Below, piece by piece: positions 1 to 64,000 of a stretch of 64,000 nucleotides of DNA (position 1 is its first letter; each line of letters begins with the position of its first letter). This DNA is from Olsenella sp. GTDB lineage: Bacteria > Actinomycetota > Coriobacteriia > Coriobacteriales > Atopobiaceae. The stretch spans positions 62,001-126,000 of the forward strand of contig JALCMG010000006.1 of assembly GCA_022648325.1 (NCBI GenBank), read 5' to 3'. Position numbers and translations under genes: made by a program. A model generated the notes under the pieces. The model was given only the letters and a program-made list of their open reading frames with translations, did no database searches and had not been told where the DNA came from.

Positions 1-1
1 G

Positions 2-781
2 CTGCGCGACGGCGCGCCAGTTCCCGCGGCGATACTCGTGGGCGTCCTCATCGGTGCGGCCATTGGCCTCATCAATGGCTGGGGCGTCGCCATCATGCAC
101 GCGCCCTCCCTCATCTTCACGCTGGGTATCTGCGGTATCCTGCGTGGCCTCATGTACCTCTATGCCAACGGCGCCTGGGTCGAGAACCTCCCGAAGGACT
201 TCAAGGACTTCTCAGCGGTCACGGCCGTCGGCGACCTTACGGTGTACTACTGTGCCGCTGTGGTTCTCACCATCATTATTTGGGTGCTTACGACCAAGAC
301 TCGCCATGGTCGCTACTTCATCGCCGTGGGCGACAACGCGAACGGCGCTGAGCTCGTGGGCATTCCCGCCAAGCGCACGAAGGTGATTGCCTATGTCATT
401 TGCGGCGTTCTCTCTGCCATCGCCGGCATCATCTTCACGAGCCGCATCGGCTTCGTCACCGCTGACTCCGGCAACGGCTACGAGATGAAGGCCATCGCGG
501 CCTGCGTCCTGGGTGGCATCAGCCTGGTTGGTGGCGTTGGCTCTGTCATCGGTGCCGCGGTTGGCGCTGTGATCATGGCCTCTATCAGCTACCTGCTCGT
601 GTTTATGGGATTCTCGTCCAACTACGACAATGCAATCACCGGCATCATTCTCATTGTGATCGTCGTCGTGGACGCACTCATCCAGCACAGAAGCGTCATC
701 AAGAACTACCATGCGCGCCTGCTCGCCCGGGTCTCTCCCGACCAGGCCGTTGCTAGCGCGACCGAGAGGGGAGGCGAGTAG
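2..781 (+). CDS. lsrC: AI-2 ABC transporter permease LsrC, 5' truncated by window edge
   Basis: Inner-membrane permease subunit of a carbohydrate-type ABC importer (BPD_transp_2 family). The reading frame is open from base 2, so the N-terminus lies outside the window; about 260 residues are visible with at least five hydrophobic segments. The conserved block EMKAIAACVLGGISL (codons near 484-528) and the GDNANGAELVGI segment match the LsrC branch of the family as I recall it, rather than generic RbsC. It ends two bases before the next permease, and lsrB and lsrF follow, which is the order of the enterobacterial lsr operon. An upstream lsrA ATPase is expected but not visible. RbsC-like ribose permease is the alternative, made unlikely by lsrF downstream. 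Confidence 0.85.
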   Translation: MRDGAPVPAAILVGVLIGAAIGLINGWGVAIMHAPSLIFTLGICGILRGLMYLYANGAWVENLPKDFKDFSAVTAVGDLTVYYCAAVVLTIIIWVLTTKTRHGRYFIAVGDNANGAELVGIPAKRTKVIAYVICGVLSAIAGIIFTSRIGFVTADSGNGYEMKAIAACVLGGISLVGGVGSVIGAAVGAVIMASISYLLVFMGFSSNYDNAITGIILIVIVVVDALIQHRSVIKNYHARLLARVSPDQAVASATERGGE

Positions 782-783
782 CG

Positions 784-1863
784 ATGGTAGCAAACAGCAA
801 GGCGCCCGCTGCTGACAAAAGGGCAGCCCCCAAGAAGAAGGGCCTGGCTTTCCTCAAGAGCGGCCAGACAAGCTGGAACCTCATGCTCGTGGCGCTCATC
901 GTTCTCGAGTTCGTCATCTTCGGTGCGGCAAACCCCAAGTTCCTGAAGCCGCAGCTGCTCCTCACCAGCATCGATGACTCCATGTCGGTCATGATCATCT
1001 CGCTCTTCGTGACCTTCGTGATGATTACTGGCGGTATCGACATCCAGGTTGCCTCGCTCGTTGGACTTACGTCGATTATCATCGGCGTTACCTGGCAGGA
1101 CTTTGGCTTCTCGATTCTGCAGTCGTGCCTTCTCGCGATCGTCGTCGCCGCGGCCTGCGGTGCCCTCTCCGGCTTCTTCATCGCGTACTGCGGAGTCCAG
1201 GCCATGGTCGTCACCCTGGGTGGTAGCTTCCTCTACTCGGGCATCGCCCTTCTCGTCTCTACGCTCTCCAGCACGGCGAGCTACCAGGGTATCGGCAACT
1301 TCCCCGACGAGTTCAAGTTCATCGGGCAGTACAAGGTCGGCGGGGTCATTCCGCTCCAGATTGTGATTTACATCGTTATGCTCGTTATCGCGTTTATCCT
1401 GCTCCACAAGACCAAGTACGGCCGCAAGATCTTCCTCTGCGGCGTCAACCCCAGCGCCGCCGAGTTCTCGGGCATCAACTCCCGTCGCGTGATCATGTCG
1501 ACCTACATCCTGAGCGGCATCGCCGCCGCCATCGCCGGCATCATCCTCACGTCGTACCTCGGCACGGCCAAGTCCGACCTCGGAAGCGACCTCACGATGG
1601 ACGTCGTCACCGCGGTCGTCCTGGGCGGCACCCTCTCCACGGGTGGCAAGGGTTCGGTCTTTGGCACGGCGCTCTCCTCGCTCGTCATCGCTCTGCTCAG
1701 GTTTGGCCTGCCCCTCTGCTTCAAGATCGGTACCCAGTACCTGGACATCCCCGTCGGCATCCTGCTCGTGGCCATCATCATTGGCCGCTCGGTTGCAAGT
1801 CATCAGAGCGTGGGCACGACGTTCAAGTCTCTTTTCTTCAGGAAGGACGCTCAGAAAGCGTAG
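784..1863 (+). CDS. lsrD: AI-2 ABC transporter permease LsrD
   Basis: Second permease of the importer, 359 residues, with roughly eight to nine hydrophobic segments and a Lys/Ala-rich cytoplasmic N-terminus of about 30 residues. Signature stretches such as FGAANPKFL, MITGGIDIQVASLVGL and TAVVLGGTLSTGGKGSV resemble LsrD. The start ATG at 784 lies just after the lsrC stop, and the tail of lsrC (gaggggaggcgag) supplies the ribosome-binding sequence, so translational coupling is likely. A permease heterodimer with two different subunits is usual for this importer class. The protein is about 30 residues longer than E. coli LsrD because of its N-terminal extension. Confidence 0.85.
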   Translation: MVANSKAPAADKRAAPKKKGLAFLKSGQTSWNLMLVALIVLEFVIFGAANPKFLKPQLLLTSIDDSMSVMIISLFVTFVMITGGIDIQVASLVGLTSIIIGVTWQDFGFSILQSCLLAIVVAAACGALSGFFIAYCGVQAMVVTLGGSFLYSGIALLVSTLSSTASYQGIGNFPDEFKFIGQYKVGGVIPLQIVIYIVMLVIAFILLHKTKYGRKIFLCGVNPSAAEFSGINSRRVIMSTYILSGIAAAIAGIILTSYLGTAKSDLGSDLTMDVVTAVVLGGTLSTGGKGSVFGTALSSLVIALLRFGLPLCFKIGTQYLDIPVGILLVAIIIGRSVASHQSVGTTFKSLFFRKDAQKA

Positions 1864-1933
1864 CGCGGTACGCACGAAGGGCGTGAAAAAGGGGACATAA
1901 GTCCCAAGTCATGGGAAGGTGGAGGTACTAGCA

Positions 1934-3082
1934 ATGTCACAGCTCTCTCGTAGGAACTTCTGCAGGCTCATGGGCGTTTCTGCGGTCACCGTTGGCCTCG
2001 GCCTCGTCGGTTGCGGCGGCGGGTCCAGCTCGTCCGATTCCGGCTCCTCGGACTCCTCGTCCAGCAGCAGCTCCTCCAGCGCCGGCGGAGACGTCTCCGG
2101 CAAGACCGTCGCGTTCATCCCCAAGGTGACCGGCAACGCGTTCTTCGAGTCCGCCAACAATGGTGCCCAGGAGCACGCTAAGAAGTGGGGCTTCACGGTT
2201 GACTACGTGGGCGACTCCACGGCTTCCGTCTCGGCTCAGGTCTCCGTCATCAACCAGGAGGTCGCTGCCGGCGTCGACGCCCTCTGCATCTCGACCGTTG
2301 ACGCGAACGGCGTCTCCGATGCCCTCAAGAAGGCCACCGACTCCGGCGTCGTCGTGTGTACGTGGGACTCCGACGCCAACCCCGAGGACCGCTGCCTCAT
2401 GGTCTCCCAGGGCACGCCTGACATCCTCGGCAAGATGCTCGTGGACATGGGCGTTGACGGCCTCAAGCAGCGTGGCAGGGACCCGGAGAAGGACGCCATC
2501 ACTTACTGCTGGCACTACTCGCAGGCAACGGTCACCGACCAGAACTCCTGGCACGTCGCGGCCGAGAAGTACATCTCCGAGACCTACCCCAACTGGAAGA
2601 ACGTCCACCCGGACAACTACTACTCCGAGCAGGACGCCGAGAAGGCAATCACCATCGGCGAGGCCGTCCTCGACGCCTATCCTGACATCGACCTCATCAT
2701 CTGCAACGACTCCACGGCACTGCCCGGCCAGCTCCAGGCAGCCGATAACAAGGGCTACAACGAGAACACGATCACCATCACCGGCTTCGCGTCGCCCAAC
2801 TCGGTCAAGCAGTACTGCTCCAACGGCACCATCTACAACTGGGGCCTCTGGGACTGCGGTCTCCAGGGCGCAATGGGCTGCTACGCCGCCGCGTACCTTG
2901 CTGCAGGCAACACCGTCAAGGTCGGCGACAAGATCGACATCCCCGACGTTGGCGAGTGCGAGGTCCTGTCCAACGACAGCATCGCCGAGGGCGCTAAGAC
3001 CAAGGATGAGAACAACGGCGTCATCCTGCTCCCCGAGCGCCTCGTCTTCACCAAGGACAACATGAACGACTACGACTTCTAG
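1934..3082 (+). CDS. lsrB: AI-2 binding lipoprotein LsrB, Tat-type signal
   Basis: Periplasmic-binding-protein-like receptor, 382 residues, anchored as a lipoprotein. The start ATG at 1934 is preceded by GGAGG at 1920-1924; an upstream in-frame GTG at 1919 would overlap that site. The signal contains a twin-arginine-like S5-R6-R7-N8-F9 and a lipobox ending LVGC27, followed by a serine-rich linker (31-49). The rest aligns well with E. coli LsrB, including the C-terminal LLPERLVF. Of six AI-2 contacts known in LsrB, four are present (K64, D145, D202, Q203, corresponding to K35, D116, D166, Q167). The two others differ: N258 replaces P220 and S260 replaces A222. The operon partner lsrF supports AI-2 as the ligand. 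Confidence 0.88.
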   Translation: MSQLSRRNFCRLMGVSAVTVGLGLVGCGGGSSSSDSGSSDSSSSSSSSSAGGDVSGKTVAFIPKVTGNAFFESANNGAQEHAKKWGFTVDYVGDSTASVSAQVSVINQEVAAGVDALCISTVDANGVSDALKKATDSGVVVCTWDSDANPEDRCLMVSQGTPDILGKMLVDMGVDGLKQRGRDPEKDAITYCWHYSQATVTDQNSWHVAAEKYISETYPNWKNVHPDNYYSEQDAEKAITIGEAVLDAYPDIDLIICNDSTALPGQLQAADNKGYNENTITITGFASPNSVKQYCSNGTIYNWGLWDCGLQGAMGCYAAAYLAAGNTVKVGDKIDIPDVGECEVLSNDSIAEGAKTKDENNGVILLPERLVFTKDNMNDYDF

Positions 3083-3107
3083 TCCATTGGGTCCTCCCTT
3101 CCCCCAA

Positions 3108-3134
3108 GGGCCGCCGGACTTGTGCCGGCGGCCC
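3108..3134 (+). terminator. GC-rich hairpin between lsrB and lsrF
   Basis: A perfect 10-bp stem (GGGCCGCCGG at 3108-3117 with CCGGCGGCCC at 3125-3134) and a 7-base loop lies in the 113-bp lsrB-lsrF gap. It is followed by cggttt rather than a clean T-run, so it may act as a partial terminator or an mRNA-stabilising 3' hairpin. Either would leave more binding protein than lsrF product, as is common for binding-protein genes. Confidence 0.5.
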
Positions 3135-3195
3135 CGGTTTGGTGGGTGCCGGGCCTGCATGCATAGCAATCACTCAGCAGAGATTGGAGAGTTAC

Positions 3196-4077
3196 ATGGC
3201 AGAAAACGTCGACAAGGTTGAGAAGGACTTCCATCTGGACAAGCCGTTCGCTAACGACAAGGGCTTCTTTCTCAAGGGCGCGAACGACCTCGACTGGGGA
3301 ATGAAGAAGCACCTCTCGAACATCTTCGACCCCAAGAGCGGCAACACCGTGATGTTCGCCTTCGACCACGGCTACTTCATGGGACCTGCGACCGGCCTGG
3401 AGCGTCTTGACCTGCTCCTTCCCGAGCTCGCACCGTACATGGACTGCATGATGGGCACCCGTGGCACCATCCGTACCTGCCTTCCCCCCGAGGCGGTCGC
3501 CAACAAGGGCATCGCACTTCGCGTCTCCGCCGGCTCCTCGATGATTCAGGATGACCTCTCGCACGAGGTCGTGAACGTCGACATCGACGACGCCATCCGC
3601 ATGAACGCCGACTGCATGGCCGTCCAGGTCTTCATCGGCGCCGACGGACAGCTCGAGAGCCTTGACAACGTGAACCAGGTCATCAACGCCGGCATGGCCT
3701 ACGACATCCCCACGATGGGCGTCACCGCCGTGGGCAAGGACATGGAGCGCACGAGCCGCTACTTCGAGCTTGCCACCAGGATTATCGCCGAGATGGGCGT
3801 CCAGATTGTGAAGACCTACCAGTGCGACGAGTTCGAGAAGGTCGTCGCCGGCTGCCCGGTGCCCATCGTGGTCGCCGGTGGCAAGAAGCTGGCCGAGCCC
3901 GATGCCCTCGCCCTGGCCTACGACGTGATGCGCAAGGGCGCCCACGGCGTCGACATGGGCCGCAACATCTTCCAGAGCCCGCACCCCATCGAGATGGCGA
4001 AGGCCATCCGCATGATTGTCCACGAGGGCGCCACCGACAAGGAGGCCTGGGAGTTCTACCAGGACGCCATCCACTAG
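3196..4077 (+). CDS. lsrF: 3-hydroxy-5-phosphonooxypentane-2,4-dione thiolase LsrF
   Basis: Class I aldolase-fold enzyme that performs the last step of phospho-AI-2 breakdown, transferring an acetyl group to coenzyme A. It has 293 residues against 291 in E. coli. The ATG at 3196 follows GGAGA at 3186-3190; an upstream ATG at 3139 lacks a good site. Landmarks shared with E. coli LsrF are LDWGM, FDHGYF, GLER, TRG and VGKDM. The block IVKTY contains K206, which corresponds to the Schiff-base K203, and GVDMGRNIFQS gives the phosphate-binding end. lsrG, which follows lsrF in enterobacteria, is absent here; the kinase LsrK and regulator LsrR are not in the window. Confidence 0.92.
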   Translation: MAENVDKVEKDFHLDKPFANDKGFFLKGANDLDWGMKKHLSNIFDPKSGNTVMFAFDHGYFMGPATGLERLDLLLPELAPYMDCMMGTRGTIRTCLPPEAVANKGIALRVSAGSSMIQDDLSHEVVNVDIDDAIRMNADCMAVQVFIGADGQLESLDNVNQVINAGMAYDIPTMGVTAVGKDMERTSRYFELATRIIAEMGVQIVKTYQCDEFEKVVAGCPVPIVVAGGKKLAEPDALALAYDVMRKGAHGVDMGRNIFQSPHPIEMAKAIRMIVHEGATDKEAWEFYQDAIH

Positions 4078-4119
4078 GAGCAGCCTGAGACGGGGCTTGC
4101 GCGCAACCCAGGATGAGCG

Positions 4120-4147
4120 GGGGAGGGTCGCATTGGCGGCCCTCCCC
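4120..4147 (+). terminator. Hairpin at the end of the lsr operon
   Basis: GGGGAGGG at 4120-4127 pairs with CCCTCCCC at 4140-4147 across a 12-base loop, between the lsrF stop and the next promoter. The T-rich tail is weak (tcgttgtc), so termination efficiency cannot be judged. Confidence 0.45.
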
Positions 4148-4164
4148 TCGTTGTCCGAGGGACG

Positions 4165-4195
4165 TTCACGCGTTTTCATCCGCCTGCGCTATAAT
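4165..4195 (+). promoter_or_regulatory. Candidate sigma-70 promoter for the Asp23-fakA-recG run
   Basis: A consensus TATAAT lies at 4190-4195, about 60 bp before the Asp23 start. The best upstream match is TTCACG at 4165-4170 with a long 19-bp spacer, so the -35 is weak. Confidence 0.5.
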
Positions 4196-4255
4196 CTCTA
4201 GGAATTATGTAAGCAACAAATGCCTCCGTACTGGGGGGCTTTGAGAGGAGACCCC

Positions 4256-4606
4256 ATGGCCGGTGTCGTTCCGGGAACGCTCAAGGTGTCAAACGACTGC
4301 ATCGCAGACCTGGCTGGCTACGCAGCGCTGGAGTGCTATGGCGTCGTTGGCATGGCGGCCATAGACGAGCAGGGCGGCGTCGCCCAGCTCCTGCCCACCA
4401 ACCGCCTGCGCCGTGGTATCGACGTGGACGTCACGTCAGACGGTCACCTCTCCGTCGACCTTCACGTGATCGTCGAGCAGGGCGTCAACATGGCATCGGT
4501 GGTCAACAACCTCACCAGCTCGGTCAAGTTCATCCTCAAGCAGATCGCCGAGCTCAACGACGTCAAGGTCACTGTCCACATCGAGGGCCTCCGCTCAAAT
4601 CGCTAG
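4256..4606 (+). CDS. Asp23/Gls24 family envelope stress protein
   Basis: Small cytoplasmic protein of 116 residues in the Asp23/Gls24 (DUF322) family, related to B. subtilis YloU. The start ATG at 4256 is chosen because GAGAGGAGA directly precedes it; the frame also has an ATG at 4220 without a site. Recognisable segments are LKVSNDCIADLAGYAALECYG near the N-terminus and a middle part of the form VDVTSDGHLSVDLHVIVEQG. It lies 31 bp before a fakA-like gene, the same pairing as yloU-yloV. The molecular role is not well defined; the family is linked to cell-envelope homeostasis. Confidence 0.85.
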   Translation: MAGVVPGTLKVSNDCIADLAGYAALECYGVVGMAAIDEQGGVAQLLPTNRLRRGIDVDVTSDGHLSVDLHVIVEQGVNMASVVNNLTSSVKFILKQIAELNDVKVTVHIEGLRSNR

Positions 4607-4637
4607 GCCGCCGCAAAGAGAACCGAGGTCCAATAAG

Positions 4638-6308
4638 ATGATTGCGTCAGTCATCCGCGCGTGCTTCCCCGTGGCGGCGAACGTCGTTGCCGAGAGGGCA
4701 GAGGAGATCAACAAGCTCAACGTCTTCCCCGTCCCCGACGGTGACACCGGCACCAACATGTCGCTCACGCTCGGGACGGTTGTCAAGGAGGTTGAGGCGC
4801 TCCCGCAGGACGCCACCATCGAGGATATCGCCAAGGCGATTACCCACGGCTCGCTCATGGGTGCCCGTGGAAACTCGGGTGTCATTACCTCCCAGATCCT
4901 TCGCGGCCTTGCTGAGGGCCTCTGCGATGCGAAGGATCAGGACAACCCCACGGCCGCAGACATCGCGCATGCCTTCCGCCGTTCGGTGAAGGTGGCCTTC
5001 AAGGCAGTCCGTAAGCCGGTCGAGGGCACCATCCTCACGGTCCTGCGCGACATGTCCACCCGCGCCGACCAGCTCGAGAAGACACGCATTTCGGCCACCG
5101 AGATGCTCGACGCGCTGGTCATCGAGGCCTACGAGTCTGTCGCTCGCACGCCTGAGCTGCTCCCCGTCCTCAAGGAGAACGGTGTGGTCGACTCCGGTGC
5201 CTTTGGATTTGCCACCTTCTTCGAGGCATTTGTGAACTCCGTCGAGGGTAAGGCCGGTGAGGTCTCCGACTTCAAGACCACGGTCGACTCCTCAGACGCC
5301 AAGGCGGCCGTCTCCTCGAAGGTTGCCATCGAGCTCAACGACGACTGGGAGGGCTCCCAGTACCGCTACTGCAACGAGTTCCTCTTCCACGCCAACAACG
5401 AGTCCTTCGACCGCGACGCTGCGCTCGCCTTCCTCGCCACCATGGGCGACTGCGAGCTCCTCGTGGGCGAGTATCCCGACTTCAAGGTCCACGTCCACTC
5501 CAACACTCCTGACAAGGTCCTCGCCTACATGCTCGAGCGCGGCCAGATTTTCGAGGTCTTCATCCACAACATGGATCTCGAGGCCCACGAGCGCACGGCG
5601 AAGATCGCCGCCGACAAGGCTGCTGAGGAGAAGGCCCCCAAGAAGCCCCTCGGGTTTGTCGCCGTGGCTGCGGGCTCGGGCGAGGCATCCATCCTCACCT
5701 CGCTCGGTGTCGATGTGATTGTCTCCGGCGGCCAGACCATGAACCCCTCCACCGCCGATATCCTTGCCGCCGTCGAGAAGGCAAACGCTGAGAACGTGAT
5801 CGTGCTCCCCGATAACGGCAACATCCGCATGGCAGCCGAGGCGGCCGCCTCGGCCTGCGAGGACGTCCACGTTGCCGTGGTTCCCACCAAGACGGTTCCC
5901 CAGGCCTTCTCGGCGATGTTCGTGGCCGACCCCGGAGGGACGCTCGAGGACAACGTCGAGGCCATGACCGATGCCGTCTCCGAGGTGCGCGACGGCGAGG
6001 TCACCCGTGCCGTGCGTGACTCCCAGGCAGCAGACGGCTCGCCCATCCACTCCGGTGACGTCATGGGCATCGAGGGCGGGGACATCACCGTCGTTGGCTC
6101 GTCCATCAAGGATGTGACCGTCCAGCTCGTTCGCCGCATGCAGGAGGCCGAGGAGGGCGACACCCTCACCATCCTGGCCGGCTCCGACCTCGATGACGCC
6201 TCCTTCCAGGACATCATCGCAGCCATCTCCGAGGCCGAGCCGTCGCTCGAGATCGACTCCCACCGCGGCGAGCAGCCCCTCTATCCCATCGTCTTCTCCA
6301 TCGAGTAG
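4638..6308 (+). CDS. fakA: Fatty acid kinase catalytic subunit FakA (DAK2 / YloV family)
   Basis: ATP-dependent kinase that phosphorylates fatty acids held by a FakB (DegV-fold) partner, feeding exogenous fatty acids into phospholipid synthesis. It has 556 residues. The N-terminal DhaL-like domain shows VFPVPDGDTGTNM with D34 and D36 as the metal-binding aspartates. A middle domain and a C-terminal domain (roughly 330-556) match the YloV layout. It starts 31 bp after the Asp23 gene and ends 6 bp before recG. No fakB is in this window. PlsX downstream in the same run shares the acyl-phosphate intermediate, so the two fit functionally. Confidence 0.88.
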   Translation: MIASVIRACFPVAANVVAERAEEINKLNVFPVPDGDTGTNMSLTLGTVVKEVEALPQDATIEDIAKAITHGSLMGARGNSGVITSQILRGLAEGLCDAKDQDNPTAADIAHAFRRSVKVAFKAVRKPVEGTILTVLRDMSTRADQLEKTRISATEMLDALVIEAYESVARTPELLPVLKENGVVDSGAFGFATFFEAFVNSVEGKAGEVSDFKTTVDSSDAKAAVSSKVAIELNDDWEGSQYRYCNEFLFHANNESFDRDAALAFLATMGDCELLVGEYPDFKVHVHSNTPDKVLAYMLERGQIFEVFIHNMDLEAHERTAKIAADKAAEEKAPKKPLGFVAVAAGSGEASILTSLGVDVIVSGGQTMNPSTADILAAVEKANAENVIVLPDNGNIRMAAEAAASACEDVHVAVVPTKTVPQAFSAMFVADPGGTLEDNVEAMTDAVSEVRDGEVTRAVRDSQAADGSPIHSGDVMGIEGGDITVVGSSIKDVTVQLVRRMQEAEEGDTLTILAGSDLDDASFQDIIAAISEAEPSLEIDSHRGEQPLYPIVFSIE

Positions 6309-6314
6309 CCGCCC

Positions 6315-8525
6315 ATGGGTGTCCCGCATCCCACGCCCGCGGGCGCTGCCCCGAGCGTTGGGGCGGCTGCGGGGCGCATAGACCGGACGCTCGCCCTCAC
6401 CGACAGCGTCTCACGGCTTCGCTATGTCTCGTCTCGGGGTGCGCCCTCGCGTCTCGAGGCGCTGGAGCGCCTTGGCATCCACCGAGTGCGCGACCTCTTC
6501 CTACACATCCCGCACCGCTATGTGGACTACTCGCACGTCGTTCCCATAAGCCATGCGGATGTTGGCAGCGAGGTGACGGTCGTTGGCACCGTCGACAAGG
6601 TCGAGCTCAAGCGACCCCGACCGCGCTTCACTGTGGTCGAGCTCTACGTGTTCGACGAGACCGGCGTGCTCACTGCAAGTTTCTTTGGACAGCCCTGGCT
6701 GGTCGAGCAGGTCAAGCGCGGCGACAAGGTTGCCCTCTCAGGCAAGGTGGAGTTTGCCTACGGCTTCAAGCAGATGCGCGCTCCCTTCCACGAGGTGCTT
6801 GAGCAAAACGCAAGCGCGTCGGAATACCGGCGAGTGCTCCCCGTGCATCCGGTGGGGGAGGGAATCACAACCTCGTGGATGCGCCGCATCGTCTCGTGCG
6901 CGCTCGCGGACGTGGGTGACGTGGCCGACTGGCTGCCGGCATCGCTCGTGTCTCGCCATGGGCTCATGACGCTGGCGCGTGCGATTCGTGAGGTTCACTT
7001 CCCACAGAGCCTCGCCACCGCGGAGCAGGCGCGCCGCCGGCTTGCCTACGACGAGCTCCTCTGCCTTCAGGTGGCTCTCCTCAGCCGGCAGGTCATCGAG
7101 CTGGGTGACGTGCGCGCCACTGCGCACGTCACCTCTGGCCCGCACATGGACGCCCTTCTCGCTGTGCTTCCCTTCTCGCTTACCAACGAGCAGCGCACGG
7201 CTGCAGACCAGATTCTCTCCGACATGGCGGCGCCCCGCGTCATGAACAGACTGCTCCTGGGTGACGTGGGGACGGGCAAGACCGCCGTTGCCGCAGTGGC
7301 GCTTGCCGCCGCGGCAGATACCGGCACGCAGGCTGCCGTAATGGCACCCACGTCGGTCCTCGCGCGGCAGTACGCCGAGAAGCTTGGCCCCATCCTCGAC
7401 GCGGCAGGCATCACCTGGGCGCTCGTCACGGGGGCCACGCCTGCGGCCGAGCGCGCCGAGACGGCTCGCAGGGCCGCCGCGGGCGAGCTCTGCGTCACCT
7501 TTGGCACCACGGCGCTCCTCTCTGACGACATCGCCTTCGCGCGCCTCACCTTTGTGGTCATCGACGAGCAGCACCGCTTTGGCGTTGACCAACGCGCGTC
7601 CCTTCGTCGCAAGGGCGCGGGGGCAGACCTGCTCACCATGACCGCGACGCCCATCCCGCGCACCCTAGCGCTCTCGATCTATGGTGACGTGTCGCTCTCC
7701 TGCATCCGTAACCGCCCGAAGGCCACGGCAGGCGTGACCACACGCATCATTACACCCGAGAACCTCGACCTCGCCTATGGTTCCATTCGCAGCGCAGTGG
7801 CTGCTGGCCACCAGGCCTACGTCATCTGCCCGCTCGTGGACGACGCCGACTCCGGCGACAGCCTGGAGACGGACCTCGATGACGTTCCCGAGTCCCAGCG
7901 AAGCAGGAGCGCACGTGTGCGCTCCGCCACCTCCACTCTGGCCGAGCTCTCGCAGCGGGTCTTTCCGGACCTCTCGTGCGCCCTGCTCACGGGACGAATG
8001 TCCGCGGCCGAGAAGGACTCGGTCATGGAGGACTTCCATGCTGGCAAGGTAAACGTGCTCGTATCCACCACCGTGGTCGAGGTGGGCGTGGACGTGCCCA
8101 ACGCAACGGTGATGCTCGTGCACGACGCGGACCGCTTTGGCCTGGCGACCCTGCACCAGCTGCGCGGTCGCGTGGGGCGTGGCGACTGGCCTGGAGAGGT
8201 GTGGCTCTCCTGCGCCGCCAAGAAGGGCACACCCGCCCGCAAGCGTCTCTCGGCGCTCGAGCGCACCTCGGATGGCTTCAAGCTGGCACGGCTCGACCTC
8301 AAGCTGCGCCGCGAGGGCGAGGTCTTGGGGTATAGGCAGCATGGCGGCATCACGCTGCGCGTGAGCGACCTTGCGGCAGATGAGGACCTCGTTGTTGCGG
8401 CGCACGAGGACGCACAGGAGATCTTCGCGAGGGATCCCTCGCTAGCGAGCCCCGAGCTTCGCCCCATGGTCCTCGAGGCGAGAGACCGCTTTGGAGCCTA
8501 CTTTGAGGAGTTGGACAAGGCATGA
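6315..8525 (+). CDS. recG: ATP-dependent DNA helicase RecG
   Basis: Superfamily 2 helicase that remodels stalled forks and branched recombination intermediates. It has 736 residues, slightly longer than most because of an N-terminal extension of about 30 residues rich in Ala, Gly and Pro. An N-terminal OB-fold wedge is present around residues 75-160 (VGTVDKVELKRPRPRF). The helicase motifs follow: Walker A GDVGTGKT near 316, DEQHRFG for motif II, TATPIPRTL for motif III, and QLRGRVGRG for motif VI. The stop overlaps the start of rsmD by ATGA, the usual actinobacterial recG-rsmD-coaD order. A later start is possible, since the first 30 residues look unconserved. Confidence 0.95.
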   Translation: MGVPHPTPAGAAPSVGAAAGRIDRTLALTDSVSRLRYVSSRGAPSRLEALERLGIHRVRDLFLHIPHRYVDYSHVVPISHADVGSEVTVVGTVDKVELKRPRPRFTVVELYVFDETGVLTASFFGQPWLVEQVKRGDKVALSGKVEFAYGFKQMRAPFHEVLEQNASASEYRRVLPVHPVGEGITTSWMRRIVSCALADVGDVADWLPASLVSRHGLMTLARAIREVHFPQSLATAEQARRRLAYDELLCLQVALLSRQVIELGDVRATAHVTSGPHMDALLAVLPFSLTNEQRTAADQILSDMAAPRVMNRLLLGDVGTGKTAVAAVALAAAADTGTQAAVMAPTSVLARQYAEKLGPILDAAGITWALVTGATPAAERAETARRAAAGELCVTFGTTALLSDDIAFARLTFVVIDEQHRFGVDQRASLRRKGAGADLLTMTATPIPRTLALSIYGDVSLSCIRNRPKATAGVTTRIITPENLDLAYGSIRSAVAAGHQAYVICPLVDDADSGDSLETDLDDVPESQRSRSARVRSATSTLAELSQRVFPDLSCALLTGRMSAAEKDSVMEDFHAGKVNVLVSTTVVEVGVDVPNATVMLVHDADRFGLATLHQLRGRVGRGDWPGEVWLSCAAKKGTPARKRLSALERTSDGFKLARLDLKLRREGEVLGYRQHGGITLRVSDLAADEDLVVAAHEDAQEIFARDPSLASPELRPMVLEARDRFGAYFEELDKA

Positions 8526-9106
8526 GGGTTGTTGGTGGCAAGTGGGGCGGCAAGCCCCTCGAGGCTCCCGAGGGGCGCGGGGTCACGCGTCCCACGACGG
8601 ATCGCAATCGAGAGGCAATGACCTCAATGATCCTCTCGGCTCGTGGGCTCGACCTCGGGCACGCGTCGGTGCTCGATGCCTTTGCGGGCTCGGGTGCCAT
8701 GGGGATAGAGCTGCTCTCGCGCGGGGCCGCCCGCTGCACCTTCATTGACCAGGACTCGCGCGCCGTTGCCCGCGTGCGACGAAACCTCGGGCAGGTTGGT
8801 GCCGAGAGGGACGCATTTGCCGTGCTCTGCGGTGACGCCTGCCGGCTCGCAGAGAGGGGGCGCATCTCCGGAGCGCCCTTCGACGTGGTCTTTCTCGACC
8901 CGCCCTATGCCCTGTCGGCGGGCGTGGTGAGTGCTATGCTCGAAAACCTCGTCGCGCATGGCGCGTTGCGTCCTGGGGCGACGGTGGTCTACGAGCGCTC
9001 GGCCGATGCTCCAGGGCTTGATGTGGCCGGACTGGCCCCCGTTCGGACCAAGCGCTACGGCATCGCCTGCGTGGATCTTCTCGAGAAAGGACCAGACGTT
9101 GACTAG
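8522..9106 (+). CDS. rsmD: 16S rRNA (guanine(966)-N(2))-methyltransferase RsmD
   Basis: SAM-dependent methyltransferase that modifies G966 of 16S rRNA in the 30S subunit; 194 residues, typical for the family. The start RVVGGKWGGKPLEAPEGRGVT includes the conserved segment that ends in RPTTDR. The SAM-binding loop reads LDAFAGSGAMGIE, and the catalytic DPPY is at residues 126-129. The ATG overlaps the recG stop, and its own end overlaps the coaD start, so the three genes are translationally coupled. Confidence 0.93.
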   Translation: MRVVGGKWGGKPLEAPEGRGVTRPTTDRNREAMTSMILSARGLDLGHASVLDAFAGSGAMGIELLSRGAARCTFIDQDSRAVARVRRNLGQVGAERDAFAVLCGDACRLAERGRISGAPFDVVFLDPPYALSAGVVSAMLENLVAHGALRPGATVVYERSADAPGLDVAGLAPVRTKRYGIACVDLLEKGPDVD

Positions 9107-9608
9107 CGAGCTCTGCACCCATGTGGTGGTGCCAGGCACCTTCGACCCGGTGACCCTTGGCCACATGGACGTCATACGCCGTGCCAGGAAGCTCTTCCCG
9201 CAGGTCACGGTTGCCGTTGCCGAGTCGCGCCGAAAGCACGGGATGGGCACCGAGTTCACGCTCGAGGAACGCGTGGACATGCTCAAGGGTGCCCTTCGGG
9301 ATCAAGACATGACCGATGGCATCGAGGTGGTGCCCTTCTGTGGCCTCCTCGTGGAGTTTTGCAAGGAGCGTGGGGCGGGCGGCGTGGTCAAGGGGCTGCG
9401 GGCCACGACGGACTTCGAGTACGAGCTGCAGCAGGCCGACCTCAACACCTACATGGCGCCCGACCTGGAGTCGATCTTCGTCATGTCGAGCCCCAAGTAT
9501 GGCTACGTCTCATCCTCCGTCGTGCGCGAGATCGCTTCCATGGGAGGGGACGTGGATTTCCTCGTACCCCCCAACGTGGCAGAGCGCCTACGTGCGCACT
9601 ATGCGTGA
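9099..9608 (+). CDS. coaD: Phosphopantetheine adenylyltransferase CoaD
   Basis: Catalyses the fourth step of coenzyme A synthesis, converting 4'-phosphopantetheine and ATP to dephospho-CoA. I place the start at TTG 9099 (GAGAAAGG 9 bp upstream), which overlaps the rsmD stop and gives 169 residues. The frame is open further upstream inside rsmD, but that part has no CoaD similarity. The nucleotidyltransferase signature GTFDPVTLGH is at 13-22, and the C-terminal ISSSxVR-type motif appears as SSSVVREI. Coenzyme A supply fits with acpP and plsX downstream. Confidence 0.93.
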   Translation: MTSELCTHVVVPGTFDPVTLGHMDVIRRARKLFPQVTVAVAESRRKHGMGTEFTLEERVDMLKGALRDQDMTDGIEVVPFCGLLVEFCKERGAGGVVKGLRATTDFEYELQQADLNTYMAPDLESIFVMSSPKYGYVSSSVVREIASMGGDVDFLVPPNVAERLRAHYA

Positions 9609-9620
9609 GCTTTGGCTCGT

Positions 9621-9651
9621 TTGGGGACTCGCGGCGCTTTTCTGCTAACAT
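9621..9651 (+). promoter_or_regulatory. Candidate promoter before the SepIVA-like gene
   Basis: An extended -10, TGC followed by TAACAT (9643-9651), lies 70 bp upstream of the next start. TTGGGG at 9621-9626 is a possible -35 with a long 19-bp spacer. The extended -10 is the stronger part. Confidence 0.4.
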
Positions 9652-9723
9652 CAGAGTGATTTTGCCCCTCGGGCAGCGCACGGGCACGCCCGAGCAGTGG
9701 CCCACACTCGAAAGGAGACCTGG

Positions 9724-10221
9724 ATGCAGCCGGGTGAGGAAACAGAGAGCCTGGTCGACGAGCTCGAGCAGCTAGTGAACGAGGCGAAGTCCCCGCTCAC
9801 CGGTGGTGGCCAGAAGAAGATTGTCGATGCGCAGGACGTGTATGAGATTCTCGACGAGATTCGCAGGGTCTTCCCGCAGGAGTTCCAGGATGCCCGCCGT
9901 ATCCTCAAGGAGGAGCAGGAGACGCTCGACCGCGCTCAGCAGCAGGCCGACAGCATCATTGCCGACGCCCAGCAGCAGGCCATGATTCTCGCGGGTGACC
10001 AGGAGGTTGTGCGTCTCGCCCAGCAGCAGGCCGACAGTATCAAGGACCAGGCTGCCCAGTACGAGCGTGACACGCGCTACAACGCCGAGGAGTACGCCGA
10101 TACCGTGCTTGCGCACCTCGAGGAGAACCTCAAGTCGCTCACCAACTCGGTCTCCCGCGTCCGCCAGACGCTTGATGAGAACTCCGGTCCTCGTAACACC
10201 TCGAACAACGTTCCCTGGTAA
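9724..10221 (+). CDS. SepIVA-like coiled-coil septation/polar growth protein
   Basis: 165-residue hydrophilic protein with a long central coiled coil (roughly 55-110) made of QQQADSI-type repeats. The start ATG at 9724 follows GAAAGGAG. The N-terminal block DVYEILDEIRRVFPQEF followed by DARRIL resembles the start of mycobacterial SepIVA, a DivIVA-domain-like protein acting at the division septum; this comparison is from memory. The genomic neighbourhood (coaD before, rpmF and rnc after) also matches actinobacterial gene order. It could instead be annotated as an F0 subunit b-like or DivIVA-like protein. The C-terminal tail is short and polar. A structural role in the envelope or division is inferred only. 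Confidence 0.65.
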   Translation: MQPGEETESLVDELEQLVNEAKSPLTGGGQKKIVDAQDVYEILDEIRRVFPQEFQDARRILKEEQETLDRAQQQADSIIADAQQQAMILAGDQEVVRLAQQQADSIKDQAAQYERDTRYNAEEYADTVLAHLEENLKSLTNSVSRVRQTLDENSGPRNTSNNVPW

Positions 10222-10226
10222 GCGTC

Positions 10227-10829
10227 ATGCAGTCTGTGATTTTTGCACTTGACGCACGCCTCGGTGAGGCGGGGGACACCCTGCCCCTGAAGGGCCACCT
10301 CGACGAGTCGTCCTACACGCTCGGCGAGCGCGAGTTCTCGCTGCCCTCCGGCATAGACTATGACCTCGTGCTCACCAATGCCGGCGAGGGCATTCTCGCC
10401 ACTGGCATCCTCACCACACACGTGGTGGGCACCTGCGACCGCTGCCTCAGCCCTGCGGAGTTTGACGTGAGCGGCGAGGTGGACGAGTACTACCTCTTCG
10501 AGGAGCCCGAAGACACGGGCGACGGCGACGATGACGACGAGCTGGACTTCTCGCTTGTCTCTGACGACAACACCATCGACCTCTCCGACGCGCTTCTCTC
10601 GACCCTTGTCATGGAGACGCCCTACGTTGTGCTGTGCCGCCCGAACTGCAAGGGCCTCTGCCCCGTCTGCGGCGCCAACCTCAACGAGGAGGACTGCGGC
10701 CATGCCGCCCAGATTGAGGAGGATCGCCTCAAGTCGAGCCCGTTTGCCGTTCTCGCCTCACTCGATCTTGACAACAATCAGGACGACAAGGGCGATGCGC
10801 CCAGCGCTTGCGGGCAAGACACAGAGTGA
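10227..10829 (+). CDS. yceD: YceD family (DUF177) protein
   Basis: 200-residue member of the YceD/DUF177 family, normally encoded immediately before rpmF and linked to 23S rRNA maturation. The motif TCDRCLSPAEFDVSGEVDEYY is visible near residues 70-90, and the C-terminal zinc-like cluster CRPNCKGLCPVCGANLNEEDC contains five cysteines. A strongly acidic stretch (about 90-110) sits between them. It starts five bases after the coiled-coil gene. The order yceD-rpmF-plsX is widely conserved. Confidence 0.88.
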   Translation: MQSVIFALDARLGEAGDTLPLKGHLDESSYTLGEREFSLPSGIDYDLVLTNAGEGILATGILTTHVVGTCDRCLSPAEFDVSGEVDEYYLFEEPEDTGDGDDDDELDFSLVSDDNTIDLSDALLSTLVMETPYVVLCRPNCKGLCPVCGANLNEEDCGHAAQIEEDRLKSSPFAVLASLDLDNNQDDKGDAPSACGQDTE

Positions 10830-10865
10830 AGAAATTGCCGCATCTGGCGCATGTGCCCTATTGCG

Positions 10866-10874
10866 TGGTATAGT
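10866..10874 (+). promoter_or_regulatory. Extended -10 promoter element before rpmF
   Basis: TGG followed by TATAGT at 10869-10874 forms an extended -10, about 76 bp upstream of rpmF. No convincing -35 is seen at 17 bp, as expected for an extended -10 promoter. Confidence 0.45.
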
Positions 10875-10950
10875 CATCCACGCATGATTTTTGGTCAAGT
10901 TGCCCCGCGTCTCCACGAGGGGCGCGGTGTAAGAGCAAGAGAGGTTCAAG

Positions 10951-11130
10951 ATGGCAGTTCCTAAGCAGAAAAAGGGCCGTGGAGCCACGCACACCCGTCG
11001 TTCGGCCAACAGCAAGGTCGCCACTCCGGCCCGTTCTGTGTGCCCGCGTTGCGGAGCCCCCAAGCTCCCGCACCACGTGTGCCCCAACTGCGGCTACTAC
11101 AAGGACCGCGAGGTCGTTGTCACCGAGTAG
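10951..11130 (+). CDS. rpmF: 50S ribosomal protein L32
   Basis: 59-residue ribosomal protein of the large subunit. It begins MAVPKQKKGRGATHTRRS, with a basic N-terminus, and carries the zinc ribbon CPRCGAPKLPHHVCPNCGYY with all four cysteines, so it is the zinc-containing (C+) form. The ATG at 10951 follows the purine-rich aagagcaagagagg. It is co-oriented with yceD and has its own likely promoter. A strong terminator follows 23 bp after the stop. Confidence 0.97.
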   Translation: MAVPKQKKGRGATHTRRSANSKVATPARSVCPRCGAPKLPHHVCPNCGYYKDREVVVTE

Positions 11131-11153
11131 CCCCATGCCAGCCACATGGCCTG

Positions 11154-11189
11154 GGAGGCCGGTCCCTTCTGGGGTCGGCCTCCTTTTTT
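11154..11189 (+). terminator. Rho-independent terminator after rpmF
   Basis: GGAGGCCG (11154-11161) pairs with CGGCCTCC (11176-11183), immediately followed by six T residues (11184-11189). This is the cleanest intrinsic terminator in the window; it separates yceD-rpmF from plsX. Confidence 0.92.
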
Positions 11190-11230
11190 CGTAGCGTACG
11201 AGAGTTCCCGTCAAGGATCTTGGAGGAAAG

Positions 11231-12220
11231 ATGACAACCATCTGCGTTGACGTCATGGGCTCCGACCGCGAGCCTTCCGTGCTGCTCGAAGGCGTTGCCA
11301 AGGCGCTCGAGCAGGACCCCGAGCTCAAGGTCCTCGTTGCGGGCGACGCCTCCGTGGTCGAGCCATTCGCCCGCGATCACGAGCATGCGAGCGCGCTCGT
11401 GACCACCGAGGTCATCGCAATGGACGAGCACCCCGCCACCGCAGTGCGCAAGAAGAAGGACGCGAGCATCGTGCGCGCCGCCTCCGCCGTGCGCGCGGGC
11501 GAGGCGGACGGCCTCTTCTCGGCTGGCTCCACGGGTGCCGTCCTCACGGCCGCGACCTTTGGCATCGGCCGCATAAAGGGCATCCGCCGCCCCGCGCTCA
11601 CGCTTGCCGCCCCCGGCATCTCCGGCAGAAAGACGGTCCTTCTCGACTGTGGAGCAAACGCGGACGTCCATCCAGACGTCATCGTGCAGTTTGCGCACAT
11701 GGGTCGCGCCTACGCGCAGGTGGTGCTTGGCGTCGAGGAGCCCCGCGTGGCGCTTCTCTGCAACGGCTCTGAGGAGACCAAGGGCTCCGAGCTTGCCCTC
11801 TCGTACCACGAGGCGCTTGCTGCGGGCAACTGTGGCTTCGCGGGCAATGCCGAGGGGACCGACCTTCTCGCCGGCACCTTTGACGTGATTGTTGCCGACG
11901 GCTTCACCGGAAACGTCGCCCTGAAGACCATCGAGGGCACAGCGAAGTTCATCGTGGCGCGCGTGAAGGCAGCCGCCGGAGAGTCCAAGCGTGCCGGGCT
12001 GGGCGCGCTCATGCTCAAGCCGGCGCTCAAGTCCGTTGCCGGGGAGCTCTCGGGCGACGAGATGGGCGGGGCGATTCTTCTCGGCCTACGTGCGCCCGTG
12101 GTCAAGGGCCACGGCAGCACGAGTGCCGAAGCCGTTGCCAGCGGCACCCTGACCTGCGCCCGCGCCGTCCGCGGACAGCTCTGTGAGCGTATCGCCAAGG
12201 CCTGCGAGAAGGCCGAGTAA
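11231..12220 (+). CDS. plsX: Phosphate acyltransferase PlsX
   Basis: Converts acyl-ACP to acyl-phosphate for PlsY, the first committed step of phosphatidic acid synthesis. It has 329 residues, the usual length. The start MTTICVDVMGSDREP is the canonical DxMGGD-type opening (here DVMGSD). Further family blocks are GLFSAGSTGAVLTAATF, LLDCGANADVHP and DGFTGNVALKTIEG. The ATG follows TTGGAGGAAAG. acpP lies 75 bp downstream, so acyl donor and enzyme are encoded together. FakA in the same run makes the same acyl-phosphate product. Confidence 0.95.
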   Translation: MTTICVDVMGSDREPSVLLEGVAKALEQDPELKVLVAGDASVVEPFARDHEHASALVTTEVIAMDEHPATAVRKKKDASIVRAASAVRAGEADGLFSAGSTGAVLTAATFGIGRIKGIRRPALTLAAPGISGRKTVLLDCGANADVHPDVIVQFAHMGRAYAQVVLGVEEPRVALLCNGSEETKGSELALSYHEALAAGNCGFAGNAEGTDLLAGTFDVIVADGFTGNVALKTIEGTAKFIVARVKAAAGESKRAGLGALMLKPALKSVAGELSGDEMGGAILLGLRAPVVKGHGSTSAEAVASGTLTCARAVRGQLCERIAKACEKAE

Positions 12221-12295
12221 CGGGTACCATAAGCTCGTGTGCGCGGCGGCTATCCTCCGCGCGAGCAAGCAATGCCAATTCGCAAGGAGGAACCC

Positions 12296-12535
12296 ATGGA
12301 CCATGACGCCATTCTCGAGAAGGTCATCTCGGTCGTGAACGACACCCTTGAGGTCCCCGATGACGTGGAGCTCACCGAAGAGACCGCCTTCAAGGACCTC
12401 GGCGCAGACTCCTTCGACCTTCTCGAACTGGTCACCGCCCTCGAGGACGAGTTCGACCTCACGTTCGACGACGAGGCCCTCGAGAAGATTGCCACCGTGG
12501 GCGACGCCGTGAGCGCCATCAAGGCAGCTCAGTAA
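12296..12535 (+). CDS. acpP: Acyl carrier protein
   Basis: 79-residue acidic carrier of growing fatty acyl chains. The start ATG at 12296 sits behind a perfect AAGGAGG (12284-12290); an upstream in-frame start at 12239 would only add an unconserved leader. The phosphopantetheine attachment site is S39 in LGADSFDLLEL (DSF instead of the more common DSL). The four-helix pattern and DEFD block are preserved. plsX precedes and rnc follows, a conserved bacterial order. Confidence 0.95.
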   Translation: MDHDAILEKVISVVNDTLEVPDDVELTEETAFKDLGADSFDLLELVTALEDEFDLTFDDEALEKIATVGDAVSAIKAAQ

Positions 12536-12557
12536 GCAAGCAGGGGAGTTCTCTCAT

Positions 12558-13313
12558 TTGAACACGCATGAAAAGGTCGGTGAGGTGGAGCGCATATGCG
12601 GTCACCACTTCACCGACAGAAGGCTCATAACGTCTGCCATCACGCACCCGTCGGCGGTGGAGGGCAAGCCCGTCTCGGCCTCCTATGAGAGGCTCGAGTT
12701 CCTGGGCGACTCGATTCTCGGCGCCATCGTTGCCACCGAGCTCTTCGAGCGCTTCCCCGGCCTCGACGAGGGGGCGCTCACGCGGCTCAAGATTTCGCTC
12801 GTCTCGGGCGAGACCCTCTCCGAGGTCTCCGGCGACCTTGGCATAGCGCCGCTCATCATTGTGGGGGAGTCCGAGAAGGGCACGCATGCGCGCGGCATGC
12901 ACTCCGCCCTGGAGAACGTCTACGAGTCCATCGTGGGCGCGCTCTACCTCGACGCCGGCTACGAGGACACGCGGGAGTTCGTTCTGCGTACGCTCTCCTC
13001 GCACTTCACGCCCGAGCTCGTGGACAAGCTCTCCGAACGGCCCATCAACCCCAAGTCGCGCCTGCAGGAGATCACCCAGCGCGACCTGCGCCTTGCCCCG
13101 GAGTACAAGCTCGTGGGCGAGGAGGGGCCTGCGCACGACCCTACCTTCACCTCGGTCGTGCTCGTGGACGGCAAGCGCGTGGGCAGGGGTTCCGGCCCAT
13201 CAAAGAAGAGCTCCGAGAACGCTGCAGCTGCGGATGCGCTCGAGCGTATGGGACAGAACGGCGACAAGGGCGCTTCCGCTGAGGATGCGCCCGACGACGC
13301 TACCGAGAACTAG
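12558..13313 (+). CDS. rnc: Ribonuclease III
   Basis: Double-strand-specific endoribonuclease that processes rRNA precursors and some mRNAs. It has 251 residues from a TTG start at 12558, which is 9 bp after CAGGGGAG; the nearby ATG at 12568 is out of frame. The catalytic signature ERLEFLGDSILG contains E47 and D51, and a second acidic patch (ENVYESIVGALYLDAG) follows. The C-terminal double-stranded RNA-binding domain runs about 155-225 with GRGSGPSKKSSENAAA. The last 25 residues are an acidic tail. It is spaced 23 bp from acpP and smc. Confidence 0.95.
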   Translation: MNTHEKVGEVERICGHHFTDRRLITSAITHPSAVEGKPVSASYERLEFLGDSILGAIVATELFERFPGLDEGALTRLKISLVSGETLSEVSGDLGIAPLIIVGESEKGTHARGMHSALENVYESIVGALYLDAGYEDTREFVLRTLSSHFTPELVDKLSERPINPKSRLQEITQRDLRLAPEYKLVGEEGPAHDPTFTSVVLVDGKRVGRGSGPSKKSSENAAAADALERMGQNGDKGASAEDAPDDATEN

Positions 13314-13336
13314 GCGGAGAAGCGAGAGGACCACCC

Positions 13337-16300
13337 TTGTATCTGAAGTCGCTCACCCTCAAGGGCTTCAAGTCCTTCGCCGACAGGACTTCCATGGCCT
13401 TTGACCCCGGCCTCAACGTGGTCGTGGGACCAAACGGCTCGGGCAAGTCGAACGTCTCGGACGCGATCCTCTGGGTCCTGGGCGAGCAGAGCGCCAAGAT
13501 GCTGCGGGGTCAGGCCATGGAGGACGTGATCTTCTCTGGCAGCTCGGCTCGCCCGGCAGTGGGCGTGGCCGAGGTAACGCTGGTGCTCGACAACTCAGAC
13601 CACACGCTGCCCATCGACTTCGCAGAGGTGGGCATCACGCGAAGGATGTACCGCTCGGGCGAGTCGGAGTACCTCATCAACGGCGCTCCCGCACGTCTCA
13701 TGGACGTCCAGGACATCCTTCACGACTCCGGCCTTGGCAAGGACACGCACTCGATCATCAGCCAGGGCAAGCTCGACTCAATCCTCCAGAGCCGTCCCGA
13801 GGAGCGCCGCGAGCTCATCGAGGAGGCGGCGGACATCTCCAAGCACCGTCGCCGCAAGGAGCGTAGCCTGCGCAAGCTTTCCTCGATGGACGAGAACCTC
13901 GCTCGTGCCAAGGTGGTCGAGCGCGAGATAAACCGCCAGCTCAAGCCCCTCGAGCGTCAGGTCGACAAGGCCAAGCGTGCCCACGACATCACGGAGCGAC
14001 TCACGGGCCTTCGCACGCTGCTCGCCGTGGACGACCTCCGCCGCCTGCAGGCCTCCTATGGGACGCTCTCGGCCCGTGGCCATGAGGCAGACGCCGCCGT
14101 GGAGCTCGCCCAGTACCGCCTGGACGAGAAGTCCGCAGAGCTCGAGAAGTACCAGTCCCTGCTCGAGCAGAAGGGCCTCTTCGTGGGCGACCTCGGCGAG
14201 CAGCGCCGTCGCATGCAGGACATCCTGGGACGCATGGACTCGGACATGCGCCTCCTGGAGGAGAAGGGCAAGAACATGGTCTCGCGACTCTCCGAGATGC
14301 GCATGCAGCTCTCCACCATGCGCAAGCAGCGCGCAGACGTCACCGAGGAGCACGAGCGCGTGGCGGGAGACCTCTCCGACGCCCGCGTTCGTCAGCGCGA
14401 GTTCGAGGAGGGCATGGACACGCTCTCTAAGGCGTCGCGGGAGGCCGTGGCGCATCGGCGCGAGCTCGAGGACGCGCTCAACAAGCGCCAGGCAGACGAG
14501 CGCAAGGCCCGCGCCGAGGCGGACAAGGAGACGCTCGCCTTTGCCAAGCTCGAGGACCAGATCTCCAACGCCGAGGTCGAGGACGGCATGTACAAGAGCC
14601 GCCTCGACCAGGTGGCGGAGACGCTCGCGACAACCGAGGCGGCGCTGGCCGAGAGGGGAGAGCGCAAGTCTCGACTCGAGGCCCAGCTCGCCGACGCCCG
14701 CGCCAAGGCGGAGGCGCTTGCCGGGACCATAGCCGAGGCCCAGGGAGTGCTCAAGCACGCCCGTGACGAGGAGCGCTCGGCGCGCACGAAGCTCTCGTCC
14801 TCGGAGGCCACGCTCTCGGCGCTGCTCTCCGTCGACGCAAACGTCGAGAAGGCAAGCCCGCTCGTCGCCGCCGTGTCGAAGGGCCGGGCGGCAGACCTTG
14901 TCGAATGCCGCCTCGCAGACCTCATCGATGCGGACGAGTCCACGGAGTCCCTGGTGGAGCGCCTGCTCGGTGACGACCTGGCTGCCTTCGTGGTGGCGAG
15001 CGCGGCAGATGCCGGCACGCTTGCGGCTTCGGCCCTCGCGCAGGGCCGTGCCGAGGGCAGGGCCACCGTGGTCTTCCGCGAGGCGGCCCCCTCTGCGGCC
15101 CCCGTCGATGGCGCCCCAGGCGAGGCCCTCATCGCACACCTGCGCGTGTCGGATGCCGCGCGCCCGCTGCTCACGGCACTTCTCGGCGACGTGAGGATTG
15201 TGGGGAGCGCCGACGAGGCGATTCGCGCCCACCAGGCCGTGCCCTCGCTCACCTACGTCACCCCCGACGGCGTCACCGTGATGCCGGACGGACGCTGCGT
15301 GATAGGAACCTCCCCCTCCACCGAGGCGGGCGCCCTCGAGCGCAAGCGTCGCATACGCGCCCTCGAGGAGGGCATGGGGGAACTTCGTGCCTCGCTCGAC
15401 GCCGCGACGCAGGCGGTCTCGGCCGCCGAGTCGGCCCTCGCCGTGTCGCGTGACGGCGCAGCCGCCGCGAAGGGAGACGTCGCGCGCCTCTCGGGCGAGC
15501 TCTCCTCCGTGACCTCCGAGATGGGGCGTCTTGACGACCAGCGCCAGCGCGCCGCAGACGAGCAGCGCCAGGTGACGAGCCAGCGCGACGCCGCCTCCGA
15601 ACGCGCGGCGGACGCGCGCGCCCACATCGAGGGCCACAAGGCCGCCGCTGCCGCAGCGCGCGCCAAGGCGGAGGAGCTGGCGGCTGGTCTCGGCGACCTG
15701 CGGACGCAGCATGACGAGGCCGTTCGCGCCCAGGGCAAGGCGTCCCACGAGCTCTCGGACGCCCGCCTGGAGCTTGCGATGGCCAAGGAACGCGCCAAGA
15801 ACCTCTCGGCACGCGAGCGGGAACTCGCCAACCGGAAGCACGACCTCGACGCCCGCATCGTGGCGACCGAGGAGGGGTCGCGCGCCCTTGAGGTCGTTCG
15901 CCTCCGCGTGGACCCGCTCCACGACCGCTATGACGCCATCCGCGCCCGGGCGCTCGACTGGGCCGCGCGCCTCAAGGACCGCGCGTCTCTCGCCGAGGCG
16001 GACTCCGACTCCCTCAAGCGGACCATCGGCGACGCCAAGTCGGCCGTGAACGACGCGTCGGCCGAGCTCACGCGTGCCCGTGACGCCGCCGCCACCGTCA
16101 AGGTCGACCTTGGTCGCCTTGAGGTGCAGGTCCAGAACGCCATCGAGGCCATCCAGGCCACCGGCGCCGTTCTCGATGACGCGCTCTCGCTCCCCGCGCC
16201 GGAGGACCGCGAGGCGACCGAGCGTGAGGCCGACCAGCTCGAGCGTCAGCTCTCCTCCATCGGCCCCGTGAACGAGGTCGCTATGGACGAGTACATCCGC

Positions 16301-16879
16301 CTCAAGCAGCGTGCGGACTACATTGGCGAGCAGGTCGCGGACCTCGAGGCCGCCCGCGTTGCCCTCAAGAAGATCAACGCCGCGATCGACCGCAAGATGC
16401 GCAACAAGTTCCTCGTGGTCTTCGACAAGGTAAACGAGAACTTCTCGCAGATCTTCTCGATGCTCTTCCCTGGCGGCCACGCCCACATCGAGATGACCGA
16501 CCCGGACAACCTCTCCGAGACGGGCATCGAGATCGTGGCACAGCCTCGGGGCAAGCGCATCACCAAGATGACGCTCATGTCGGGCGGCGAGAAGTCGCTC
16601 ACGGCGCTCGCACTTCTCTTTGCCGTGTACAAGACGCGCACGGTGCCCTTCTATGTGTTCGACGAGGTGGAGGCCGCGCTCGACGACTCCAACCTCTCAA
16701 AGCTCCTTGACGCCATCGAGCAGCTCAAGGACACGACGCAGCTCATCGTCATCTCGCACCAGAGAAGGACGATGGAGCAGGCAGACGTCCTCTACGGCGT
16801 CTCCATGCAGGCCGACGGCGTGAGCCACGTCGTCTCTCAGCGCCTCGACAATGCGACTGGAAAGGTGGTCGATGCCTGA
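13337..16879 (+). CDS. smc: Chromosome segregation protein SMC
   Basis: 1180-residue structural-maintenance-of-chromosomes ATPase that condenses and segregates DNA with ScpA and ScpB. Walker A GPNGSGKS is at 31-38. Long coiled coils run about 170-490 and 670-1010, flanking a hinge at about 510-640. The C-terminal head has the signature LMSGGEKSLTALALLFA and the Walker B block VFDEVEAALDD. The start is TTG at 13337 behind GAGAGGA. The stop overlaps the ftsY start (TGATG), a conserved rnc-smc-ftsY arrangement. No scpA or scpB is in the window. Confidence 0.96.
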   Translation: MYLKSLTLKGFKSFADRTSMAFDPGLNVVVGPNGSGKSNVSDAILWVLGEQSAKMLRGQAMEDVIFSGSSARPAVGVAEVTLVLDNSDHTLPIDFAEVGITRRMYRSGESEYLINGAPARLMDVQDILHDSGLGKDTHSIISQGKLDSILQSRPEERRELIEEAADISKHRRRKERSLRKLSSMDENLARAKVVEREINRQLKPLERQVDKAKRAHDITERLTGLRTLLAVDDLRRLQASYGTLSARGHEADAAVELAQYRLDEKSAELEKYQSLLEQKGLFVGDLGEQRRRMQDILGRMDSDMRLLEEKGKNMVSRLSEMRMQLSTMRKQRADVTEEHERVAGDLSDARVRQREFEEGMDTLSKASREAVAHRRELEDALNKRQADERKARAEADKETLAFAKLEDQISNAEVEDGMYKSRLDQVAETLATTEAALAERGERKSRLEAQLADARAKAEALAGTIAEAQGVLKHARDEERSARTKLSSSEATLSALLSVDANVEKASPLVAAVSKGRAADLVECRLADLIDADESTESLVERLLGDDLAAFVVASAADAGTLAASALAQGRAEGRATVVFREAAPSAAPVDGAPGEALIAHLRVSDAARPLLTALLGDVRIVGSADEAIRAHQAVPSLTYVTPDGVTVMPDGRCVIGTSPSTEAGALERKRRIRALEEGMGELRASLDAATQAVSAAESALAVSRDGAAAAKGDVARLSGELSSVTSEMGRLDDQRQRAADEQRQVTSQRDAASERAADARAHIEGHKAAAAAARAKAEELAAGLGDLRTQHDEAVRAQGKASHELSDARLELAMAKERAKNLSARERELANRKHDLDARIVATEEGSRALEVVRLRVDPLHDRYDAIRARALDWAARLKDRASLAEADSDSLKRTIGDAKSAVNDASAELTRARDAAATVKVDLGRLEVQVQNAIEAIQATGAVLDDALSLPAPEDREATEREADQLERQLSSIGPVNEVAMDEYIRLKQRADYIGEQVADLEAARVALKKINAAIDRKMRNKFLVVFDKVNENFSQIFSMLFPGGHAHIEMTDPDNLSETGIEIVAQPRGKRITKMTLMSGGEKSLTALALLFAVYKTRTVPFYVFDEVEAALDDSNLSKLLDAIEQLKDTTQLIVISHQRRTMEQADVLYGVSMQADGVSHVVSQRLDNATGKVVDA

Positions 16880-17781
16880 TGGGCTTCTTCGACAGGCTGA
16901 AAAGCGGCCTCTCGCGCTCGCGCGAGGCCATCAACGAGATCTTCTACATGGGCGGGGAGGTCGACGAGGACTTCTGGGAGGACCTCGAGGACACGCTCGT
17001 CATGGGCGACATGGGCGGCGAGCTTGCCATGCGCGTGACCGACGACCTGCGCGAGCAGGCGGCGCGCGAGAACCTCACCCGCTCCGACCAGCTGCGTGAC
17101 GCCCTTGCGCGCCGGCTTGCCCAGGAGTTTCGCACCGCGGAGCGCGACCCCTTCGAGGGCGTGCCCTCCTGCGTCCTCTTCGTGGGCATCAACGGTGCCG
17201 GCAAGACCACCACGGTGGGCAAGCTCGCCGGTCGCGCCCGCGGCGAGGGCAAGAGCTGCCTCATTGGCGGTGCCGACACCTTCCGTGCCGCCGCCATCGA
17301 GCAGCTCGAGGTGTGGGGCAAGCGCGCCGGCGTCGACGTCGTCACCCGCGAGCGCGGGGCGGACCCGGCGAGCGTGTGCTACGACGTGGTCGAGGAGGCC
17401 GAGAAGCGCGGGTCCGACCTTGTGCTCATTGACACCGCAGGCCGCCTGCACACCTCGTCTGACCTCATGCGCGAGCTTGCCAAGGTGGTCAACGTCACGC
17501 GCAAGCGCTGCACCTCGATGCCGGTAACGGTGGTCCTCGTGATCGACGCCACCACGGGGCAGAATGGCCTTGCGCAGGCCAAGGAGTTCAACGACGCCCT
17601 CGACCTCGACGGGCTCATCGTGACCAAGCTCGACGGAACGGCCAAGGGCGGCATCGCGCTCGCCATCTCTGATCAGCTGGGGCTCCCCATCTACCGCATT
17701 GGCGTGGGCGAGTCCATCGACGACCTCGAGACCTTCGACGCGCTCGACTTCTGCCGCGCGCTCGTCGGGGAAGGGAAGTAG
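16879..17781 (+). CDS. ftsY: Signal recognition particle receptor FtsY
   Basis: GTPase that docks the SRP-ribosome complex at the membrane. At 300 residues it is a short form with an NG domain and almost no acidic A domain. The G1 motif GINGAGKT is at 103-110; DTAGRLH and TKLDGTAKGG follow. The N-terminal SGLSRSREAINE segment is the usual membrane-associating helix. It starts inside the smc stop and ends 3 bp before ffh, so receptor and particle protein are coupled. Confidence 0.95.
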   Translation: MGFFDRLKSGLSRSREAINEIFYMGGEVDEDFWEDLEDTLVMGDMGGELAMRVTDDLREQAARENLTRSDQLRDALARRLAQEFRTAERDPFEGVPSCVLFVGINGAGKTTTVGKLAGRARGEGKSCLIGGADTFRAAAIEQLEVWGKRAGVDVVTRERGADPASVCYDVVEEAEKRGSDLVLIDTAGRLHTSSDLMRELAKVVNVTRKRCTSMPVTVVLVIDATTGQNGLAQAKEFNDALDLDGLIVTKLDGTAKGGIALAISDQLGLPIYRIGVGESIDDLETFDALDFCRALVGEGK

Positions 17782-17784
17782 TCT

Positions 17785-19176
17785 ATGTTCAACAGCCTAT
17801 CCGACCGCCTCCAGGACACCTTCGACAAACTCCGCGGCAAGGGCAAGCTCACCGAGGCCGACATTAACGTCGCCATGCGCGAGATTCGCATGGCCCTTCT
17901 CGAGGCTGACGTCAACTACCGCGTGGCCAAGGACTTTGTCGCAGCCTGCAAGGAGAAGTGCCTCTCGGCAGAGGTACTGGACTCGCTCACGCCTGCGCAG
18001 AACGTGGTGCGCATCGTGCTCGACCAGCTCACCGAGCTTCTCGGTACGACCGACTCCAAGCTCGTGCTGGCGCAGAACCGCACGCCCAACGTGATCATGC
18101 TTGTGGGCCTGCAGGGCTCGGGCAAGACCACGGCCGCGGCAAAGCTTGCCTACCTGCTCAAGGGGCAGGGCCACTCTCCGCTGCTCGCCGCCTGCGACAC
18201 GCACCGCCCTGCGGCAGCCGACCAGCTGGCCACGCTCGGCAGCGAGATCGGCGTCCCGGTCTATCGAGGCGACGGCAAGGACGCTGTCAAGGTTGCGTCG
18301 GAGTCCATCCGCGAGGCCGTCGACCACCTGAACGACATTGTGATCGTGGATACTGCCGGCCGCCTGCAGATTGACGAGGAGATGATGCAGGAGGCCGTCG
18401 CCATCAAGCAGGCCGTCAAGCCCGACCAGATTCTCATGGTGGTCGACGCCATGACCGGCCAGGACATCGTCAACGTGGTCCAGACCTTTGCCGAGCGTGT
18501 GGACTTCGACGGCGTCATCATGTCCAAGCTCGACGGCGACGCCCGCGGCGGCGGTGCGCTCTCCGTGCGTGCGGTGACGGGCAAGCCAATCAAGTTTGTC
18601 TCAATGGGCGAGAAGCCCGATTCCCTCGAGGTCTTCCACCCCGACCGCATGGCCAAGCGCATCCTGGGCATGGGCGACGTCTACGGTATCATCGAGCAGG
18701 CCGAGAAGGTTGCGGACCAGGAGCAGATCGACGCCGCCGAGCGCATGCTCCGCGAGGGCTTCACGATGGACGACCTTCTCGCCCAGATGCAGCAGATCAA
18801 GCGCATGGGCGGCCTGGCAAAGATCATCTCGGCCCTCCCTGGCGGCGAGCGTGCGATGGCGCAGCAGGGTGGTGTCGACGAGAGCTCGCTCACGCGCATC
18901 GAGGCCATCATCCACTCGATGACCAAGGAGGAGCGCGCGCGGCCAAAGATCATCAACGGCCAGCGCAGGAAGCGCATCGCCGCAGGCTCCGGGCGGAGCG
19001 TGCAGGAGGTCAACCAGCTCATCAAGCAGTGGGGCGAGATGAACAAGATGATGGGCAAGATGCGCGCGGCCACCCAGGGCGGCAGCAAGAAGCAGCGTCG
19101 CCAGATGCAGTCGATGATGCGCAACATGGGCATGGGCGGCGGCATGCCCGGCGGCGGTCGCGGCTGGGGCATGTAG
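17785..19176 (+). CDS. ffh: Signal recognition particle protein Ffh
   Basis: SRP54 homologue, 463 residues, binds 4.5S RNA and hydrophobic signal sequences. The NG domain shows GLQGSGKTT (G1), DTHRPAA, DTAGRLQ and SKLDGDARGGGAL. The C-terminal M domain (about 300-463) is methionine-rich and contains the SGRSVQEVNQLIKQW RNA-binding part, ending in a Gly/Met-rich tail GMGGGMPGGG. Its RNA partner gene was not seen in this window. It closes the rnc-smc-ftsY-ffh run; rpsP, which often follows ffh, is not here. Confidence 0.96.
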   Translation: MFNSLSDRLQDTFDKLRGKGKLTEADINVAMREIRMALLEADVNYRVAKDFVAACKEKCLSAEVLDSLTPAQNVVRIVLDQLTELLGTTDSKLVLAQNRTPNVIMLVGLQGSGKTTAAAKLAYLLKGQGHSPLLAACDTHRPAAADQLATLGSEIGVPVYRGDGKDAVKVASESIREAVDHLNDIVIVDTAGRLQIDEEMMQEAVAIKQAVKPDQILMVVDAMTGQDIVNVVQTFAERVDFDGVIMSKLDGDARGGGALSVRAVTGKPIKFVSMGEKPDSLEVFHPDRMAKRILGMGDVYGIIEQAEKVADQEQIDAAERMLREGFTMDDLLAQMQQIKRMGGLAKIISALPGGERAMAQQGGVDESSLTRIEAIIHSMTKEERARPKIINGQRRKRIAAGSGRSVQEVNQLIKQWGEMNKMMGKMRAATQGGSKKQRRQMQSMMRNMGMGGGMPGGGRGWGM

Positions 19177-19214
19177 CAGCGGATTTTGCGTGCGGCCGCC
19201 GGGGCATTTCTCGT

Positions 19215-19317
19215 CTCCGGCGGTCGTCGCTATCCCCGTGCCTCCCGGCTCCGGCGGTCGTAGCTACCCCAATGCCTCCCGTCTCCGGCAGCCGCTGTGA
19301 CCCCCAATGCCTCCCGT
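19215..19317. repeat. Three tandem 34-bp imperfect repeats after ffh
   Basis: The motif CTCCGGC begins at 19215, 19249 and 19283, exactly 34 bp apart, each unit ending near TGCCTCCC. Part of a 370-bp gap between ffh and the convergent L,D-transpeptidase gene that carries no recognisable gene. Confidence 0.75.
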
Positions 19318-19327
19318 TCTCGGAGAA

Positions 19328-19396
19328 TAGCTCCTTTTCTTAAAACGGCTTTTCGCCAACTGCGGAAACGTCGGCTGCGTTTAAGAAAAGGAGCTA
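19328..19396. repeat. Perfect 17-bp inverted repeat with 35-bp loop
   Basis: TAGCTCCTTTTCTTAAA at 19328-19344 is exactly reverse-complementary to 19380-19396. The loop is GC-rich and contains no gene. It could be a ffh terminator, since the right arm is A-rich rather than T-rich on the plus strand, or a small mobile-element remnant. Confidence 0.75.
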
Positions 19397-19404
19397 ATCT
19401 CTGA

Positions 19405-19502
19405 TACGAGAAGTCCCTCCGGCGCCGAAACGACGCCGGAGACCACGTTGCCGCAGCAATCACGTACGAGAAGCCCCCTCCGGCGCCAAAACGACACCGG
19501 AG
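19405..19502. repeat. Two copies of a TACGAGAAG...CCGGAG repeat, 60 bp apart
   Basis: Copies at 19405-19442 and 19465-19502 begin with TACGAGAAG, continue with CTCCGGCGCC, A-rich bases, and a matching CCGGAG arm. A related set lies at 36863-37030. Confidence 0.65.
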
Positions 19503-19508
19503 GGGGCT
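19472..19508 (-). terminator. Hairpin terminator for the L,D-transpeptidase gene
   Basis: A perfect 12-bp stem (AGCCCCCTCCGG at 19472-19483 with its complement at 19497-19508) lies 39 bp after the minus-strand stop. Read on the minus strand it is followed by tctcgt. It coincides with the second repeat copy. Confidence 0.6.
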
Positions 19509-19546
19509 CCGTCTCCGTTTACACCCCGCGTTGTGCGAACGCCCAG

Positions 19547-21010
19547 CTACTCGTGGATGATGACCACGTCGCCCACGTTGCATAGCGAGTAGAGCTGATC
19601 GGCCTTCTCGTACGACAGGTTGATGCATCCGTGGCTGCCGTTGTAGAGGTAGATGTCGCCGCCAAAGGAGGAGCGCCACGGTGCGTTGTGGAAGCCCATG
19701 AGGTTGCCCACGACGCCCATCCAGAAGTCCACGTGGCTAATCCACGACGGATTGCCCGACTCGTTGTTGGGGCCAATGAGGGTGGATGGGCTTTCCTTGT
19801 TGGTGATGGTCCAGGAGCCCTGCGTGGTGTCGTGCGAGAGGCTCGGCTGGCCGGTCACCACATCGGCCTCCCAGATGACCGATCCATCGGAGTCGAAGAA
19901 GATGGCGTGCTGGTCGGAGATGTCGACGTCGATAAAGCGTGTGGGCCAGTCCTGCCCACCGGGGTTGTACGTTGCCGCCGACTGGTAGCAGGGCAGCTCA
20001 AGCGTGGTGGGAGAGCCGGAAGTGATGTTGTTGTAGATGTCCTGCGCCGCCTCGTCGCCGTTGATGGACCAGCCGTAGACGCCGCCCGCCACCACGGACT
20101 CCTCCACGCCGTCCGGACGCGTGTACGTGCGCGCCGTGTCCACGGAATCGGTCTTCTTCGAGAGGTCGCCCTTTGCCCAGGCGGTGATGGCATCTTGGTC
20201 CAACGTCACGGCGAGGTCGTCTCCAATGGTGATCCACTGGGAGATGAGGTCGGCATCCACGGTGGTGACTTCGGTTCCGCCCAGCGTGAGCGTGACGGTT
20301 GCGCCAAGCATGGAATTTGCAGTGCCCAATGCCGCATCGACTGACTCGCCGCCCTGGAGTGACTCGTTGCCAAGCTTGATGGAGGTCTCAAGCGAGCGGG
20401 CCTTCCCCTCGATGAACTTGGTGGCGCTTGCCTGATCGATGCGACTGGCCTGTGCCGTGTCGGACGCCACATACTTCTTCTTTTCGGCGTCGTAGGTGAT
20501 GCCTGTGGCATTTGTTCCGTCATCGGTCGCCACAACTGCGCTCACGGCGTTCGCGAGCGCGGTGGAAATGGCTGTTGTATCGAGGCCTGTGTAAGAAGAG
20601 ACATCTCCGGTTGAGAGGCTCTGCGCCTTCTGCTGTGCGAGCTCAACGGGCCATGTCCAGGGGTGCTGCCGCGCGATCGCCGCTCGCGCGGCGCTCTCTC
20701 CGTCATAGGCGAGAGAAACGCCGGCAGCCGTGAGGTCGAAGGAGATACCGTCGCCAGAGACGTTTGCCTTCCAACCAGAGGTCTTTGTGGCAGAGAGCGA
20801 ACTGGCAATGTCGTCTACGCTCTTGAGCGAGGCGTCCTGTCCGTCGACGGTGGTCGACGGCATGAAGAAGAAGTTGAAGTATGCAACGCCGCCAAAATAC
20901 GTGGCGAGAAGCACCGCGAGAACGGCGAAAAGAGCAATAACGGGACCGCGATCGCTGCGCTTCTTCTTGGGCGTCGTAGCGAAGTGTCCGCCTTTCTTGG
21001 GATGTTGCAT
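19547..21010 (-). CDS. Membrane-anchored L,D-transpeptidase (YkuD domain)
   Basis: 487-residue peptidoglycan cross-linking enzyme. A short basic cytoplasmic start is followed by one membrane segment (about 23-49, VIALFAVLAVLLATYFGG). The extracellular part carries a putative peptidoglycan-binding region (about 200-320) and a C-terminal YkuD domain with the catalytic motif SHGCINLS, giving H460 and C462. The domain order matches L,D-transpeptidases that form 3-3 cross-links. It stands alone, convergent with ffh and divergent from the SpoU gene. A TACTAT-like -10 is seen on the minus strand at 21076-21081. Confidence 0.93.
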   Translation of the reverse strand: MQHPKKGGHFATTPKKKRSDRGPVIALFAVLAVLLATYFGGVAYFNFFFMPSTTVDGQDASLKSVDDIASSLSATKTSGWKANVSGDGISFDLTAAGVSLAYDGESAARAAIARQHPWTWPVELAQQKAQSLSTGDVSSYTGLDTTAISTALANAVSAVVATDDGTNATGITYDAEKKKYVASDTAQASRIDQASATKFIEGKARSLETSIKLGNESLQGGESVDAALGTANSMLGATVTLTLGGTEVTTVDADLISQWITIGDDLAVTLDQDAITAWAKGDLSKKTDSVDTARTYTRPDGVEESVVAGGVYGWSINGDEAAQDIYNNITSGSPTTLELPCYQSAATYNPGGQDWPTRFIDVDISDQHAIFFDSDGSVIWEADVVTGQPSLSHDTTQGSWTITNKESPSTLIGPNNESGNPSWISHVDFWMGVVGNLMGFHNAPWRSSFGGDIYLYNGSHGCINLSYEKADQLYSLCNVGDVVIIHE

Positions 21011-21194
21011 GGTGATGGCTGTCTTCCCCTCAGTAATGGGCGGCGGACCGCCTCGGCATGTTGGCAGGCTTGTCTATAGTAACCCAGGGTGGACAGCGGG
21101 TCTGCTCGCGGAACGGAGCACGAGAAAATAGCTCTAAAAGTCATCGCGCGCAAGACTGATGTGGCAGTGACGGATGTGAGGGAGATCGATTCAC

Positions 21195-22019
21195 GTGGGT
21201 ATGCAGGTGACGCGCATCGAGAATGCGGAGGATTCGCGGCTTGACGCCTACGTTCGTCTTACGGACCGGCAGTTGCGAAGCAAGCTCGAGCCCGAGAAGG
21301 CCCTGCTTATCGCCGAGTCGAGGCTGGTCGTAGAGGTTGCTCTGGACGCCGGGATCGAGCCCCTCTCTTTTCTCGTCGACGAGGCGAGGCTGGAGTCCTG
21401 CGCGGACCTTATCGAGCGTGCCGGATGCGTTGCCTACGTTCTGCCGCATGACCAGATGGAGCGGCTCACCGGCTTTAACGTGAACAGGGGCCTGCTCTGC
21501 GTCATGAGAAGGCCGCAACCGCAGACGGTGGAGCAGGTTCTTCTCGGCGCCAGACACGTTGCCGTCCTCGAGGGCCTCGTCGACGTGACCAACGTTGGGG
21601 CGGTCTTTCGCTCGGCCGCGGCATTGGGGGCAGATGCCGTGCTTCTCTCGCCACGCTGTGCAGACCCGCTCGGGCGGCGTGCCGTGCGCGTGTCAGTGGG
21701 GACGGTGTTCCAGGTCCCCTGGGCACGTGTCGAGGCTGCTGCTTGGCCGGAGGGAATTGTGGACGAGCTGCAAAATCGTGGCTTTACCTGTCTCTCGATG
21801 GCGCTTGAGGAGGGAGCCGTGCCCATAGACGACCCCTCGGTTTCATCTGCCGAGAAGGTCGCGCTCTTCTTTGGCTGCGAAGGCTACGGGCTCTCGCGGG
21901 CGGCGCTGAATGCCGTGGGGCGTTCCGTGATCATCCCCATGTCGAACGGCGTCGATTCTCTCAACGTTGCCGCATCCTCTGCGGTTGCGTTTTGGGAACT
22001 CTTCGCGCGCCGGAGGTAG
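21195..22019 (+). CDS. TrmH/SpoU family RNA 2'-O-methyltransferase
   Basis: 274-residue SPOUT-fold RNA methyltransferase with an N-terminal substrate-binding part. The GTG start at 21195 is 10 bp after GAGGGAG; ATG at 21201 is an alternative. Motif 1 reads LVDVTNVGAVFRSAAALGAD (the N and R being conserved), motif 2 FFGCEGYGLS and motif 3 IPMSNGVDSLNVAASSAVAFWE; these form the knotted SAM site. The RNA target (23S rRNA or a tRNA) cannot be assigned from sequence. It is monocistronic, with a palindromic repeat downstream. Confidence 0.9.
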   Translation: MGMQVTRIENAEDSRLDAYVRLTDRQLRSKLEPEKALLIAESRLVVEVALDAGIEPLSFLVDEARLESCADLIERAGCVAYVLPHDQMERLTGFNVNRGLLCVMRRPQPQTVEQVLLGARHVAVLEGLVDVTNVGAVFRSAAALGADAVLLSPRCADPLGRRAVRVSVGTVFQVPWARVEAAAWPEGIVDELQNRGFTCLSMALEEGAVPIDDPSVSSAEKVALFFGCEGYGLSRAALNAVGRSVIIPMSNGVDSLNVAASSAVAFWELFARRR

Positions 22020-22082
22020 CTGGCGCGGTTGCCCCGGCGGCGGCCTTCTTGCAGCAGTCCCGGCGGCGGCCTTCTCACCTAC

Positions 22083-22130
22083 CTGCAGATTGCGATTGGT
22101 TAGGGCCCGCTAACCGATCGCAATTTGCAG
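22083..22130. repeat. 48-bp palindromic repeat, copy A
   Basis: Begins CTGCAG and ends TTGCAG, with inner arms GCGATTGGTTAG and CTAACCGATCGC around a 4-bp centre. A degraded half copy (GCGATTGG at 22150-22157) follows. It lies between the SpoU gene and fbp. Same family as copies at 32498, 44198, 44259, 50397 and 50458. Confidence 0.8.
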
Positions 22131-22237
22131 GATAGCTGACCAGAGAATCGCGATTGGTCGTCTCGCCGAAATCACGGTGTTCCTCTTTTCGCATCGGCGC
22201 ACACTAGATTGATGCAACCGTCGAGGGAGATCACCGC

Positions 22238-24133
22238 ATGCAGGAGACTGACGTCACGCAACTCAAGTACCTCGAGCTTCTCTCCGAGAAGTTCCCAACA
22301 ACCCAGGCTGCTTTTACCGAGATCATCAACCTCGAGGCCATCCTTAACCTCCCCAAGGGCACCGAGCACTTTGTCTCGGACGTCCATGGCGAGTACGAGG
22401 CCTTCGAGCACATCCTCAACAACTGCTCGGGCGTCATCCGGGAGCGCGTCGAGGAGGTCTTCAACCTCGAGCTCACGGCTAGCGAGCAGGCCGACCTCTG
22501 CACGCTCGTCTACTACCCGTCCGAGAAGCTCCGCCGCCTGCGCGAGGAGGGTGCGGCCACAAGCGAGTGGTACGCCATCACGCTCATGCGCCTCGTCCGT
22601 CTCGCCAGGCGCCTCTCTGGCTCCTACACCCGCTCAAAGGTCCGCAAGGCCATGCCCGTCGCCTATGCCTACATCATCGACGAGCTTCTCCACATATCTC
22701 CCGACGAACGAGAGGCGCGGCTTGCCTACCACCAGCGCATCATCGACACGATCATCGACACCGGCTCGGCGGATGACTTCATCTGCTCGCTCGCGTCGCT
22801 CATCAAGCGTCTTGCCGTGGACCACATGCACCTGGTCGGCGACATCTTCGACCGCGGACCCCATGCCGACAAGATCTGCGATCGCCTCATGGGCTATCAC
22901 TCGATCGACGTCGAATGGGGCAACCACGACATCGTGTGGATGGGCGCGGCATCCGGCTCGGCCGCGTGCCTGGCGGCGGTCATCCGCAACAACATCCACT
23001 ACGAGAGCCTCTCCATCCTCGAGAGCGCCTATGGCGTGAGCCTGCGAGAGCTCGCTCTCTTCTCCGAGGCCACCTATACGCAAGATGACGGCATGACGCC
23101 CATGGAGAAGGCCATCTCGGTCATCCTCTTCAAGCTCGAGGGCCAGGTCATCATGCGCCACCCCAACTGGCACATGGAGGACAGGCTCCTCCTCGAGCAC
23201 GTCGACCCCGCACGCGGCATCCTTGAGCTTAACGGCGAGACGTACGAGATGCGCACGAGCGACTTCCCAACGCTCGACCCCGCGCATCCCCACGAGCTCT
23301 CGGAAGACGAGAGGCGCGTGATGGACGGGCTCATGGACGCCGTACGCTCCTCGGACAAGCTCCGTAGCCACATAGGCTTCCTCTACGACCATGGCTCCGC
23401 CTACCTGGTGCGCAACGGCAACGCGATCTTCCACGCCTGCGTGCCCATGAACGAGGACGGCAGCTTCTGCGCCGTGCGTCACCAGGACAGGCTCCTCGCC
23501 GGACTCGAGTACTACGACTATGCCGACCGCCTCGCGCGTCAGGCATGGCACGAGCACGACCAGATCTCGCTCGACTGGATGTGGTACCTCTGGTGCGGCC
23601 GCTACTCGCCGCTCTCGGGCCGCGTGGTGAAGACCTTCGAGCGCACGTACCTCACCGACCGCTCCACCTGGGAGGAGCCCCGCGACCCGTACTTCAGGCT
23701 CACCGAGAAGCCCGAGGTGGCGAGGCGCATCCTCACGGAGTTTGGGGCAGACCCGGTACACGGCCACATCATCAACGGTCACACGCCCGTTCATGCCGCC
23801 GATGGCGAGAGCCCCGTTAAGGCCGGTGGCCTCCTCGTAGTCATTGACGGTGGCTTCTGCCAGGCCTACCACAAGACGACGGGCATCGCGGGCTACACCC
23901 TCATCTCGGACCCGCGGGGTATGCGCATCAAGGCTCACCGCCCCTTTGGCACCATCGCCGACGTGCTTGACCTCAACGCCGACATCATGAGCGACGATGA
24001 CCGCTTCGAGATCTACCCAAGGCCCAAGACCATTGGCGACACCGACACTGGCACCCAGATACGTGGCCAGGTGGCAGACCTCCGGGTACTCCTCGAGGCG
24101 TACCGGACTGGCCTTCTCCCCGAGAGGGGATAG
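22238..24133 (+). CDS. fbp: Fructose-1,6-bisphosphatase class III
   Basis: 631-residue gluconeogenic enzyme of the Firmicutes type (FBPase_2 family) that dephosphorylates fructose 1,6-bisphosphate. Calcineurin-like metal-binding motifs appear in order: SDVHGEYEAF near 47, GDIFDRGP near 205, and WGNHDIVWMG near 227. A histidine motif NGHTPVHAADGESPVKAGG lies near 510, and INGHTP is conserved in the family. The length is close to the B. subtilis enzyme. The gene is monocistronic, with the palindrome copy A just upstream. Confidence 0.95.
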   Translation: MQETDVTQLKYLELLSEKFPTTQAAFTEIINLEAILNLPKGTEHFVSDVHGEYEAFEHILNNCSGVIRERVEEVFNLELTASEQADLCTLVYYPSEKLRRLREEGAATSEWYAITLMRLVRLARRLSGSYTRSKVRKAMPVAYAYIIDELLHISPDEREARLAYHQRIIDTIIDTGSADDFICSLASLIKRLAVDHMHLVGDIFDRGPHADKICDRLMGYHSIDVEWGNHDIVWMGAASGSAACLAAVIRNNIHYESLSILESAYGVSLRELALFSEATYTQDDGMTPMEKAISVILFKLEGQVIMRHPNWHMEDRLLLEHVDPARGILELNGETYEMRTSDFPTLDPAHPHELSEDERRVMDGLMDAVRSSDKLRSHIGFLYDHGSAYLVRNGNAIFHACVPMNEDGSFCAVRHQDRLLAGLEYYDYADRLARQAWHEHDQISLDWMWYLWCGRYSPLSGRVVKTFERTYLTDRSTWEEPRDPYFRLTEKPEVARRILTEFGADPVHGHIINGHTPVHAADGESPVKAGGLLVVIDGGFCQAYHKTTGIAGYTLISDPRGMRIKAHRPFGTIADVLDLNADIMSDDDRFEIYPRPKTIGDTDTGTQIRGQVADLRVLLEAYRTGLLPERG

Positions 24134-24197
24134 CGCGCCGGACGTCTCGGCCCAGCCTCGAAACGTGCGACACACGTAAATGGTTGTTGCGCGTTTA

Positions 24198-24225
24198 TTG
24201 CGGACGCCCCGCAAATGGGTACGCT
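24198..24225 (+). promoter_or_regulatory. Candidate promoter for ftsH
   Basis: TTGCGG at 24198-24203 and TACGCT at 24220-24225 are separated by 16 bp, 42 bp before the ftsH start. Both hexamers are only moderate matches. Confidence 0.35.
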
Positions 24226-24267
24226 AGAGCCAAGTTCATGCACGGCACCGGACGAAAGGTTCCACAG

Positions 24268-26172
<1,905 letters not shown>

Positions 26173-26214
26173 GCGAGAAGTCTAAGAGACTTCCTCCCCA
26201 TGGCAAAACTCTAG

Positions 26215-26261
26215 GCCCGGTGCCGTGCGGACGATTGGCTCCGTGCGGCACCGGGCTCTTC
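26215..26261 (+). terminator. Hairpin terminator after ftsH
   Basis: GCCCGGTGCCG at 26215-26225 pairs perfectly with CGGCACCGGGC at 26246-26256, followed by tcttctc. It separates ftsH from the ileS leader promoter. Confidence 0.6.
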
Positions 26262-26282
26262 TCGGGTGAAATCCGCCAACGC

Positions 26283-26311
26283 TCGAAAGGGCACGGTGAA
26301 CGTGCTATCAT
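26283..26311 (+). promoter_or_regulatory. Promoter for the ileS T-box leader
   Basis: TCGAAA at 26283-26288 and TATCAT at 26306-26311 have a 17-bp spacer, and TGC before the -10 makes it an extended -10. Transcription would begin near 26318. Confidence 0.6.
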
Positions 26312-26317
26312 GCAGCC

Positions 26318-26583
26318 CCGAAGGCTGTGAAGGGGACAGGTAGCCTCGGTTCAGCGCCATGGGAAGCGAGTGGGGACGGTGGGAGCCCGCCTTGGCGTCC
26401 GACGCAAGATCACCCCGGAGCTGCGGCCCCAAAGCGGGAGGGCTTCTCGCCCGCAAGTAGGCGCCGACGGAGTGGTCGCCGATACAGGCCAGCCGAGTTT
26501 GGCGGAAGATCCGCTCGCTGGGTGGTCACAAGCGAAGTGTGAAACGAGCGCTTCGTCCCAGCAGGAGGGACGGGCGCTCTTTT
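26318..26583 (+). promoter_or_regulatory. T-box riboswitch (isoleucine) upstream of ileS
   Basis: A transcription-attenuating T-box leader. The terminator pairs GAGCGC (26546-26551) and CGTCCC (26554-26559) with GGGACG (26567-26572) and GCGCTC (26574-26579), followed by TTTT. The competing antiterminator pairs CTGGG (26518-26522) and CGAAG (26533-26537) with CTTCG (26551-26555) and CCCAG (26557-26561). Its bulge carries TGGT at 26523-26526, able to pair with the ACCA end of uncharged tRNA. An upstream stem (GGACG/CGTCC, near 26373-26396) is followed by AAGATCA, whose ATC at 26409-26411 is a good isoleucine specifier. Uncharged tRNA-Ile would favour read-through into ileS. Confidence 0.85.
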
Positions 26584-26609
26584 GTGCCCGCGAGATGGAG
26601 GTTGTCCAG

Positions 26610-29417
26610 GTGGCAAACGAGTACAAGAAGACGATGAACCTCCCCAAGACGGGGTTTCCAATGAGGGCGTCGCTCGCGCAGAACGAGCCCAAGCGCCTCG
26701 CCCAGTGGGAGGAGGACAAGCTCTACGAGCAGCTCCTCAAGAAGAACGAGGGGCACGAGAAGTTCGTGCTTCATGATGGCCCCCCGTACGCCAACGGCCC
26801 CATCCACCTGGGTCACGCTCAGAACAAGATCAGCAAGGACATCATCAATCGCTACTGGTCCATGCGTGGCTACCAGACGCCGTATGTGCCCGGCTGGGAC
26901 TGCCACGGCCAGCCCATCGAGCACAAGGTCGAGGAGATGCTGGGCACCGAGAAGTTCAACCAGCTCCCCACCGTCAAGATCCGCGAGCTCTGCCGCAAGA
27001 TGGCGGTCGAGCAGGTCGACACCCAGCGCCAGGGCTTCAAGCGCCTGGGCGTGCTGGGCGAGTGGGACAACCCCTACCTCACCTACGTCCACGACTACGA
27101 CGCCACCGACGTCGAGATCTTCAAGGCCATCTTCGACAAGGGCGCGATTTATCGCGGCCGCAAGCCCGTGCACTGGTGCACCCACTGCCACACGGCGCTC
27201 GCCGAGGCCGAGATCGAGTATGGCGACGAGGTCTCCCCGGCCATCTTCGTGCGCTTCGAGATGACCACCGTGCCTGTCGGCCTCGAGGCCTATAAGGACA
27301 ACCTCTGGGTGGACATCTGGACCACGACTCCGTGGACCCTTCCCGCCGACGACGCGGTCATCCTGCACCCCGAGGCAGACTACGTGGCCGTTGTCGTCGA
27401 CGGCCGCGCCGAGATCATGGCCGAGGCCCTCGTCGAGAAGGACTGCGCCAAGTTTGGCTACGAGTCCTTCGAGCTTGCGCGCTGTGCCGACGGCGAGGTC
27501 TGGCGCATGACGGGCGAGGAGCTCTGCCACAACAAGTACAAGCAGCCCATCTTTGGCGACCAGGGCGTCGAGGGCGAGTTCATCTACGCTGACTACGTCA
27601 CGCTCGACGACGGCACTGGCATCGTCCACACCGCCCCCGGCCACGGCGTCGATGACTACAACGCGGGCATGCGCTTCAACATTCCCGTGGTCATGCCCGT
27701 CGACGACGACGGCAACTTCTACAAGGGCGACGGCATGGGGACCGGCGGCCCGTGGTCCGGCATGAACGTGAACGACGCCAACCCCAAGATCATCGAGTGG
27801 CTCGAGGAGCGCGGCACGCTCATCCTGCATGAGGACATCACCCACAGCTACCCGCACTGCTGGCGCTGCAAGCAGCCCGTCATCTTCCGCGCCACCAGCC
27901 AGTGGTTCGTCTCGATGGACAAGACCGGCCTGCGCAAGGACGCCCTGCGCGAGCTCGAGAAGGTCAAGTTCTACCCCGCGCACTCCCGCAACCGCATCAC
28001 CTCGATGGTCGAGGGCAGGCCGGACTGGTGCATCTCTCGCCAGCGCAACTGGGGTGTGCCCATCCCGGCCTACACCTGCCAGGACTGCGGCGAAACGGTC
28101 ATGAACGATGCCACGCTCGACAAGGTCATCGAGCTCTTCCGCGAGAAGGGCTCCGACGCCTGGTTCACCGACGACCCGGCGAGCTACCTGGGCGACGCCT
28201 GCGTGTGCCCCAAGTGCGGCAGCCACAACCTCAAGGCGAACACCGACATCCTCGACGTGTGGTGGGACTCGGGCGTCTCGCACACCGCCGTGTGCAAGCA
28301 CCGCGGCTACCTCAAGTTCCCCGCCGACATGTACCTCGAGGGCTCCGACCAGCACCGCGGCTGGTTCATGAGCTCGCTCATGACCTCGGTTGGCGCCTAT
28401 GACGTGGCCCCCTACAAGTCGATCGTCTCGCAGGGCTTCACGCTGGACGGCCAGGGCCGCAAGATGTCCAAGTCGCTCGGCAACGTGATTGACCCCAACA
28501 AGGAGTGCGACACCCGCGGCGCCGACGTGCTGCGCCTGTGGGTTGCCTCGGTCGACACCTCGACCGACGTCCCCTGCGACAACACGATCCTCGACCACGT
28601 GGGTGACGCGTACCGCAAGATCCGCAACACCTTCCGCTTCCTGCTCGGCGAGATCGAGGACCAGTTTGACCCTGCCACCCAGGGCGTTCCCGTTGAGGGC
28701 CTCACGCCGTACGACCGCATCACGCTCGCGCACATGTGCGAGGTCCACGACACCGTGGCGCGCGCGTACGAGGGCTACCGCTTCAACGTGGTTTTCCGCA
28801 CGCTCTACGACTACGTGACCGAGCTCTCCAACGGCTACCTCAACGCGACGAAGGATCGCGTCTACTGCGGTGCCACCAACTCGCCCGAGCGCCGCTCCGC
28901 GCAGACCACCTGGGCCTACATCCTGTCGATGCTGATCCACGACTTCCAGCCCATCCTGGTCTACACCACCGACGAGGTCATACCGCACCTGCCGGCCTCC
29001 ATGCGGGACAACCAGGAGCATGCGGCGCTGCTCGACTGGTACGAGGCTCCCATGGCTGCGGCCGAGTACGAGCCGCTGCTCGATGCCCACAAGGCCCTCG
29101 TCGAGGCGAGGGGTGCCTTCACGAAGGCGTACGAGGAGGCGGCTTCTGCGGGGGTCGTCCCCGAGAAGACCTCCCAGGCGGCGAGTGCGGCCCTCACCAT
29201 GCCCGCCGACGCCCTCGAGGTGCTCACCGCAACCGGCATCGACCTTGCCGAGCCCCTCGTGTGCTCCGCGGTCACGGTCGCCGCAGGCGACGAGTTCTCC
29301 GCTGTGGTCTCCCACGCCGAGGGCGAGCGTTGCCCCAGGTGCTGGAACTGGCGCGAGCTTGGCGAGGATGGCCTCTGCAAGCGCTGCCACGACGCGGTTG
29401 AGAGTGCTGCCGAATAG
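26610..29417 (+). CDS. ileS: Isoleucyl-tRNA synthetase
   Basis: Class I aminoacyl-tRNA synthetase, 935 residues from GTG 26610 (GGAGG 8 bp upstream; in-frame ATG 26595 is an alternative, and the frame also stays open through the leader). The HIGH motif appears as HLGH in NGPIHLGHAQNK, and the KMSKS loop in GRKMSKSLGN. The editing domain lies between, with TTPWTLPAD. The C-terminal zinc ribbon CPRCWNW...CKRC is intact, so it is the bacterial zinc-containing type. Control by the preceding T-box is strongly supported by base pairing. lspA follows after 53 bp. Confidence 0.97.
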   Translation: MANEYKKTMNLPKTGFPMRASLAQNEPKRLAQWEEDKLYEQLLKKNEGHEKFVLHDGPPYANGPIHLGHAQNKISKDIINRYWSMRGYQTPYVPGWDCHGQPIEHKVEEMLGTEKFNQLPTVKIRELCRKMAVEQVDTQRQGFKRLGVLGEWDNPYLTYVHDYDATDVEIFKAIFDKGAIYRGRKPVHWCTHCHTALAEAEIEYGDEVSPAIFVRFEMTTVPVGLEAYKDNLWVDIWTTTPWTLPADDAVILHPEADYVAVVVDGRAEIMAEALVEKDCAKFGYESFELARCADGEVWRMTGEELCHNKYKQPIFGDQGVEGEFIYADYVTLDDGTGIVHTAPGHGVDDYNAGMRFNIPVVMPVDDDGNFYKGDGMGTGGPWSGMNVNDANPKIIEWLEERGTLILHEDITHSYPHCWRCKQPVIFRATSQWFVSMDKTGLRKDALRELEKVKFYPAHSRNRITSMVEGRPDWCISRQRNWGVPIPAYTCQDCGETVMNDATLDKVIELFREKGSDAWFTDDPASYLGDACVCPKCGSHNLKANTDILDVWWDSGVSHTAVCKHRGYLKFPADMYLEGSDQHRGWFMSSLMTSVGAYDVAPYKSIVSQGFTLDGQGRKMSKSLGNVIDPNKECDTRGADVLRLWVASVDTSTDVPCDNTILDHVGDAYRKIRNTFRFLLGEIEDQFDPATQGVPVEGLTPYDRITLAHMCEVHDTVARAYEGYRFNVVFRTLYDYVTELSNGYLNATKDRVYCGATNSPERRSAQTTWAYILSMLIHDFQPILVYTTDEVIPHLPASMRDNQEHAALLDWYEAPMAAAEYEPLLDAHKALVEARGAFTKAYEEAASAGVVPEKTSQAASAALTMPADALEVLTATGIDLAEPLVCSAVTVAAGDEFSAVVSHAEGERCPRCWNWRELGEDGLCKRCHDAVESAAE

Positions 29418-29470
29418 GGCTGACAGCGCTGGGTAAACCAGCTGGCGGGAGAGACGTAGAGGGGGATTTT

Positions 29471-30040
29471 GTGACGGTTGACGCAATGCATAGGTCGAGG
29501 TCATGGCGCGGCGCGAGGCTCGTTGTCTTCTGGGTCGTCTGCGTGCTTGCCGTCGTCGTCGACCAGGTCACGAAGGCCGCCGTGCGTGCGTCTCTCGTCC
29601 CCGGGCAGACTAGGGAGTTCATCCCTGGCGTCCTTGATCTTCTGTTTGTGAGAAACACGGGCGCGGCGTTCTCCATGGGGGAGGGCGCCGGCCCCGTGTT
29701 CATCGTCTTCGCGGCTGCGGTGCTTGCATTTGGCATCTGGCTCGTGTGGTCACAGGACGTGCTCCCCATGTCGCTCGTGGTTTCCGTCGCCTGCGTCTGT
29801 GGCGGTGGCGTGGGCAACATGATCGACCGCATGATCTTTGGCTACGTCACGGACTTCTTTGCCACCGCCTTCATGGACTTCCCGGTCTTCAACGTGGCGG
29901 ACATCTTTGTCACAGTGGGGATTGCGGTCTCCGTGATTCTCTACTTTGTGCTCGTCGATGCCCCTGCGAACGCGTCCGAGGATTCCGATGGGTCCGGTGT
30001 GTCCGCCTCCCCAAAGGTGGGAGACAGCCAGGATGCCTGA
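29471..30040 (+). CDS. lspA: Lipoprotein signal peptidase (signal peptidase II)
   Basis: Membrane aspartic protease of 189 residues that cleaves prolipoproteins such as the LsrB encoded in this window. Four membrane segments are seen (about 17-35, 72-92, 98-117 and 143-163). The catalytic aspartates lie in GNMIDRMIFGYVTDFF and FNVADIFV, and the NTGAAFSM block is conserved. GTG 29471 is preceded by agaggggga; ATG 29486 is a possible alternative. The last 25 residues are Ser/Asp-rich and probably dispensable. It overlaps the next gene by eight bases. Confidence 0.94.
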   Translation: MTVDAMHRSRSWRGARLVVFWVVCVLAVVVDQVTKAAVRASLVPGQTREFIPGVLDLLFVRNTGAAFSMGEGAGPVFIVFAAAVLAFGIWLVWSQDVLPMSLVVSVACVCGGGVGNMIDRMIFGYVTDFFATAFMDFPVFNVADIFVTVGIAVSVILYFVLVDAPANASEDSDGSGVSASPKVGDSQDA

Positions 30041-31049
30041 TCGTCTCGTCGCCCTGCTCGTGGGGCCAGAGGGTGACGGCGCGCGAATCGACGCGTTTCT
30101 CTCCGCACAGGACGGAATGCCGTCGAGAAGCGCCTGCGCCCGTCTTGTCGAGGGGGGTCGTGTGACCCTCAACGCCACGGCCGTCTCGTCCAAGAGCGAG
30201 CGCCTGTGCCTGGGGGACCGCCTGCAGGTGACGCTTCCCGAGGTGGAGCCCGCGGCGGGCACCCTTGCCCCCAACCCCTACATACCGCTGGACATCCGCT
30301 TCGAGGACCAGTACCTCATGGTTCTCTCCAAGCAGGCGGGTCTCGTGTGCCATCCCAGCCCCGGTCACGTGGACGACACGCTGGCAAACGCCCTTGTCGC
30401 CCATTGCGGCTACGACCACCTTGGGCGCCTCCAGGGCGACGATCGCCCGGGCATCGTGCACCGCCTCGATATGGACACGTCGGGGCTCATGGTTGCGGCC
30501 AAGGACGACGAGACCCAGAAGGCGCTGCAGGACCTCATTCGCCTTCGCGTGCTCGACCGGCGCTACGTCACCCTCGTCCAGGGCTACGTCGCACCTGACC
30601 AGGGCACCATCGAGAGCGGCATCGCCCGTTCGACGCGGGACCGGCTGCGCATGATGGTGACCGACGACTCCGGTGCGCGCGAGGCCATCACCACCTTCAC
30701 CACGCTCGAGCGCTTTGAGGCGGGGCGCAGGGACGACGGCTACACACTTCTCGAGTGCCACCTCTACACCGGGCGCACGCACCAGATTCGTGTGCATATG
30801 CGCCACATTGGTCATTGCGTGGTGGGCGACCCCCTCTACGGCTGCGGTGACCTGCGCCAGAACCTTGGCCTTACCAGGCAGTTCCTTCACTCCTGGCACA
30901 TCCGCTTCGACCACCCCGTGACGGGGGAGACCATCGAGCTTGCCGACGAGCTGCCGGAGGACCTGCGGTCTGTACTAAAATCGCTGAAGGACACCTCAAT
31001 GGGTCGGACCGAGGCCGGGGAGCGCATCTGCCCGCAGCTCGGTGTGTAA
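30033..31049 (+). CDS. RluD-family 23S rRNA pseudouridine synthase
   Basis: 338-residue RluA/RluD family enzyme. The start ATG at 30033 overlaps the lspA stop and is preceded by GGGAG; the open frame upstream belongs to lspA sequence. An N-terminal S4 RNA-binding domain (about 20-70, SRSACARLVEGGRVTLN) precedes the catalytic domain with HRLDMDTSGLMV, where the second Asp is the catalytic residue. The block LYTGRTHQIRVHM is also diagnostic. The lspA-rluD order is widely conserved. The exact uridines modified cannot be decided from sequence. Confidence 0.93.
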   Translation: MPDRLVALLVGPEGDGARIDAFLSAQDGMPSRSACARLVEGGRVTLNATAVSSKSERLCLGDRLQVTLPEVEPAAGTLAPNPYIPLDIRFEDQYLMVLSKQAGLVCHPSPGHVDDTLANALVAHCGYDHLGRLQGDDRPGIVHRLDMDTSGLMVAAKDDETQKALQDLIRLRVLDRRYVTLVQGYVAPDQGTIESGIARSTRDRLRMMVTDDSGAREAITTFTTLERFEAGRRDDGYTLLECHLYTGRTHQIRVHMRHIGHCVVGDPLYGCGDLRQNLGLTRQFLHSWHIRFDHPVTGETIELADELPEDLRSVLKSLKDTSMGRTEAGERICPQLGV

Positions 31050-31106
31050 CGAATTTCTCCGCATGCTGCCGCAAGGCGCATGCGGCCACGTGAGAGAGAG
31101 CCTTGT

Positions 31107-32411
31107 ATGGAGTTCAACAGGATCGGGCTCACGCCCATCGTTATCTTCAACATAATCGTGTGGCTCTTCTTCACGCTTGCCTACTTCTACCAGTTTGTCT
31201 ACCTCATTCGCGTGGCGGCGCGCGGCATGGTCAAGCTGCCGGCCGCCAAGAAGCTGCATCGCTATGCCTTCTTTATCTCGGCGCACAACGAGGAGCCGGT
31301 CATCGGCAACCTGGTTCGCTCGATTCTCGCGCAGGACTACCCGCGCGAGCTCATGGACGTCTTTGTGGTGTGCGACGCCTGCACCGACAACACCCACGAG
31401 GAGGCCGAGCGCGCCGGTGCCATAGTCTGGGACCGAAACGACCTCGCGCGCCGCGGCAAGAGCTGGGCCATGGACTACGGCTTTGACCGCATCCTCAACG
31501 AGTATGGCGACAAGTACGAGGGCTTCTTCGTCTTTGACGCCGACAATCTCGTCTCGCCCAACTACACCCGCATCATGAACGACGCCTTCGATGCCGGCTA
31601 TCTGGTGTGCACGAGCTACCGCAACTCCAAGAACTTCGACTCCAGCTGGATTTCTGCCGCCAACGCCCTCTGGTTCATGCGCGAGGCCAAGTTCCTGAAC
31701 AACGCGCGCATGATGGTGGGCACGAGCTGCGCAATCTCTGGCTCTGGCTGGCTCGTCTCGGGAAAGATCATCAAGGGCATGCACGGGTGGGACTTCCACA
31801 CCCTTACGGAGGACATCCAGTTCTCCACGTTCTGCTGCGCGAACAACATCCAGATCGGCTTCGCGCCGGCCGAGTTCTTCGACGAGCAGCCCGTGGCCTT
31901 CAAGGCCAGCTGGGTGCAGCGGCTTCGTTGGACCAAGGGCTTCTACCAGGTGTTCTTCTCGTACTGCCGGGACCTTTTCCACGGGATTCGCCACGGGCGC
32001 TTTGCCTCGTACGACATGCTCATGACCATCGCTCCGGGCATGATCCTCACGCTTCTCTCGGCCTTTGTGAACGCGACCTATCTCATCGTTGGCAGCCTGA
32101 GCCACGGCTTCATTGCCACGGAGGCCGAGCTCTCCATGTGCGTGGGGTCGCTGATAATGACCTTTGCCTCGATGTACGTGGTGTTCTTCCTGCTCGCCGT
32201 CATTACGACCATCTCGGAGCGCAAGCACATCCACTGCCACAAGAGCAGGCGCTGGATTATCTTCACGAACCTGTTCACGTTCCCGCTGTTCATGATGACC
32301 TACATCCCCATGACCGTGGTGGCCCTGTTCAAGAAGGTCGAGTGGATCCCCACCAAGCACGACATTGCCATTAACGTTGAGGACGTGCTGGCGGAGGGTT
32401 CCAGCAACTAG
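31107..32411 (+). CDS. Membrane-bound family 2 glycosyltransferase
   Basis: 434-residue processive-type GT2 enzyme. One membrane segment at about 8-35 is followed by a cytoplasmic catalytic domain and three or four segments after residue 300. The catalytic landmarks are FISAHNEE (UDP-sugar binding), FDADN (the DxD), TEDIQFS (the acid/base TED) and WVQRLRW (the QxxRW of processive enzymes). These fit synthases making a beta-linked polymer (such as poly-N-acetylglucosamine or hyaluronan-like) or a lipid-linked sugar. The substrate cannot be told from sequence. The ATG at 31107 follows gagagagag. It is 57 bp after the RluD gene, possibly cotranscribed. Confidence 0.85.
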   Translation: MEFNRIGLTPIVIFNIIVWLFFTLAYFYQFVYLIRVAARGMVKLPAAKKLHRYAFFISAHNEEPVIGNLVRSILAQDYPRELMDVFVVCDACTDNTHEEAERAGAIVWDRNDLARRGKSWAMDYGFDRILNEYGDKYEGFFVFDADNLVSPNYTRIMNDAFDAGYLVCTSYRNSKNFDSSWISAANALWFMREAKFLNNARMMVGTSCAISGSGWLVSGKIIKGMHGWDFHTLTEDIQFSTFCCANNIQIGFAPAEFFDEQPVAFKASWVQRLRWTKGFYQVFFSYCRDLFHGIRHGRFASYDMLMTIAPGMILTLLSAFVNATYLIVGSLSHGFIATEAELSMCVGSLIMTFASMYVVFFLLAVITTISERKHIHCHKSRRWIIFTNLFTFPLFMMTYIPMTVVALFKKVEWIPTKHDIAINVEDVLAEGSSN

Positions 32412-32497
32412 CGCGTGCGGGTGTAGGGGGCTGCGGCGATGTGCCGCTTCTCCTCGTCGCGCCTCGGCCCACGCAGCGCCTCTCCCCGCGCCGCGTG

Positions 32498-32562
32498 GCG
32501 CGGATTCCGAACGTTTAAGCCGGTCTAACCGTTCGGAAAATCCTAAACGTCCGGAAATTGCA
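32498..32562. repeat. 48-bp palindromic repeat, copy B, plus a half site
   Basis: Core arms TTCCGAACGTTTA and TAACCGTTCGGAA at about 32505-32537 with a divergent TTCG in place of ATCG. A half copy, CCTAAACGTCCGGAAATTGCA, follows to 32562. It is the most divergent member and lies in the 441-bp gap before guaB. The rest of that gap holds an inverted repeat (CAGGTGC at 32682-32688 with GCACCTG at 32713-32719) and the guaB promoter; no gene is seen there. Confidence 0.65.
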
Positions 32563-32788
32563 AATAAAGCCCACCCACGCAGCAAAATGTGTACAATTTC
32601 AATTCGTGACCATTGCCAAATTGCACGCATTCAGGCGTTGGTAGCTTCGAAGCGGTGCGGCCCCGGGCAAGTCGGGCGTTTCAGGTGCGGCACCGGCGAG
32701 AAAAGCGCTGCGGCACCTGTGACCGCACTCCCAACCTGTGGTGCGTTCTCGCAGCTCGGCAGCCGGGGCCAAAGTGCCGCCCTCCGGA

Positions 32789-32797
32789 TGCTACAAT
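32789..32797 (+). promoter_or_regulatory. Extended -10 promoter element before guaB
   Basis: TGC followed by TACAAT (32792-32797) is 56 bp upstream of the guaB start. No clear -35 is visible. A second TACAAT at 32592-32597 could be another start further upstream. Confidence 0.45.
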
Positions 32798-32852
32798 GAC
32801 CCGCAACAGTGGCTACCAGTACCGCATTCGCGGAGAGTAGGAGCGCGCACGC

Positions 32853-34370
32853 ATGGCAACGTTCTTCGAAGGGGAATCGCACACCTTCTCTGAGTACCTG
32901 CTCGTCCCTGGCTATTCCTCAGCGGAGAACATCCCCGCGAACGTCTCGCTGCGCACGCCCCTCGTGCGCTACAAGCGCGGAGAGGAGCCGGCGCTAAGCC
33001 TCAACATCCCCATGGTCTCGGCCATCATGCAGGCGGTCTCTGGCCCCAAGCTTGCCGTTGCCCTTGCGCAGGAGGGCGGACTCTCCTTCATCTATGGCTC
33101 CCAGAGCGCCGCGGACGAGGCGGCCATGGTACGAGAGGTGAAGTCCTACAAGGCCGGCTTCGTGGTCTCCGACTCCACGCTCACTCCCGACATGACGCTC
33201 GCCCAGGTCATGGACATGAAGGAGCGTACCGGCCACTCCACCATGCCCGTCACCGATGACGGCACCTCCCACGGGCACCTCGTGGGCATCGTGACCTCGC
33301 GCGACTATCGTCCCTCCCGCGACGATCGCGCCAAGCTCGTCTCGGAGTTCATGACCCCGCGCGAGAAGATGATCGTCGCCGAGGACGGCACCTCGCTCAA
33401 GACCGCCAACGACATCATCTGGGACAACAAGCTCAACCAGCTGCCCATCGTCAATGCCGACAACCGCCTGGTCGCGCTTGTCTTCCGCAAGGACTACGAC
33501 TCCCACAAGTCCCGCCCGGACGAGCTTCTCGACCAGCACAAGCGCTACCTCGTTGGCGCCGGTATCAACACGCGCGACTACGCCGAGCGCGTTCCCAAGC
33601 TCGTCGAGGCAGGCGCCGATGTTCTCTGCATCGACTCCTCCGAGGGCTTCTCGGAGTGGCAGAAGCGCACGCTCGCGTGGATTCGCGAGAACTATGGCGA
33701 CTCCGTGCGCGTTGGCGCTGGCAACGTCGTTGACGCCGAGGGCTTCCGCTTCCTCGCAGACTGCGGTGCGGACTTCGTGAAGGTTGGCATCGGCGGTGGC
33801 TCCATCTGCATCACCCGCGAGCAGAAGGGCATTGGCCGCGGCCAGGCCTCCGCGCTCATCGACGTGTGCCGCGCCCGCGATGAGTACTTCGAGGAGACCG
33901 GCATCTACGTGCCCGTGTGCTCCGACGGCGGCATCGTCTACGACTACCACATGACGCTTGCCCTGGCCATGGGCGCCGACTTCCTCATGCTCGGTCGCTA
34001 CTTCGCCCGCTTCGACGAGAGCCCCACGCGCCGCGTCAACGTGAACGGCTCCTACATGAAGGAGTACTGGGGCGAGGGTTCCGCGCGTGCCCGCAACTGG
34101 CAGCGCTACGACCTGGGCGGCAACAAGAAGGGACTCTCGTTTGTCGAGGGTGTCGACTCCTACGTGCCGTACGCCGGCCCGCTCAAGGAGAACGTCGACA
34201 ACTCGCTGCTCAAGGTCCGCTCCACGATGTGCAACTGCGGCGCGCTCGACCTGGCGGAGTTCCGCGACAAGGCCAAGCTCACGCTCGTCTCGGCCACGTC
34301 GCTCGTCGAGGGTGGCGCACACGACGTGCTGCTCAAGGACTCCAGCCAGCAGGTGAACTTCCGCTCGTAG
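32853..34370 (+). CDS. guaB: IMP dehydrogenase
   Basis: NAD-dependent oxidation of IMP to XMP, the rate-limiting step of guanine nucleotide synthesis; 505 residues. The catalytic domain is split by a CBS pair (about 100-225, with [12 protein letters not shown] and [10 protein letters not shown]). The catalytic cysteine is C319 in [18 protein letters not shown], a form with IC in place of the common S-x-C-x-T spacing but otherwise conserved. The flap region ([18 protein letters not shown]) is present. The gene is monocistronic and its stop codon lies inside a large perfect palindrome. Confidence 0.94.
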
Positions 34371-34408
34371 ATGAGACAAAGGGACAGTCCCTTTGTCTCA
34401 TCTACGAG
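34364..34408 (+). terminator. 45-bp perfect palindrome spanning the guaB stop codon
   Basis: Arms of 22 bp at 34364-34385 and 34387-34408 are exactly complementary around a single central base. The core reads GACAAAGGGAC / GTCCCTTTGTC. It starts in the last codons of guaB. It probably terminates transcription or stabilises the 3' end, though no T-run follows; it may also be an interspersed palindromic repeat. Confidence 0.6.
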
Positions 34409-34452
34409 GGGCTGTTCTCTGCCTTGTCTTGTCTGACGATGGGAGGCCAAGG

Positions 34453-35541
34453 GTGGACGAGAAGGACTTCGACAACATACGCCGCGCTGGCACCGATGCC
34501 GCGCGCCAGGTGGGCGAGGCCTTCTCGCAGATTGACTTCTCTGGCGTCTCGAAGTCGATCGAGAGGGCCGTTCGCGACGTTGGCCGGCAGCTCAGCGCCT
34601 TCGGGCGAGACGAGCGCTCGCCTTACGTTATCAGCGACCTGCAGGACGTGAGCCGGGCGCGCTGGCGCACGTGGGCCGGCTTTGCGCTTCTCGTCTTCTT
34701 GGCGCTTCCCCTGGTTGTTGTGGGGCTGGGCCTTCTCGTCTTTAGCCTGGTATCCGGCGTTGTGATTCTGGCGCTTGGTGCCATGGCGACAGTTGCCGGC
34801 GCGCGGCTTGTGGGCAACGGTACGCACGAGAAGAACTTCGCTCAGACGCTGCAGCGCGTTGACAGGGCGGTGGGGGAGAGGACGAGCGTTCCCGTGGCCG
34901 AGCTTGCTAGCGAGGCAGGCGTTGCCTTGCCGCAGCTTGTCTCGGTTCTTGACGAGGCGATTTCGAGGGGGCTCATCCCCGAGGGACGCCTAGGTTCGAG
35001 CGGCGGCAAGAGGATGCTCTACCTCACCGAGGAGGCATGGAGCGCGGCGCAGGGGAGAAGGCCTGCTGCGCAGGTGGCTGGTACCACGGCTGCGGCTTCT
35101 GGCACAGTGTCGTCCTCCCTGCCCGGGGAGGCGCGAGAGGTTCTCTCTGCCGCCACTCAGAGCGTCGAGGGGATTCGTGGCAGCGCATCGAAAATTCGCG
35201 AGGACGAGGTCCGCGCGACGCTTGAGAGCGTGGCGGCTAAGAGCGAGGGGATCTGCTCGTACGTCATGCATCATCCTGAGGTCGCCTCGCAGTTTAGGCG
35301 TGCGACGACGTATTACCTCCCCACGACGGCCAAGCTTGCGGCGTCATACGCGGAGCTGGAGGGGCATGCCTCCGGTCCCGAGGTCGTGAAGACGCTCACG
35401 GAGATGCGCAGCTCGTTTGTGCAGATGGACGACGCGCTCTCAAAGCTGTCGGACGAGCTGGTGCTCGACCAGTCCATCGACGTCCACAGCGACATCGAGG
35501 TTCTGCGTACGATGCTCAAGCAGGACGGCCTCACGGAGTAG
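34453..35541 (+). CDS. XpaC-family membrane protein with winged-helix-like domain
   Basis: 362-residue protein assigned to the XpaC (5-bromo-4-chloroindolyl phosphate hydrolysis) family, based on its layout and its pairing with TelA. GTG 34453 is preceded by GGGAGG. A hydrophilic N-terminus is followed by two close membrane segments (about 78-97 and 99-117). A region at about 135-200 (VPVAELASEAGVALPQLVSVL, then RMLYLTEEAW) looks like a winged-helix fold. The C-terminal third is helical. XpaC and TelA genes are commonly adjacent; here they are convergent and share a hairpin. The molecular function is unknown. Confidence 0.65.
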   Translation: MDEKDFDNIRRAGTDAARQVGEAFSQIDFSGVSKSIERAVRDVGRQLSAFGRDERSPYVISDLQDVSRARWRTWAGFALLVFLALPLVVVGLGLLVFSLVSGVVILALGAMATVAGARLVGNGTHEKNFAQTLQRVDRAVGERTSVPVAELASEAGVALPQLVSVLDEAISRGLIPEGRLGSSGGKRMLYLTEEAWSAAQGRRPAAQVAGTTAAASGTVSSSLPGEAREVLSAATQSVEGIRGSASKIREDEVRATLESVAAKSEGICSYVMHHPEVASQFRRATTYYLPTTAKLAASYAELEGHASGPEVVKTLTEMRSSFVQMDDALSKLSDELVLDQSIDVHSDIEVLRTMLKQDGLTE

Positions 35542-35554
35542 TGGTGAAACCGAG

Positions 35555-35586
35555 TTGCCGGGCAGTGGAATCCCACTGCCCGGCAA
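35555..35586. terminator. Shared hairpin between the convergent XpaC and TelA genes
   Basis: A perfect 14-bp stem (TTGCCGGGCAGTGG at 35555-35568 with its complement at 35573-35586) and a 4-base loop fills the 46-bp gap. It can serve both strands; neither side has a long T-run. Confidence 0.75.
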
Positions 35587-35587
35587 A

Positions 35588-36748
35588 CTAATCCCGCGAG
35601 GCCTCGAGGAGTTTCGCCTTGAGCTCTTCCTCGATCTGCGCAAGCTCGCCCTCGGCCTGGCGGCGCTTCTCTCGACCCTCCGCCTGCACGCGCTTGACCT
35701 CGTCAAGCGTCGAGATGAGCTGCTCGTTGGTGTGCTTGAGCGTCTCGATGTCTACCACGCCGCGCTCCGCCTCGCGAGCGGCGTCAACCGTTGCCACCTT
35801 GAGCTTGTCGGCATTCTTCTTGAGAAGCTCGTTCGTCATGTCTGCAACCTCGCGCTGGGCGCGCGCCGCCTGCGTGGCGTGCTCGATGCCCAGGGCGATG
35901 ACCATCTGGTTCTTCCAGAGCGGGATGGTGTTGACCACCGTTGACTGAATCTTCTCGGCCATCACGGCGTCCGAGGCCTGGACCATGCGGATCTGCGGCG
36001 CCGTCTGGAGGGCCACCTGGCGCGTGAGTTCAAGGTCGTAGATGCGCTTCTCGAAGCGGTCGCACTTCTGGGCCAGGTCGCGCGCCGCCTGGGCGTCCTC
36101 GGCAAGGCCCGATTGCGCAGCCTTGGCCTGGAGCTGGGCAAGCTCGCTACCGCGCACTTGCTCGAGCTTCTCCTTGCCGGCCACCACGTACATCGTGAGC
36201 TCCTTGAAGTACGCCTCGTTCAGTGCGTAGAGCTGGTCGAGCGTGGCGATGTCCTTGAGGAGCGTGCGCTGGTGGCCCTCGAGGGTGTCCGAGATTTCGC
36301 GGACGTTCTTCTCGACTGCGGTGTAGCGCGTGCGCAGCGCCTCAAGGCTGTTCTTCGCCTTGTGGAAGATGGCGAGAGGCCCGGACTTCTCCTGCTTGTC
36401 GGGGTCAAAGTCCTTGAGCGTCACGATGAGCGAGCTGATGTCGTCACCAATCTCGCCGAGGTCGTTGTTGCGAACGCCATCGAGCGCGCGCTCGGAGAAC
36501 TCGGAAACCTTGCGCTGGGATCCCACGCCGTAAGAGAGGACGCTCGCGGTGTCCGTGATGTCGATCTTCTCGACAAAGGCCTCGACCTTCTCGCGCTCGG
36601 CGGGGGAGAGGGTCTGGGCGGGGTCGTTTGCGGGAGCGGGCGCCGACACTGCGGCGGGAGCGGGGTCTGGCGTGGTCGGCGTGGGGTCGCCAAACTCCAG
36701 CTCGGGCTCGGGGATGTCCATATCGAAGTCCTGTGTGCTGTCTGCCAT
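35588..36748 (-). CDS. Toxic anion resistance protein TelA family
   Basis: 386-residue cytoplasmic, mainly helical protein of the TelA/KlaA family, linked in various bacteria to tellurite, nisin and cell-envelope stress resistance. The start ATG at 36748 is preceded by GGAGGAACC; upstream open sequence is not conserved. The first 65 residues are acidic and Pro/Ala-rich; the TelA domain covers about 65-386, including LDQLYALNEAYFKEL and MVIALGIEHATQAARAQREVADMTN. The convergent XpaC-like gene is its usual partner. Its direct biochemical role is not established. Confidence 0.88.
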   Translation of the reverse strand: MADSTQDFDMDIPEPELEFGDPTPTTPDPAPAAVSAPAPANDPAQTLSPAEREKVEAFVEKIDITDTASVLSYGVGSQRKVSEFSERALDGVRNNDLGEIGDDISSLIVTLKDFDPDKQEKSGPLAIFHKAKNSLEALRTRYTAVEKNVREISDTLEGHQRTLLKDIATLDQLYALNEAYFKELTMYVVAGKEKLEQVRGSELAQLQAKAAQSGLAEDAQAARDLAQKCDRFEKRIYDLELTRQVALQTAPQIRMVQASDAVMAEKIQSTVVNTIPLWKNQMVIALGIEHATQAARAQREVADMTNELLKKNADKLKVATVDAAREAERGVVDIETLKHTNEQLISTLDEVKRVQAEGREKRRQAEGELAQIEEELKAKLLEASRD

Positions 36749-36862
36749 GGTTCCTCCAGAGGTCTGGGCTCGTGCGCGCGTGATGCATTGCCGAAATTCT
36801 ACCCTGTGGGGCAGGGCGATAGGCGAGAAGAACGGAGCGGTCCCACGTGCGGGGCGCACGGG

Positions 36863-37030
36863 CGTACGAAACTCTCACTCCGGTGCCGTTTTGCCACCCG
36901 AGGGCGCGTTGTCGCAGCGATTCCGTACGAAACTCTCGCTCCGGTGCCGTTTTGCCGCCCGAGGGCGCGTCTCGTACGGAATCCCGTCCAATACTCTTGC
37001 CCGGGCGTCATTTTGGCGCCTGAGGCGCGC
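36863..37030. repeat. Three direct repeats with an exact 61-bp period
   Basis: CGTACGAAACTCTC begins at 36863 and 36924, and a diverged copy (CGTCCAATACTCTTG) at 36985. Each continues with a CCGG/GCC block, TTTTG and a CCCGAGGGCGCG-like end. The third copy runs into the 3' end of the histidine kinase gene and encodes its last residues. The pattern is related to the repeats at 19405-19502 (both contain GTTGYCGCAGC followed by CGTACGA). Confidence 0.75.
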
Positions 37031-38393
37031 TTCCCGTCACCGCCGTGCTTCTCGCCGCAAACGCGGTTCTCGCCCCCGCCCCCGTGGGAACCGAGGCCCG
37101 CAGGGTCGCCACGCCGTTCTCGGACGTCGCCTGAAGGGCCCCGCCGTGCTTCTTTGCGAGCAGCCGCAGCGTGCGCAGCGCCCCCGCATCGCTCCAGGGG
37201 TTCTGCTCGGCTTCACACGCGACGTCGCACGAGATGACAAGCACGTCCACCCGTCGGCAGAGTCCCAGGTCGATGGCACGCCGGGAGGGGTCGGCCATCA
37301 GTGCCGCCGCAGCAATCGACGCCCTGGTCATGCCATCCACCAGCGCATACAGGTCCGTGCCGGGCATGGTCCCCGTGTCCACGTCACCAACCGAGCAGGT
37401 GAGCGCAATGTCCCGGTCGCGGCACAGCACCTGAGCTGCGGCAAGCACCGAGTTGAGCACGTCGTTTCTCGAGTAGAACGTCGACCGGTAGGAGTCAAGC
37501 TCCTCCTCCACGCGGTCGATGTACCCGTCGAGTCCGGGCACCTTGGCAACCCGTACCCCCAGGGCAACGTGCCACACGTCGTGCATGAAGGTGCCCAGCC
37601 GGTTGAGCAGCGCGTGCGAGAGCTCCCAGTGCGCCGCTGCGTCCTCGAGCATCTGCTCGGTGGCCTTGGTTTCTCTGCCAGAGACAATCGCGCGGTAGCT
37701 CGTGTACTGAAGCCCCAGGAGCATCCCGCACACGAGAAGGTCCATCCATACCGCGCTCGCGCGGTTTCCCTCCGTCTGGAAGAGGTGCTGGAACCCAAAG
37801 CTGCTGGCAAAGAGCATGGCAAGCACTAGCGCGGAGGTCACCACGCCATGTGGCTCGTCCTTGAGAAGCGCGCCGGCCGTGCGGTGGAAAGAGCTGGCAA
37901 ACAGCCTGTAGATGCCCAGGTAGATCACGACACAGCATGCCACGCTCAGCGCCGCGTACACGGGCAGCCTGTCGGCGAGCCACGGCCAGAGCCACAGGGC
38001 GAGCATCTCGTGAACCAGGACGTAGACCACGTGCTGGGCCGCATAGGCGGTGGCGGCTACCCATAGCAGGTCCGGGATGGAAATCCTAAAGCACCACAGC
38101 AGCGAGAAGGTCATCGCAAAGACCAGGAACAGGTACCAGCACGCGATGATGACGGCCGGAAGCCTGTTTTCCACCACGAATGTCATGTAGGGAAAGTACA
38201 GCAGGCAGAGAAGCGAGAATGACGCGACAATCCCCGCTGCGCGCGCAACGGCATGCTTGCGCACCGGAACCTGGGCCGAGAGAAACAGCATCGCCGCGGC
38301 GAGGTACTCCCACGCAAACCTAAGCTCCTCGAAGACGTCTGCGCCGCTCGTCGCACCCGGGAGACTGCTTGCCGCATCCGCCAAGAGCCCCAT
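37008..38393 (-). CDS. AgrC/VirS-type membrane histidine kinase with degenerate ATPase domain
   Basis: 461-residue protein with six or seven membrane segments (within about 25-235) and a cytoplasmic kinase part. The start ATG at 38393 follows GGGAGGAG and is two bases after the regulator's stop, so the pair is coupled. H271 in FMHDVWHV sits where the phospho-acceptor of HPK10 kinases lies. The GHKL domain follows, but its N-box (about 351-361, LVDGMTRASIAA) lacks the usual asparagine and glutamate, and the G-box reads DAGALRTLRLL. It may therefore be a poor kinase, a phosphatase or a pure sensor. The last residues come from an intergenic repeat. Confidence 0.75.
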   Translation of the reverse strand: MGLLADAASSLPGATSGADVFEELRFAWEYLAAAMLFLSAQVPVRKHAVARAAGIVASFSLLCLLYFPYMTFVVENRLPAVIIACWYLFLVFAMTFSLLWCFRISIPDLLWVAATAYAAQHVVYVLVHEMLALWLWPWLADRLPVYAALSVACCVVIYLGIYRLFASSFHRTAGALLKDEPHGVVTSALVLAMLFASSFGFQHLFQTEGNRASAVWMDLLVCGMLLGLQYTSYRAIVSGRETKATEQMLEDAAAHWELSHALLNRLGTFMHDVWHVALGVRVAKVPGLDGYIDRVEEELDSYRSTFYSRNDVLNSVLAAAQVLCRDRDIALTCSVGDVDTGTMPGTDLYALVDGMTRASIAAAALMADPSRRAIDLGLCRRVDVLVISCDVACEAEQNPWSDAGALRTLRLLAKKHGGALQATSENGVATLRASVPTGAGARTAFAARSTAVTGSAPQAPK

Positions 38394-38395
38394 CC

Positions 38396-39097
38396 CTACG
38401 CTCCTCCCGAGAAGCGCACGAAGGCGTCCATGAACGGACCGCGTCGCGATCGGCTCATTCGAAGCTCCTCCTTGCCCACGCGGACGTCGGTTCCTGTGAT
38501 GGACGCTACGTGGCGAAGGTTCACCAGGTAGTAGCTGTTGCACCGCGCAAAGCCCAGTGGTGCCAAGCGCTTCTCGGCAGAGGTCATGGTCTCGCGGATG
38601 CGTACCTCCTGCGAGGTCGTGTGGTACACGAGGTAGTGGCCTTCGGACTCGACGTAGGTCACCTCCCAGGGAGGGAGGCTGACCACGCCGTCGGGCGTCT
38701 TGAGAACAATGGTGCTCGCCTCCGCCCGCTCGACGCGGCGGAGCGCCTTGGAGAGCTTGAGCGCGAAGGACGCGTAGGCCACGGGCTTCAAGATGTAGTC
38801 CGCCGCATCGACCTCGTAGCTTTCGATGGCGTATTGCGGCATGGTGGTCATGAACACGATCTGGATGTTGGGGTCAACGCTGCGCAGCAGGTGCGCCGCC
38901 TCCATGCCGGTGATGCCCGGCATGTCGATGTCCATGATCACCAGCGAGAAGCGCGAGGTGTCGGACTTGAGGAAGGCCCTCGCATCCGAGAAGCGCTGTG
39001 CGCTCAGGCGGGAGTGGTGCTCGTCCTCGAAGGCGCGGATGTAACGCATGAGGTTCTGGACGTCGAGGTCAGAGTCATCAACGATGGCTATCTCCAC
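38396..39097 (-). CDS. LytTR-type response regulator
   Basis: 233-residue two-component regulator. A GTG start at 39097 is preceded by GGGAGGAAG; the frame stays open upstream, but the receiver domain begins precisely here with VEIAIVDDSDLD. The receiver covers 1-120, with the acidic pair D7-D8, the phospho-acceptor D56 in VIMDIDMPG, and a conserved Lys in YILKPV. The C-terminal LytTR DNA-binding domain (about 135-233) has VTYVESEGHYLVYHT and FARCNSYYLVNLRHVASI. It is the first gene of the pair with the kinase and is divergent from the GH3 gene, a probable target. Confidence 0.9.
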   Translation of the reverse strand: MEIAIVDDSDLDVQNLMRYIRAFEDEHHSRLSAQRFSDARAFLKSDTSRFSLVIMDIDMPGITGMEAAHLLRSVDPNIQIVFMTTMPQYAIESYEVDAADYILKPVAYASFALKLSKALRRVERAEASTIVLKTPDGVVSLPPWEVTYVESEGHYLVYHTTSQEVRIRETMTSAEKRLAPLGFARCNSYYLVNLRHVASITGTDVRVGKEELRMSRSRRGPFMDAFVRFSGGA

Positions 39098-39339
39098 GGT
39101 GCTTCCTCCCTGGCGCTGGCAGAGCGTCGTGCTTCTCGGCGTCAATGCGTATGCGAAAGCCCATGGTAGACCAAGCCGGCCATTCTCGCCTGCGCTCGCA
39201 CTTGCATTCGCCGTTCCCCGCCCTGTCGAATGGCGTGGCCCTGGCCAATCCTGCCTGCCCCGGTCGCAATCGTGCCCGCAGGCTTCTACGGATGTCCCCA
39301 CGGCCCCAGACTGTCCTCGTCAATGAGCAGGTCAAACGT

Positions 39340-39354
39340 CCGCAACGGTTGCGG
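39340..39354. promoter_or_regulatory. 15-bp palindrome just upstream of the GH3 gene
   Basis: CCGCAAC, one central G, GTTGCGG. It lies 20 bp before the ATG and just in front of the gaggggaagggg ribosome-binding sequence, so a bound protein would block the early transcript region. The 277-bp gap between the divergent regulator and GH3 genes holds nothing else I can name. Confidence 0.4.
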
Positions 39355-39374
39355 GCGAGAGGGGAAGGGGAGAC

Positions 39375-42300
39375 ATGGCAGCTGAGAAGGATAATAAGAC
39401 CAAGGGGTCCGTTACCAGGCGCTCCGCACTTGGGCTGGGCGGCATTGGCGTTGGCGTGGCGGCTCTCGGCGTGGGCAACTACTATGCCAACAAGTACGCT
39501 CCGATCATCTCGACCTACCTTGGCCAGAAGAACTACGAGGTCAAGGAGACCGGCGACGGGACGGAGGACAGCCAGTACTTCAAGCCGTCCTACGCGAACG
39601 AGACCGAGCGCCTTGCTGCTGACGCCGCGGAGGCGCGCGAGACGGCGCAGGAGGGCTTCGTCCTCCTCAAGAACGACGGGGCGCTGCCTCTCTCGACCGG
39701 CAAGGTGACGCTCTTTGGCGTGGCGTCCGCCTCGATCCTCTACGGAGGAGGCGGCTCCGGTGCCGTTGACACCTCGACGGCCCCCACGCTCAAGGACGCC
39801 CTCGAGTCCGCCGGCTTTGAGGTCAACCCCACCATGTGGAGCTTCTACACCGAGGGGGCGGCAAGCTCCATCCGCATGGACGTCGCCGGCATCGATGGCT
39901 CCGGCCGCTACGTGATCCACGAGGCGTCGCCGGACCTCTTCTCCGACACCGAGGTCCAGAGCTTCGCGGACTACGCGGACGCGGTCATCGTGACCCTTGC
40001 GCGCTCCGGCTCCGAGAGCTCCGATGTTCCGCGCGTCTACGACGAGTCCTATCTCGAGCCCATGGATAAGAAGAGCTACACGGGCAACACCGTCCACTCC
40101 GACCCGATTGACTCCCAGAGTGACCTTGGTCGCCACTACCTGGAGCTCACGACCAACGAGGAGGCGCTTCTCGCCTATGTGGCCGAGAAGTTCGACAAGG
40201 TGATCGTGCTCGTGAACTCGGGCAACGCCATGGAGCTCTCGTTTCTCGACGACGCGACGTATGGCGTGGACGGCTGCCTGTGGATTGGCAACCCCGGCCA
40301 GGACGGCCTCTATGCGGTGGGCGACATCCTCTCTGGCGTGGTGAGCCCGTCGGGCAGGACGGTCGACACGTACGCGTACGACTCGCTCTCCGCGCCGGCG
40401 CTCCAGAACTTTGGCAAGCACATCATCTCTGGCAGCGAAAACGCGCCCTTCGTGGTCTACCAGGAGGGCATCTACGTTGGCTACAAGTACTACGAGACGC
40501 GCTACGAGGACTGCGTGCTCAGGCAGGGCAACGCTGACGCTGCCGTGGGCGCGCCCGATGGGGCAAGCGCGTGGAGCTACGCTGACGCCGTGCAGTTCCC
40601 GTTTGGCTTTGGCCTCTCGTACACCACCTTCGAGCAGCGCCTGGCAGACCACAGCGAGAAGGGCGGTGTGGTCACGCTTGCCGTGGAGGTCAAGAACACC
40701 GGCTCCGTTGCCGGTCGTGACGTGGTGGAGGTCTACGGTCAGAGCCCCTACACCGACTACGACCGCAAGCACGGCGTTGAGAAGGCCGCCGCTCAGCTCG
40801 TGGGCTTCGCGAAGACCGACGAGCTCGAGCCCGGCGCCTCGCAGACCGTGAACGTCGAGGTCCAGATCTCAAGCCTCAAGAGCTACGACGCCAACGGTCG
40901 CGGCACCTACATTCTCGAGGGTGGCGACTACTACCTGGCAATTGGCGACAACGTTCACGACGCGCTCAACAACGTGCTGGCAGCAAAGGGCGTCGCTGGC
41001 ACCGATGCGGCGGGTGACGCCGAGAAGGCCGTGAAGCTCTCGCTCTCCGAGACCGACGAGTACGAGAAGTCCCCCTACACCGGCGAGCAGGTGGAGAACC
41101 AGTTTGCCGACGTCGACATGCGCAGCTACGACAGCGGCTTCACCTACCTCACGCGCAGCGACTGGAAGGGGACCTACCCCACCACCTACGACTTCGAGGC
41201 AACGGACGACGTGCTTGCGGCCATGGCCGTCAAGGAGGCCGAGGACGACCCCAACGCAACGATGCCCACGACGGGCGCGCAGAACGGCCTCACCCTTGCC
41301 ATGATGCGCGAGGTCGCCGCCGACGACCCCGCCTGGGACGACCTTCTCGACGAGCTTACTCCCGAGGAGATGTACAACCTGGTGCGCGTGGGAGGCTACC
41401 AGACGCAGGCCGTGAACTCCGTGGGCGCGCCTCCAACGGTGTGCGTGGACGGCCCCGCCTACGTTGGCAACGCTGGCACGACGGGCGTCACCGTGTCGCA
41501 GAAGACCTATGCCTGGTGCTCTGAGGTGGTCATCTCGTCCACGTGGAACGTCGACCGCGCAAAGACCATGGGCGAGCAGATCGGCGAGGACTGCCTTGCC
41601 CAGGGCGACCTCAACTTTGCCGGCTGGTACGCCCCCTCGATGAACATCCACCGCACGCCCTTCTCGGGCAGGAACTTTGAGTACTACTCCGAGGACGGCT
41701 TCATGAGTGGCCGCTTTGGCGCGGCCACCGTGGCCGGTGCCCGCTCCAAGGGCGTCATGACCTTCGTCAAGCACTTTGCTCTGAACGACCAGGAGACCAT
41801 GCGCAGCGTCATTGCGACCCTCTCCAACGAGCAGGCCATCCGCGAGATTTACCTGGCCGCGTTCGAGCCGAGCGTCTCGGGCGGCGACGAGGGCACGCTG
41901 GGCATCATGCTGAGCATGAACCGCGTCGGCCTGGTGTGGGCGGGCGACCACAAGGGCCTCACCACCAACGTGGTGCGCAACGAGTGGGGCTTCGACGGCA
42001 TGATCATCACTGACCAGGCGTCCTACCCCGACTCGTTCCCCCTGCTCGCCATTCGCCCGGGCCTTGCCAACGGCACCGACCTCTGGCTCAACTCTGGTAC
42101 CGACAACTGGCAGATCGACGGATACGACTCCAACCCCACGGTGATGACGCAGCTGCGTCAGGCGTCGCGCCACATCCTCTACGCCGTGTCCCGCAGCCTT
42201 GCCATGAACGGCATCTCGTCCACCACGGTTGTCGTCTCCTCCATGGCGCTGTGGCAGAAGGCGCTTGTGGGCGTGGACATTGCGGCAGGCGCCGCTGCGG

Positions 42301-42392
42301 CATACGGCGTGTACGCCATCGTTCGCAACCTGCGCAAGAACGCCGATAAGAAGCCGGTCGAGGAGAAGGCCGAGGAGGCCGAGGAGAAGTAG
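39375..42392 (+). CDS. Membrane-tethered GH3 glycosidase with permuted domains
   Basis: 1005-residue family 3 glycoside hydrolase, beta-glucosidase-like. The order is unusual: the GH3 C-terminal domain comes first (about 80-415, EGFVLLKNDGALPLS to FGFGLSYTTFE), then a fibronectin-III-like domain (about 430-540, VEVKNTGSVAGRDVV). The TIM-barrel domain comes last (about 660-935), with GRNFEYYSEDG, VKHFALNDQE near 798 and the nucleophile candidate D880 in GMIITDQ. This order is known in ruminal beta-glucosidases. The N-terminus has TRRSALGLGG and a hydrophobic stretch (17-37), and the C-terminus another (about 960-983) plus a Lys/Glu tail, so it is probably membrane-anchored on the outside. The substrate is unknown. 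Confidence 0.85.
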   Translation: MAAEKDNKTKGSVTRRSALGLGGIGVGVAALGVGNYYANKYAPIISTYLGQKNYEVKETGDGTEDSQYFKPSYANETERLAADAAEARETAQEGFVLLKNDGALPLSTGKVTLFGVASASILYGGGGSGAVDTSTAPTLKDALESAGFEVNPTMWSFYTEGAASSIRMDVAGIDGSGRYVIHEASPDLFSDTEVQSFADYADAVIVTLARSGSESSDVPRVYDESYLEPMDKKSYTGNTVHSDPIDSQSDLGRHYLELTTNEEALLAYVAEKFDKVIVLVNSGNAMELSFLDDATYGVDGCLWIGNPGQDGLYAVGDILSGVVSPSGRTVDTYAYDSLSAPALQNFGKHIISGSENAPFVVYQEGIYVGYKYYETRYEDCVLRQGNADAAVGAPDGASAWSYADAVQFPFGFGLSYTTFEQRLADHSEKGGVVTLAVEVKNTGSVAGRDVVEVYGQSPYTDYDRKHGVEKAAAQLVGFAKTDELEPGASQTVNVEVQISSLKSYDANGRGTYILEGGDYYLAIGDNVHDALNNVLAAKGVAGTDAAGDAEKAVKLSLSETDEYEKSPYTGEQVENQFADVDMRSYDSGFTYLTRSDWKGTYPTTYDFEATDDVLAAMAVKEAEDDPNATMPTTGAQNGLTLAMMREVAADDPAWDDLLDELTPEEMYNLVRVGGYQTQAVNSVGAPPTVCVDGPAYVGNAGTTGVTVSQKTYAWCSEVVISSTWNVDRAKTMGEQIGEDCLAQGDLNFAGWYAPSMNIHRTPFSGRNFEYYSEDGFMSGRFGAATVAGARSKGVMTFVKHFALNDQETMRSVIATLSNEQAIREIYLAAFEPSVSGGDEGTLGIMLSMNRVGLVWAGDHKGLTTNVVRNEWGFDGMIITDQASYPDSFPLLAIRPGLANGTDLWLNSGTDNWQIDGYDSNPTVMTQLRQASRHILYAVSRSLAMNGISSTTVVVSSMALWQKALVGVDIAAGAAAAYGVYAIVRNLRKNADKKPVEEKAEEAEEK

Positions 42393-42417
42393 CGGCTAGA
42401 CTCCAGTTTCCCGTGGA

Positions 42418-42445
42418 AGGGCCCCAGCGCTGGCCGGGGCCCTTC
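42418..42445 (+). terminator. Terminator after the GH3 gene
   Basis: AAGGGCCCC (42418-42426) pairs with GGGGCCCTT (42437-42445), with further pairing across the agcgctggc loop, followed by ctcgtc. Good stem, weak T-run. Confidence 0.65.
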
Positions 42446-42581
42446 TCGTCACACGGCTCCACGCCTTTTGGGATTTTGATTGGGGCGCGTTCGTCTCGGC
42501 GCCCGCTGATTCTCAAAAACTACGCACGGCTGAGTGCGAGGACGACAAAAGCCCAGCAATCCACAAAGCTTAAGCGCGACC

Positions 42582-42642
42582 GTGCGTAATTCGACGCTGC
42601 CGGGAGGGGGGAACAGTGCGTAATTCGACGCTGCCGGGAGGG
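42582..42642. repeat. Two identical 27-bp direct repeats
   Basis: Copies at 42582-42608 and 42616-42642 both begin GTGCGTAATTCGACGCTGCC and end GGGAGGG, with a 7-bp spacer. They lie downstream of the broken DUF4230 gene. The block ATTCGACGCT recurs at 49155-49164. Confidence 0.85.
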
Positions 42643-42678
42643 TGCGGGTCGCGCGTAGACGCCTCCCGTGCCCTCGTG

Positions 42679-43354
42679 CTACTCGCTTCCGGCATCTCGA
42701 TATGTGAAGTCCAGCCTGTAGGTGTCCTTCTCGAAAGCGGCATTGAAGATTTGCGTCAGCTGGCTCTCGGCGTTTGTTTTCGCTTCGTCGAGAAGCCCGC
42801 CGGCAACCGCCTCTTCCTCGCTCCTCTCGACGCACTGCCTCCGGAAGGTGCCAGAGTCCTCTACCGTTATGGGATTGAAGATGTTGTTGTTCTCCTCAAG
42901 TACGCCGCTCTTGTCCATGTCGGGAGTGTTCGAGATGATGTAGGGCTGGTCTAGCGTCACGTGGAGCAGCGATGTGTCTGTCTCGTCTTGCTCGAACTCC
43001 GCGGTGGAGAGATCCACACCCGCCTTGATGGTGCCCGTGTAGCGGTACCAGAAGCTCTTCTCGGTGAATGGGACATCAAAGAGGTCAAGGAAGTCGCGGT
43101 TGGAGTCGGTCACCTTGTCGACAATCGAGTAGTCCTGAGAGGCGCTCACAAGCTCTCCCTCCTCTTTCACGCGCGTGAAGACCACGCTGGAGGAGAGTCT
43201 GGACGGCGTATTGGGTCTGCTCGGGTTGGGGAGCCACTATTGGATAGATGCGCGCATAGAGGTACGCTCCCAGTGCTGCCCCCACAACGAGAACCACAAG
43301 CCACACCTTCCACTCGCGCAGGATGGCCTTCATGCGCTTGGTTGTTTTCCCCAT
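42679..43354 (-). pseudogene. DUF4230-like membrane protein, disrupted by a frameshift
   Basis: The minus-strand start (ATG 43354 behind GAGGAGG) encodes a basic N-terminus, a membrane segment (about 17-37, WLVVLVVGAALGAYLYARI) and then PQPEQ. Downstream similarity to the DUF4230 family (YRYTGTIKAGVDLSTAEF, then LLHVTLDQPYI) lies in another frame, running from about 43215 to the stop at 42679. Skipping one base in the ACCCAAT region near 43213-43219 would join them, reading PEQ-(T)-NTPSRLSSSVVFTRV. I call it a pseudogene; a sequencing error or programmed frameshifting are the alternatives. The upstream partner gene is also broken. Confidence 0.65.
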
Positions 43355-43905
43355 CTATACCTCCTCGGTTGTTGCTGCTCGGGTTTCTCAATCACTGGAC
43401 TAACCATAAGCTCTTGAAGCAATCCCTCGCCGGGCGCGTCATCTATCGGCGGCGGGCATTCTAGGTCACTCGACGCTCGGCCCAGCTCCCGCACACAGCT
43501 GTCACTATGCGAGAGGAGCTTCGACCTCTGCGGTTCGTCCTCGAGCGTCGCACGAAGAGCCTCGGCGCGAATGAGCTGGTCCGCGACGTCAGCGAACTGG
43601 TCAGAGAGCCTCTCGGCCTCCAAGGCAAGGAGCTCCTGCAAGGTATGTCCACGCTGCTTCCCCCGGAGGTCCTCTGCAGCCTGCGAGAAGATAAGGCCTT
43701 CTCGGCGGCGTCTTTGGGCGAGAAGGAAGAGCGTTGCCAGGTTCCGCTCGTCGTAGGTGCGGCGGCCTCAGCTGCCGTCGCTTGGCGCGAGGACTCCGGC
43801 GCCACTGCGGCCCTGGTAACAGGCGCGCTGGATGTCTCGGCGAGAAAGGCCCACCAGGCGCTCTACCTCGGCAATCCTCCAGCCATGATGTTCGGCGGTC
43901 CCCAT
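43330..43905 (-). pseudogene. MerR-like HTH regulator interrupted by one in-frame TGA
   Basis: The frame from ATG 43905 (GGAGGAGG upstream) to 43330 is 191 codons with one stop, TGA at codon 46 (43768-43770). Before it lies a MerR-type helix-turn-helix, WRIAEVERLVGLSRRDIQ; after it GRRTYDERNLATLFLL, the MerR second part, then a coiled coil. In related proteins I expect Trp between DGS and GRRTY, so a single TGG to TGA change explains the break. Its end overlaps the DUF4230 start by 25 bp, so the two once formed an operon. Restart downstream of the stop would lose the HTH. Confidence 0.7.
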
Positions 43906-43934
43906 ACGCTCACCTCCTCCTGATTAACAAACAT

Positions 43935-43949
43935 GTTCAACGGTTGAAC
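43935..43949. promoter_or_regulatory. Operator-like palindrome upstream of the MerR-like gene
   Basis: GTTCAA CGG TTGAAC, perfect 6-bp arms, 30 bp upstream of the MerR-like start. On the minus strand TTGAAC also resembles a -35. It could be an autoregulatory site. The 565-bp gap up to leuS also holds an inverted repeat (TGTGAATCGT at 44057-44066 with ACGATTCACA at 44095-44104), two palindromic repeats and the leuS promoter; no gene is seen. Confidence 0.4.
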
Positions 43950-44056
43950 AGTAATCGAGACCTGTCAGTACGCCGCCGACGGGTGCCGCTTCTTCGTAAA
44001 GAGGAGTGAAAAACTTGCGAATTGGGGACGCTGCCAGTGCGCTCTTTATCGGCATT

Positions 44057-44104
44057 TGTGAATCGTGCGAAAAACTACCTGCGAAAACGTCACGACGATT
44101 CACA
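44057..44104. repeat. 10-bp inverted repeat with 28-bp loop
   Basis: TGTGAATCGT at 44057-44066 is exactly complementary to ACGATTCACA at 44095-44104. The function is unknown; it is in a gene-free gap. Confidence 0.55.
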
Positions 44105-44197
44105 GGTACCGAGAAAGAGCGGTGGAAAGCGGCAGGCGAGCAGAGCGGTCCCGCGTGCGGCGTGTGACCCCGGTTCCTCTCCCGGCCGGCCTCAAGC

Positions 44198-44306
44198 TTG
44201 CAGATTTCGATTGTTTAAGCCCGGCTAACCGATCGGAATTTGCAGTAATGCTCCCAACTTGCAGAAATCGATTGGTTAGAGTGGCCTAACCGATCGGATT
44301 CTGCAG
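44198..44306. repeat. Pair of 48-bp palindromic repeats (copies C1 and C2)
   Basis: C1 spans 44198-44245 and C2 44259-44306, each beginning TTGCAG and ending TGCAG, with inner arms CGATTGKTTA and CTAACCGATCGG. The start-to-start distance is exactly 61 bp (13-bp spacer), the same as the D pair. Confidence 0.88.
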
Positions 44307-44425
44307 AGAAGCCCTGAACTCATGTGCGGCGCCCACTCCGCGTTACCGTGCTGCCGCCGCCGCGCCGCCGTCACCTGCGTAGTGTGTCGAGCGGATTCCA
44401 TATCGCCGCCACTCCGGGGGATACC

Positions 44426-44434
44426 TGCTAGAAT
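44426..44434 (+). promoter_or_regulatory. Extended -10 promoter element before leuS
   Basis: TGC followed by TAGAAT (44429-44434), 37 bp upstream of the leuS start. No good -35. No T-box was found in front of leuS. Confidence 0.45.
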
Positions 44435-44470
44435 CGACAGGCTATGCAAAGGAGCGAGAAGGGGCTTCAC

Positions 44471-47035
44471 ATGTGCGATAGCACTCAGCAGAACGACTTT
44501 GAGGTGCCTGCCTACGACGCGCAGGCAATCGAGGCAAAGTGGCAGAAGGCCTGGGAGGAAGAGGACCTCTACAAGACCGACGAGGACCCCTCCAAGCCCA
44601 AGAAGTACGTGCTGGAGATGTTCCCGTACCCCTCCGGCGACCTCCACATGGGCCACGCTCGCAACTACACCATCGGCGACGCCATGGCTCGCCAGGCCCG
44701 CATGCGCGGCTACGACGTGCTGCACCCCATGGGCTTCGACGCCTTTGGCCTCCCCGCCGAGAACGCGGCCATCAAGCACCACACACAGGCGGCCAAGTGG
44801 ACCTACCAGAACATCGCGAACGCGGTCCACACCATGAAGCGCATGGGCTTCTCCTACGACTACGACCGCATGTTCAACACCTGCGACCCCGAGTACTACC
44901 GCTGGGGCCAGTGGACGTTCATCGAGATGTGGAAGCGCGGCCTGGCGTATCGCGCCACCAGCCCCGTCAACTGGTGCCCCACCTGCAAGACGGTCCTCGC
45001 CAACGAGCAGGTCGTTGAGGGCCGCTGCTGGCGCTGCGGCTCCATCCCCGAGAAGCGCGAGCTCTCGCAGTGGTACCTCAAGATCACCGACTACGCCCAG
45101 GAGCTCCTCGACGACCTCGACAAGCTCACCGGCTGGCCCGAGAACGTCAAGGCCCAGCAGCGTAACTGGATTGGCCGCTCCGAGGGCGCCGAGATCGACT
45201 TCAAGCTGGCCGCCGAGGACGGCGTGACGCCCACCGACCGCACCATCTCGGTCTTCACCACCCGCGCCGACACCATCTTTGGCGTCTCGTTCATGGTGCT
45301 CCCGCCCGAGAGCGACCTTGCCGCCGAGCTCGTCAAGGGCACGCAGTACGAGGCCGACTACCTGCGCCTCAAGGAGGCAACCGAGAAGGTCTCCTCCGTC
45401 GACCGCCAGGGTTCCGCGCGCGAGAAGCACGGCGTCTTCACCGGCCGCTACGTGATCAACCCCGTGACCGGCAAGCCCGCGCCGCTGTGGGTCGCCGACT
45501 ACGTCCTTCTCGACTACGGCACCGGTGCCGTGATGGGCGTCCCCTGCGGCGACCAGCGTGACTTTGACTTCGCGCGTAAGTACGGTCTGCCCATCCCGCC
45601 CATCATCTGCCAGAAGGAAGACCCCCTCTACGACGAGCTCAAGGACGAACGAGAGCTGCGCGTGACCAACGTCGACTGGGACCAGGCCATGGCCGCCGAG
45701 GGCTACCTCGTGCAGTCCGGCCAGTTCACGGGCATGAAGGGCGGCAAGCACTCCGAGGCCGTCGACGCCATCGTCGCCTGGCTCGAGGAGCACGGCTGCG
45801 GCCGCACCAAGGTGCAGTTCCGCCTGCGCGACTGGCTCATCAGCCGTCAGCGCTACTGGGGCAACCCCATCCCCATGATTCACTGTGACTGCTGCGGCGA
45901 CGTGCCCGTGCCCGAGGACCAGCTGCCGGTGCGCCTGCCCGAGAACCTCGACCTTGGCGCGGGCGAGACGCTCGCCGAGTGTCCCGAGTTCTACGAGACC
46001 ACCTGCCCCAAGTGCGGCAAGCCGGCAAAGCGCATCACAGACACCATGGACACCTTCACGTGCTCCAGCTGGTACTACCTGCGCTACACCGATCCGCACA
46101 ACGACAAGGCCCCCTTCTCAAAGGAGGCCGTGGACCGCTGGATGCCCGTCGACAACTACATCGGAGGCATCGAGCACGCCATCCTGCACCTGCTCTACTC
46201 GCGCTTCTGGACCAAGGTCCTGCGCGACATGGGCATGGTCGACGTGGACGAGCCCTTCACCAACCTGCTCTGCCAGGGCATGGTCAAGGACGAGAACGGC
46301 GACACCATGTCCAAGTCCAAGGGCAACGTCGTGCCGCCGTCGAGCGTCATCGACCCCTACGGCGCGGATACGATGCGCCTGGCCATCCTCTTCGTGGCGC
46401 CCCCCGAGAAGGACTTCGACTGGGATCCCGAGGCCGTGGCAGGCGCCAACCGCTTCATCAAGCGCGCCTGGCGCGTGGTGTGGCTGCTCTCGCACGGCGC
46501 CAAGAGGGGAGAGGTCGACGCGTCGAAGCTCTCCGGTGCAGACGCCGAGCTCAACCGCGCCCTTCACGAGCTGGGCATCAAGTGCACGAACGACTTCGAC
46601 CGCGGCCAGTTCAACACGGCAATCTCCGCCTCGATGGAGCTCGTGAACGCCGCGTCCAAGTACGTGAACGACGTCCCCGAGGACAAGCGCGACGCCGCTC
46701 TCGCCTGGCGCGTGGCCCACGACATCGTGACCATGCTGGCCCCCATCTGCCCGCACTGGGCAGAGGAGCTCTTCCACGAGGCGCTGGGGCTTTCCGGCTC
46801 CGTCTACAACGAGCCGTGGCCTAAGTTTGACGCCGAGCAGGCCAAGAGCGACATGGTCGAGATCGCGGTGCAGATCAAGGGCAAGGTCCGCGCCCGCATC
46901 CAGGTGGCAGCCGATGCCTCCAAGGAGGAGTTGGAGTCCGCTGCCCGCGAGGCGGTGGCCGAGCAGATCGCCGGCAAGACCGTCAAGAAGGTCGTCGTGG
47001 TACCCGGTCGCCTTGTGAACATCGTCGCCATCTAG
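44471..47035 (+). CDS. leuS: Leucyl-tRNA synthetase
   Basis: Class I aminoacyl-tRNA synthetase of 854 residues. ATG 44471 is preceded by GAGAAGGGG; ATG 44444 is an in-frame alternative. The HIGH motif is HMGH in SGDLHMGHARNYTIGD and the KMSKS loop is DTMSKSKGNVV. The editing domain and the C-terminal anticodon-binding part are complete, ending in the usual VNIVAI. A zinc-like CPTCKTVLANEQV...CWRCG cluster (about 175-200) is present. The gene is monocistronic, ending at a strong GC-rich hairpin. Confidence 0.97.
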   Translation: MCDSTQQNDFEVPAYDAQAIEAKWQKAWEEEDLYKTDEDPSKPKKYVLEMFPYPSGDLHMGHARNYTIGDAMARQARMRGYDVLHPMGFDAFGLPAENAAIKHHTQAAKWTYQNIANAVHTMKRMGFSYDYDRMFNTCDPEYYRWGQWTFIEMWKRGLAYRATSPVNWCPTCKTVLANEQVVEGRCWRCGSIPEKRELSQWYLKITDYAQELLDDLDKLTGWPENVKAQQRNWIGRSEGAEIDFKLAAEDGVTPTDRTISVFTTRADTIFGVSFMVLPPESDLAAELVKGTQYEADYLRLKEATEKVSSVDRQGSAREKHGVFTGRYVINPVTGKPAPLWVADYVLLDYGTGAVMGVPCGDQRDFDFARKYGLPIPPIICQKEDPLYDELKDERELRVTNVDWDQAMAAEGYLVQSGQFTGMKGGKHSEAVDAIVAWLEEHGCGRTKVQFRLRDWLISRQRYWGNPIPMIHCDCCGDVPVPEDQLPVRLPENLDLGAGETLAECPEFYETTCPKCGKPAKRITDTMDTFTCSSWYYLRYTDPHNDKAPFSKEAVDRWMPVDNYIGGIEHAILHLLYSRFWTKVLRDMGMVDVDEPFTNLLCQGMVKDENGDTMSKSKGNVVPPSSVIDPYGADTMRLAILFVAPPEKDFDWDPEAVAGANRFIKRAWRVVWLLSHGAKRGEVDASKLSGADAELNRALHELGIKCTNDFDRGQFNTAISASMELVNAASKYVNDVPEDKRDAALAWRVAHDIVTMLAPICPHWAEELFHEALGLSGSVYNEPWPKFDAEQAKSDMVEIAVQIKGKVRARIQVAADASKEELESAAREAVAEQIAGKTVKKVVVVPGRLVNIVAI

Positions 47036-47074
47036 ACGAGAAGCGCTGCGCCGGCGTAGGCCGGCATGTGTCAC

Positions 47075-47108
47075 GGCGGGTCCGGCGCCAGGCGCCGGGC
47101 CCGCCTTT
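47075..47108 (+). terminator. Terminator after leuS
   Basis: A long GC-rich stem (GGCGGG, then CCGGCGCC, at 47075-47089, with GGCGCCGG and CCCGCC at 47091-47105) is followed by TTTCTCGT. Confidence 0.8.
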
Positions 47109-47268
47109 CTCGTACGTCCTATCTTTGGAGCATGCGCATGCGCGTAGACCTACCGCGCGCGTCCTTCTCGGCGTCCCCGGCGCCGCTGCAACTCCGGGGT
47201 CCTAGCGCCCTCGCCCACCGGCCCTTTGGGCCAACACCTCCCGGCTGCTCGCTCCCTTGGCAGCGGAC

Positions 47269-47955
47269 TTATGACGCCACTGCGGCGATGGCCCATGCGG
47301 CAAGGGCGAGCAAGGCCACTTCACCTGCAATTTTGAGAGCGGACAGAGCCCTTGCGGGAACGGGGGTCGCGTCATGCTCGGAAACAAAGTTATCTGCGAT
47401 GAACGCCGCTTGGGCGATAACGCCCCAGCCAAACAGCACGGGGACGTCCATCAGGCGCGCTGCCGCGTTGGCGGCAACCTTGCCCTGCGCGCCTGCCTCC
47501 ATCTCGGCTGCCCCCCTTACCTCGAAGCCGCAGACGAGGGCCTTTGCCTCAAACAGCTTGAACAGAACGGAGCCGACAGTGCCGCTGATGGCGAGCACGG
47601 CCAGAAATGCAACGGAGATGTCGACAAAAATCAATTTGTGCCCCGCCCAAAACGACCTGGGTGCAAGGTTGGCTGAATACTGGTCGAGAGCAAAGGCTGT
47701 CACGATGAGCAGAACCAGGCTCATTGTTAGCCAGACGGCTGCGGCATCGCGTATGCGAAGCATCACCGAGGAGACCTTTGCCCGTCGGACGGCAACTCTC
47801 AACCCCCGTTGCCGCTCGTCGGACGAGAGGCCCTTGTCCTCGTCAAAGAGAACGTCGTTCCATCCCTTGCCCCTCTTTCTCATGTAGAGCCACGCAAGAA
47901 GGACCGGTAGGCCGATGACGGCTGCCAGGACGGCAACGACGATAACGGTATCCAA
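47269..47955 (-). CDS. Multi-pass membrane protein of unknown function
   Basis: I do not recognise the family. A TTG start at 47955 is preferred because GGGGGGG lies 7 bp upstream; the frame is open to 48033. From that start the protein has 228 residues with about four to five membrane segments (about 3-22, 72-94, 112-138, 170-190 and 205-225). A hydrophilic basic loop follows the first segment (RKRGKGWNDVLFDEDKG). Segment two begins after a positively charged RRAKVSS region. It is divergent from the LuxR-PASTA gene, and a TATACT-like -10 lies on the minus strand at 48002-48007. A shared role with that regulator is possible but unproven. Confidence 0.6.
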   Translation of the reverse strand: MDTVIVVAVLAAVIGLPVLLAWLYMRKRGKGWNDVLFDEDKGLSSDERQRGLRVAVRRAKVSSVMLRIRDAAAVWLTMSLVLLIVTAFALDQYSANLAPRSFWAGHKLIFVDISVAFLAVLAISGTVGSVLFKLFEAKALVCGFEVRGAAEMEAGAQGKVAANAAARLMDVPVLFGWGVIAQAAFIADNFVSEHDATPVPARALSALKIAGEVALLALAAWAIAAVAS

Positions 47956-48138
47956 TGAATCCCCCCCAACAATGCAGGAGATATGCTGGGATGTCCTCTC
48001 GAGTATAGAATGGAGGGCGTCGTCAGACTGCACGCGTGTTGTGGCCAGCGCATTGAATGCCTATGAGAGAAGGTTACGAAAGGCTCTTGATTGTTTAAGA
48101 GAAAGCGATGTTCTTAGAGAAGAGCGGGAGATCAAGCC

Positions 48139-48861
48139 GTGGCAGGTCATCCTTCCATACACCGAGGTCCCTCTTCGTTTGAGGACGTGCTCCATGGTGC
48201 TGGGCTCTCCGAGCGTGAAGCGGACTCGGTTCGGACGGTTGTGATGGGCCTCACTGCTGCCGAGGCCGCTCCGATGATGGGGGTTAGCGCGTCGACCGTT
48301 GGCAGCTATCGGCAGCGGGCCTACCAGAAGCTTGGCGTTGGCACGAAGGCGGAGTTCCTGAGAATGCCCTCGTGTGTCCAGTGGCAAGATGCCTTGGCCC
48401 GGGAGGATGCTTTTGGCAAAGTCGCACCCAAAGCGGTGCCTGAACTTGATGCCCCTAGGAAGGCGCAAACGTTCTACCTGCGCCTCTTCCTCAAGTGCCT
48501 TCTCGCCAGCGTCATCATTGTCTCTGCCGTCGTGTTGCTTTCTGTTGTTCTCAGGCCACGGCCCAGCTATGTCGACTCACCAAACGGCTTTATCTCGTCC
48601 GATTACGGTGACGTGCCAGATGTGACGGGCATGCGCGCGGATGCGGCCGCCTCCGCGCTGGCGTCGGCAGGATACTACCCGGAGTTTCAACCCTGCACTT
48701 CTTCGGAGGAGCCCGGAACAGCTCTTCGCGTAAGCGAAATCGGGGACATGAAGGGCGCTGAAGAGAACCGATCCGTCATAGCGTGGGATGGTGGCGGCGC
48801 CTCTGGCTATAACTTGCATGGCAATTGGAAGGCTTATGCCCTGATTGACGTTGCCGTCTGA
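48139..48861 (+). CDS. LuxR-type HTH, transmembrane, PASTA-domain protein
   Basis: 240-residue protein with three readable parts. Residues 20-76 are a LuxR/GerE helix-turn-helix (LSEREADSVRTVVMGLTAAE, then MGVSASTVGSYRQRAYQKLG). Residues about 112-138 form one membrane segment (LFLKCLLASVIIVSAVVLLS). Residues 157-220 resemble a PASTA domain (DVPDVTGMRADAAASALASA, then PGTALRVSEIGDMKG). The GTG start at 48139 follows GCGGGAG, and a stop four codons before the preceding TAG-bounded frame limits other choices. The topology implies a cytoplasmic DNA-binding head and an outside domain that could sense cell-wall muropeptides. That function is inference. Confidence 0.75.
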   Translation: MAGHPSIHRGPSSFEDVLHGAGLSEREADSVRTVVMGLTAAEAAPMMGVSASTVGSYRQRAYQKLGVGTKAEFLRMPSCVQWQDALAREDAFGKVAPKAVPELDAPRKAQTFYLRLFLKCLLASVIIVSAVVLLSVVLRPRPSYVDSPNGFISSDYGDVPDVTGMRADAAASALASAGYYPEFQPCTSSEEPGTALRVSEIGDMKGAEENRSVIAWDGGGASGYNLHGNWKAYALIDVAV

Positions 48862-49008
48862 GTGCGCGTTTATGGGCTGCGCCGTGCCGTCGACAGGTGG
48901 CAAATGTGGCAATTGGCCGCGTACCGCATACACGCTTTCCTCGTAGCGGTACCGTTGCGGCAAGCCAGGCATCTGCTGGAGGTTTCGTTTGGGGCGGGGG
49001 TAACCGCG

Positions 49009-49131
49009 ATGATTTACGGATTGAGTGCCTGGGATATTATCGGCGTGTTCCTCCTTGCGATTCTCGTTGTCGCGCTGATCATCTTTGGCCTCGTGCTTCT
49101 TGTCAGGAAGGCCTGGGGCAAGCGCGACTAG
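49009..49131 (+). CDS. Small single-span membrane protein
   Basis: A 40-residue hydrophobic peptide starting MIYGLSAWDIIGVFLLAILV, with one membrane segment (about 7-31) and a basic end RKAWGKRD. ATG 49009 lies 8 bp after GGGGCGGGGG. The frame is open back to GTG 48862, immediately after the LuxR-PASTA stop, which would give 89 residues with an unconvincing extra N-terminus. It lies on the same strand as the regulator and may share its transcript. Function unknown. Confidence 0.5.
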   Translation: MIYGLSAWDIIGVFLLAILVVALIIFGLVLLVRKAWGKRD

Positions 49132-49149
49132 CCATCCTCCGGTCCCCGT

Positions 49150-49212
49150 TACACATTCGACGCTCGATTGTGTAGCGACCTGCACGGGTCACACATTCGG
49201 GTGCGAATGTGT
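49150..49212. repeat. Two related palindromes with ACACATTCG arms
   Basis: TACACATTCGA (49150-49160) faces TCGATTGTGTA (49164-49174) with one mismatch, and ACACATTCG (49191-49199) faces CGAATGTGT (49204-49212) perfectly. They follow the small membrane gene within a 478-bp gap without genes. Confidence 0.6.
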
Positions 49213-49285
49213 ATCGGAATAGACTTCACCCAGGGGAATTGCTCCCGGATTCCGGGTTTACTGGCAGGACCCCGTACCCAAAATT

Positions 49286-49415
49286 TGCGGTTGCCGGTCA
49301 AAATTCGTGATTCCGCTTAGTATCACCCCATGGGTGCCATTTCCCTACCTGCGGCTCCGTAAGAAGTTAGAGGCTTCGTACTCGACAATTCGCCGAAAAA
49401 GGGCCGGCAACCGCA
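49286..49415. repeat. 12-bp inverted repeat flanking about 106 bp
   Basis: TGCGGTTGCCGG at 49286-49297 is perfectly complementary to 49404-49415, with partial matching of flanking A/T-rich bases. The interior has no gene. A small non-autonomous element or its remnant would look like this. No transposase is near. Confidence 0.45.
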
Positions 49416-49609
49416 ATTATTGGGCAGAGCATGCCGCCAAGGGGACCCTAAACGCTTGGCTTTGCGCTAAACCACGCTCATCGCGAGCGTCGGCCCCCAA
49501 ATGCTAACAGTCGCGCGCCGCCATGTTTCAGGCGTGCGAAACCCCCGTTACCATGCTCGTTTGGTTCCGATTCTTACAAGACCCAGCGAATCGCCCCACG
49601 TAAAACGGC

Positions 49610-50347
49610 ATGATGATCAGCCTTGCGCTCATCTGCCTCATGGACACCCTCGTGGTTCTCGGCTTCTGGCACTACGTGCCTTGGGGGGAGCTCGCCGAGT
49701 CCGCCTCGCCTCACCTGCTCTACGGCGAGAATCTCCTTGGCGACTTTGGCAAGGTGTGGATGAGCGTGGTGTCTGCACCGGCCTTCATCGGCGCGCAGAA
49801 CTCCACGGTGAACGGCCTCTCCCAGGTCTGCGACGGCATGACCAAGGTGAACATGATGCCGAGGTTCTTCTCGCGAAAGAACCGCTTTGGCGCGTCGGCG
49901 GTGGCCGTCCTCTTTGTCACCATCTCGATCTGCCTCATTGCGTACTTCAGCGGCGGCTCCTCGGACTCCATCTCGTTCCTGATCCTTGTGGTGACGGTGC
50001 TTTGGCTCGTCTCGTGCATCTTTGCCGACATCGACGTGCTGGTGCTTCGCCGTCGCTTCCCCAAGGCGCCGCGCGCGTTCAAGGTGCCCGGCGGTTCCGT
50101 GATCCCCGTCATTGGCATTGCCGGCACGGTGTTCATGATTGTCAACATCTCGAGCGACCCCGCGGAGGCGGTGGCGATTTGGATTCTCGCTGGCGTGACC
50201 TTCCTGGTCCTGGGCGTCTATTCGTTCTTCTGGATCAAGTACAAGATGAGGATGCCGGTCTTCGAGCCGGTGCCGATTCCCGAGGTCCTTGCCATGGAGA
50301 ACGACCTCTACTACGAGATCCGCCACCGTCGCGGAATCTGGCGCTAG
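49610..50347 (+). pseudogene. Amino-acid permease (APC family), 5' truncated
   Basis: 245 residues that correspond only to the C-terminal half of a 12-span amino-acid or glutamate:GABA-type antiporter. Visible blocks are FIGAQNSTVNGLSQVCDGM, ADIDVLVLRRRFPKAPRAFKVPGG and GVYSFFWIKYKMRMPVF, with about six membrane segments. The frame is closed by a TAA five codons before ATG 49610, and no typical N-terminal helices are encoded upstream. I consider it a decayed remnant. Repeats lie on both sides (49286-49415 and 50397-50505). Confidence 0.75.
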
Positions 50348-50396
50348 GGGAGTGCGGCGCGCTGTGGCGCAGCGGGGACGACTGCGAAGGCGCGTG

Positions 50397-50505
50397 CTGC
50401 AGATTCCGATCGTTTAGGGAGCCCTAACCGATCGGGGAATGCAGCCAAGCGCCAATGGTGAGAATTCCGATCGTTTAGGGAGCCCTAACTGATCGAAACT
50501 TGCAG
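50397..50505. repeat. Pair of 48-bp palindromic repeats (copies D1 and D2)
   Basis: D1 spans 50397-50444 and D2 50458-50505, sharing the 22-bp block that begins ATTCCGATCGTTTAGGGAGC and continues into CCTAAC. D1 keeps both TGCAG ends, D2 only the right one. The start-to-start distance is 61 bp, with a 13-bp spacer, as in pair C. Together with the rimP promoter and leader hairpin they fill the 381-bp gap before rimP. Confidence 0.88.
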
Positions 50506-50604
50506 GAGAGGGGAGCGCAAGCCGAGGCTCGCAGACCAGGCTCGCAGGCACGCCCCGAGACGCCCCGAGACCGTGGCGTCCTTGTGGTGCCGCTCACCTG
50601 CTCC

Positions 50605-50633
50605 TTGACCGTTTGCCGAGAAGACCCTATACT
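50605..50633 (+). promoter_or_regulatory. Sigma-70 promoter for the rimP-nusA-infB operon
   Basis: TTGACC at 50605-50610 and TATACT at 50628-50633 with an ideal 17-bp spacer, about 95 bp before rimP. The best promoter match in the window. Confidence 0.75.
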
Positions 50634-50660
50634 CGTCTCGCAATGCAGTAGTGATTCGTA

Positions 50661-50695
50661 GGAAGTGGGGTGGAGTTTCTCGCCCCGCTTCCTTT
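50661..50695 (+). promoter_or_regulatory. Leader hairpin in front of rimP, attenuator candidate
   Basis: GGAAGTGGGG (50661-50670) pairs with CCCCGCTTCC (50683-50692) through one G-U pair, then TTTCT follows. It sits between the promoter and the start, so partial termination could tune the operon, perhaps through NusA. The mechanism is inferred. Confidence 0.5.
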
Positions 50696-50728
50696 CTGTA
50701 TGTACCTGTGATGTGCGAGGGAGGGGAC

Positions 50729-51235
50729 ATGCCCGCAGTGCCAGAGCACGACACGCGCCAGCGCATCCTTGACGCGCTCGAGGCAGCAGCGCCCGAGCAT
50801 GGCATCGACATCGTCGACGTCGAGGTCGTGGGCTCGAAGAAGAACCCGTGCGTCCGCGTGCGCATCGACCACGCAGACGAGGAGGCTGGGCCCATCTCGC
50901 TTGACGAGGTGGCCGCCGAGACCGAGTGGATCTCTGCCGCGATCGACGAGCTCGACCCCATCGAGGGGTCGTTCACGCTCGAGGTCTCGTCGCCGGGCCT
51001 CTCGCGCCCGCTGCGCCGCCCGCATGACTTCGAGCGCTTTGCGGGCGAGGACGTCTCGCTTGGAACCACGGCAACCGAGGGCCGTCGCCACTTCACCGGC
51101 CGCCTCGAGGGTCTGGATGGCCAGAACGTGGTTCTCACCGTTGACGGCGAGCGCGTGAGCATCCCCCTCGACCAGGTCAAGAGCTGCAAGATCAAGCCAA
51201 ACTTCGACGCCCCCTCCAACGGGGCCAAGGCCTAG
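50729..51235 (+). CDS. rimP: Ribosome maturation factor RimP
   Basis: 168-residue 30S assembly factor. ATG 50729 is placed after GAGGGAGGGG; an in-frame start at 50651 lies within the leader hairpin and is rejected. The N-terminal domain shows DIVDVEVVGSKKNPCVRVRI and the conserved EVSSPGLSRPLRRP block; the C-terminal SH3-like domain follows (about 95-160). It is the first gene of the conserved translation operon and is 12 bp from nusA. Confidence 0.93.
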   Translation: MPAVPEHDTRQRILDALEAAAPEHGIDIVDVEVVGSKKNPCVRVRIDHADEEAGPISLDEVAAETEWISAAIDELDPIEGSFTLEVSSPGLSRPLRRPHDFERFAGEDVSLGTTATEGRRHFTGRLEGLDGQNVVLTVDGERVSIPLDQVKSCKIKPNFDAPSNGAKA

Positions 51236-51247
51236 AAAGGAATTCGC

Positions 51248-52501
51248 ATGGCATCAGAGATGATGGAAGCGCTGATGGCGCTCTGCCAGGAGAAGCACAT
51301 CGACGAGCTGTACCTGCTCGACCGCCTGGAGCAGTCGCTCGCCAAGAGCTACGCCGACATCCTTCACCTTCCCTTTGGCGCGCGCGTCACCATCGACCAC
51401 GCCACCGGCAAGGTCTACGTCTACGAACTCATCCCCAAGGAGGAGTCCTACGACGAGGAGACCGGCGAGTACCTCGATTTTGACGAGAAGGACGTCACCC
51501 CGCCCGACACCTCCCGCATCGCGGCACAGCACGCCAAGGCCGAGATCCGCGCCATCGTGCGCAACGCGGCCCGCGTCCAGATCTACGAGGAGTTCTCGCA
51601 GCGCATCGGCGACATCATCACCGGCACGGTGCTCCAGACCACTCCCGACTTCACGATCATCAAGATCCGCGAGGGCGTCGAGGCGGAGCTTCCCCACTTC
51701 GACCAACGCCGCTTCCCCGACGAGCGCAACGAGCGCCCCGTGGGCGAGCGCTACTCGCATAACCAGCGCCTGAAGGCCATCATCATCGACGTGCGCGACC
51801 CGAACAACGACCAGCCCACCGTCCGCGGCGAGCGCCAGCGTCCGCCCATCGTGGTCTCTCGCACTCACCCCGACCTCATCCGCAGGCTCTTCGAGTTCGA
51901 GGTCCCCGAGGTCTACGACGGCGTTGTCGAGATTCGCTCTATCGCCCGCGAGCCCGGCATCCGCTCCAAGGTCGCCGTCTCGTCCAAGGACGACCACCTC
52001 GATCCCGTGGGCGCATGCGTTGGCCCCAAGGGCAGCCGCGTTCGCACCGTCGTCTCCGAGCTCCGTGGCGAGCGCGTCGACGTGGTGCCCTGGTCCGACG
52101 ACCCTGCGCGCTGCATTGCCAACGCGCTCTCGCCGGCACGCGTCTCTCGCGTGATCCTTGGCCCCGAGGACGGCTACGCTACGGTGATCGTGCCCGACGA
52201 CCAGCTGTCGCTGGCCATTGGCAAGGAGGGCCAGAACGCCCGCCTGGCCGCGCACCTCACCGGCATGCACATCGACATCAAGAACGAGTCGCTGGCAGCA
52301 GGCATCCTTCGCGACCTTCCCCACGCCGTCGAGGCGCCCGAGGGCGAGGTTGAGGAGGATGGCGAGCAGCACCGCTGCGAGTATGTTGGCGAGAACGGCA
52401 TCCAGTGCCGCAACATGGCCCGTCCCGGCTCGCGCTACTGCGGCATCCACGAGAAGTTCGTGAATGCCGAGGTCTCGGACGACCCCGACTCCCTGATCTA
52501 G
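51248..52501 (+). CDS. nusA: Transcription factor NusA with C-terminal zinc-finger-like tail
   Basis: 417-residue RNA-polymerase-associated pausing and antitermination factor. An N-terminal domain (1-130) precedes an S1 domain (about 118-200, [20 protein letters not shown]) and two KH domains (about 230-355, [14 protein letters not shown] and [14 protein letters not shown]). The unusual part is the tail after residue 360. C377, C387, C398 and H401 form a C-x9-C-x10-C-x2-H pattern ([12 protein letters not shown], then RYCGIH), which could bind zinc. The ylxR gene that often sits between nusA and infB is missing. Confidence 0.94.
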
Positions 52502-52574
52502 CGTCCCGAAGGGACATTCGTCTGCAGGCACTACCCGGGTGGCGTGGCCGCCCGTGAATGGAAAGGTTGGTCAC

Positions 52575-55211
52575 ATGGCCAAGACTCGCGTACACGACCT
52601 TGCCAAGGAGTACGGGATGACGAGCAAGGAGATGCTCGACCATCTCCGCGACATGAAGATCCCCGCCAAGTCCGCCTCCTCGACGCTCGAGGATGCCTAC
52701 GTCTCCATCGTGCGAAAGAAGCTCAAGCCGATCCTCGAGGACCGCGCCGCCCAGATCGAGGCCGCCAAGAAGGCCGAGGAGGAGGCCGCCGCCGAGGCCA
52801 AGAAGGCCGAGGAGGAGGCCGCCGAGAAGGAGCGCGTTGCCGCCGAGAAGCGCCGCGAGCGCGAGCGTGCCGAGGAGGAGAAGAAGCGTGCTGCCGCCGA
52901 GGCCGCGAGGAAGCGCGCCGAGGAGGAGAAGAAGCGCGCTGCCGAGAAGGCCGCCGAGGAGGCAGAGCGCAACCGCGTCAAGGACAATGCCCCCAAGTCG
53001 ATGCCCACCTTCACCTCGCTGCTCGACCAGATCGCCCAGCAGGAGGAGGTCCTCAAGCAGCAGGCTGAGGAGGCCGCGCAGAAGAAGGCAGAGGGGCAGG
53101 GCCGTCGCGAGCGTCGCGGCGAGTCCGAGCACGCCCGCTCCGAGCGCAAGAGCTACAACGCTCCGTCGCGCATGGACCAGGACGGCGGACCTGAGCAGGG
53201 CGTGGGCCGTCCCGGCCGCAAGGGCCGCAAGGGCGGCCGCCGCGGCGACGAGGGCGAGGACCGCTACAGCCGCATGGCCCGCGAGGCCGAGGCCTACAAC
53301 AGGAGCCGCGTCCTCGACGAGGCCCGCGAAGCCGTCGAGGAGGCGTCGCGCGAGTCCACCGGCAGGCGTCGCCGCCGCAAGGAGCGCCGCCAGAAGCAGG
53401 CCGAGGAGGCTGCGGAGGAGAAGCGCATAGAGGAGGCCATCGCCAACGACCAGGACCTCTCGCAGCTCGACACCGTGAAGGTCCCGCAGGGCGCCACGGT
53501 CGCGCAGCTCGCCGAGCTTCTCGGCGTGCCGGCCAACGACATCATCAAGCGCCTCTTCCTGCTGGGCGACCCCCTCACGCTCACCGAGTCCATGTCCGAC
53601 GACCTCATCGAGCTGGTTGCCGACGACCTGGGCCGCGACGTCAAGGTCATGACCAAGGAGGAGGAGAGCTCCTTCACCTTTTACGACGATCCCAAGGACC
53701 TGAAGTCCCGTCCGCCGGTGGTCACGGTCATGGGCCACGTCGACCACGGCAAGACGTCGCTGCTCGACGCCATTCGCCACACGGGCGTCGCCGAGGGCGA
53801 GGTTGGCGGCATCACGCAGGCCATCGGCGCCTCCCAGGTCAAGATCAACGGCCGCACCATCACCTTCATCGACACGCCTGGCCACGAGACCTTCACCGCC
53901 ATGCGTGCCCGTGGTGCCAAGGTGACCGACATCGTCATCCTGATCGTGGCTGCAGACGACGGCGTCATGCCCCAGACCGTCGAGTCCATCAACCACGCAA
54001 AGGCGGCGGACGTTCCCATCGTCGTGGCCGTGAACAAGATCGACAAGCCCGGCGCCGACCCAACCCGCGTGCGCCAGGAGCTCACCGAGTACGGCATCAT
54101 CCCCGAGGAGTGGGGCGGACAGAACATGTTCGTCGACATCTCGGCCAAGAAGAACATCGGCATCGACAACCTGCTCGAGGCCGTCCTGCTCGAGGCCGAC
54201 GTCCTCGAGCTCAAGGCCAACCCCGACACCTTTGCCTCCGGCAACGTCCTCGAGGCAAAGCTCGACCGCGGCCGCGGCTCGGTTGCCACGGTGCTCGTGA
54301 CCCGCGGCACGCTCCACGTTGGCGACGCCCTCGTCGCCGGCATGGCCTACGGTCGCGTGCGCGCCATGCTCGACCCCAAGGGCAACCCCGTCGAGACGGC
54401 CGGCCCCTCCGACCCCGTCGAGATCCTGGGCCTGCAGAGCGTCCCCATGGCAGGCGACGAGTTCCGCGTCTTCCAGGACGACCGCGACGCCCGCGACCTT
54501 GCCGACCAGCGCGCCCTCAAGGCCCGCATCGAGGAGCAGAACCGCGTGAAGCACGTCACGCTCGAGAACCTCTTCGACACCATGGCCGACGCCGAGGTCA
54601 AGGAGCTCAACCTCATCATCAAGGCCGACGTCCAGGGCTCCATCGAGGCTCTCCAGGACTCGCTCGACAAGATGGACCAGTCCGAGGTCCGCATCAACAC
54701 GATCCACGCCGCCGTCGGCGCCATCACCGAGACCGACGTCACGCTCGCCGACGCCTCCAACGCGATCATCATCGGCTTTGGCGTGCGTCCCGACGCCAAG
54801 GCGCGTGCCGCCGCAGAGCGCGAGGGCGTCGAGATCCGCACCTACAGCGTCATCTACAAGGCCATCGAGGACATCGATGCCGCCCGCATCGGCATGCTCA
54901 AGCCCACCGAGGAGGAGGCCCAGACCGGCATCGCCGAGGTTCGCGACACCTTCAAGGTGCCCAAGGTCGGCATCGCCGCAGGCTGCATGGTCTCCGAGGG
55001 CGAGATCTCCCGCGACGACCAGGTCCGCCTCGTCCGCGACGGCATCGTGGTCTACGAGGGCAAGATCGCCTCGCTCAGGCGCTACAAGGACGACGTCAAG
55101 AGCGTCAAGGCCGGCTTCGAGTGCGGCATCGGCCTGGAGAACTTCCAGGACATCCACCCCGGCGACCAGATCGAGGCGTACCGCATCGAAGAGGTCGTGC
55201 GCACGGAGTAG
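52575..55211 (+). CDS. infB: Translation initiation factor IF-2
   Basis: 878-residue GTPase that places initiator tRNA on the 30S subunit. ATG 52575 follows GAAAGG. The N-terminus has the IF2_N fold ([20 protein letters not shown]) and a long charged Lys/Glu/Ala-rich linker (about 55-290). The G domain starts near 380 with [20 protein letters not shown] and NKIDKPG. Domains II to IV complete the protein, ending in EEVVRTE. The long linker is compositionally extreme and opens long false frames on the opposite strand. Confidence 0.96.
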
Positions 55212-55220
55212 GGAGGCACC

Positions 55221-55670
55221 ATGAAGCAGAACCAGCACTCGCGCCGCACCAACGAGATCGCGCGCGAGAAGCTCGCCACGATCATGCTCTTCGAGGTCTC
55301 CGACCCAGACCTCCAGCTCGTGACCGTCACGGGCGTGGAGGTCTCGGTCGACAAGTCCTTCATGCGTGCCTACGTGAGCTGCGACGTCTCCCGTTACGAG
55401 GAGGTCTCTGCGGCCCTCGAACGCGCAAAGGGACGCATCCGCTCGCTTCTCGGCCACGCGCTCGGCTGGCGCGTGACCCCCGAGCTTGCGTTCCAGATCG
55501 ACACCACCACCGACGAGGCCGAGCGCATCTCTCGCGCACTCGAGAACGTTCCGCCTACGCTGGGTGTCGAGAAGGACGAGAACGGCTACCCCATCGTGGC
55601 CGGCGAAGAGGACGAGGACGCCACCGACGAGGCCGTCGCGGACGCGTCCGATCCGACTGAGGGCGAGTAG
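55221..55670 (+). CDS. rbfA: Ribosome-binding factor A
   Basis: 149-residue KH-like factor needed for 16S rRNA 5'-end maturation. The family opening is visible as RRTNEIAREKLATIMLFEVSDPDL, and the middle has KSFMRAYVSC. The C-terminal 35 residues are acidic (EEDEDATDEAVADASD) and unconserved. The ATG is preceded by GGGAGG. It lies between infB and the DHH gene, the usual order. Confidence 0.93.
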   Translation: MKQNQHSRRTNEIAREKLATIMLFEVSDPDLQLVTVTGVEVSVDKSFMRAYVSCDVSRYEEVSAALERAKGRIRSLLGHALGWRVTPELAFQIDTTTDEAERISRALENVPPTLGVEKDENGYPIVAGEEDEDATDEAVADASDPTEGE

Positions 55671-55681
55671 GGAAGAGCTGG

Positions 55682-56719
55682 ATGAGGGTTTCTGAATACA
55701 TGGAGCAGGCGGAGCTCTTCAAGGGCGTTGTCGCGCTGATCGAGGGGGCCAACACCATCGCAATCTGCGCGCACACCTCGCCCGACGGCGATGCCATTGG
55801 GTCTGGTCTCGCGCTTGCCGAGGTCATCCGCACGGCATGGCCAGGCAAGCGCGTGACAAACCTCCTGGCAGACAGTGACCCCGTCCCCAGGATCTACCGC
55901 TTCCTCCCTGGCTCTGACACCTTCGTGCATGCCGCGGACTACAAGGTGACGCCCGACCTCTTCATCTGCGTGGACCTCTCCCAGAAGTCCCGCCTTGCAG
56001 ATGCCGAGGAGATCTGCTCGAGGGCCCGCAAGGTGGCCGTTCTCGACCACCATCCCTCAGGCGAGCGCTTCTGGGATGCCGGCGTGATCCGTCCCGATGC
56101 CGCCGCCACGGGCGTTATCATCTCTGAGTTCTGCCTGCATGCCTCGCGCATCCTCACGCCCACGATCGCGCAGAACCTCCTCTGCGCCATTGTCACGGAC
56201 ACGGGGCGCTTCCAGTACCAGAACGCCGACAGCGAGGCCTTCGAGACGGCGAGCATGCTGGTCGAGGCCGGCGCCTCTCCGGCCGAGGTCGCGCTCAACG
56301 TGTACCAGTCCGACCGCCTGGCCTACGTCCACCTGGCTGCCCGCGTCCTTGCGCGCATCCAGACCTTCGCCGAGGGACGCATCGCCTACAGCTTTGCAAC
56401 GGCCGAGGACATCGCCAACGCCGGCGTCACGCTCGACGAGCTCGACGGTCTCATCGACCTCGTGCGCTGCATCGAGGGTACCCAGGTCGCCCTCTTCCTC
56501 AAGGAGGTCGACGGCGGCAAGGTCCGCGGAAACCTCCGCTCCAAGTGCGACCTCGACGTCTCGGGCATCGCGCGCGAGATGGGCGGGGGAGGCCACCGCG
56601 CGGCGGCGGGCTTCACTGCCACGGGCACCGTGGACGAGGTGCGCGCTGTTGTGCTCCCCAGGCTCTGCGCCCTCTTCGGGGACGCGCCTGCGTCGGAGGT
56701 GCGAGGTGCGTCACGGTGA
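55682..56719 (+). CDS. DHH/DHHA1 phosphoesterase (NrnA-like)
   Basis: 345-residue metal-dependent phosphoesterase; relatives hydrolyse short oligonucleotides, pAp or cyclic dinucleotides. The DHH domain shows AHTSPDGDAIGSGLAL near 40 and LDHHPSGERFWD near 120 (the DHH itself), plus IVTDTGRFQY. The C-terminal DHHA1 domain has the GGGGHRAAAGF signature near 300. The position between rbfA and truB is typical of actinobacterial NrnA/RecJ-like proteins. ATG 55682 has gggaagagctgg upstream. The exact substrate is undecided. Confidence 0.88.
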   Translation: MRVSEYMEQAELFKGVVALIEGANTIAICAHTSPDGDAIGSGLALAEVIRTAWPGKRVTNLLADSDPVPRIYRFLPGSDTFVHAADYKVTPDLFICVDLSQKSRLADAEEICSRARKVAVLDHHPSGERFWDAGVIRPDAAATGVIISEFCLHASRILTPTIAQNLLCAIVTDTGRFQYQNADSEAFETASMLVEAGASPAEVALNVYQSDRLAYVHLAARVLARIQTFAEGRIAYSFATAEDIANAGVTLDELDGLIDLVRCIEGTQVALFLKEVDGGKVRGNLRSKCDLDVSGIAREMGGGGHRAAAGFTATGTVDEVRAVVLPRLCALFGDAPASEVRGASR

Positions 56720-57675
56720 GACGCGGCGAGTCGGGCGTCAACGCCCTCCTCGGCATCGACAAGCCCTGCGGCATGACCAGCCACGACGTGGTGAACCACG
56801 TGCGCCGCGCCCTAGGGGAGCGCCGCGTGGGCCACGCGGGCACCCTTGACCCTGCCGCATCCGGCGTCATGGTGGTGGGCGTTGGCCAGGGCACGCGCCT
56901 CATGGGCCTTCTCACCGCCGAGCGCAAGCGCTACACGGCAGGCATCCTCTTTGGGTGCGAGACAGACACCGACGACGCGGACGGCGCCCCCACGGTTGCC
57001 GCCGATGTTCCCGAGCGCCTGGCCAGCGAGGACGTGGCACGAGAGGTTCTCACCGGCTTCGTCGGCGAGCAGGACCAGGTGCCACCCGCATACTCCGCCA
57101 TCTCCGTGGGCGGCCAGCGCTCCTACGCGCTCGCCCGCGAGGGGAGGGCGCCCGAGCTGGCGCCACGACACGTCACGGTCTTCTCGGCCACGCTCGTCGA
57201 GATAGCCTCCGTCGAGGGGCAGCTCAGCTGGGTCGTGGACTTTGACGTGTCCAAGGGCACCTACGTGCGGAGCCTTGCGCGTGACATCGGCCGTGCCGCT
57301 GGGTCGGCCGCCCATCTCGTTGCGCTGCGGCGCACGCATTCCGGCTCGGTGGGACTCGGCGACTGCCTGCCGCTCGACGCCGTTGACGCGGCGCACAGCC
57401 CCGAGGAGGTCCTCGCCCACGCGCTCGACCCGGTGGCTGCGCTGAGTGCCCCGGTGCGCAGGCTCGGCGCGCAGGAGGCGGCGGACGCAGCGTGCGGAAA
57501 GGCCATTCCTGTGGGCACGGTTGTCTGCGCAGACGGCACCGAGCGTGCGCCAAAGCTGGGAGAGCGCGTTGCCATGGTCTTTGACCAGCGGCTCGTTGGG
57601 GTGTGGAGCTGCGGGAGGCGCGGCCTTGTCTGCGCGGTCAACTTCCCGGCGGGCATAACGGGGGTGCGCGCATGA
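56716..57675 (+). CDS. truB: tRNA pseudouridine(55) synthase TruB
   Basis: 319-residue enzyme that isomerises U55 in the T-loop of tRNAs. The GTG start at 56716 overlaps the stop of the DHH gene (GTGA). The domain begins with NALLGIDKPCGMTSHDVVN, and the catalytic aspartate lies in GHAGTLDPAASGVM. KRYTAGILFGCETDTDDADG and VSKGTYVRSLARDIG are further signatures. A C-terminal PUA-like part (about 240-319) is present. Its stop overlaps ribF. Confidence 0.93.
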   Translation: MRRGESGVNALLGIDKPCGMTSHDVVNHVRRALGERRVGHAGTLDPAASGVMVVGVGQGTRLMGLLTAERKRYTAGILFGCETDTDDADGAPTVAADVPERLASEDVAREVLTGFVGEQDQVPPAYSAISVGGQRSYALAREGRAPELAPRHVTVFSATLVEIASVEGQLSWVVDFDVSKGTYVRSLARDIGRAAGSAAHLVALRRTHSGSVGLGDCLPLDAVDAAHSPEEVLAHALDPVAALSAPVRRLGAQEAADAACGKAIPVGTVVCADGTERAPKLGERVAMVFDQRLVGVWSCGRRGLVCAVNFPAGITGVRA

Positions 57676-58757
57676 CGAGAGAGCCCTTCTCCGCCGCCCC
57701 CGCCTGGCGCGAGCCCGCATGGCCGCTCGCCCCGGAGGAGGCGCGACGGCTTGCTGCCGCATCGACCTTCTCGGGCGCGTTTCTGCCTTCGGCGGTGCGC
57801 GCGGAAGATGCGACGGCATACCTGGCACCTGGCGTGTCGTTTGGCCTTGACCAGCGCTTTGTTTGCGTGATCGGCACCTTCGACGGGCTCCACGAGGGGC
57901 ACCGCTCCCTCATCGCCGAGGCAGCTGCGGACGCTCGTTCGCGCCGCCTGCCTCTTGCCCTCGTGACCTTTGATCCAGACCCCTCGGAGGTCCTCTCCAC
58001 GCGGCCGCCGGAGCGACTGCTCTCGGATGCGGACCGCGTGCGCTCGCTGTCCCTCGCCGGGGCGGACGCCATCGTGGTCCACCACTTCACGCCCGAGCTC
58101 GCCGCCCTCCCGTACGACCGCTACGTCACCGAGGACATCGTGGGCATCCTTTGCCCCGCCGCCATCCACGTGGGCGAGGACTTCCGCTTTGGTGCTGGTG
58201 GTGCCGGCACGGTAGCGGCCATGGCTAGCCTGGGTGAGAGGTGTGGCTTCGAGGTCTTTGGGCACACGCTCGTGACCTCTGAGGGCACCCCCGTCTCGGC
58301 CACTCGCGTGCGTGGGCTGCTGCGCGAGGGCAAGGTCGAGAAGGCCGCCAAGCTCCTGCTTCGCCACCACTTCCTTGGCGGGAGCATCATCCACGGCCGT
58401 GGCGAGGGGACCTCCTTTGGCTTCCCCACGGCCAACGTGGAGCTGGACGGGCGCGACTGCCTGCCCGCGGACGGCGTCTACGCCTGCCTCGCCATCATCG
58501 ACGGCCGCGTGTGGCCGGCTGCGGTCAACGTGGGGGCGCCTCCCTCGTTCGACATGGCGGCCGATTCCATGCTCGAGGCCAACCTGGTGGGCTTCTCGGG
58601 CGACGTCTATGGCGAGGAGGCACGCGTGGTGTTTCTCCGCCATCTTCGCGCCTCTCGTCGATTTGACTCGCTTGCCGAGCTGGAAGCCGCCGTGTTGGGG
58701 AACATCCAATGGGTACGGGAGAACGTCGGAGAGGAGTGCGTGGGGGTGGTCGCTTGA
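57672..58757 (+). CDS. ribF: Bifunctional riboflavin kinase / FAD synthetase RibF
   Basis: 361-residue enzyme converting riboflavin to FMN and FAD. ATG 57672 overlaps the truB stop (ATGA). An N-terminal extension of about 65 residues precedes the FAD synthetase domain, with VCVIGTFDGLHEGHRSLI (nucleotidyltransferase motif) and FRFGAGGAG. The C-terminal kinase domain has GRGEGTSFGFPTANVEL and AAVNVGAPPSF. The order truB-ribF is conserved. Its stop overlaps the dnaG TTG start. Confidence 0.94.
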   Translation: MTREPFSAAPAWREPAWPLAPEEARRLAAASTFSGAFLPSAVRAEDATAYLAPGVSFGLDQRFVCVIGTFDGLHEGHRSLIAEAAADARSRRLPLALVTFDPDPSEVLSTRPPERLLSDADRVRSLSLAGADAIVVHHFTPELAALPYDRYVTEDIVGILCPAAIHVGEDFRFGAGGAGTVAAMASLGERCGFEVFGHTLVTSEGTPVSATRVRGLLREGKVEKAAKLLLRHHFLGGSIIHGRGEGTSFGFPTANVELDGRDCLPADGVYACLAIIDGRVWPAAVNVGAPPSFDMAADSMLEANLVGFSGDVYGEEARVVFLRHLRASRRFDSLAELEAAVLGNIQWVRENVGEECVGVVA

Positions 58758-60709
58758 TCAGCGACGAGGACAAGGAGCGGGTCCGTCAGGCCACCGACAT
58801 CGTGCAGCTGGTGGGCGAGACGGTCGAGCTGCGTCAGCGCGGGCGCGAGTTCTGGGGCTGCTGCCCCTTCCACCACGAGAAGACCCCATCGTTTAAGGTA
58901 GACCCGGCGACGGGCCTGTGGCACTGCTTTGGCGCGTGCAGCGAGGGCGGCGACGTATTTAAGTACGTGATGAAGCGAGAGAACCTCTCGTTTCCGGACT
59001 CCATACGCTACCTGGCCGACCGCGCGGGCATCGAGCTTAACGAGGACAGGAGCGCCTCCCGCGGGCCGCGCAAGAACCGCCTCATCGAGGAGCTCACGCT
59101 TGCGGACGACTACTACCACACCCTGCTCATGCGCGGCCGCGGCGACGGCCCTGCCGCCGCGCGGGCCTATCTCTCCGGACGCGGCTTTGGCTCCGACGTC
59201 TGCCGGCGCTGGCACCTGGGCTACGCTCCGGGCCGCGGCTCCCTTGTGGCGTACCTGCGCGGAAAGGGTTTTAGCCCCAAGGAGATGATCGCCGCCAACC
59301 TTGCGGTCGAGCGCTCGGGGCGCCTTGCCGACTGGTTCTACGACCGGGCGATGTTCCCCATCCACGACGAGCAGGGCAGGACCATCGCCTTTGGCGGCCG
59401 CATCCTGCGCCCGGCCAGCAACGCGCCCAAGTACCTCAACACCCGCGACACCACGGTCTTCAACAAGGGCAAGCACCTCTTTGCCTACGACTGCGCCAAG
59501 GAGACCATGGCCGCCACGGGAACGGCCGTCGTCTGCGAGGGCTACACCGACGTCATCGCCATGCACGAGGCGGGCTTCACCAACGCCGTTGCCGCGCTGG
59601 GCACCGCCTTTCGCATCGACCACATTCGCCTTATGGAGCGTCAGCGCGTCTCTCGCATCATCTGCATGTTCGACGGCGACGAGGCCGGGCAGCGCGCGGC
59701 CGAGCGGGCGGTGCAGTTCATCGACAAGACCTCGGCCTCCATGGTCTGCGTGGTGCTGCCGGACGGCCAGGACCCCATGGAGTTCCTCTCGTCCCACGAC
59801 GCCTCGGCCATGCAGGCGCAGCTAGACGCCGCGGTGCCGCTCATGGACTTCGTGTTCACAAAGCGCCTCGCGGGATACGACCTCTCGGCGCCGGGGCGTC
59901 GCGTCAAGGCGCTCGACGAGATGGCCCAGCTCCTGGCCCCGCTCAAGAACTCGGTGCTTCTCGACGAGTACGCCACGCAGCTCGCGGACGCCCTGGGCAT
60001 GGACGTTTCTGAGACAAAGCGCGTGATTCGCGAGAAGCCCGTGAAGGCCGCCGAACCCGAGGTGCGGGAGCGGCACACGGAGGTCCCAGCGGGGGCGAGG
60101 CCCCGCCAGGCGGTGCGGAGCGTTCCGGACCCCGAGGACGACTACGTGCCCGTGCTTGAGGACTACGTGCCGGCCGATGCCTACGATGGCGCGGAGCCGG
60201 TGGCACCTGCGGGCGGTACGCCCTTCTCGGTCTCGCGCATGCTCTCGGGCGACGAGCGCATGCAGGTGGCGGTGGAGCGGGAGCTCCTCTCGATGCTCGC
60301 GGCAATGCCTGACGAGGTGCGCCCTTACGCCGACCGCCTCGCCGATGTGATGTGGGCAGACGCCCGCCACGAGGGGATGGCCTGGGCCATGCTCGCCACG
60401 CCGGAGGGCACGGAACCCGCAGACGTCGTTGCCGCCGCGACGGCCGTCGAGCCCGAGGCGCCGCAGATTCTCTCGTCCGGACGCGTTGTCTCGAGCCCGG
60501 GGATGGATTCGCGCGAGAAGGTCGCGTTTCTCGTCGATTCTGTCGAGCTCTACTCGTGCAAGCGCCGCGTTCGCGAGATCAAGGCCCGCCTGAGGCAGGC
60601 CGGTGATGCGGGCGGGCAGGACGCCGAGGCGCTCTTCGAGCAGGCGACTGCGCTCCAAAAGCGTATTAATGCTCTGACGAAGAAACTTTCTGCTGTTGTC
60701 GAGCAGTAA
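58754..60709 (+). CDS. dnaG: DNA primase DnaG
   Basis: 651-residue primase that lays RNA primers for replication. A TTG start at 58754 overlaps the ribF stop (TTGA) and places ISDEDKERVRQATDIVQLV at the N-terminus; ATG 58709 would lie inside ribF. The CHC2 zinc finger uses C37, H40, C58 and C62. The last two cysteines are separated by three residues (CFGAC) instead of the usual two. The TOPRIM core has VVCEGYTDVIAMHEAGF and DGDEAG. A poorly conserved linker (about 435-500) leads to a C-terminal DnaB-interaction domain. rpoD follows after 43 bp, as in the macromolecular-synthesis operon. Confidence 0.95.
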   Translation: MISDEDKERVRQATDIVQLVGETVELRQRGREFWGCCPFHHEKTPSFKVDPATGLWHCFGACSEGGDVFKYVMKRENLSFPDSIRYLADRAGIELNEDRSASRGPRKNRLIEELTLADDYYHTLLMRGRGDGPAAARAYLSGRGFGSDVCRRWHLGYAPGRGSLVAYLRGKGFSPKEMIAANLAVERSGRLADWFYDRAMFPIHDEQGRTIAFGGRILRPASNAPKYLNTRDTTVFNKGKHLFAYDCAKETMAATGTAVVCEGYTDVIAMHEAGFTNAVAALGTAFRIDHIRLMERQRVSRIICMFDGDEAGQRAAERAVQFIDKTSASMVCVVLPDGQDPMEFLSSHDASAMQAQLDAAVPLMDFVFTKRLAGYDLSAPGRRVKALDEMAQLLAPLKNSVLLDEYATQLADALGMDVSETKRVIREKPVKAAEPEVRERHTEVPAGARPRQAVRSVPDPEDDYVPVLEDYVPADAYDGAEPVAPAGGTPFSVSRMLSGDERMQVAVERELLSMLAAMPDEVRPYADRLADVMWADARHEGMAWAMLATPEGTEPADVVAAATAVEPEAPQILSSGRVVSSPGMDSREKVAFLVDSVELYSCKRRVREIKARLRQAGDAGGQDAEALFEQATALQKRINALTKKLSAVVEQ

Positions 60710-60752
60710 AAACGGGTAGCCTTTTGAAGGTTACTGCGTCGAAGGGAAAAAC

Positions 60753-62141
60753 TTGGCTGCTGCAAAGAAGACGAAGGACGACATCAAGCTCTCCGACGAG
60801 CTGGGACGCGTGGTCGATGAGCTGGTGAGCTCTTCTGCCAAGTCCGGCGGGAGCGTGTCCGAGGATGACATCCAGGTTGCCATCCGCGACGTCGATGTGG
60901 ATGGGGACGAGCTCTCCGACCTCTATGACGCACTGCGTGCCAAGGGGGTCGAGATTACCACGTCCGGCGAGGTGGCCAACCCTGCCTATGGGATTGGCTC
61001 CATGGACGCCGGCGACGACGATGACGACTTTGGCGCAGACAACGACTTCTCCAATGACGATGACGCCCTCGACGGCGAGGACGACGAGGAGTCCGAGGCT
61101 GCCAGCGAGGCCAAGGAGATCAAGGAGGCCCTGCGCTCGGTCCCCAAGGCCAAGGTCTCCAAGCCAAAGCGCTCGAGCCGTGCGCGAGCACGCCGCCAGG
61201 ACACCTCCACCGTCATGCTCACTGGCGACCCCGTGCGCATGTACCTCAAGGAGATCGGCAAGGTAGACCTGCTCACCGCCGACGAGGAGGTTCACCTGGC
61301 CATGAAGATCGAGGCCGGCACCGAGGCCTCCGAGAAGCTCGAGGCTGCCGAGAACGGCGAGATCGAGCTCACGCGCGCCGAGCAGCGTCGCCTCATGCGC
61401 ATCGAGCAGGTGGGCCTCGATGCCAAGCAGCAGCTCATCTCCGCCAACCTGCGCCTGGTTGTCTCCATCGCCAAGCGCTACGTTGGTCGCGGCATGCTCT
61501 TCCTCGACCTCATCCAGGAGGGCAACCTCGGCCTTATCCGCGCGGTCGAGAAGTTCGACTACACCAAGGGCTTCAAGTTCTCCACCTACGCCACGTGGTG
61601 GATCCGCCAGGCCATCACGCGCGCCATCGCCGATCAGGCCCGCACCATCCGCATCCCCGTGCACATGGTCGAGACCATCAACAAGCTCATCCGCGTGCAG
61701 CGCCAGCTTCTGCAGGACCTTGGCCGCGACCCCACGCCGGAGGAGATCGGTGCCGAGATTGGCATGTCGCCCGACCGCGTGCGCGAGATTCAGAAGATTA
61801 GCCAGGAGCCCGTCTCGCTGGAGACGCCTATCGGCGAGGAGGAGGACTCCCAGCTGGGCGACTTCATCGAGGACTCCACCGCTGTCGCGCCGCCCGAGGC
61901 AGCGAGCGACTCCATGCTCCGCGAGCAGCTTGACCAGGTGTTGGACGGCCTTGCCGACCGCGAGCGCAAGGTCATCAAGTTCCGCTTTGGCCTTGAGGAC
62001 GGGCATCCCCGCACGCTCGAGGAGGTTGGCCGCGAGTTTGGCGTGACGCGCGAGCGCATCCGCCAGATTGAGAGCAAGACGCTGGCGAAGCTGCGCCACC
62101 CCAGCCGCTCCGGTAGGCTCAAGGACTACATGGAGGAGTAG
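60753..62141 (+). CDS. rpoD: Primary RNA polymerase sigma factor RpoD (SigA)
   Basis: 462-residue housekeeping sigma-70 factor. TTG 60753 with GAAGGG about 7 bp upstream is the only good start. The first 150 residues hold region 1.1 and an acidic linker ([16 protein letters not shown]). Region 2 has [40 protein letters not shown] and [13 protein letters not shown], and region 4 the -35-binding HTH ([20 protein letters not shown]). The order dnaG-rpoD resembles many Gram-positives. It would recognise the TTGACN/TATAAT and extended -10 promoters seen here. Confidence 0.96.
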
Positions 62142-62172
62142 GGCCTCTCGCATTTGCGCTGGTAGAAGTATG

Positions 62173-62205
62173 TGCGGGCCGTCCCTTGGGCGGCCCGCAT
62201 TTTTG
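62173..62205 (+). terminator. Terminator after rpoD
   Basis: TGCGGGCCG (62173-62181) pairs with CGGCCCGCA (62191-62199), then TTTTTGTTT. A strong intrinsic terminator ending the rimP-to-rpoD run. Confidence 0.9.
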
Positions 62206-62282
62206 TTTAGATAGGAGCGCAGTCGCCGGAAGGCCCAATTTGGCGACAAAGTCATTCAAAAGTGGCTCTCCGGCGACGTGTG

Positions 62283-63059
62283 TCACCCGCGCACAAACGT
62301 AAGCGTCCCTGCCTCGGAGTGCCCGCCGTCCAACCGGTACCCGCGCTCGGCGAATGCCGCAAGCTCGTCGACCTTCTCGACGCCCATTTCGGCGCACCAC
62401 CTAACAAAGGCCCCGCGGGCCGCCTTGGCCTCGGTCGCACGCTGGACAAAGCGCCCGTCCGACGCGCGGACCTCCCCAAAGACGCAGGTGACAACCGGTA
62501 CGCCCGCGCGCCGCGCCCAGGGAACAACCGCCTTGGCGTACTCCTGCGACGCCACGTTCACAATGGCGCTTGCGCCAGCGCCGAGAAGGGCGTCCAGTAT
62601 CCGCTCGCCCCAGTAGTCGTAGAGGTCGCGATGCCCGTCCACGGGGAGCTTGGCCTGCATCTCCAGTCGGTAGGGCACCACGCCGTCAAACGGGCGGAGA
62701 ACCCCGTACATTCCCGAGATAATCCGCAGGTGACCGGAGAGCCACCGCAGTTGGCTGGCGGTCATGACCTGCGGCGCAAGGTGCTGGTACTGGATGCCCA
62801 CGTACGTGAGGACGGCGGGGGAGAGCAGGCGCGGTTCTCTCGCCATGTCCTCTGCCATTGTGGCAAGCCGCTCCCAGTTGGGGCGCGCGAGGGCGTCGCT
62901 GCAGCGCCAGACGTCTCGTGCCCCGTCGTAGCCGCGTGCGAGAAGCTCGCGCGCAAGGCGCTGGGCGTCGGCGAGAAACGTTGGGCTCGTCTCGGCAAAG
63001 GGCGGGCCCTCCACTACGTCCATGAGCTTTGCCGGCGAGACTATGAGCATCAAGGCCAT
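62283..63059 (-). CDS. yaaA: Peroxide stress protein YaaA (DUF328)
   Basis: 258-residue cytoplasmic protein of the YaaA/DUF328 family, which lowers free iron during hydrogen peroxide stress in E. coli. The ATG at 63059 (TGGAG 5 bp upstream) gives the canonical start MALMLIVSPAKLM. Further landmarks are HLRIISGMYGVLRPFD, PYRLEMQAKLP and VNVASQEYAKAV. It is convergent with rpoD and divergent from the FMN-binding gene. Confidence 0.92.
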   Translation of the reverse strand: MALMLIVSPAKLMDVVEGPPFAETSPTFLADAQRLARELLARGYDGARDVWRCSDALARPNWERLATMAEDMAREPRLLSPAVLTYVGIQYQHLAPQVMTASQLRWLSGHLRIISGMYGVLRPFDGVVPYRLEMQAKLPVDGHRDLYDYWGERILDALLGAGASAIVNVASQEYAKAVVPWARRAGVPVVTCVFGEVRASDGRFVQRATEAKAARGAFVRWCAEMGVEKVDELAAFAERGYRLDGGHSEAGTLTFVRG

Positions 63060-63281
63060 GCTGCTCCATTCCACGGTGTCGGGCTATGATACATCCTTGT
63101 GCGCCGGCCTCCTCGCCGCCTGTCGACGGCCGGTCACGACAAGAAAGCAGAAATCTGTGTAACAATGGCACGCCCGACGCGTCACGCGAGGCCCTACGCG
63201 TTGCAAGGTAGGTAACGCTCGCATAAACGCCGCAATGCCCATCCGGCGTGCAACTGCGGCGTCCGGCAGAAGGAGATGTCA

Positions 63282-63749
63282 ATGTTCAGACCAATGAGGC
63301 GCATCAAGCAGCAGCTCTCGCATGAGGAGTGCGAGGAGGTCCTCCTCTCCGAGCGACGCGGCGCCCTCTCCGTTCACGGCGAGGATGGCTACCCCTACGG
63401 CGTTCCCATGGATTACCTGTACGATCAGGGAAAGATCTACTTCCACGGCGCAAAGGTCGGCCACAAGATTGATGCAATCAAGGCCGACAACCGCGTCTCG
63501 TTCACGGTCTTTGACAAGGGCGTTGCGGTCGACGGCAAGATTGGACCCAACGTTAGAAGCGTCATCGTCTTTGGACGGGTCACGCCCTTGGAAACAACGC
63601 CAGAGACCCTCCAGATAGCCCGGCGCCTGGGCGAGAAGTACAATCCCGCCGGCTACGTGGCTGACGAGCTCAAGCGCACGGCCGAGAGGATCCAGGTGCT
63701 CGAGCTGGCAGTGGACCACATGACCGGGAAGCGCGTGAACGAGTCATAG
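63282..63749 (+). CDS. Pyridoxamine 5'-phosphate oxidase-like FMN-binding protein
   Basis: 155-residue split-barrel flavoprotein of the NimA/HugZ-like group. The start is placed at ATG 63282, 6 bp after AAGGAG; the upstream ATG 63276 abuts that site. It begins MFRPMRRIKQQLSHEECEEV and shows RRGALSVHGEDGYPYGVPMDY, then IYFHGAKVGHKIDAIKADNR and FTVFDKG. The RRG...G-D-x-P-Y-x-V-P pattern is typical of nitroimidazole-reductase-like proteins in anaerobes. The substrate is unknown. Confidence 0.85.
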   Translation: MFRPMRRIKQQLSHEECEEVLLSERRGALSVHGEDGYPYGVPMDYLYDQGKIYFHGAKVGHKIDAIKADNRVSFTVFDKGVAVDGKIGPNVRSVIVFGRVTPLETTPETLQIARRLGEKYNPAGYVADELKRTAERIQVLELAVDHMTGKRVNES

Positions 63750-63791
63750 CCCGGCTTTGGGCGCGGGCGCACGAACAAGCAAGAATCGAGG

Positions 63792-64000
63792 ATGGACGTG
63801 GCACTGGTAGGGGCCCTCATCAACGGCCTCGAGGCCGCATTCGGCAGCGTTCTCGGCCTTCTCTCCAAGGGGCGCGTCTCCGATCGCCTCGGAGACTTTC
63901 TCCTCAAGGGGCAGGGACTCGCCGTGGTGCTCGTTGCCATGCAGGGGATGATGCGTGGCGGCAACGTTGCCATTGTCACGCTATCGCTCGCGCTGGGGTC
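63792..64000 (+). CDS. DUF554 family membrane protein, 3' cut by window edge
   Basis: The frame from ATG 63792 stays open to the right edge (69 codons visible). It begins MDVALVGALINGLEAAFGSV, a hydrophobic first segment, then a basic loop (SKGRVSDRLGDFLLKG) and a second segment (GLAVVLVAMQGMM). This matches the opening of DUF554 membrane proteins (gTxxNaxxIxxGxxxG, then LKKGIPERI-like). The function of the family is unknown. Confidence 0.65.
   Translation, partial: MDVALVGALINGLEAAFGSVLGLLSKGRVSDRLGDFLLKGQGLAVVLVAMQGMMRGGNVAIVTLSLALG

Follow-up and report, generated by a model that had tools for sequence, protein, structure and literature searches.

A GerE-Transmembrane-PASTA Protein of Olsenella as a Candidate One-Component Regulator with a Putative Operator Beside Its Gene

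The Locus and Its Regulator Gene

The stretch of DNA considered here (the window) comprises 64,000 nucleotides from a genome of Olsenella sp., a close relative of Olsenella sp. kh2p3 and Tractidigestivibacter montrealensis. On its forward strand a gene at 48139..48861 (start codon GTG) encodes a protein of 240 amino acids, in which a GerE/LuxR-type helix-turn-helix (HTH; residues 23-76, 48205..48366) is followed by a single transmembrane helix (residues 107-138, 48457..48552) and by a predicted extracytoplasmic PASTA domain with an inserted hairpin (residues 156-240, 48604..48858). The open reading frame and its DNA-binding domain are present as the original prediction described them; the Pfam GerE model PF00196 matches residues 23-76 with E 6.4e-8 and 32.5 bits, above the curated cut-off of 23.5, and in a structure search residues 11-84 of the AlphaFold model resemble the DNA-binding domains of RcsB, NarL, and DosR (Z about 8). 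Sigma-70 region 4 was considered as an identity for the HTH and rejected, its Pfam score falling below the cut-off, and a Pfam search of the whole protein gave no Pkinase match.

The protein contains one strongly hydrophobic segment, with the best 19-residue hydropathy window at residues 120-138 and values above 1.6 for windows across residues 110-143, and the model places a helix at residues 107-138, confirming the single span that had been proposed at about 112-138. The flank preceding the span carries four lysine or arginine and two acidic residues and the flank following it two and three, respectively, a pattern repeated in most relatives. Under the positive-inside rule these charges put the HTH end inside and the PASTA end outside; the C-terminus thus probably lies outside the cell, and a cytoplasmic placement found no support, as positive charge lies mostly on the HTH side.

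The neighboring gene, which is divergently oriented (47269-47955, minus strand), encodes a membrane protein; it was rejected as a functional partner, as it does not lie beside the orthologs. Together with 49501-50427, it belongs to the strain-variable content of a leuS-rimP interval that, in comparison with the corresponding loci of two relatives (L032 and L033), includes a membrane gene of unknown kind, a truncated permease-like ORF, and a transposase-like ORF (L033), as if the interval were an insertion hotspot. A repeat-like element on CACATTCG...CGAATGTG (49146-49217), similar to elements upstream of the L032 and L033 regulators, looks like a dispersed palindromic repeat.

Identity of the Ectodomain

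When the window protein is read from its GTG codon, residues 159-198 match the Pfam PASTA model PF03793 with 21.0 bits (E 3.4e-4), below the cut-off of 23.2; the same stretch exceeds the cut-off once the whole open frame is scored, and an ortholog passes it with 23.5 bits. The second half of this one divergent PASTA domain has no match to the Pfam model. Distant relatives from another Atopobiaceae genus possess two GerE domains, one span, and three PASTA domains (2GerE-3PASTA), and their PASTA stretches are matched at E about 1e-19 to 7e-23 (70-81 bits); the first of the three aligns with the single PASTA domain of the window protein, and the enlarged second half is common to both. Profile-profile comparison of the window ectodomain with the PASTA domains of its own genome gave a probability of 92% over 43 columns.

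In the AlphaFold model (mean pLDDT 79.7; ectodomain blocks 82-92), the ectodomain is arranged as a strand (157-160), a helix (167-176), and three further strands (179-186, 194-202, and 232-239), which is the strand-helix-three strands order of the PASTA fold with an inserted hairpin. A Foldseek search with the full model had only HTH-type structures in its top ranks, and PASTA matches came from a second look. For residues 156-240 these were best to the PASTA domains of Mycobacterium tuberculosis PknB (5e10, Z 7.3, rmsd 2.1, 58 aligned; 2kui, also from PknB, Z 6.8); both scores fall below the tool's level for a clear match (Z 8) and are middling alone, so that sequence homology carries the PASTA claim. 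With the middling Z values and the sequence evidence combined, the assignment appears secure. The outside domain that had been placed at residues 157-220 is accordingly PASTA in kind, the model matching PknB rather than a non-PASTA fold, but its extent had been drawn too short, as it reaches the C-terminus (about 156-240) through a hairpin insert in the second half.

Distribution and Conservation of the Family

In a set of 140 Atopobiaceae genomes, seven of the eight that belong to the genus and two others (G023 and G119) carry full-length relatives, and the window's own genome has a second copy with 44% identity. Judged by gene names assigned from reading protein sequences, one set of genes (group A: the window, L032, L033, and L103) is placed after leuS and another (group B) beside lepA. 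Relatives that are 72-37% identical to the window protein retain HTH, span, and ectodomain, and the ectodomain motif GMRADxAA is invariant. Between the window gene and its nearest ortholog, Nei-Gojobori counts gave dN 0.10 and dS 0.60 for the HTH and dN 0.10 and dS 0.84 for the ectodomain, the linker and span being free to vary; on these counts both the HTH and the ectodomain are under purifying selection. Retention of all three parts across this range of identity, together with dN far below dS, indicates that the architecture is not a product of chance, and the proposed combination of a DNA-binding head, one span, and an outside PASTA domain without a kinase is backed by sequence, homologs, and the structure model alike.

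When 398 Coriobacteriia genomes and 396 from the phylum were searched with the profile of the 2GerE-3PASTA proteins, PASTA-bearing relatives turned up only in the Atopobiaceae; four candidates were scored per genome, a depth at which rarer or independent fusions could escape. Within the family the sensor end is variable. GerE heads and span are retained with another ectodomain at four loci (L041, L107, L108, and L110) and with only the third PASTA domain at two (L136 and L142), and the three-PASTA cassette also occurs without any HTH, as a free exported protein or lipoprotein (L133 and L144). These swaps and free cassettes suggest that PASTA is an exchangeable sensor module. The two HTH-less proteins, found in G135 and G140 (frames of 316 amino acids with three PASTA domains in L133 and of 322 in L144), carry a twin-arginine/lipoprotein-like signal.

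Frameshifts near the last PASTA strand affect the C-terminus at L038 (6306-7028, minus strand) and L039 (about 5481-6271, plus strand), and at L112, in G093, the transmembrane frame and PASTA domain are gone and the HTH is intact; in these cases the sensor end may be decaying or switching. Next to the truncated G093 regulator, at L112 4008-4937 (minus strand), the place of the usual cargo is taken by genes for a small membrane protein and for an exported protein that is low in GC and belongs to another family.

A conventional kinase with four PASTA domains is encoded by a separate gene in the window's genome. The same genome has a second, non-kinase PASTA membrane protein (L114, G000:C7, about 62.8-64.6 kb), built from an acidic cytoplasmic portion, a single span, a set of three PASTA domains, and a C-terminal domain without known identity.

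A Candidate Operator Downstream of the Gene

Alignment of the DNA following the stop codon revealed a conserved element, YGTRGCAAA-N15/16-TTTGCYACR, located 32-52 nt downstream of these regulator genes; the same element lies 80-92 nt upstream of the regulator genes of distant relatives. In the window, 35 nt past the stop codon, the candidate operator takes the form of tandem half-sites, GGTGGCAAA TGTGGCAAT (48896..48913, plus strand), which are repeated in relatives, and the place of the orthologs' right, inverted half-site TTTGCYACR is occupied by the degenerate CGTACCGCA (48920..48928, plus strand). The whole site has five mismatches here versus zero to three in orthologs, its left and middle half-sites being kept and its right arm decayed. 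An operator had been suggested in the divergent gap at 47956-48138; that placement is not supported, as the gap contains no half-site within one mismatch and the conserved site is downstream of the gene.

The group A form, a tandem GTRGCAANT repeat, occurs once in each of the window's own genome, G002, G003, and G005, just downstream of the regulator, with one single-mismatch match elsewhere in G001. The group B form, TGTRGCA-N20-TGCYACA, is found without mismatch once in each of G000, G002, G006, and G007, at the downstream place of the regulator only, and both forms can be reduced to YGTRGCAAA-N15/16-TTTGCYACR. Sites with at most two mismatches, a level reached by 0.6% of random 200-nt pieces, lie downstream of the regulator (+32 to +52) at L031, L039, L103, L034, and L036 and upstream of it (-80 to -89) at L104, L108, L136, and L142. 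Among the matches listed in a scan of the 140 genomes, two N15 sites were exact, both at GerE-TM-PASTA genes. The site is downstream of the regulator in G023 (exact) and G119 (two mismatches) and 80-89 nt upstream of regulator genes in G116 (2GerE-3PASTA, exact) and in G145, G010, and G140 (one to two mismatches); as the operator was derived by comparing the same loci, only the held-out G119, G116, G145, G010, and G140 count as independent. At four 2GerE-3PASTA loci (L105, L106, L109, and L130) there is no good site, the best having 4-7 mismatches. On this comparative evidence the GerE domain probably binds the YGTRGCAAA element.

Genes Downstream of the Candidate Operator

In both groups the regulator may be followed by a gene for an exported protein (L032 and L033 in group A; L034, L035, L037, and L038 in group B), characterized by a signal sequence with an invariant twin-arginine motif and by the ending TYVGDFYxExYxxFTGxF. 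A profile search detected this family in five of the 140 Atopobiaceae genomes, all five being other members of the window's genus, and each of the six copies lies directly 3' of the regulator. Searches of Pfam, NCBIfam, and PHROGs returned no family with a meaningful E-value, and no relative with a solved structure was found; class IId bacteriocin was rejected as an identity (E 0.1, not significant), and the structure model was unusable (pLDDT 35.5). The exported gene is absent from the window, from L031 and L039, and from the paralog locus of the window's genome, where a one-span peptide of about 40 amino acids is retained. Its presence in both groups A and B suggests that it is ancestral and was then lost several times.

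The corresponding gene in the window (49009..49131, plus strand) encodes a single-span membrane peptide of about 40 amino acids and, by comparison with the peptides of relatives, is the likely downstream target. Counterparts that are 65-75% identical lie downstream in L031, L032, L033, and L039, and an analogous peptide beginning M-x-[YQ]-G-L is found at paralog loci, that of the window's own genome included.

Proposed Mechanism and Alternatives

We favor, with a probability of roughly 0.6, a reading of the protein as a one-component regulator that spans the membrane: its PASTA domain, on the outside, would sense the envelope, and its membrane-tethered GerE heads, bound to an inverted repeat, would switch a neighboring gene. 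In this scheme the cytoplasmic N-terminal GerE domain would bind YGTRGCAAA half-sites, one helix would cross the membrane, and the C-terminal PASTA domain would read envelope state with no kinase involved. Ligand binding, or altered clustering of PASTA domains, would change the dimerization of the tethered heads on the inverted-repeat operator, which lies immediately 3' of the regulator gene, and switch the gene or genes that follow, probably by activation rather than repression. The target would be the exported Tat-signal protein and the approximately 40-amino-acid membrane peptide in relatives and the peptide alone in the window. Counting against this reading, the window copy has neither the exported target nor the right operator arm.

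The ligand would most likely be a peptidoglycan fragment or precursor. Kinase PASTA domains bind muropeptides in vitro, and the in vivo effect of PrkC varies with growth phase, its kinase activity in growing cells showing no response to peptidoglycan fragments; PASTA domains may also serve roles besides ligand binding (PMC5786024). This growth-phase dependence and these other proposed roles lower the odds for peptidoglycan, by analogy with the kinases, to somewhat below even. The wider proposal, that the GerE-TM-PASTA proteins of Atopobiaceae are kinase-free wall sensors that bind peptidoglycan fragments or lipid II and directly switch the adjacent exported protein and peptide through the YGTRGCAAA operator, is a tentative one.

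Alternatives differ in what the ectodomain or the repeat would do. PASTA might serve only as a localization or dimerization module at sites of wall synthesis, with the signal coming from membrane state, from proteolysis, or from the small membrane peptide, and retention of that peptide even where the exported protein has been lost would fit; we regard this as unlikely, however, as an ectodomain as conserved as the HTH (dN 0.10 in both) and the invariant GMRADxAA motif suggest a specific interaction surface. The ectodomain might instead sense the exported partner, or another peptide or protein, in which case the locus would be a self-regulating secretion cassette and not a wall sensor. The exported gene is directly downstream of the regulator in six of six copies and is present in both paralog groups, as such a cassette would have it, yet regulator and operator are kept without it in the window, L031, L036, L039, and L103, which makes this explanation quite unlikely.

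The inverted repeat, for its part, could be an RNA hairpin or terminator, with the regulator acting elsewhere, given that the element directly follows the regulator's stop codon within the genus and that its arms are able to pair in L039. This is decidedly improbable: a T-run terminator was looked for there and none was found, the element is upstream and not downstream of the genes of distant relatives, and in L034, L035, L036, and L038 an A stands opposite a C (TGTAGCA / TGCCACA), breaking RNA pairing and keeping the R/Y half-site. That the gene is a decaying, non-functional chance fusion of a soluble-type LuxR gene with an extracellular piece might be read from the frameshifts at L038 and L039 and the loss in G093; this is highly improbable, since the window gene and most relatives are intact with dN far below dS, two paralog groups persist, and several genera share the arrangement of parts. 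With a candidate operator and a target gene beside it, the envelope-reading regulator is open to direct testing.

Comparison with Known Systems

ToxR and CadC have a winged-helix (OmpR-type) head, and the window protein differs from them in its GerE head and PASTA ectodomain. It does combine a DNA-binding domain and a transmembrane span in one chain, as transmembrane transcription regulators (TTRs) do, and like TTRs of the ToxR/CadC type it unites DNA binding, a single span, and a putative sensor in one polypeptide. A survey of TTRs reports that Coriobacteriia are enriched in them and that single-pass proteins are the commonest form; its main text contains neither "PASTA" nor "LuxR" (PMC10269533). 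In the papers searched, no protein with LuxR and PASTA domains was described, nor was the HTH-span-outside PASTA order, its operator, or its exported partner. The claim that this architecture is not a described system thus holds for the domain pair in that literature, but the TTR class itself is well known and abundant in Coriobacteriia (PMC10269533; PMC9734109).

Membrane-borne LuxR/GerE proteins of Coriobacteriia include Eggerthella lenta DadR, CadR, and HcdR, LuxR-type activators with 10-12 transmembrane segments that act on a neighboring gene, as proven by deletion and complementation; in these the 10-12-TM domain is N-terminal, the HTH is C-terminal, and the signal is a small-molecule substrate (PMC9734109). 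The window protein has the opposite order: its HTH is N-terminal, and a single span leads to an outside domain at the C-terminus.

The LuxR/NarL-type response regulators of cell-wall stress VraR and LiaR, represented among the structure matches (7ve5 and 5hev), have the HTH fold in common with the window protein and a comparable task, the coupling of envelope stress to transcription. Both have a receiver domain and depend on a histidine kinase on another chain, whereas the window protein would carry its sensor on the same chain.

PASTA domains are mainly known from kinases and penicillin-binding proteins, of which they form the outside part. The Ser/Thr kinases PrkC, PknB, and StkP share with the window protein the succession of an inside effector, one span, and outside PASTA; the effector of the window protein is a DNA-binding domain and not a kinase, and it has one divergent PASTA domain (three in distant relatives). 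If the proposed reading is correct, PASTA ectodomains would be exchangeable sensor modules, occurring here also as free lipoproteins, and a PASTA domain wired straight to DNA would let one protein connect the cell wall to a gene. Such a regulator could report the state of the wall, and the GerE-TM-PASTA family would then be the transcription-factor counterpart of the PASTA kinases.
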